Shown here in pieces: positions 1 to 64,000 of a stretch of DNA of 64,000 nucleotides (position 1 is its first letter; each line of letters starts with the position of its first letter). The stretch spans positions 61,301,245 through 61,365,244 of the forward strand of contig CM037861.1 in assembly GCA_021292105.1 (NCBI GenBank). Reading direction: 5' to 3'. Made by a program: the position numbers and the translations under genes. Origin of the DNA: Anadara kagoshimensis (lineage: Eukaryota; Mollusca; Bivalvia; Arcoida; Arcidae). Under the pieces are notes generated by a model. The model saw only the letters and a list, made by a program, of their open reading frames with translations. It was not told where the DNA came from and ran no database searches.

Positions 1-20377
<20,377 letters not shown>

Positions 20378-20535
20378 TAAATCAGTGTCAAAGCTGAAAT
20401 ATAGAAAATATGCATGCACAAAACAAAAATTTAGGAGCAAAATTTTTTTTTACAAAATGTCTCCACACATGCTATGAAAGAAATTTCTCCAAGAAGGAAA
20501 GTTAATTCAAATATCACAAGCATTTCATTTCTTAC

Positions 20536-20578
20536 TATATACAAAGGTTTTCTTTCTGGTCAGGAAGAAAGTTCAGCA
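20536..20578 (-). other. Possible upstream FASN exon (5' UTR or extra coding)
   Basis: A 43-nt segment has an AG acceptor at 20579-20580 and a GTAAG donor at 20534-20535. Joined to the acceptor before 20393, it stays open in the FASN frame but has no ATG. It is most simply a 5' UTR exon; an upstream coding exon cannot be excluded. Confidence 0.35.
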
Positions 20579-21023
20579 CTGTGAAATAGAAAAGGAAATA
20601 AATACATTTACTACACAGGCTGTGGTTTCATGGTCATTTCTTTACTAAGATTTTCTTAAAGATATTCATAAATTTAATGTGTCATTTTACAGATCCCTTT
20701 AAGTTTACTGCATATATCCAAATTTTGTTGAAACTTTTTGTATTTGTAGGGTCATATTTAGTATTGTTAAAATTTTCCAAAGTTAAGGAAGTCTTATTTA
20801 GAAATGACTGTGAAACTGAGATGTGCATTGATTATAATATAAAATACCAGTATGTAAATCTCCTTTAAAAGTGCTTCTGAAAAATTTTGGTTGTTACTCT
20901 TAGCAGGTGCTAGGACTAAAAGGTCCAAATAATGGGAAAACGGAAACCTGTATGTTGTAATTTTATAAGAAGGGAGCCGGGCCTTATATATATATATAAA
21001 AACAAGGCAGACAAATTGAGACA

Positions 21024-21165
21024 TTGCTTCAAACTTTCCTGGTCTTATTCAAAGTGGTCCTTATAAACAGGTTTAAACAATGCATTGTTTCAGACTTTCC
21101 TGGTCTTATTCAAAGTGGTCCTTATTAACAGGTTAAAACAATGCATTGTTTCAGACTTTCCTGGT
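21024..21165 (+). repeat. Tandem duplication of about 60 bp
   Basis: The segment with ACTTTCCTGGTCTTATTCAA occurs twice, with a third partial copy. It lies in the region upstream of the FASN coding start. It has no ORF. Confidence 0.7.
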
Positions 21166-22099
21166 TTGTATAACAAATACAGGTTCAACCAATGAAGAAA
21201 CTAAGGCGAAATTGTTACGAGCCGCTACACTAACCATTTAACCCTAACAGTGTAAGGGAGACAACTCATTTTTGCGCACTTTCCATCGTGCAATTTAGCG
21301 TTGTAGTTCCCTTGTTTGATGATAATACTTTGGGAGAGATTTGGTCGATTTTTTCTTATAACTGACATGAAATATTAATAACACACTCATCAAGTTAAAA
21401 TCAAATTTTGTTCGAATCTCTGAAGTTATCATTTTGACGAGTTGACAAAACTTGATCAATACGGTCCGACTTATTTCTAAAATTTTGAATATGGATGCTG
21501 AAGAGCTGTTACTTGTTATTGTTCTTGTTGTTGAAGAGTTACAAGTGGGATGGCAAGAGACATCCAAAAGAATCATTTAAACCACGCCAATGGATATCAT
21601 TTTCCGTTCGTTTGATCAGACATAGTGTTCCATTGAGTATTGTCGGCAAGTAACTTGGCGGTAGGAATTTTTAATATTTTGTTTCAATCGTTTATCGTTT
21701 AGCTACAAATTACTTTATAAATCCTACTTTCGTTGCCATGCCAATTAATGATACTGCTATGAGGTAAGACACTGACCGGTCGTGGTCAAGATGCGCGAAA
21801 TTAAGATGCGGAACTTAATGGAGCTCGTTTCTTTCTTCGGGAAATTACTCGAAGTTCTAATTGAGTCACCCAGTATTTTGTTATATGCACATATTACCAC
21901 GAACTGACGCGCTTCATAATAAAATTACATTTTTCGTTTAAATAATCTAATATACATAACTATATATACATCATTTTATGGTGATTCGTCATAAATACCG
22001 GTTAAATTTTGTAATCCGGAGCTTTTTAAATAATTATTATAATTGCCAACCTGAATATTAATATTAATTTTTAGAAAAATATCTTTTAATAATACTTAC

Positions 22100-22245
22100 C
22101 TTCAATTTTATTGCGTTCAGTCTGTTAGAGTATTCTATGTATATTGTTTACAAACATCCGTTTTCTGCTGTTTTAAATATCATGCGACGGTAGAGTTCTT
22201 ATCGACTGAGGTGGGTCGACTGAAAATCAACCAATCAGGACGCGG
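22100..22245 (-). promoter_or_regulatory. Candidate FASN first exon and promoter
   Basis: A strong donor (GAAG followed by GTAAGTATT on the minus strand) ends at 22099. Upstream on the minus strand are an ATATTTAAA stretch near 22172-22180 and a CCAAT-type word (GATTGGTTGA) near 22228-22237. This suits a non-coding first exon with its promoter, about 1.7 kb before the first coding exon. No transcript evidence is available, so this is an inference. Confidence 0.35.
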
Positions 22246-22723
22246 TTTAAAGAAACGCGGGATTTTGTCGTGCATCAGACTGGCTGTCGAACTGATCATT
22301 TATGGGATTGGACGTGATAATCTCCAGTCGTTGATTATGTTGACAACAAACATGAAATTTTCGTGATTTCTTTGTAATCATATTGAAAGTAACATAATAT
22401 AAACATTTGTACGCGTATTTACATGTATTATGTATTGCCAGTCCACTCATGACACATACACGTATACGCGGTATAAGTTTATTTTGACACACTCTGCATG
22501 CACTGGCCATACAGGTCTGCATTCTAGGGCAGACAATGACCGTTAGTGGCCGGGCATAGAAAATTTGTACTTTTAAAAGTACAAAAATATCTTATATGGT
22601 ACAAAAATTATTTGAACAAAACCGTCAAAAGACTAGTAAGTTACGAGATACTATTAATATCAGTCAGGCTACATATCACATGAAACTTTTGCTAAAAAGT
22701 TTATAAAAATAAGTTAAAATAAA

Positions 22724-24351
22724 TTACCCCGGATTTACCTAAAGTGTTACTTAATATACAAACAGTTTAATTGCCAATGAATAGAAATTGACAACATAAT
22801 TGCTTCTTCCATAGGCAGTGTTGTTATAAGTTAATCCTCTTATTTATGAATTTAATAGACAGATGAATTGTTAGTCAGAGAGTCAATTGATCAGTTGAAT
22901 TATCAGTTAAATTATAAACTTGTTTGCTAAATTATTTTTGAAACTACATCTCGGATTGTGATTTTGATTTTCCACTGATGCTGCATACTGGTCTGCAAAT
23001 ACACATGCACTGAATTAATAAGAGGGGGAGAATGGGTATGTGTGTTTTTTCTTATTGGGAATGATTAGTAGAATCATTTGAATATTCAGGTCCTGCAATC
23101 AGCACCACTTCTGGGGCCTATTAAAACTCTGTTAAAAAAATTGGTTAAAAATGTTGATGTTCATATATTTGGAACATGGAAATATTATCATAAAGCAACA
23201 GAAAGTACTATAAGCTGTTGGACACCATTTTTATTTTATTTAAAGTGGTGGATCTGGTTGTTTTCAGATACATTTAATTTCAGATAAAACTTTTGAGTTT
23301 TAATCTGGGGTCAGTTGTTTGAAGCCTAATTAATTTTGGTCACATTATTTAGTGGTTCAATTTATGAATACATATACATGTATAGCAAATCACTAACGAC
23401 AAATCAATGTCATTATTTATTTGATGACAATACCACCTGAATAAATATATGTGATGAAATTATTTGTGCATTAAAGTGTAATCCAAACAGTGAAAAATCT
23501 CTATCGTGTTTATAAAAAAAGCTTTCCATAAAATGAATTTTGCTGATTTTTCAAAAATAAAAGAACTACCTGTAATAACTAATAATAATAAGTAACTAAT
23601 AAGTACATTTTGTACTGTACACCTAAATAGAATTCTTAAATTTTTCCCCCATCAATCTTGACCAACAATTTTAGTTTGCTTTATGTTCTCTTTACTTACT
23701 ACATTTTATACATCACCGTAATGAATGTTTATTTATCACATTATAAGTGTGATACTCAAAAACTGGAAGTTGCCTAACATGAATAATTTGTAAATTTTAA
23801 TAATAAAAATATAATTCAACAATAAAAAATCAATGAACACCAGGGTGCATAAGTCGAGTTGCAAGTTCATATTCTACATGATGTGCGATTCACATACCAA
23901 ATATCAATATCTGTGAGCGTTTTGAAAAAAAGAAAAACATTCTGGAAAACTGCTATTTTTAAACAGCCGGCATTATGAAAAACTTTTGTAAATCTAAACT
24001 AGTACTGACGATGTAATATGTGCAAGTTAGTATTTTTCCTGTGAAATAAAACATCTTCTTTCGGTGCATGTGTATTTGTAGACCAGTATGCAGCATCAGT
24101 GGAAAATCAAAATCACAAATCTGAGATGTAGTTTCAAAAATAATTTAGCAAACAAGTTTATAATTTAACTGATAATTCAACTGGTCAATTGACTCTCTGA
24201 CTAACAATTCATCTGTCCATTAAATTCATGAATAAGAGGATTAACTTATAACAACACTACCTAAGGAAGAAGCAATTATGTTGTCAATTTCTATTCATTG
24301 GCAATTCAATTGATAGTATATTAAGTAACCCTTTGGGTAAATCTGGGGTAA
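22724..24351. mobile_element. Element with 287-bp terminal inverted repeats
   Basis: Arms 22724-23010 and 24064-24351 are near-identical reverse complements and start TTACCCC. They flank about 1.05 kb without a convincing ORF. The longest is a 69-aa ORF at 23078-23287 that I do not recognise. The structure fits a non-autonomous DNA transposon with long TIRs or a fold-back element. Target duplications are not obvious. Confidence 0.8.
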
Positions 24352-24384
24352 GACATTAAAACAGGCTTAAAGTTTAAGTCACAT

Positions 24385-24693
24385 TTTTCGGAAAATGAAA
24401 TCGTAATGCAACCCATTAAAATGTATTTTGAGAGGGAGTCGTAGGTTCGAACCCAGCCCGGGTCATACATAAGTCTAAAAGAGACACTGCTTCCTCGTCT
24501 GGTTGTCAGTATCCAGACGACAGGGTATCGAACTGGTTCACCCAGTGACAAGATAATGTGTTTTGGGGAGTGATGTGCCTGTCTGCCGCCGCGGATGTAT
24601 TGACTCTGTGGGCTAGCAGTTTAAAGTAGCAACGTGTGCGCGCTACATGACAAGACAGGCCATAAAACAACACACTTGCATATCTCACGCATA
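24385..24693. repeat. SINE, left part (interrupted by LTR element)
   Basis: A tRNA-type B box (GTAGGTTCGAACCCAGCC) lies near 24443. The body resembles 27,170-27,510 (words such as CACACTTGC, CTCACGCATA). The sequence stops where the LTR element begins. Confidence 0.55.
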
Positions 24694-25152
24694 TGTGACA
24701 GTGCAAAACTTAACGTTTTTTTAACCACGATCAAATATTTTAATTAAACACTAGTTTCGAATTATTTCTATAAATTTACTGTTTTCCTTCATGTTTTATC
24801 TTAATCGCGTTAGACCAATCTAATATTACACAACGGATTAATCAAGACTTTTAAGTCATTAAGGATTTCACCTAGAGTTGGAAAATAAGTCATTCTTTTG
24901 TTTAGGACTTTCCGGGTAAGACTTTACCTGTGACATTATTTACTTATTATTTTATAGTGCTTAGTTTCCATGACGACCAGGTAATTTTTTTTTATTGCGT
25001 TGTTTGTATTTTGTTTTATGTTTAGCGTCAGTCTGGAAGTGGCCGTTGGATAGCCCAGGTCACAATTCCGACATAGAATAAATTTGTCAACTTTATTTGA
25101 GTTTTAAGTTTTATTTTAACTAGTTCAAATTGAGCTAGATTCCCCTTTATTA
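24694..25152 (+). repeat. 5' LTR
   Basis: The repeat starts TGTGACAGTGC and ends CCCCTTTATTA. It matches 26281-26739 without a difference I can find. It contains GAATAAATTTG, a possible poly(A) signal, at about 25077-25087. Confidence 0.88.
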
Positions 25153-25275
25153 TAAGTGGTGCGAGAAACCGGGGCAGTTTGCCGCAAATTGATGCGTAAG
25201 CCAAGCTGCACTACAAGATCCCGATACAAAACAGGACTTAATTTATAGAATTTTGTGGAACAATGATGTCTTAAA

Positions 25276-26222
25276 ATGGATGTTTTTTCTAGGTGGAGAC
25301 AAGTGGACAATATTCCTTGGAACCCATGTTACAAATGCGGATTTCTGTTCAACACCAGACATGTGGGGCTATGTAAAGCTAAACACGCCCGTTGTTTCCG
25401 TTGTGGACGCCTTGGACATTATGCCAGATGTTGCTGGTCAGAAACTGTGCAAAATCACACTATCAACTATCACAGGACACCACAGATAAATCACATTGTT
25501 GTGAGCAAAGGAAAAAGAAAACGTAGATCATGGAAGCAGAAAGCACGTGATAAACAAAGACTAACAAAGTATTTAGACAAAAAGAAATTTGTGCAAAATC
25601 TTCCTTTTTCAAAAATCGGCGAAAAAGATTTTCAACAGTTGTTTAGTGTAAATTCTAGGAACGATGATTTGGATCTTCTTTCCGACAATTTCAAAAGACT
25701 TAAACAAGAAAGGGTCGCACTTAATATTCAAATTAAGGAAAATACAGCCGTAAATTTACAGTTAGAGAAAACTTTGGTCAGTACAACGGAGAAACTAAAA
25801 ACCACAATAAACAGTCTGGACCGTTGTAATAAGGAAAATATTCATTCACGGCAAATAATAAAACACCTACAGGAACAGAGAAATGATCAATTGAAAATAA
25901 CAGAGGAATTAAATGAGGATATATTCGGACTTCGCATTGAAAACGAAAGATTGTCGGAAAAATTAGGCCGCGTCTTAGAAGAAATATGCATTTTATCATT
26001 CAAATGGATTCTTTAAAGCAGAAGGTGAATACACTTCAGGAAAAATGCAATGATGGTACGCCAGGAACTCAAAGGACAAGAAACCAGCCTTACACTCCGT
26101 TTGTGGATTCGAATGGAAAACCAATTCACATAATTTCATCAGAAGCTTTGTCATCTCCAAATGTGCATCTGAAAGATCCCGAGTGGCTACAATATACGCA
26201 AAGCCGTATTATATTTAAATAG
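25276..26222 (+). CDS. Gag-like CCHC zinc-knuckle/coiled-coil protein of the LTR element
   Basis: The ORF 25276-26016 (246 aa) begins with a cysteine-rich block. It includes a CX2CX4HX4C knuckle (CFRCGRLGHYARCC) and an upstream CX2C...HX3C cluster. A basic stretch rich in Lys and Arg follows, then more than 100 residues of heptad-rich coiled coil. A second ORF in the -1 frame (25986-26222) continues the heptads and then gives a Pro/Ser-rich tail. A single missing base in or near a T-run at about 25990-25994 would fuse both into about 320 residues; programmed frameshifting is the alternative. Zinc knuckles before the coiled coil is the reverse of the usual Gag order. Function is presumably RNA packaging. 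Confidence 0.6.
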
Positions 26223-26280
26223 TTTAACATGTTACTTAGATTCAAGTTTGGAGACCAAACTTCTCGGAGAAGAGGGATAT

Positions 26281-26739
26281 TGTGACAGTGCAAAACTTAA
26301 CGTTTTTTTAACCACGATCAAATATTTTAATTAAACACTAGTTTCGAATTATTTCTATAAATTTACTGTTTTCCTTCATGTTTTATCTTAATCGCGTTAG
26401 ACCAATCTAATATTACACAACGGATTAATCAAGACTTTTAAGTCATTAAGGATTTCACCTAGAGTTGGAAAATAAGTCATTCTTTTGTTTAGGACTTTCC
26501 GGGTAAGACTTTACCTGTGACATTATTTACTTATTATTTTATAGTGCTTAGTTTCCATGACGACCAGGTAATTTTTTTTTATTGCGTTGTTTGTATTTTG
26601 TTTTATGTTTAGCGTCAGTCTGGAAGTGGCCGTTGGATAGCCCAGGTCACAATTCCGACATAGAATAAATTTGTCAACTTTATTTGAGTTTTAAGTTTTA
26701 TTTTAACTAGTTCAAATTGAGCTAGATTCCCCTTTATTA
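26281..26739 (+). repeat. 3' LTR
   Basis: This is the second copy of the 459-bp repeat, offset exactly 1,587 bp from the first. It is directly preceded by the polypurine tract and GATAT. Confidence 0.88.
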
Positions 26740-26775
26740 GACGTTAAACAACATTACAAGGCAACAACAACAAGT
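26740..26775. repeat. SINE, right remnant after the LTR element
   Basis: GACGTTAAACAACATTACAA resembles the tail of the SINE at 27,485-27,505. Compared with that copy, about 50-60 bp between the two halves are missing. Confidence 0.45.
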
Positions 26776-26839
26776 ACTCGAGAAACACATTTAAATTTTA
26801 CGCATACTATAGATGGTAACTCCTCTACATGTCTCCCAC

Positions 26840-27150
26840 TACAGTAGATCATTTAGTAGAGTGCTTGCGCGCTTCGTATATGGGACGTCGTAGGTTCGAA
26901 CCCCGGCCGGGGTCCGACCAAGAATTGAAAATAGGAAATGAACGTTTTTTCGCAAAACACTCAGCATTTAGAAATGAAAGTCACATCGTCCTTCTGACGA
27001 CCGACGTCCCGTGTCACCCCTAATAATCCTCTTTGCATAATGCACTGAGCGCACTGTAACGCCGGTAAAAAATTCTGCCACTTCATCTATGGCTGGCGAT
27101 ATCTCGATATATAAGTGAAATATTTTTGACTGGGACACTGAAAAAATAAT
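26840..27150 (+). repeat. tRNA-derived SINE copy
   Basis: The head has an A-box-like segment (TTTAGTAGAGTGCTTGCGC) and the B box GTAGGTTCGAACCCCGGCC near 26,886. The tail GATATATAAGTGAAATATTTT then TTGACTGGGACAC is shared with 50,535-50,560. The sequence is too diverged in the anticodon region to be a tRNA gene. Confidence 0.6.
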
Positions 27151-27169
27151 CTCTGTATGTTTTGTTTTA

Positions 27170-27512
27170 CCGTCTCCGAACGACAACGTAGTAAAACGTT
27201 CTCGAGGGCGGGGTGAGCTGTGGGTTCGAACCTCGGTCGGGTCATTCATTGATACGACTTTAAAATTTGATATACTTCTTCGTTGTCCGGGGGTTCACCC
27301 GGTGTCAGTATAATGTGAATGGTGGGCGCGGCGGTATGTTTGTGACGTACTGACTGTGAGGTAGCACCTTCAGTTAAGTGCACTAAGTGTGCGCGATCAA
27401 CACACTTGCCGCGCATCTCTTGCATACACGAACTTGTTCTTAACTTACTCTCGTCGAGAATAGCTGAAAAATTGCTGATGCGACATCAAACAACATTACA
27501 ACCAAACACGTG
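27170..27512 (+). repeat. SINE copy, second family
   Basis: The B box GTGGGTTCGAACCTCGG is near 27,216. The tail GAATAGCTGAAAAATTGCTG followed by TCAAACAACATTACAA also occurs reversed at 13,150-13,200. Confidence 0.5.
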
Positions 27513-28282
27513 GATGTGATGATGTCAATTGCATGCAAGTAATTTTTATCAAATATTTAATTTTGAAAACAATTGTGATAAATTTATATGATATATCATT
27601 TATCAAAAGTTTTCAAGTTCATCTTAATGTACTTCTGATAATAATTTTCAATAGTGCACATTACGTTATCAGACAATGTCAAACATATTCACACATTTTG
27701 TTGTGTGTGTACTTTTACATCAGGTTATCGTGTTTAGTATTATTGTGGCATGCAAAAATATTGTCTGTAAATGTCCTATAGCTGTCCTTGGTGAGAACAC
27801 AAGGTCCAATCCATGGTATCAAAAGTCAATCAATGCCAGTATAATGGACCTTTGATGGTATATAAAAGTGGTTTTTTTTTAAACATTCAATCTGCATGGT
27901 CCCTGTGGATGAGAGGACTTTAACCTAAATTTAATGTTGGCCATCTAAGTAACCAATGTTACTGAATTTTCAATAAATGTATTTAATGTACAATACTAGC
28001 ACCGTACTAAAAACATTGTTTAACTTGACAAAACTAGAATACATATTTCAAAAATATCTTAAAAATAAAATTATGAAGATTTCTTTGCCTGCATAAAAAT
28101 TGCGAAATTACATATTATACCAGTGTTAATTTCACAGCATTAGATGGCCATTTCGGAATTCAATTTTAACAACATGATCAGTAGCTTGGATAAAATTGTT
28201 GTAAAACTAAAAGAATGGTGAAACTTAGATCATTGTATTCTTTTGTATGGACGTTGTCTATGTCGTTTAGATATATCGTACA

Positions 28283-28500
28283 CAGTGGCGGATCTAGTGG
28301 GGTGAGACAGAGACATATAAAACCCGTTTCTAGGTAGCCCTGGCGGGGCCGGTCAGTTTGCGTTTATGTCGCTGATGAGGCATTTTTGTGCATTAATTAA
28401 TTATTTACACTCAGAATGAAAGATTCTCGGGGTGGGGTGCCCCGGGCACTAGAAGTTTCGGCTCTCACCTTCCCCCTCACTAAAAACCTGCATGGGTCCA
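28283..28500. mobile_element. hAT-type MITE (CAGTGGCGGATC ends)
   Basis: The left end CAGTGGCGGATCTAG and the internal words GAATGAAAGATT and TTCGGCTCTCAC are shared with the element at 50211-50471. The right end is degraded. It lies about 430 bp upstream of the LUC7L ATG. Confidence 0.5.
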
Positions 28501-28784
28501 ACTCTCATATCAGAATTTTAAAATTGTTGCTTTATTTCAGAAATTCAGTATAGATAAATTAAAATTTTCAATGAACTTTTTGGATAGGTACTTGTTCTTC
28601 TGCGCTCTTGTTTTACATGTAAAATGCTATTTTTCCTTTCCGTATCTTTGTTTTATTTTATTTTATTTCATTTTATTTTATTTTAATCAATGTATATAAA
28701 AAATAGTCGAATTTTGACATTAAAAAAATGAAGTAGACATTTTAAATCCCATTGTAACACACAAGGGAGAGAACTCAATCTGAT

Positions 28785-28799
28785 CCATCAGATGGCGCT
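28785..28799 (+). promoter_or_regulatory. CTCF-like motif upstream of LUC7L
   Basis: The 15-mer CCATCAGATGGCGCT matches the animal CTCF core consensus at 14 of 15 positions and lies 134 bp upstream of the LUC7L ATG, where the promoter is expected. It is seen directly; binding is inferred. Confidence 0.4.
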
Positions 28800-28932
28800 G
28801 TATACACCATAGAGGGAAGCCATTTGCATTTTGCCCACGATAACGAAACCTCTTCATAAATTTTGCATGATTGGTTTGATTTCATAAATGTACTGATCAC
28901 ATAATCACGTTTGTTTTGTCCCAGATAATAAC

Positions 28933-31900
28933 ATGGCAATGTCTGCCCAGGATCAAATGAGGGCTATGCTTGATGAGTTGATGGGGACAAGTAGGGATGG
29001 TAAGTTGTCTCTGATAAGAAACAATAAAAAAATTATTCTTTACACAATCGTCCCACAGTGATGGAAAACAATACTATGATTTTTGTTCTTTGAAGATTTT
29101 CTGTTTTCGCTTCTTGCAAGCATCCTGATTCCTTATTTTACCAATTATGATTTAATATTGATCACCGACTAGGTTTAGTCCGCAAATCCCAAGATAATTT
29201 GTGGGTTTTGTTGGGCTGAAGAGTAGGACAAATTATTGACAAGATGATTGTGCAGAAATTCAAGTTGTGCAGCCTGTTTTTATTGAACTAGCTGCCATAG
29301 TGATTGCAAGTTTGTTTTCATTTCATGTCAAGGCAGATAAATCGGTCTAAAGCTGTGCAGATTGGAGAAATTCCCAAATTCTTATAATACCGTAAAGCAG
29401 GCGGTCCCTAGAAAATAAGCCCAGGTAGCCCGAGATTCCTCTGGGCCGAATTTTTTTTTTTTTTTTTTTTTATCAATTTCGGGCCAGAGATCGGGCTTCA
29501 TTATTTTACATAACGTGATGCCGTTGAAATCCTACGGCAGGGTAAGATTTAATTTGGCGGATATGTTCACTTTATTTTCACGGGCATTGGGTAATGAACC
29601 AGTCAGATCGCTTACCTGAACCTTTATTTACAAGAATCCATCGAAAAAACTACGTGGCAACTCCGTTTTATATCCATTCCAGCCATATAAATCCAACACA
29701 TCCTTCATCATCTCGCCATTTTTTATGTTATGATATTCAAATAACGCGAGATCTCGCGGGTTAAAGTCTCCCTTTTCTGATACACAAGTGTTGGATTTAT
29801 ATGGCTGGAATGGATATAAAACGGAGTTGCCACGTAGTTTTTTCGATGGATTCTTGTAAATAAAGGTTCAGGTAAGCGATGTGACTGGTTCATTACCCAA
29901 TGCCCGTGAAAATAAAGTGAACATATCCGCCAAATTAAATCTTACCCTGCCGTAGGATTTCAACGGCATCACGTTATGTAAAATAATGAAGCCCGATCTC
30001 TGGCCCGAAATTGATAAAAAAAAAAAAAAAAAAAAAAAATTTCGGGCCAGAGGAATCTCGGGCTAAAGCCCAGGGAACAAAATAAGCCCAGGGAAAGCCC
30101 AGGGAAGTTTCCCGCGCCCAGGAAGTTATAAAGCATTACATAGATGTGAAATTCACATATTTATTAAAGATCATATCATATTTTATCATGTTAAAAAATT
30201 GTATCGATCTAAACCAGAATGACGAAGTATTTTATCATTGATTTTTTCACCTTACAGTATGCGTCGGTGAGTGAAGGGAGATAACTCACTATCATAGAAT
30301 ACTCAATTATTAACGTGGGGGAATGTTATCTATTGTCTTTCTAATTTTGGTTTTTGAATTGGATTTGTTATGCAAGGTGACGTAAATAATTTAATAAAAG
30401 ATTCCTGACGTACAGAGATGAGATTTAAAAAATAATAACGATGAATACGGTATATTTACTTTACAAGTGAAAAATACTAATTTTTCCCTTCATTTACAAA
30501 ATGTAACTAGTCTTTAAAACAAAAAAAGGAAATAATAAATTTTCATAATCGAAGGTTTTTCTGAGTTTTAACGAAGTAATGTCTAATAACTGTTTTAAAG
30601 GACTTTTTGTGAATTTTTGGTTTGTCAGTAATGTATTGGTTAATACTAATACTATAGAGTTTCCCGACGAAGGACAGTTAGTATGTTAAACACATTTTAA
30701 TGTTAACACTGAAATTATTGCTCTTGTTTTGTTTGGCTTCTTCTTTGAAATTAAAATTAAATCGTGTGTAAAACAATTTGCTGTTATCAAATTCTTTGTC
30801 TCAGGTAAGCCAGACAAGTCTGTTACAAGGTGAACACGTGCCGTGAATAAACACCCGCCGGGTATAACAGACGACCTCAATATACTGTGACGGGTATAAA
30901 GCCTGATCAATCAGTACTGATTAATACTCCTAATTAACGGATTAATTTACATCTTCGGTTAATCGGATTATTAATATATCCCGTAAAAGTGTTAGGAACT
31001 TTATGCATAGTATATATTGTTTTGGTATTTGATCCTTATTATGGAGAAAATATTTCCAATCATGACATACCTACATATCTGTATTATTAAATAAATAAAT
31101 TATAAATTAAAAGTTGTGTAGTCGACATGCATTACTGTACATGTTATAAATAGAAGAGTATTTGCCCGTTTTATTTTCGTACATTAGTGTGAATATATTT
31201 TATGGAGAGATTCAATAAATGATGATGGCTGTCATAAGAAATGTACGAGATGATTGTTTCATCTTTGTAATAAATATCTTATAAACCGTCACTCATAGAA
31301 TCCAGTATCGGGTTAGTGTGTTAAATTCTCTAAGAAAATTGTTCTATTACATTGAAATTTCGTCCGCATATTTACAGTATTGTTCGGAAAATGCCGTCAT
31401 CTAACGGTGGAGAATCTCTCTCTCTCTCTCTCTCTCTACCAGATTGGAGGATCGAAAATGTCGACTTTACACCATAAAAAGATGGAGGGGCATTATTAAA
31501 TATTAATTACTTAACATACTCCTAAAAAAATTGCGGTCTGTGAAAAAATCGTTTCGAGCGGACCTATGTCTTTTGTGAGTACAATTGTTGTCTGACAAAC
31601 TCTAGAAATATTGCGATGAATATTCACACAATAAATACAACAATCCCGATAACAGAAAATGGCGGGAAATGGCACGTGGCGACGGAATCTTTTCATATCT
31701 TCTCATATCTTCAGTGTAATTTAGGAAATCAACTTTTGAAAAATTCTCACTTTGGTTCATGAGTTTAAATTATGAAATATTAGTAGGTAAATAAATTTCA
31801 CGGAGACATAAACGAAATGTATACTTTCGTCCTTAATACTTTTGATATTACAGTGCAGCAAGCCGCTAAATATTACCCGGACCACTTGTTCATTAGTCAA

Positions 31901-34900
31901 TTACTTTCCACCGTGTTCACTTGTTCACGATTAATACGAATCAAGAGTTTTTAACTGGCACAGATGATTTGTTTGCCTTTCAAAAATGCGTGTACCAGGC
32001 GTGATAGTTCATATTCTAAGGCTACCAACGATCCAAGGGAAGATTATAAAAGCTAAGCTTGTATATTACTTGATTATTGTTGAGGCATATTCGGCTTTAT
32101 ATAGTTAACTGTTGTTAAAACAAAACAATATTCACCTCAATTCAAATAGAACAGTATTGTGTGACCGTGCACTTTTAGTGACTTGTTTTATTTTGGATTA
32201 TTAGTGGCCTTAGAATATAAATATCACGCCTGGTACACGCATTTTTAAAAGGAAAATAAATCGTAGATAACCTCAACCGTAAATTGTCGAGTTTTCAAAA
32301 AACTTGTATATCTTTAACAAACTCTGGCCCCTTTGCACTGCTCTATGACGTTGACTATCTTAATATCTTTTCATTTTTTAAAATAAATTCGTTATACAAG
32401 GTGTAAGCTTTTCCCCCCAACACGTGTATTTTTGCACAATTTTCTTTAAAAAATGCAATAAATATTTTATAAACTCTTAAATTATCAATTCCTATTTTAT
32501 TTTTATTTATAAATCTTCACACTTGTGTAGGTAATTTCATAATTATACCCCTCTTTCACGCTTTTCAACCAAATGGTTTTCACTTGAATTTTCCTACTTA
32601 GATGACCCTTAAACAACATTTTATTCAATAAGTACAGTTACAAATAATGAATGATAGGATTCTGGGACTAAAATTTGTTGTCGACGAGAGGTGCATTTCA
32701 ACATTGGTCAATAGAAAGGCAATGGGATTGCATAAGTTTTTGAATCAACTTTACACCCGGCAGTAATAACTTCATAATATGTCTCGTTCACACTTGTCCT
32801 TCAACGACAGTAATGTGATGCAAGTTACAAATTGTCATACATTACTTCTACGGGGTAATGGTATAAGTAAATCATTAAAATGGTTATTATGATGATGTAT
32901 GAATTTCTTCAAAAAATATTTTTACGATTATATCTATACATAATAATATTCATTTATAGATAGTGTGTTTTTTGTATTTCACACACACACACACACACAG
33001 AGAGATCCAATGTCTACAAGAGTTATCTCTCTTTGATGATAAAGCCTAGCGGTCTCACGGTGTCGGAAATTCAAAGTCAAATTATTCCATTTTTCTTTCA
33101 CCAATCTCATGCATTTTTTAACAAGATTATAAATAACACATGTTTATCAGTATTTCAAAATCACAGACTTCTACCATGCATTGTAAACTCCTGGGCAGAA
33201 GAAATATGCATAGACTGTACAAGCATGGAGTCGCTGCCGATATCAAAAACGAAAAGTGAAATTTCTCCATTTAAACTCAATCAATTTTAATGATTTTTTC
33301 ACAAAAGTATAAATAGCATATCATAAGTAATATTACAACATTTTAACCTTCTAGCATGTATAGAATACTCCTGGGCGCGAGAAACGTCCCTGGGCTTTCC
33401 CTGGGCTTATTTTGTTCCCTGGGCTTATTTTCTAGGTACCCTAAAGCAGGATTGTTATCACTGTAGTAAAATATGAAAATGTCATTGTTGTGCAAATTTA
33501 GTACCAATACAGACAAATCTGTTGATTCTGTGTATCTGAAAATGGAAGACGATGCCTAAATGATTTGTTTTTGCAAATCAATGTTTTTCTGTACAGAAAT
33601 TCCATGAATGTTATTCATAATTTATAACCTATGTTGTTAGTTTATGTATATTGTAGTCAATATGCAAATTAGGGTGAGACTTGGGGAAAATTTTGCGACA
33701 CACTTCTTGCTGTGTCACACAAGTCTCTGTTTAATGTACGAGCTTGAAATTTACAAAAAAATTCAGATGGGTCCATTTTCAAGCCAAATCGTTTTAAACA
33801 CATTAACACCAATATGAATTTTATTAATTAAACTAATGTTAAATATGTCCCATTAAGGCCTTAACAATGGAGGGGGGATTTGACATAATTTAAATATGTA
33901 ATTGAAGGTCCAGAACTTTTTGCTTGAATCTTTTGCAGGTCCCACATAAAGAGTTTGAACATTGAAAGGTCAATGTGCAGTTGTGATATCATATATACAA
34001 AAACAGTATTATATTGAGAATAAAACTAAAAAAAAATGCACACTCATTAGACTTACAGTTTGAATTTCAAGGATCCCAATTGGAATATAAAATCAATAAG
34101 TCTCACCTCAGACTTTGGTAGTTTTGAACCCCTGGAAATAACTAGACTTTCAGGAATTAGGGGTCTAGCGTGCTCACTGTAATTTCTGTAAAATATCTTG
34201 AATTATAGAGGAACAGCCAAACTTTCATTCTTTTCAATTTGTATAGAATTGCAATATATAATGTATGATGAATGGATTATACTGAAAGGTAAAGGTAGTA
34301 ATATTAATGGTAAGTCAAAATGGACAGGTGAATGCAATTTGTGCATTTGGTGTTGAAAAATTTGGACCGGTGAATGCATTGATTTTGATAATTAGGATAA
34401 TTGTTTTAATATATGTATAAATATGATATTTTGTTTAGAATATATACAATTTATGTACGAGTATTGATTTGTTACACATGGTGTCATACAAGGTACTGAT
34501 TTTTCTCCATCCCTATTTTTAAGGGAGCTATTTCATGAGCTGTTATCCTCCAGTCACATAAAGGTTGGTGAAGGTCCAAGCCGTGAGTTTACAAATTTAA
34601 TAGTTTGTGTTTCAGTTTTAATTTATCCATTCAGCAGTGTCAAAACCACTAGTAACTGGTTTTTCAAAATTTTTGAATTAAAAGTTTTAGCTCTTGTAGA
34701 TTGCATGCTGAAATGGTCAATGCAGTCATTATTTAGATAAGTTTTGAAAACATTTTTGAGTTTATCAGGTAAAAATAATTGAGTCATTTAGGTAAATGAT
34801 ATTTATAAGATATTTAATTCTATCAGGTAATATATATATTAACAATTTCAAACTGGGTAAGACACATTACAGTAAAAGTAATGCATTTAATTTTATTTCA

Positions 34901-37900
34901 AATATTAAATTCATTTTATTTTTGTAAGTATGTTAATACTTTATTTTGAGTATACAAACTCATGAAACTAGTATGCTTATTTTAAAATAAAATACCGGTA
35001 ACTACATTCAGGACTAAATTTATTGAGTTTAGAAGATGTGTCCAGTTTTATAAAATTTGATTTATACATGTCTACATTGTAGATATATGGTAGTTATTTA
35101 TTGAATTTAAAAGACTGCTAGTGCAAAAAATTATTCTTTTTTCTTAAAATTTTAATATTTTTTTCTTGAAATAATTTTGAGATTTGCTTTGTATAATTTG
35201 ATCAAGTCTGTTACAGTTTTGTCAGTTTGTATACTCGAATTAGAGTTGCGGAAAACTCAAATGATCTCAAAATAGGCAATAGCGATAGAAATATTTTTTG
35301 GTGGATAAGTATAATTTTATATTAAATGGGAAGCGATTTGGAAGATGTTTAATTTTACAGGTGAAGAGAAGGTAGAAGGTACAGGGTGTTATGAAAGCAA
35401 ACATTGCTTGAAGTCCTGATTAAATTTGACATAAGCCGGGGGATAACAATCGCAGTGTGTATTATGTTACAAACGCAGTGTGTATAAATTCATGATTGTT
35501 TATAAACTCTATATTTTGCCATATGTAATATATACCAAATTGACAGACACATTTTGTAAGTTTTGAGTATCATCCTAAATTAAACATCAAAATTGGTATA
35601 TCATGTCACTATGAATTCAAACTGCAGGGAAAGTTGGCAAATATAATTCATTGATTTAGCTAACACTTCTGTCTTTCTTTGAATGTAGTGTCATAAGTTC
35701 TTGTGTTCATTTTAAAACAAACTTCTTGAACTTTCTGAAATATTTTATTAAAAAAAAAAAGGACTACCCTCTTGTCAAGGACATTGGCTGGATATCTAAA
35801 AATTTTGCAACTGTTTGCAACTTAAAAACATTTTAAATACAGTATCTTGAAAATGTCTGTCAGTTTTGTAACTTTTTGAAATCAACATTTATAGTCTAAA
35901 ATTTTCCTTGCTATGTATTCTCTGGGTTATAATGAATTCTTAAAAACTGTTTCAGTGTTTGGTTATGTAATACAAATGTTTACCGGTAACCATAAAAAAC
36001 TTAGATGTTGCTACAATTATTCATAATACATGTAATTTTGGAAATTTTATTATAAGACGGAAATCTGAGCTTTTTGTATTTCATAAACATATCAAAATTT
36101 GGAATTTTATCTTTCATAAACAAACACAGGAATGAGACATTATATTCCTGTTGCCTGTATTGGCTAAACAGTAAACTTCAGTTAAAACATCTTTGAATCC
36201 TGTAATTAATCTTTATATAAAAATTACATCCATATTCAATTCTTGTGCATACTTATAAATGTTGATTTCACATTGTTCTGCAGATTTGTTTTCTGCAGTC
36301 AAATTTATTGCATCAGGGCAGTGGTTATATATTTCTTTGTCTTTTTTATGTCTAACTTATATGACTGATAAATTTTAGGAGAAAACAACAAGTACAAGGT
36401 GCGATTTGATGATCCTCGGGTATGTAAGAGTTTCCTGCTCAGCTGCTGCCCTCATGATATTCTATCTAGCACAGTAAGTATCATCAGTCAGGTCTCTGCC
36501 AAATGAAAATTTACAGATTATTTTGGTACGTAAAAAATCAGCAAACTGCACCATAGGTCCTAAATTGTGATAAGGTAAATCTCTAATCTATCCCAGGCCA
36601 AACTAAGTTTCATCTGCAATCCAAAACATTTTTCTTAGTTTTTGCTAAGGTTTTGTCTCTGGGTTTTAGTTACATATTGAAACAAAATTACCTTTCCCTG
36701 TTTGTGTCCTGATTCCAATATGTTTCAAGAGATATGAAAAACATATAATAACCTGTGGATGCTAGTATTTTTCTCTACTAGGTTAGGTTCATTAGTACAA
36801 ATTTGTAATTATTAGTAGTACAAAGTGAAGCACCACACCAATTTCCATTGCAAATAAGAGTCCCATCTATTAATTATAACAAGAAAAATTTGAGTTGCAA
36901 CACAAAATTTTATTGTTGTCCTTTTTTAAACGGGAGATGTAATACCTCGGAGGGAGATAATATTTGAAATTGAAAATAAAGTATAAATTCATGTCTTTAT
37001 GGTAGGAGCATTATATTCCTTATAAGTTGCTATAGTTATGATAAATTTGACTGCCCAGTTCTGCTGTTGAAAAACATGACACCATACTAGAATAAATTGA
37101 CCACCTGGTTCTGCTGTTGAAAAAACATGACACCATACTAGAACAAAGATATTAAGTGACCCATTTTGGTACGTAATCGGTACATATACTGGTCTCACGA
37201 AGAGTATCGGGTATGTAACTAACAAGTAGAAAATCAGTACAAAGTCAATATGGGTACTTGGGATAGAAGTTGGGTACGTAGATAAAATTGGGTACGTAAA
37301 AGAGTAATAGTCAGTAATTTGAAATTGTATACTGAAAGTTTAAAATTTCCATTTTTGACAAGACCCTAAAGAAGTTAGGTACGTAAAATTCCTACTACAA
37401 ATTTGAAACATTTTGAAGTTTTCTCCTAAAGAACTTGGGTACGTAAAAATTCCACAACAACATTTTAAAGTTTTGTCCAGTCCTAAGAAAAGTGCTATAG
37501 GTTTTGGAAGTCGTTTGCTGATTATAAAATTTGGTACGTAAAATCATGGCTATTTATGTACACGGAAATATTTATGCATTGTCAAAAAAAAAAAAAAATG
37601 AAATTTTTTGTTAAAGTTGTGTAATAATGACATGCAAGATTGTTTTCATATTTGAAATTATGAAGATTTATACAAACTTTAATAACATTTAAATTTCTCA
37701 TCTCTGTCTTTTTAAATCATGATTTTAATATGCATGTACAAAATAAATATACAGGTAAATATTGATATACATGTATATACAAAATTAATTTGCAATATGC
37801 CACTGTATAATATTTGTTTACAATGATTGTCTATTTCAGAGGATGGATTTAGGAGAATGTCCAAAGATACACGATTTAGCTTTAAGAGCCGACTATGAAT

Positions 37901-40900
37901 GGGCTTCTAAAAAGAAAGACTACTTTTATGATATTGATGTAAGTTGAACCAAAACATAAATAAATCTCTTTCTCTCTTTTCAATCAATGAGTTCATTTAT
38001 TGACTGTAGAATCATTGATTGGGAAGAGAATTTTCAATATAGGCCATTTTGTAATGACTCTTTGTATAAAAATATTAAATTTGAAATGTACCATACTTTA
38101 TGATATGTGTATAATGTATTAATGTCTTAAAAATAATACTTTTTAGGCAATGGAACATTTACAAAGCTTTATCGCTGATTGTGACAGAAAAACAGAACTG
38201 GCAAAAAGACGTCTGAAGGAAACCCAAGAAGAACTTAGCGAAGAAGCACAGGCCAAAGTAAGTGTACATGTCCACCTTTTTACAAAAATATTGTTCAATT
38301 ATAAATGTCTTACTCTTGCACTTGTTTGTAGATGTCATTTCAATGAAATTGAAAACTTTTCCTTTTGAACCAATATGATTCATTGCTTGCTTTCACAAGG
38401 TGTCATTTTCAAACATGGCACCTTTTACATATCAGTCAATCTTTTCCCCTTTTTACTTAGGTCTCCTCGTGCCATGCGGCACATAAGGCAGCTTTTCCCC
38501 TTTTAGAGAATTTTTAATATTTTCTCTGCTCATAATGGTTTACAAATTTCTTCTATTTTTATTTAACAGTTATATGATTTTGAATCGGGAACACGGTCAT
38601 AGCTGTCTTTAAACTTTCAGTTACATGATAGTAATTTTATTCCTACTAAGGGTTGTATGTTTTAGTAATTACATATATCTAAATGTCATTGTCTTTTAAT
38701 TAACAGGCAGAATTGATCCATAACTTGGGAGAACAAATGGGAACCAAGTTGGCTAAAGCAGAAGCCATGGGGGCAGAAGGCAAAGTAGAAGAATCATTAC
38801 AGCTTATGCAGGAAGTTGAAGATTTAAAGAAACAGAAAAGCTTGGCTGAGGTAAATTATTATAATATTTTGAGCTTACCAACAACATAAACAAAACACAG
38901 TATCTGGTAACTCTTAAGCTATCTTAGCAATTACATACACTTAACGCCTATATTATCTAAAAGTGTTAAGTATTTGTCATAGGTAAAATAAATTAGTTAC
39001 CCAGCCCTGATTAATAACATTGTAATGCATAATTGCCATAAATGATTGATTAAATGGAAATTTTACATCCCAGAAAAAAATATTTCAATTGCATTAGGAT
39101 GTCACTAGCTATAGGTAAAGTGGCAAAAACATTTACCTTTGCAATGCACCTAGAGAATATGTAGGGAGAATTCTTCAGCATGTCACATCTACTGTGACAA
39201 CAATCACTACCTATTTTTAAGGCTTTACAAGACATAACACACATCTCCCCATGTATAAATGGGGGTTGAATCAGGTATCTGCATTATTATATGTTTTCTT
39301 AGCTTGGATGCATATTCTACACATACATTTGAAAGAGTTGTGGTCCATTGATATATAATTATTTGAATAGGGGACTAGTATTTGTTGTTATTATATTGCT
39401 CTAGCTAAATCATTACTAGAAATTATGATGAACTGTGCTAACAGCTTTCACATGTTTTTGGTTGCAGCAAGACTTTAGAAATTCTATGCCAGCATCCAGT
39501 TACCAACAGCAGAAATTGAGAGTGTGTGAAGTTTGTTCGGCTTATCTCGGTATCCATGACAATGATAGAAGATTAGCTGATCATTTTGGTGGCAAACTTC
39601 ATCTTGGTTTTATTACTATTAGAGAAAAATTAGAAGATCTGAAGGTTTGTATAATTTACTGAAACATTAGAGTAGGCAACATAAAGATTTTATACTTTGT
39701 ATATGTATCAAAGGTTGGAGCAATTTAGATTGAGAATCAATTTTGGTAAAGGTTTGAAATCTGAAATTAATTAAAAAGAATGATTTATGCCTAGGATGTA
39801 TTGATTAGGTGACAGTGAAATTTGTCTTTATGTTTGAGCTGTCTTTCAGTTTGTTTAGATCCATTGCCACCTTTTATACAGCTAGCTTTTAGAAATATAA
39901 AGTGTTAAAAGCAATGAACATCGACAGGTGTATAAAGAAAAAAAAAACAGAGAAGAAACAGATTTTGGGATTTTCATGTAGTGTGTAAATAAACGAGGTA
40001 GCAAAGTTATCAAGGAAAATTAAAACAAAGTTTTCTGACTTTATTTGAAGTCAACAACCTTAACTTTGAATAGTTACATAAATTTCTGACAAGTATGGTA
40101 TTTTCACCAGCAAACATCAGTTAGAGAGATGCTAATCTAATGAATTTATTTACTACACTCTTAGGGTTGCAAGATTATACTACAGCCTACCTTTTTTAAA
40201 TGTGAATGGTAAATAAAGTTTATTGATATTTGTGTAGGTCCAAGTAGCAGAAAGAAGATCGCAAAGAGAAAAAGAAAGAGAAGAGCAAAGACAGAAACGA
40301 GAGAAACAAGAAGAGGAGAGAAGACGTAGTCGGAGCAGAAGTAAAAGCAAGCGGAAAAGTAGAAGTAAAAGTAGAGAAAGGGATAGAGATAGGGACAGGG
40401 ATAGAGGAAACAGAGATAAGAATAGAGACAGGAGAAGTAGTAGAGATAGAGACAGAGATAGAGATCGTGACAGTAGGAGGAGGAGAGATAGGAGTAGAAG
40501 TCGTAACAGAAGGTAAAAACAACAGTTCTTTTGGGGGGACTACTTGGCCCAAAGTCAAAAGTGCAGGCTTATATGACACAAGATTGCCTCTCACTGTTTA
40601 AGATTTGAATACCACCTAGGCATATCCTAGAGTGTGAGAAAGTTTGTCAAGTTCACTTGCCAAAGATTTTCTTTTGGTATACTCATTTAAACATTTAACT
40701 TCATCAGTCCAGAATTTGATTACCCCAATATAAAAGAATAATACTTGACTAATATGTAAAGCACCTTGGCTACATCAAAACTAAAAATAAATGCCTATAT
40801 CGCAACATCTCCTAAAACTGAACCTCAAGTAAATTGAAAACCTGTAAATTCTGAACCAATTTATAAGGACACAGGATTAGCATTGTTTGGTTTATCAACA

Positions 40901-42578
40901 TATTAAATTAAATACTTGTCTAAACCAAATAAAATCATTACTCAAAAAGCTGTCAGGGTTTGGACTGTAGTTTTGTATTAATTGACAAGGGCTGAATTTC
41001 ATTTGGACTGATTGGTTGTATCTTTAGCAGCAAGTCCCTATGCTCTATCTGTTTAACCATTAAATGTATTTGTAATTTAGGTCCAGATCACGCTCTAGAG
41101 ATAGAAGAAAGAGGTCCAGGCGTTCAAGATCACGTTCTAGATCAAGGTCTAGACGTTCTAGGTCTAGGTCTAAAAAACATTCAAGGTATGTTTAGTTTCA
41201 GTCCTGTTGTTGTTATCAGTGCAAGATATTGGATAACTTGTTTCTGATTACTGATATTATAATGTAAAGAAGTAAAGAATTTGGCCTCAATAAGTTATGG
41301 GTAAGATTTCCTGTGATTTCAATAAAGTCAGCAAGGCAACAAAAGTAGTCTAGTACTTTTTGGATTTTGATTAAGTTTGTCACCTTCTTTTATTAAGTTT
41401 ACATTTTCTGATTTTTCTATTTTTCTATATTATTATTTATTGTAGGCGCAGATCTAGGAGTAGATCTAGGTCAAGATCAAAGAAAAGGTCACGCAGTAGG
41501 TCAAGGCGATCTAGAAGCCGATCCAAATCTAAGAGGAGTCGACGTTCTGGTAGTAGATCTCGCTCTGGAGTAGGTCACGGAGATCTAAAAGTAAAGAGGA
41601 TAACAAAAATGGCACCCAGGAGTCAGAGTCAAGATCTGAAGACAGAGATTCAGCTGGAGATTGGTGAGAGAACCCGACAGCATTAAATATATTTGTTAAA
41701 ATTTTAGGATAATTAAGTCGTTTTACGTGATGTTGAAGACAAAAGTTATGCAGTTGTTATTGTCCGTTATTGATGAACTTTTAAGCTTCACTTGCCAACA
41801 ATTTTATCATTTGCTTTTACCTGTTTACGTGCCATGTGTTTGATGATTTTGTTCTTCTATTTATTATGCAATGATATTTTTAATTCAGCATTAGTTGTGA
41901 TCAGTGAAGAATGTCTTATTTATTATAATTACGTAATAATTGTGTTAAATGGTTATAAGTTTACCTGGTTTCTAAATATATACACCATTTAAAAAAAAAG
42001 ATTGACAAAAAACAAGAGAGCATTGCTAGTCACTTTGTTCCACTTTCATTTTAATAGAAATTGTGCCAGTAATGTATTAACTTGCATTCTTTCATCATGT
42101 TAATAAATTTTAAAGTTTTGCAAAAAACACACACAAGATCATAACTAATGTTGTACCAGTAATTGTTTTAAATTACTTTGATTGTAAACTTTCAAGAGTA
42201 TCATTGAAAAGCAATATGTGGATTTGTTACTTTCTGATGGTGATAGTAATGTCCACATGTTGTTTTATGACAAAACCTCATCAGTTATATTGTGTCATGT
42301 ATCAAATCTTCTTGGGTGAAAATATATATATATATTAAACCTAGATTAGTTTTAAAAATTTTATTTTGATCTCGACTTTTACATTACAAAACATTTTAAT
42401 CAGGATTATGCATACATTTTAAATCTATTTTATATCTTTTTATTAATATTAAAACATCCAAACCTTTTCCATGTGTTTTAGGAATAAAAGTAATTCTACT
42501 TCAACAGAAGAAAAAGTACCTGAACTTCCCAGTACAACCCAGGAAGGTATCCCAAATGAAACAGAAGCCAGTAGTTGA
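28933..42578 (+). CDS. LUC7L: LUC7-like U1 snRNP splicing factor, 10 exons
   Basis: LUC7-family proteins sit on the U1 snRNP in the nucleus and help choose 5' splice sites. Coding exons are 28933-28999, 36379-36473, 37840-37938, 38147-38257, 38707-38850, 39468-39644, 40238-40512, 41081-41185, 41446-41663 and 42482-42578. The protein (about 462 residues) starts MAMSAQDQMRAMLDELMG. It then has the CCCH finger (VCKSFLLSCCPHDIL), a coiled coil (exons 4-5), the C2H2 finger (VCEVCSAYLGIHDNDRRLADHFGG) split over no intron in exon 6, and an arginine/serine domain in exons 7-9. Exon 9 is one base short: the frame steps by -1 at about 41566-41570, and the RS pattern resumes in the other frame, which alone leads correctly into exon 10 and its TGA. 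Intron 1 is 7.4 kb and full of transposons. LUC7L and LUC7L2 are not separable by eye. Confidence 0.94.
29426..30065. mobile_element. 640-bp fold-back element nested in the MULE left end
   Basis: Arms 29426-29699 and 29788-30065 are almost perfect reverse complements around an 88-bp spacer and begin TAGCCCGAGATTCC. The element is flanked by an exact 9-bp duplication, AAGCCCAGG (29417-29425 and 30066-30074). This dates it after the outer element and again suggests a Mutator-type insertion. It contains T- and A-runs facing each other. Confidence 0.85.
31420..31437. repeat. (TC)n microsatellite
   Basis: A simple CT repeat within the MULE in LUC7L intron 1. Confidence 0.8.
31976..32252. mobile_element. 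MITE with about 42-bp terminal inverted repeats
   Basis: ATGCGTGTACCAGGCGTGAT at the left is matched by ATCACGCCTGGTACACGCAT at the right, and the inversion continues through TTCTAAGGC. It is 277 bp long and has no ORF. It lies inside the MULE of LUC7L intron 1. Confidence 0.75.
32981..32999. repeat. (AC)n microsatellite
   Basis: A simple CA repeat followed by GAGAGA, in LUC7L intron 1. Confidence 0.8.
33451..36378 (+). other. Rest of LUC7L intron 1
   Basis: This is AT-rich DNA with no ORF or repeat that I recognise. The acceptor AATTTTAG ends at 36378. Confidence 0.5.
36525..37545 (+). repeat. Array of GGTACGTAA words in LUC7L intron 2
   Basis: The word GGTACGTAA or GGTACGTAGA occurs at 36525, 37168, 37273, 37291, 37378, 37438 and 37533. 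Two spacings are about 60 bp with related flanks, so part of the array is a degenerate tandem repeat. A second tandem duplication of about 51 bp (TTCTGCTGTTGAAAAA) lies at 37,040-37,140. Confidence 0.6.
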
Positions 42579-44282
42579 AAATATGCATAATAAGTTTAGT
42601 TGTTCATTATTTTGTATAAAAGAGTAACATACATTTTTTATCACTATTTCATTTTCATATTTCAAAATCAAATTAACAATTTATTGTGCTGTTCGGATAT
42701 TTTTAGAAATCTCGTTAACCATAAATGGTGATACTATCTGTGCCGGTAGGAATTTAAGACTGTAAGTAGAAGAGTTTCACATTAAATTTATACAAATGCA
42801 TGTATCATATTTTTTAACAGTCACAAAAAGAAACCATATCAATCATTGTGACTTAAGAGTATATAACATGTTTCAATAAAAAAAAAGGAGTTATGTCCCT
42901 TAGAATGTTAAACCTGTAATACTTGCAACGTTTTCTATTGTGGTATGGTCCAACAATACCTAATTAAGTTAGTTTCCTGGATGAAGACACTGCCTAAAAT
43001 TCTTTAGTTGGACTGCCAGAATTTATGCAACAAAAATATGTCAGCATACTAAATGTTTGCAAATTCTTACAAAAAACAGTAATTATACATATGTTTTAGA
43101 CTTACAGTATCTGTGGATGTAATTCAGAACACTGATGTGTCAACTTTGATGTTGTAGAGATTGTCTGACCACTATCCTGTATTGAAAACATAATGAAATT
43201 CACCTATTTATTAAACATTACATTAGTTCCATTGAAAATTTCTTTCAGAACATATTGATTTCCAACATTGTAAATTTATCATAGTTTTTCAAAATTTTGG
43301 TAAACTATGGTGTTACTGGTTTTCATATTGACAAGTTTGATGACTAAAAGATGTACTTTATTTTGCATTTTAAATACATAATACTGTTTACCTTTAGAAA
43401 CTTTTATTTCATACCTCCGTGATAATTGGAGATATGAAATGCATTTATTATGTCAGGATTTGACAATTGTAATTGTTTTTGCTTTACATGAATGGCTTTT
43501 GACAAATGAATTTAGATCATTATATCTAAAAAAAAAAAAAAAATGAAAATTGGAAAAAAGAATTAATGATTCCGTAGCAAGTCATAGAAAATATAGGTTA
43601 CTTTCATTATTCATCATTAAGGGCAATTTGTTTTATGCTTATTCTGTTGCAAAATTGATTCTATTTCAAGGACTATGCTTTCAAACACTCAACCATATAC
43701 ATTCAGATATCATTTTGGGATAGTTAATAAACTCGGATATGCAGTTATGAAAGGAGTTGTACATAAACCAATAAACCTGTATTTACACCTGCATGATCTA
43801 GGAATATACCTGGCCATACTGCAAATCAGCCATTTCATAAAACCTTTTAAAAATTCAATATGTAGTGGTATTTCTGACAACAAGTATCATCTTATTGTAT
43901 TATTTCATGCATTTGTTATTTAAATTGTAAAGTTAAATAATTAGGGGTAGCTGTAAATTGATGTTGAATGATGTTTTTGTATAAAATATGATTTTACTTT
44001 GAGGTTTCAACTAATAAATGTATAAAACTAAACCTTGTTGTAATTTTTATTCCACATTCAGGAATTTGTTAGCTATATGAAGTTTTACATCCCTGTCTTT
44101 ATCAAAGATAGACATGGGACATATGACACAAGTTTCCATAGAGTTACTTATGATTTCAATTAATTCTTCAGTGTCATTGTTGCCAAAAAAATCAAATGTA
44201 ACACAGCTGCCTTAATGCTGACCCCGACTGCATGAACTAATGTTTGAGATTGACATACCTTATCACGGCCACCATCACAGAA
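42579..44282 (+). other. LUC7L 3' UTR and downstream DNA
   Basis: After the LUC7L stop the sequence is AT-rich with no credible ORF. Candidate AATAAA signals occur at 42875-42880 (before an A-run) and near 44012 (CTAATAAATG). The 3' UTR may therefore be about 0.3 or 1.4 kb long. I see nothing else here apart from an A-run at 43530-43542. Confidence 0.4.
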
Positions 44283-44565
44283 TGGCTGTGGCTGAGTAGT
44301 TTAATCACAGTTGGTCCCCACCTAGGTTCGAATCCCACTCTGGACAGATTTTATGGTGGCAGAGAGGTCTGAAGCAAGCATGTTCGGAACACAGCACCTA
44401 TCCCCACTTAAGTTCGAAACAAACTCAGACAAATTCTAGTATGAGAAAGTTTGTCAATTTGCTTGTATAAAGTTGGTGCTTTTCTCTAGGTTCCTCTTTG
44501 AACATACAACCTCCATACAAGTGACAGAATCTTGACTGGGTTGTAAAACTTCATTACTCCAAATG
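44283..44565 (+). repeat. SINE, common family
   Basis: The copy is downstream of LUC7L. It has TGGCTGTGGCTGAGTAGTTT, the B box CCTAGGTTCGAATCCCACTC and the tail GAATCTTGACTGGGTTGTAA. A short internal repeat suggests two fused heads. Confidence 0.6.
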
Positions 44566-46579
44566 AAATTTAGCTTATGCCTACTAGAATAATTTCTTAA
44601 GTCAGCTTATTTGCAGATTAACAATTGGGTAAATATCTAATCTATCTTGTATTTGGAGTTTTTGGATAAGATAGAAGTGAAACGTTTGGTTATTTATGCA
44701 ACAAACTGGATATAGTATTGTCATACTAGTATTCAGCAGTTTACTAACTTGCTGTTTCTTGAGCACTTTGGTGTATTTTTTTCTTGCTGGAAATTGCACC
44801 ATATATGAGTTTTACCGAGTCCACTGGAGTAATGGGGTTTAGCACCTCAGTCAAGATACTTAAGCCAGTTAGTTATCATATGGGATGGTGGTCGGCACTG
44901 GGGTGCCCAAAGCACTCAAACTTTACTTTAAACTACACAATGTATCATGCATGTAATATGTTGACTCAACTGTGAAAGATTATGTGAACTCCATGTTTCT
45001 ACTCCAAGGTCAGGTCAAGTACATTTTGCTGCAGAACAAGTGTTTCTAGTTAAACAGGATTTTTCTGACCTTCCACAGTACCTGAACCAGCCCAAAATCA
45101 ACTCATAGAAGTTGACGAATGTAGAAGAATAATGGTTTCTTAATCTTATGACAGTTGGGATTCTTTCATATATCAATACAGTCGGTTCTTAATGGACAGT
45201 TTGTTCTTGAATAGAAATATACCCAGAGAAATTCATGACCTTAAGCAAGTGAGCAGATAAATATTCTTTAGAGATCTGCCTAAATGGAATAATATCGAGT
45301 ATCTGGGCAATAAAAGTCACTGCTGTTATATATATTAGCCCGTTTGACCACCAATTCCTTCCTGGAGGCAAGCAAGGTAAGCTTTACTGATGTGTTTTAT
45401 ACATACAAGTAGTTTTATGTTATGAGTGTTGGGAGTAAACTAGTATTAAAATAATACTGTTCCGTTGCATTACAAGTTTTAAAGTGTGCAAATCCTCGTC
45501 GGATGTCATCACAAAACCTATTTATAGTCCGTCGGTGATATGTTGGCAGTTTATAAACAGTCTATAAAATGTAAATAGGGATATATATAAAGGCGATATT
45601 GACAAATGAATGCATTAAGGTGTGCATATACACATGATAACATGGTAATATTACCTTTTATGTAGGATAGTCTCGCTAATGTTTATAAACATTGTCAAAA
45701 TATCACTGATGGACTATAGCCATAAATCCATTAATCCTTGTGATTATTATTTACGAGACTGAGATTTATAAAAGTACTTGCAACCACATCTTGGATATCA
45801 TTTTATCATTATGCCCAGAATCTGTCCAGTTTTATAATTGGTGTTCTCAATATGTTTATTGTTTTGTATATCTTATTTTGTTGTGGCACATTCTTTTAAA
45901 TGGGTTCTACTATTGCTAAGTGCAACTTTTCAGCAGCAACTTGTTACATTTCTTTCCATCAAGAGCTGTTAAACCCAAAATGTGATTTTGGCACCATTCT
46001 TGACATAAAATTGTCATATACACACTCCAATGAGGCCAGGTTCTGGCAAAATGAAGCTTCCTTGTTCTAGAGTAAGGTACTTTGAATACTAAAACAATTA
46101 AACATAAAACCTCAAGTAATGTTTATAATGAATCCACACAGCCTCTTGCCAAAGCTGAAGTATAAATTGTAGTACATTGTACATGTCTTATGCCTTGGTG
46201 GAATATGTGGGTCGTCTGTGTTTATTAGAGGTGATGCATCAAAAATCATTGTAGCGATATATTGCAGAATTTCTAAGCTGTACTGCAATACATTTTGACT
46301 ATGTTTGTCAAATTGCTTGCTAAAGGTTGGCGATTGTCTTGGGCACTCTGGTTCTCTCCACTTTCCAGAACTGACATCCCTGATACAAGTGAAATTGAAA
46401 GAATATTGATTAGGACATAAAACACAACTCATTACTTCACTCCACTTCTATAGAGACATCATAAGCTCAAGGTAAATTTGGGAGATATTCGGTTTCGATA
46501 GGAAAGTGAAATCTGACACAGATTCATTGTGGTACATGACATGCTACCAAAGATAGATGATCATCATATTGGGTCAAGA
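44566..46579. other. Intergenic DNA between LUC7L and NDUFA6
   Basis: There is no supportable gene here. A partial SINE (44,815-44,905, AGCACCTCAGTCAAGATACT) is present. The short ORFs are of chance length and composition. Confidence 0.4.
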
Positions 46580-46805
46580 TCAAGTAAACGGGTGGTCTAA
46601 AGCGTGCTCTTATAGGATGACAGCCCCCTCACACCCTAGGTTTATATCCTAAATTCGGGACCGATCCTAGTGTGTAAAAGTTTGTCAATTGGCTTGCAAA
46701 GGTTGGTGGTTTTCTCTGGGCTCTCCAGGATCCTCAAACATCCATGAACTGACCATCTCAATATAAGTGAAAGAATCTTGGCTGGGGCGTAAAACTACCA
46801 CTCTC
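46580..46805 (+). repeat. SINE, common family
   Basis: The copy lies between LUC7L and NDUFA6. It has GTGTGTAAAAGTTTGTCAAT and the tail GAATCTTGGCTGGGGCGTAA. The B box is degraded. Confidence 0.55.
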
Positions 46806-46979
46806 CTCCTTTAATGGAGGTGACAGAGGTCAAATATCTTATCGATGATGTAATCCACAGGCTTAATTTTTTTATTAAAACTCATCAAAGATACCGCTCT
46901 AAATAAGTCAAGTTTTACACTGTATTTCTGTTCTGTATATTTTTGTTACTACATAACAAAATGTAAGTAACTAAAGACA

Positions 46980-46985
46980 TTTATT
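46980..46985 (-). terminator. Candidate NDUFA6 polyadenylation signal
   Basis: An AATAAA hexamer on the minus strand lies about 130 bp after the NDUFA6 stop, a normal position for a poly(A) signal. Confidence 0.4.
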
Positions 46986-47115
46986 TTTAAATTAATTGTT
47001 CATATAAAACAAAAGAAGACATCCTTTATCTCAACCACAGGACATTTTAGTACACTCATTTAAGAAAATATCTGATATATAAATGTTTTTGTCCTAAATC
47101 TGGCACACATAAGTA

Positions 47116-49545
47116 TTATTCATGACCTTCATAAAACTTGGATAAAAAGTCTTTTGGCTTTGGTTCCTCAGGATTGTCATTTAACAAGGCCATTACATGA
47201 CTTTTCTGTTTGAAATTCTTTAATGTTTCGACCAGTTCCATCTGTCCCTAAAAAAATAGTAAAATCTCATTAATATCAATTCCTGCTAACTCACTTATGT
47301 CCACAATATTATTAAATCCTCTATGTTTTTCTTTATAAGCCTCCCAGATTTATTGCCAAACTCTTCAAAATTTGTTTGAACAAATGATTGTGATGAATCA
47401 ATGTTTTACTGAATAAAGAACTCTGATTTCATTCTTGAAGATGATAGCATTCCCTACAATATGAAATCACATTTGTGTTGACATCATGTATTAATACTTT
47501 AGATGACCTCATACAAATTGATGAAATGTGTCTTGTACCGAAAAAAGCATGCAGCCAAATAAAAGATTTGAACAGTAAATAAGAAATCACTCTGTATTGT
47601 CACATCTGCAAGATCATTGTTATACAAATCACTCTGTATTGTCACGTCTACAAGATCATTGTTATACAAATCACTCTGTATTGTCACATCTACAAGATTA
47701 TTGTTATACAAATCACTCTGTATTGTCACGTCTACAAGATCATTGTTATACAAATCACTCTGTATTTGTCACATCTACAAGATTATTGTTATACAAATCA
47801 CTCTGTATTGTCACGTCTACAAGATCATTGTTATACAAATCACTCTGTATTTGTCATGTCCACAAGATCATTGTTATACAAATCAACATGACCTCAAATA
47901 AATTGATGTACATGTACATATTTTGAAGAGCTTGTACTTGTATCAGCAAATTTTTGCAGTCAAATGACAAGGTTTGAACAATAAAATATGAAATCGCTGT
48001 CTGGGAAATCATGAGTTATCATGTTTACAAATTAATGTTACACATGTACAAATCTATAACAATAGGTATAGCAACAAAGAAGACAGCATTCAAGACACTG
48101 CACAATAAATGAATGAAACAAGACAGAAGATAAACACATATTGAAAGTCTGAAATCAATGGTTATAAAACCAAAGTCGTTTCAATAAAACCAGCAAGGTG
48201 ACAAAAGTTGTCTGCTACTTTTTGGATTTGGATTAAGTTTGTTGCCTACTTTCTAGAGTTTCAGTCTTCTGAATATGTTCCGCAATGCTTATTTTTCTGC
48301 AATTGCTGTCTACTTCAAGAATTTTTTTGTTTTACTTCAAAATTTATTGAAAGGACTGGTGAACATTGGATATTAATGACAGAAGTTTTACAAAATGGAA
48401 TACAGTGACGACATTTCAGTACTAACCATTCCTCTAATTTTACAAACCAAGCTTAGATCACTTTGCCCCTCACCCTCTAGGTTTGAATCCCACTCGCAAT
48501 AGTTCCTGGTGCGAGTTACACCGAATTAATTGGTCTAAAGTGTTAGCTTGTCAATTTGCTTGCCCATGGTTAGTAGTTTTCTGCAAGCATTCTGGTTTTC
48601 TCCACCATAAGACATTCCTGAGCAGACCATCTCAATACAAATAAAAAATTTGACTGAGAAGTAATGGCCCGTAAAACTCAACCCATTGATCCCTTAAACA
48701 GACTATACAACCTACCTTAATAACCATTATATCTATAGCTCTGACATCTGTTACATGGCCGGTAGATATGAATCTCTGTCTTAATTTTCTTCTGCATTCA
48801 TTAACTGTCACTGGCATATCAAACTCTTTAACTAAAATCAAAATAATTAAAGCTTATAAAACATTGTCCTATCTAAATATTTGCAGTCATTGAACTCTTG
48901 GTTGGAACATGCTACACCGTTTTTTTTTTAGCTTAAATGTTTAGAATCCAACAATGTCACATAAATTTGTTCGAAAAGTAGCTTGGTGTCAATCTCAGAC
49001 TCTAATTAGTTGGAAGTGCAGCAGCACATACTTGCCCAAAGTTTAAACACAGCAGAGCTTAGTCTTGGCTACATCCAAGAAACTTGTCTCACTAGCAAAA
49101 GCGTCAAACATAATTAGTTTTAATACACAGAACTGGCAATCATTTTGGAAAGGTATTTCACCTGACTATTCCAGGTCGTTGTCAATTATGTTAATAAAGC
49201 TGTCAATCACTTTGTTTGAATGTATAGATAAATTGGCTAGAAATAGAATCGGAAAAAGTGTTTACATTATAAATTAAAATATTTGAATACGCATGATCAC
49301 ATACAGACATATGATAAACTTATAGAAACAATGTTTATAATTTTAACCCCCCCCCCCCCCTTTAAATGTAAACATTGCGTCCAGGGCAACGCGTGAACCT
49401 AAAATCACCACGTACCAATAAATGGCAATTGTCTGTACCAAGCTTTATACAGATTCAAAACTCTTCTTTTAGCTTCCGTGTTATCTACCGATAGAATCGG
49501 TTTCACTTGTTTCATTCCCTCTCGAACGACCTTGTTCGCAGCCAT
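47116..49545 (-). CDS. NDUFA6: NADH:ubiquinone oxidoreductase subunit A6 (complex I B14), 3 exons
   Basis: NDUFA6 is an LYR-family accessory subunit in the matrix arm of mitochondrial complex I. It binds the mitochondrial acyl carrier protein. Exons are 49545-49416, 48831-48716 and 47247-47116 (378 nt, 125 residues, against 128 in human). The start is MAANKVVREGMKQVKPIL. The LYR-type motif reads AKRRVLNLYKAWYRQLP. The middle has STGHVTDVRAIDIMVIKG and the C-terminus KPKDFLSKFYEGHE, both family signatures. The upstream in-frame ATG at 49599 is less likely as the start because the chosen ATG matches family length and lies in a YY1-type site. Reading phases join perfectly. Confidence 0.95.
47587..47882. 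repeat. 42-bp minisatellite, 7 copies, NDUFA6 intron 2
   Basis: The unit begins TCACTCTGTATTGTCAC and ends TTGTTATACAAA. Copies start at 47587, 47629, 47671, 47713, 47755, 47798 and 47840. Two units carry one extra T. Because 42 is a multiple of three, both strands show repetitive false ORFs. Confidence 0.9.
48445..48680 (+). repeat. SINE, common family, in NDUFA6 intron 2
   Basis: It has the B-box-like CTAGGTTTGAATCCCACTCG, the body TTGTCAATTTGCTTGCCCAT and a weak tail (TTTGACTGAGAAGTAATGG). Confidence 0.5.
49346..49361 (+). repeat. Poly-C run
   Basis: About 15 C residues lie in NDUFA6 intron 1, about 55 bp from the exon 1 donor. Confidence 0.7.
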
Positions 49546-49551
49546 CTTGCC
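49539..49551 (-). promoter_or_regulatory. YY1-like element over the NDUFA6 start codon
   Basis: The minus strand reads GCAAGATGGCTGC across the chosen ATG. This matches the AAGATGGCGGC-type YY1 element often placed at the start of nuclear genes for mitochondrial and ribosomal proteins. It supports both the start choice and a TATA-less promoter. Binding is inferred. Confidence 0.4.
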
Positions 49552-49959
49552 AGTGACCTTTCTCGTCTTCTCGTGTAGTTTCCTCCATTGCAAGAGCATT
49601 GAGGAAACTTAATTGGATGTGATGACGGGTTTAAGCACGCTTCTCGATAAAATTGCTTTCGTTCCTCAGCCCATAAAATTTCATGTATTTCTTTCTTTCT
49701 TTCTTTTTTTTTTTTTTTGAAAAACTGTTACAAGTTTCCACAGGCTTTAGGTCTTTTTTAGATGCACGGAGTTTGGGTTGGGGGTTGAGGAATGTTTTGC
49801 TTTCTTTTTCTCTAGAAAGTTACTAGGCCTAGATCTATTTCACTGACAATTTTTTTAAATTATTCAACTTTAATACCGGATCCAATGTGACCTGATAATG
49901 ACCCTTATTCTTGTTATCAGTGAATATGAGTATAACTTGAAATTTCGAATCCTCATGCC

Positions 49960-50565
49960 GAGACACTGAATCATCATTGTATGTTGGAGGTCATGGATTC
50001 GAATACTGACAGCTAGTCAGGGTCTTATCGAACACTTAAAAATAGGAAGTGACTTTACTTCAAGTTCATCAAGCATTTAGAAATATTTAACGTAACGGGG
50101 ACCGGATCCTCCAGAAGAAACCTTGAAAACCGATACCTCAGTGTACCTCGTGTCACGGAAGGCGGCCGGACACGTTAACTTTTAGAACCCTTCTCGTACA
50201 ATGCCCTGGGCAGTGGCGGATTCAGCGGGGGGGGGGGGGGGGGGGTGTAGGGATCGTACGCCCCCCCCTTTATGTCGCACTTTTTTCATACTAGTATGAT
50301 ACAGGCATTTTGAATGAAAGATTTTTTCCTCTTTGATGCAGCTCAGATTGCACCAGAATGCAGGATTTTTGCGCCATTTTTTCAAAATTTTCCGGGGGTA
50401 CCCCCTAGAAGGTTCAAGCCTTCGGCTCTCACTTTATACGCCCCCTTTCTAAAATCCTGGATCCGCCTCTGCTGGCGTACTACAAATTTCAAAATTTCTG
50501 CCCGGACTTCACCTATAGCTGATGACGTCTCGATATAAGTGAAATATTCTTGACTGGGATCAATC
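49960..50565 (+). repeat. tRNA-derived SINE interrupted by a MITE
   Basis: The head has GTCATGGATTCGAATACTG. The body (CCTCGTGTCACGG) and the tail (GATGACGTCTCGATATAAGT, TTGACTGGGA) match the copy at 26,840-27,150. Positions 50211-50471 are an inserted element. Confidence 0.55.
50211..50471. mobile_element. hAT-type MITE nested in a SINE
   Basis: The ends are CAGTGGCGGATTCAG and the complement of CAGAGGCGGATCCAG. It includes a long G-run (from about 50228) and TTCGGCTCTCAC. The flanks CTGGG and CTGGCG suggest an imperfect target duplication. Confidence 0.65.
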
Positions 50566-50800
50566 TATCAATCAATCAATTTGGCACGAAACCAACCACT
50601 GGAACCATGTTTTAGAGTCAGATTTGAAACACCCTTCCAAAGTATATGTAACTTAGATCTTGAACGATTTTCGTTGCCTTTACCTTAATATATCTTTTTG
50701 ATTGAATTTGCACATCATAGTCTAAATGTGATCATCACTTATCATAGATTCACATTTATCTTTTGATAATTTCCAGTTACTATTTTACTAGGATCAACTA

Positions 50801-51002
50801 CAGTACAGACCTGTCGAACGTTTGACACTGAGCTCAATAGAAAAGGTCAAAGCTCGACTGTATAGCGGCCGAGATATGGATAGCTAGTTATAGAAAAGCT
50901 GTCTAGAGATAGATAGTACTTAGCTGCCGAAATATGGATAACGAACACCAATTTGGCACTGATTTGTCAGCTGAGTGTTAATCGTTCGACAGGTCTGTAC
51001 TG
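50801..51002. mobile_element. Small MITE, CAGTACAGACCTGTCGAACG ends
   Basis: The terminal inverted repeat is about 30 bp, ending in CGTTCGACAGGTCTGTACTG. It is 202 bp long and has no ORF. A related copy lies at 58736-58926. Confidence 0.75.
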
Positions 51003-51604
51003 TGTTATTCAATGAATAGGTCTAGCTTGTTATCTCAAGGTCTCCAGATTTTTCGTCTTTTGTTCGATCATACTATGCTTGGCGCTTTCTGTTTTCATAC
51101 ACAGTTTATCTTGAATTCCTGTGTCAAGACAGGCAGCAGCAGACAATTTCACAATCATTCATTAACTAAGATTTTACTTTATACTTTTGTAATCTTTTAT
51201 CGTACTAGAAATGAAAAAATCCGACAAAATTAGGATACAAATTTAATAAACTATAAAATTAACAAAAATATTCAGATTTAAGTTAAGGGAAGATAAGTAG
51301 GTCAGAAATTATTATGAAAATGGGATCAGGTGAATGAATGCATTGCATATTTTTTAACCATTCGTTGTCTATTGTGTGGATTTGTTCAAGGTTATTTGCA
51401 ATGCGACCCATACCATATATCTTAGTTTATTTTGGTATAGATTTAATTTTTCGTAGGCGAGACAGGTTATGTTTACCCTTCCGGAGCACCTGGCCTCATT
51501 TCCCTGGTGGAAGTTCACACCTTTAACTTGAGCTGTCAGTTTTCAAAGTCTTTAGTTGTTTAGATTGTGATTTGAACATGGATTGATATGTTTATATTTG
51601 ATTA

Positions 51605-51800
51605 TTAATGTAGAAGTGACGAAGGACCTTTTTTACTCGGAGCTTTTTCCATATAGTACCAACTCTTTGATTTCTGTCTGACAAATATATTGAATCCAGT
51701 TCTGCAACCACCACCTGATGATGATTTTTCAAGCTTTAGAAGTAACCCTTGATGTGGAACAGTGTCACATGCCTTCTTGAAATCAAAATACAACATGTAC
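51605..51800 (-). pseudogene. Reverse transcriptase fragment of a non-LTR retrotransposon
   Basis: The minus strand encodes LYFDFKKACDTVPHQGLLLKL, the palm-domain motif of non-LTR reverse transcriptases, usually with FDTVPH. After about 25 residues the similarity moves to another frame (WIQYICQTEIKELVLYGKSSE). The piece is therefore decayed and cannot be functional. Confidence 0.65.
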
Positions 51801-51802
51801 TA

Positions 51803-53950
51803 GTAAACTATACATGTACGATATCACATCGGCCAATCTTGTTACATATATGTTATGTCTCGCATTGCTTTTAACATCGGACACTGTTGGTATGCCTTTC
51901 ACAAGTTCACTTTGTTCAATTACATTGTGTATCTAGGTTCCGGTACATACAATTTTTTTTTAAATACCCCCAAAATTGCACAATTTTTCAACCGCTTTGC
52001 AACGCCTTTCTTTCTATAACATGATGTAGGAACTTGTGGTAGTGGAGCACTGAAATCTAATTAAAAACGTCTGAATGATAGTCTCGGATTTCCCATGATG
52101 CATCAAGGGCCAGATTTCAATAAAAAGGTCAAGATTTACCTTAAACTGGTCCCTATTTGCCCCGTCATTACAAAAATTCGCTAGAAAAATTTGTTTTAGA
52201 TTTATTTGCTTGGCGAATGAACAGTCACTACACTTTCAAGTCTTAGGATCAGAACCCACGACCTCCCACTTACGGAGCAAACACTCTAACAACTGTGCTA
52301 CCGCAGTGGTAGACACGATAGGAGGAATGTTAATTCTACTTGCTACTATGCTATGGTGGAGTTTTCAAATTTTGTTCTACGGATGGCTTCTTGGTGTATA
52401 TTAATTACACAGAGATTCCACTGAAGCTATTGCATGCCTAGGCTATATTAATCAGTTACTATGTAGTTTCTATAGTACTTAAGTCATAACATTGAATATC
52501 ATTTTTATCATAACATCTATAAATACCCGCCAAAAGTCGGTATTTATCTAGTTCTAAGCTCAGAACAGCGGCCAACATTCGTGTCTCTTTATATACGGAG
52601 CTAGGAGGTGCAAGACGCTGTTTCGGAGTTTGATCTAGTTCTAGATAGCGCCCTTCCAAAGTAGAGAGTTGTATAAATAACAGTCTCAATACGTGTATCA
52701 TAAGATCCAGTGCCCATCCAAAGTCGGGAGTAAATAATCAATGGTCTCCAAATGTGTTTCACTTGTCGATGTCTTTCTTGCTTCTTGTTCTTAGTTGGTT
52801 TGTTTCACTATTATTCTCACGATAGATGGGTCTTATATATAGTAAACATGCATGAAGGCAAACAACATTGACCTGTCCGCTCGACCTTTCATTAGGGATA
52901 TCCATATAGGAGGATTCACTGATAGTGTTAGGATTCGCATTTAATACATGCGCAATACATCTATCTACATCTTATTTCTTATTATTGAGACAAAATAAAT
53001 AAATACTTATGTTCCCTATACATAAAAATACATGTACCAGTTTACACAGACTTATAAGAGGTCAAACAGACAGATCAGTGTTGTTTTCCCATACCTTAAA
53101 CTAAATAAAAACAAAAGGTTGAGCATATGAATTGCACTGCATCCAATTTTATTGAAAAGTGTTCAATCATACAAATCTGCGACTGAGCAAAACAATTTAT
53201 AAGTTTATAATAATAAATAGATGGAAAGTTGAAATATTTGAAATTTTTAATAAGCTAAAATAAAAAGACTGAAAAATAAAAATCTATTTTAAGACATCTA
53301 TAAAGCAGTGTCGTTTTTAAAGAGTTTCAGTGCGTGAAACTTGTGCAATACTGATGGGTAAAATTATTCAACAATGTCCTCTTTCAGATATATAATATAT
53401 AATATCACAGTTACGCATAAATATACATACAAAATTATTTACAATGAACAATTAGCATCACATGCTATAAAATTATATTTTGAACTTTTTTAAAGACTTT
53501 TTAAAGAGTTGCAATATTGCTGCAGAGTTGCACACCATATGATAGATAAAGGTATAGATGTTTGTACTTAAAGAGTTCCATAACACAAAACAGTGCTGTA
53601 TCGGAAACCGTTGTCGCATTCTTGTAATCGACGACTTTGAGAAAAATGCAAATTATTTACAAAATAGTTGAAAAAATATTGAAAAAATTAATTAACGACT
53701 CAAATAAATTTATAACTTGAAAAAAGTTTACATCACAGCCATAAATAGCACATTAAAGTATATTTCAAAAAAGACATTTACTGGACGGATATACAATAAT
53801 CTGACATATAGAAATCAGAAGTATTTAACCACAACCTCTGGACCACCTCTGTGTTGGCAAGATGTCATCATGCTCTAAACCTGGTATTCTTCCAAAAATA
53901 TAATACTTTTTTTAATTTAATCATTTTGCATGATTTTAACTTATAATACT
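51803..53950. other. Intergenic DNA before tektin 3' end
   Basis: I see no supportable gene. ORFs of 60-80 codons here have no recognisable motif. The DNA from 53,100 on is strongly AT-rich and may include the tektin 3' UTR. Confidence 0.35.
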
Positions 53951-53958
53951 GAGAAATG

Positions 53959-53964
53959 TTTATT
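53959..53964 (-). terminator. Candidate tektin polyadenylation signal
   Basis: AATAAA on the minus strand lies about 55 bp after the tektin stop codon. Further AT-rich DNA to 53,100 could extend the 3' UTR. Confidence 0.3.
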
Positions 53965-54016
53965 TTTAAAAATCCTTAAATAGTGATTTCAATTATCCAT
54001 TAACAGTCCATGTTTT

Positions 54017-63298
<9,282 letters not shown>

Positions 63299-64000
63299 CT
63301 GAAAATATAAAGAACAAAAGAAAATTAATAAACAGCATAGATATGTATAACTAAAATAAAATGAAATAAAACAAAACAAAATTAAATAATGTACACCAAT
63401 CAATCTATTTTAGACATCTCTGTCAATTGTGAACCATTCATTAATGACGAACGGAATTATTAGCACAATACCATTTGTTATGCATGCTATAAATGGATTT
63501 GGCGATTTACTGTAGGGCCATTTTGAAGAGCTACATTGTGGAATAAGCCAAGAACTATAGAGCTAACTAAGTTATTTAAGCCATTAACATATTCTTGTCA
63601 AATAGTCGTAAGACATACATGTCAATATATATAGAGAAAAAAAACCCACACACGGATGATAAATTTGTAAGCTGTTTATTAAAGACTTGAGAAAGAATAA
63701 ACATAACAATAGAACAGTATATTTTAAATAGAACTTTCAAAGAAGCATGTGACAATGTCACTGCAAATAAATGGAAGTTATAGACATTTGATGCGGAAGT
63801 ATTTTTTTCCTACAAATTTAGACAAACGTGATTTGAAATTTAATTAGCAAAGGTAATCTATTTTCCATAATAGGATGATTAACTGCCATGGTTTATACTG
63901 TAAAGTAATAATGGGATCTACAAATCATTTTGGCATTGAGAAAAATGACATTGAAAAGTTTTAACAGACTTTTTGAAATTATCATTGCATAACATTTAGA
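63299..64000 (-). other. Tektin 5' intron and upstream DNA
   Basis: After the acceptor at 63299-63300 the DNA is AT-rich with no ORF or promoter that I can identify. The non-coding first exon of tektin is expected here or beyond the window. Confidence 0.35.

What the first reader, a model, noticed from the sequence alone, without database searches (positions are those of the whole stretch)
24694..26739. Very young LTR element that encodes only a Gag-like protein with reversed domain order
The two 459-bp LTRs look identical, with PBS-like and polypurine sites in place, so insertion is recent. Yet the 1.1 kb inside codes only for a protein with N-terminal CCHC knuckles followed by a long coiled coil. 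In standard Gag the knuckles are C-terminal. Gag-only LTR elements (TR-GAG type) are described in plants. A mollusc example with this order may be a distinct non-autonomous family, mobilised by an unknown partner. This is my best candidate for something undescribed.
Basis: partly seen in the sequence, partly recalled or inferred. Interest (0 to 1): 0.7.

Follow-up and report, generated by a model that had tools for sequence, protein, structure and literature searches.

The report
One-gene LTR retroelement family, recently active
The window holds a fresh copy of a small retrovirus-like jumping element that carries only one gene, for a zinc-knuckle plus coiled-coil protein, and the same genome holds distantly related one-gene elements, so it looks like an old lineage that moves with enzymes borrowed from something else.

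Summary
Confirmed: 24694-26739 is an LTR element with two identical 459-bp LTRs, a PBS-like site, a purine tract and one ORF with N-terminal zinc knuckles followed by a probable coiled coil. It is not unique: the genome search lists 16 complete rows plus partial copies and LTRs, and 11 of 15 insertions examined show a 4-bp target duplication. Nine of 16 rows keep a 314-316-aa frame under purifying selection (omega 0.14-0.52, 36 pairs); the window copy's frame is broken near its C-terminus. Copies are mosaics. Relatives of mostly 25-46% identity occur at dozens of loci. Six that I chose and fetched (four further families) are again LTR elements with one ORF and no pol, so the knuckle-first order is no recent deletion. 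One family lacks the knuckles, and no capsid match was found, so 'Gag' is not shown. No pol-bearing partner was found: 42 of 43 purine-tract/LTR junctions and 27 of 30 PBS sites (at most one mismatch) lie beside this ORF; the exceptions and most two-mismatch sites stayed unread. Best reading: a diversified non-autonomous LTR superfamily with its own probable RNA-binding protein, using reverse transcriptase and integrase in trans. It works like plant TR-GAG elements but is not shown to be one.

The parts
24694..25152 (+). 5' LTR, 459 bp (family LTRs run two bases further, ...TA)
   Evidence: identical to the 3' LTR; family ends set by 4-bp target duplications
25157..25175 (+). PBS-like site TGGTGCGAGAAACCGGGGC; the tRNA was not identified
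   Evidence: its first 18 bases occur 25 times exactly in the genome, 25 of 25 within 400 bases of a match to this ORF
25176..25275 (+). 5' leader; its first part is nearly the same in family L061
   Evidence: compared by eye
25276..26013 (+). ORF as it stands in this copy, 246 aa; corresponds to the N-terminal part of the 315-aa protein of intact copies
25327..25434 (+). two N-terminal zinc-knuckle-like motifs (CX2CX7HX3C, CX2CX4HX4C)
   Evidence: sequence; present in all 9 intact copies aligned; homologue L063 passes the Pfam zf-CCHC cut-off
25504..25566 (+). lysine/arginine-rich stretch with residues shared by all five proteins aligned (K84 S85 R91 D92 R95 in P0001)
25663..26013 (+). probable coiled coil (part)
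   Evidence: coiled-coil Pfam hit below cut-off, periodicity 10 of 300 shuffles for P0001
25971..26219 (+). homologue of the C-terminal 83 aa, in another frame in this copy
   Evidence: (C5:61327215-61327463)
26266..26280 (+). polypurine tract GGAGAAGAGGGATAT
   Evidence: its last 12 bases with the LTR start occur 43 times at 0-1 mismatch, 42 within 1.5 kb of a match to this ORF
26281..26739 (+). 3' LTR, 459 bp, lacking the final TA and without target duplication

Best explanation
It is a recent copy of a small non-autonomous LTR retrotransposon family, one of at least five related one-gene families read in this genome. Shown: paired LTRs, PBS-like site, purine tract, 4-bp target duplications, a selected 315-aa ORF, mosaic copies, and distant relatives with the same layout and no pol. 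Inferred: the LTR transcript is both mRNA and genome; its protein binds that RNA through the N-terminal knuckles and basic region and oligomerises through the coiled coil; the ribonucleoprotein is taken into the particle of some autonomous LTR element, whose reverse transcriptase and integrase copy and insert it. Co-packaging of two RNAs and template switching would make the mosaics. The protein is thus an element-owned packaging factor, standing in for or docking to Gag, and that keeps it under selection although pol is absent.
For: Family: 45 matches, 40 of 168 candidates scored. Anatomy of 16 element rows; perfect 4-bp duplications in 11 of 15 insertions, the tandem pair counted once. Open frames in 9 of 16; omega 0.14-0.52 in 36 pairs, 0.44 and 0.36 in one pair each of two other families. 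Mosaics: site-compatibility test, 0 of 2000 permutations, 15 of the 16 rows, 180 sites, 3' LTR left out. Relatives: 97 matches with P0001, 126 of 197 candidates scored, merging into 75 loci, window family included; 64 matches with the L064 protein, 115 of 115 scored, re-finding the window family at E 1.7e-6 at best. The largest open frame in either list is 379 aa, so no match shows a fusion to pol. Six of six relatives fetched, chosen by me mostly for long open frames, have direct repeats around a single ORF and no pol; L063 and L064 have 4-bp duplications TGTC and AAAG.
Against: No partner was identified, so the trans step is inference. The first knuckle is non-canonical, and L064-type proteins lack knuckles, so RNA binding by knuckles cannot be the common function. 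Gene conversion could also make mosaics, and the share of incompatible site pairs rises with distance only up to 800 bases and falls beyond. Four of 15 insertions, the window copy among them, lack a perfect duplication. Only 6 of the dozens of diverged loci were read.
Confidence: 0.6

Rival explanations
1. The protein is an accessory factor, for instance for nuclear export, anti-silencing or translation of the element RNA, and packaging is done wholly by another element's Gag.
For: No capsid or Gag match; knuckles are missing in family L064 while the basic region and coil persist. An LTR element with a separate protein needed for RNA export is in print (Cer1 CERV, PMC10309623; only the title and the start of its abstract seen, in the listing).
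Against: Knuckles of nucleocapsid type at the same place in four of the five proteins aligned.
Confidence: 0.2
2. The families belong to an autonomous element whose pol-bearing copies are missing from or unread in this assembly: short derivatives of a Gag-Pol element with an odd Gag.
For: Three PBS sites with one mismatch (C2:57132473, C3:44526572, C17:28112569), most of 35 sites with two mismatches (control 1 hit) and one purine-tract junction (C12:35372184) lie beside no match to the ORF and could not be read.
Against: No open frame above 379 aa among 97 and 64 protein matches; 42 of 43 junctions and 27 of 30 PBS sites at up to one mismatch belong to matches of this ORF; no LTR pair framing a longer element among the 40 LTR matches scored of 183 candidates (by eye).
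Confidence: 0.15
3. Captured host gene: a cellular coiled-coil gene was taken up between LTRs and now hitchhikes.
For: The coil shows weak, below-cut-off resemblance to cellular coiled-coil families, the best ADIP with L061 at E 0.00083.
Against: All six relatives read lie between direct repeats; no host gene was recognised, though most loci were not read.
Confidence: 0.05
4. Assembly artefact or chance duplication.
For: The window copy has no target duplication.
Against: The same anatomy occurs at other places, 11 of 15 insertions having target duplications.
Confidence: 0.01

Closest known systems
TR-GAG elements of plants (terminal-repeat retrotransposons with a GAG domain)
   Same: LTRs, a single ORF, no pol, mobilised in trans. 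PMC8704663 (passages seen) reports a new insertion of a TR-GAG in Arabidopsis, highly similar to a potentially autonomous element of the same subfamily.
   Different: That one encodes a 562-aa GAG and has a potentially autonomous sister; here there is no capsid match, the knuckles come first, and no autonomous sister was found.
Short non-autonomous Troyka elements (PMC12440569, abstract and passages seen); TRIM and LARD elements (recalled)
   Same: Short LTR elements without functional pol.
   Different: [quoted passage not shown] here TG..TA or TG..CA and 4 bp, with an ORF under selection.
Mammalian MaLR elements (recalled, from no call)
   Same: Animal LTR elements that retain mainly a gag-like region and rely on a relative's pol.
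   Different: Derived from ERVL gag, with the usual domain order (recalled).
LINE ORF1 proteins (types as in PMC4120745, passages seen)
   Same: A coiled coil or CCHC knuckle thought to bind the element's RNA.
   Different: Type I has RRM upstream of CCHC and type II coil-RRM-CTD; here CCHC-basic-coil, no RRM match, and LTRs.

Membership tests
LTR retrotransposon (structure) | Paired LTRs with PBS and purine tract | tested here: met
   the primer tRNA was not identified
LTR retrotransposon (structure) | Target-site duplication | tested here: met
   4 bp in 11 of 15 insertions of the family; not in the window copy
LTR retrotransposon (structure) | Encodes RT, RNase H and integrase (autonomous form) | tested here: not met
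   no pol in the element or in the six relatives read
TR-GAG | Single ORF between LTRs | tested here: met
TR-GAG | ORF carries a GAG (capsid) domain | tested here: not met
   no Gag or capsid family listed at E up to 10 for P0001 (filters drop most above 0.1) or up to 0.1 for four relatives; only a knuckle. A fold comparison was not possible
TR-GAG | Related autonomous element sharing LTR/PBS | tested here: inconclusive
   none found; some PBS and junction sites unread
Troyka | CG..CG ends and 3-bp duplication | tested here: not met
   definition from PMC12440569
Retrozyme | Hammerhead ribozyme in the LTR (recalled definition) | tested here: not met
   no Rfam match at E up to 1, 24600-26800
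LINE ORF1 carrier | RRM, CTD or esterase in ORF1, no LTRs | tested here: not met
   no such Pfam match; LTRs present

The most novel reading that the evidence does not exclude
An old, diversified animal superfamily of LTR elements that never carry pol. Its members share not Gag but their own basic, coiled-coil protein, usually with N-terminal knuckles, and persist by parasitising reverse transcriptase and integrase of unrelated LTR elements, as SINEs parasitise LINEs but with a protein of their own.
Probability: 0.45. Interest if true: 0.75.

Novelty: new variant of a known kind. Interest (0 to 1): 0.6.

Why it matters
Non-autonomous LTR elements are usually seen as short-lived derivatives of an autonomous sister (general knowledge). 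A lineage whose only gene has diverged to about 25-46% identity while keeping selection and element layout would show that pol-less LTR elements can persist and radiate. It would also raise a testable question: how a protein without a recognised capsid gains entry to another element's replication.

Tried and rejected
Ribozyme in the LTR: no Rfam match. Troyka membership: ends and duplications differ. The 1.6-kb spacer in the C15 tandem array (L012, L013): no ORF above 72 aa, a tandemly duplicated flank. L029 and L030, LTR copies thought to be 5' LTRs of a partner: L030 has no PBS after the LTR and no second LTR in the 5.2 kb downstream that were read; L029 has a PBS-like site and a 107-aa frame that resembles the L064 protein by eye, but no second LTR in the 8.5 kb downstream. 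L067 and L068, sites one mismatch from the L063-type PBS: L067 is a tandem repeat of about 175 bp; L068 has a 122-bp direct repeat (89%) downstream of the site, so not an LTR pair, and frames that look like a non-LTR reverse transcriptase by eye. IMG/VR scan with P0001: 7 pattern matches, none confirmed. PDB: nothing below E 0.024; PHROGs: best E 0.0078, unknown function, on the coil. First heptad test inconclusive, so a spectral test was added. Literature: seven full-text searches; among the titles and abstract starts listed none describes an animal LTR element with this protein order. The library lacks most subscription papers, and Repbase is not held, so this is weak evidence of absence. 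In the mollusc LTR survey PMC6238403 'autonomous' was not found as a word start (passages).

Full report
The observation. The two LTRs at 24694-25152 and 26281-26739 are identical over 459 bases and the identity stops exactly at both ends. A PBS-like site follows the first, a purine tract precedes the second, and one long ORF lies between them. Two zinc-knuckle motifs stand at residues 18-53 and a long, proline- and glycine-poor stretch follows. The copy has no target duplication, and its 3' LTR is two bases short of the family form. Its frame is broken near the C-terminus; the last 83 residues have their homologue in another frame. Zero differences in 459 sites bound the LTR divergence at roughly 0.65% (rule of three); no mutation rate was available, so no date is given.

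The family. The window lies in a 1.115-Gb assembly of 36 contigs. A DNA search gave 45 matches, with 40 of 168 candidates scored, so counts are lower bounds. Sixteen rows are complete, two of them a tandem pair sharing an LTR. With the LTR taken to end in ...TA, 11 of 15 insertions show a perfect 4-bp duplication. Failures: the window copy, the C15 array copy, L019 (3 of 4 bases) and L022. LTR pairs differ by 0 to 9 substitutions; five of 16 rows have none, gaps aside. Nine of 16 rows have an open frame of at least 300 aa from the ATG, 314-316 aa long, and the protein search lists further full-length open matches at C16:24235180 and C18:29993931. The 36 pairwise comparisons of the nine give omega between 0.14 and 0.52, so the protein was under purifying selection during the family's spread. 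The copies are mosaics: the window copy and L021 agree at 97.5% in the knuckle part but 86.4% in the coil part, and a compatibility test rejects clonal descent (0 of 2000 permutations; 15 of 16 rows, one of the tandem pair left out; 180 sites). The share of incompatible site pairs rises from 0.18 under 50 bases to 0.44 at 400-800 and falls to 0.28 beyond. Template switching during reverse transcription of co-packaged RNAs explains this; gene conversion is not excluded.

Distant relatives. The intact 315-aa protein of copy L014 (P0001) gave 97 matches, 126 of 197 candidates scored, which merge into 75 loci, the window family included. The diverged ones are 25-46% identical, apart from two short broken pieces at 54-56%; the longer alignments run colinearly from near residue 1 to about 245-258, and many have open frames of 309-379 aa. 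I fetched six, mostly chosen for long open frames: L061, L062, L063, L064, L065, L066. They make four families, L061 with L066 and L063 with L065 (98% and 92% identical proteins). All six have direct repeats around a single ORF with no pol between. LTR pairs are near complete in L061, L063, L064 and L066 (444-764 bp, 94-100% identical) and partial in L062 (75 bp) and L065 (181 bp). L063 and L064 have TG..CA ends and 4-bp duplications TGTC and AAAG. The LTR 3' end and leader of the window family recur in L061, and LTR ends and purine tract in L062 (by eye); the purine tract recurs in L061 and L066 with one change. The L064 protein has no knuckles but aligns through the basic region and coil. 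A search with it re-finds the window family, at E 1.7e-6 at best and 24-28% identity in most of those rows, and reaches a further group of ORFs at 33-47% identity (64 matches, 115 of 115 candidates scored). That further group was not read. The five proteins share K84, S85, R91, D92, R95 and P110 of P0001, among 11 invariant columns.

What the protein is. Pfam lists no Gag or capsid match for P0001 at E up to 10 nor for four relatives at E up to 0.1. The knuckle of L063 passes the zf-CCHC cut-off (24.8 against 20.8 bits); P0001's does not (10.6 bits). Coil regions give hits below cut-off to cellular coiled-coil families, the best ADIP with L061 at E 0.00083. A profile search of the PDB gave nothing below E 0.024; the list holds coils, retroviral nucleocapsid knuckles and a few unrelated chains. 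Helical periodicity exceeds all 300 shuffles in L061 and L063, all but 10 in P0001 and all but 16 in L064; an earlier, cruder test was inconclusive. So this is a knuckle, basic, probable-coil protein; calling it Gag is an analogy.

The missing partner. The purine-tract/LTR junction occurs 43 times at 0-1 mismatch, and 23 more times at 3, where the backward control gives 29 at up to 3. Of the 43, 42 lie within 1.5 kb of a match to this ORF; the exception is C12:35372184. The PBS TGGTGCGAGAAACCGGGG occurs 25 times exactly, 25 of 25 beside such ORFs, and 5 times with one mismatch, 2 of them beside such ORFs. C2:57132473, C3:44526572 and C17:28112569 are the exceptions. Of 35 two-mismatch sites I matched only C3:23689625 to an ORF, by eye; the others, including a recurring TGGTGGGAGAAACCGGAG form, were not read. 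The control pattern gave 1 hit, so these are not chance, and they could include a partner's PBS. The L063-type PBS occurs exactly 4 times, all beside relatives; two one-mismatch sites were read and are not LTR elements of this kind. The 40 best LTR matches (of 183 candidates) include 9 outside ORF-bearing copies and no pair framing a longer element (by eye).

How it most likely works. Shown: LTR anatomy, integration with 4-bp duplications, a selected protein, mosaic copies, the same pol-less layout in all loci read. Inferred: the transcript serves as mRNA and genome, its protein binds and clusters it, and an autonomous element's enzymes act in trans. The main rival is an accessory role with packaging by a foreign Gag; the next is an unread autonomous sister.

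Novelty. The working plan matches plant TR-GAG elements, whose transposition is reported in PMC8704663 (passages seen), but the defining GAG domain was looked for by sequence and not found, so membership is not claimed. Seven literature searches listed no description of this protein order in an animal LTR element (titles and abstract starts); Repbase and most subscription journals were not searchable. I rate it a new variant of a known kind.

Noticed in passing
4463-18078, minus strand: Exons with ketoacyl synthase, dehydratase, methyltransferase/pseudo-KR and (below cut-off) zinc-binding dehydrogenase matches: an animal fatty-acid-synthase-like or polyketide-synthase-like gene.
   Followed up: partly
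62475-63350, minus strand: Tektin exon (Pfam 142.6 bits).
   Followed up: no
24438-24462 and 26887-26911: A 25-nt repeat (GTCGTAGGTTCGAACCC...) on both sides of the element, 92% alike; it looks like a tRNA B box, perhaps of SINEs (recall).
   Followed up: no
L012, L013 (C15:22737188-22752000): Tandem array, period about 2.73 kb, of a truncated element plus 1.6 kb of flank containing an inverted repeat.
   Followed up: partly
L017 (C12:6263868-6269510): Two element bodies sharing a middle LTR, with one 4-bp target duplication (GTTA) around the whole: perhaps recombination or multimeric cDNA.
   Followed up: partly
G000:C8:14338792-14422805: Cluster of L064-family matches, most with several stop codons inside, suggesting local duplication of dead copies.
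   Followed up: no
G000 C6:23636688, C18:43281079, C14:46294251, C17:7410405, C3:59451288 and others: A further group of ORFs (most 230-350 aa) sharing mainly the basic region and coil with L064 at 33-47% identity; whether these are LTR elements was not read.
   Followed up: no
genome-wide, e.g. C3:6258116, C4:44206855, C8:12352820: TGGTGGGAGAAACCGGAG recurs among the two-mismatch PBS hits; it may be the PBS of another LTR family or another repeat.
   Followed up: no
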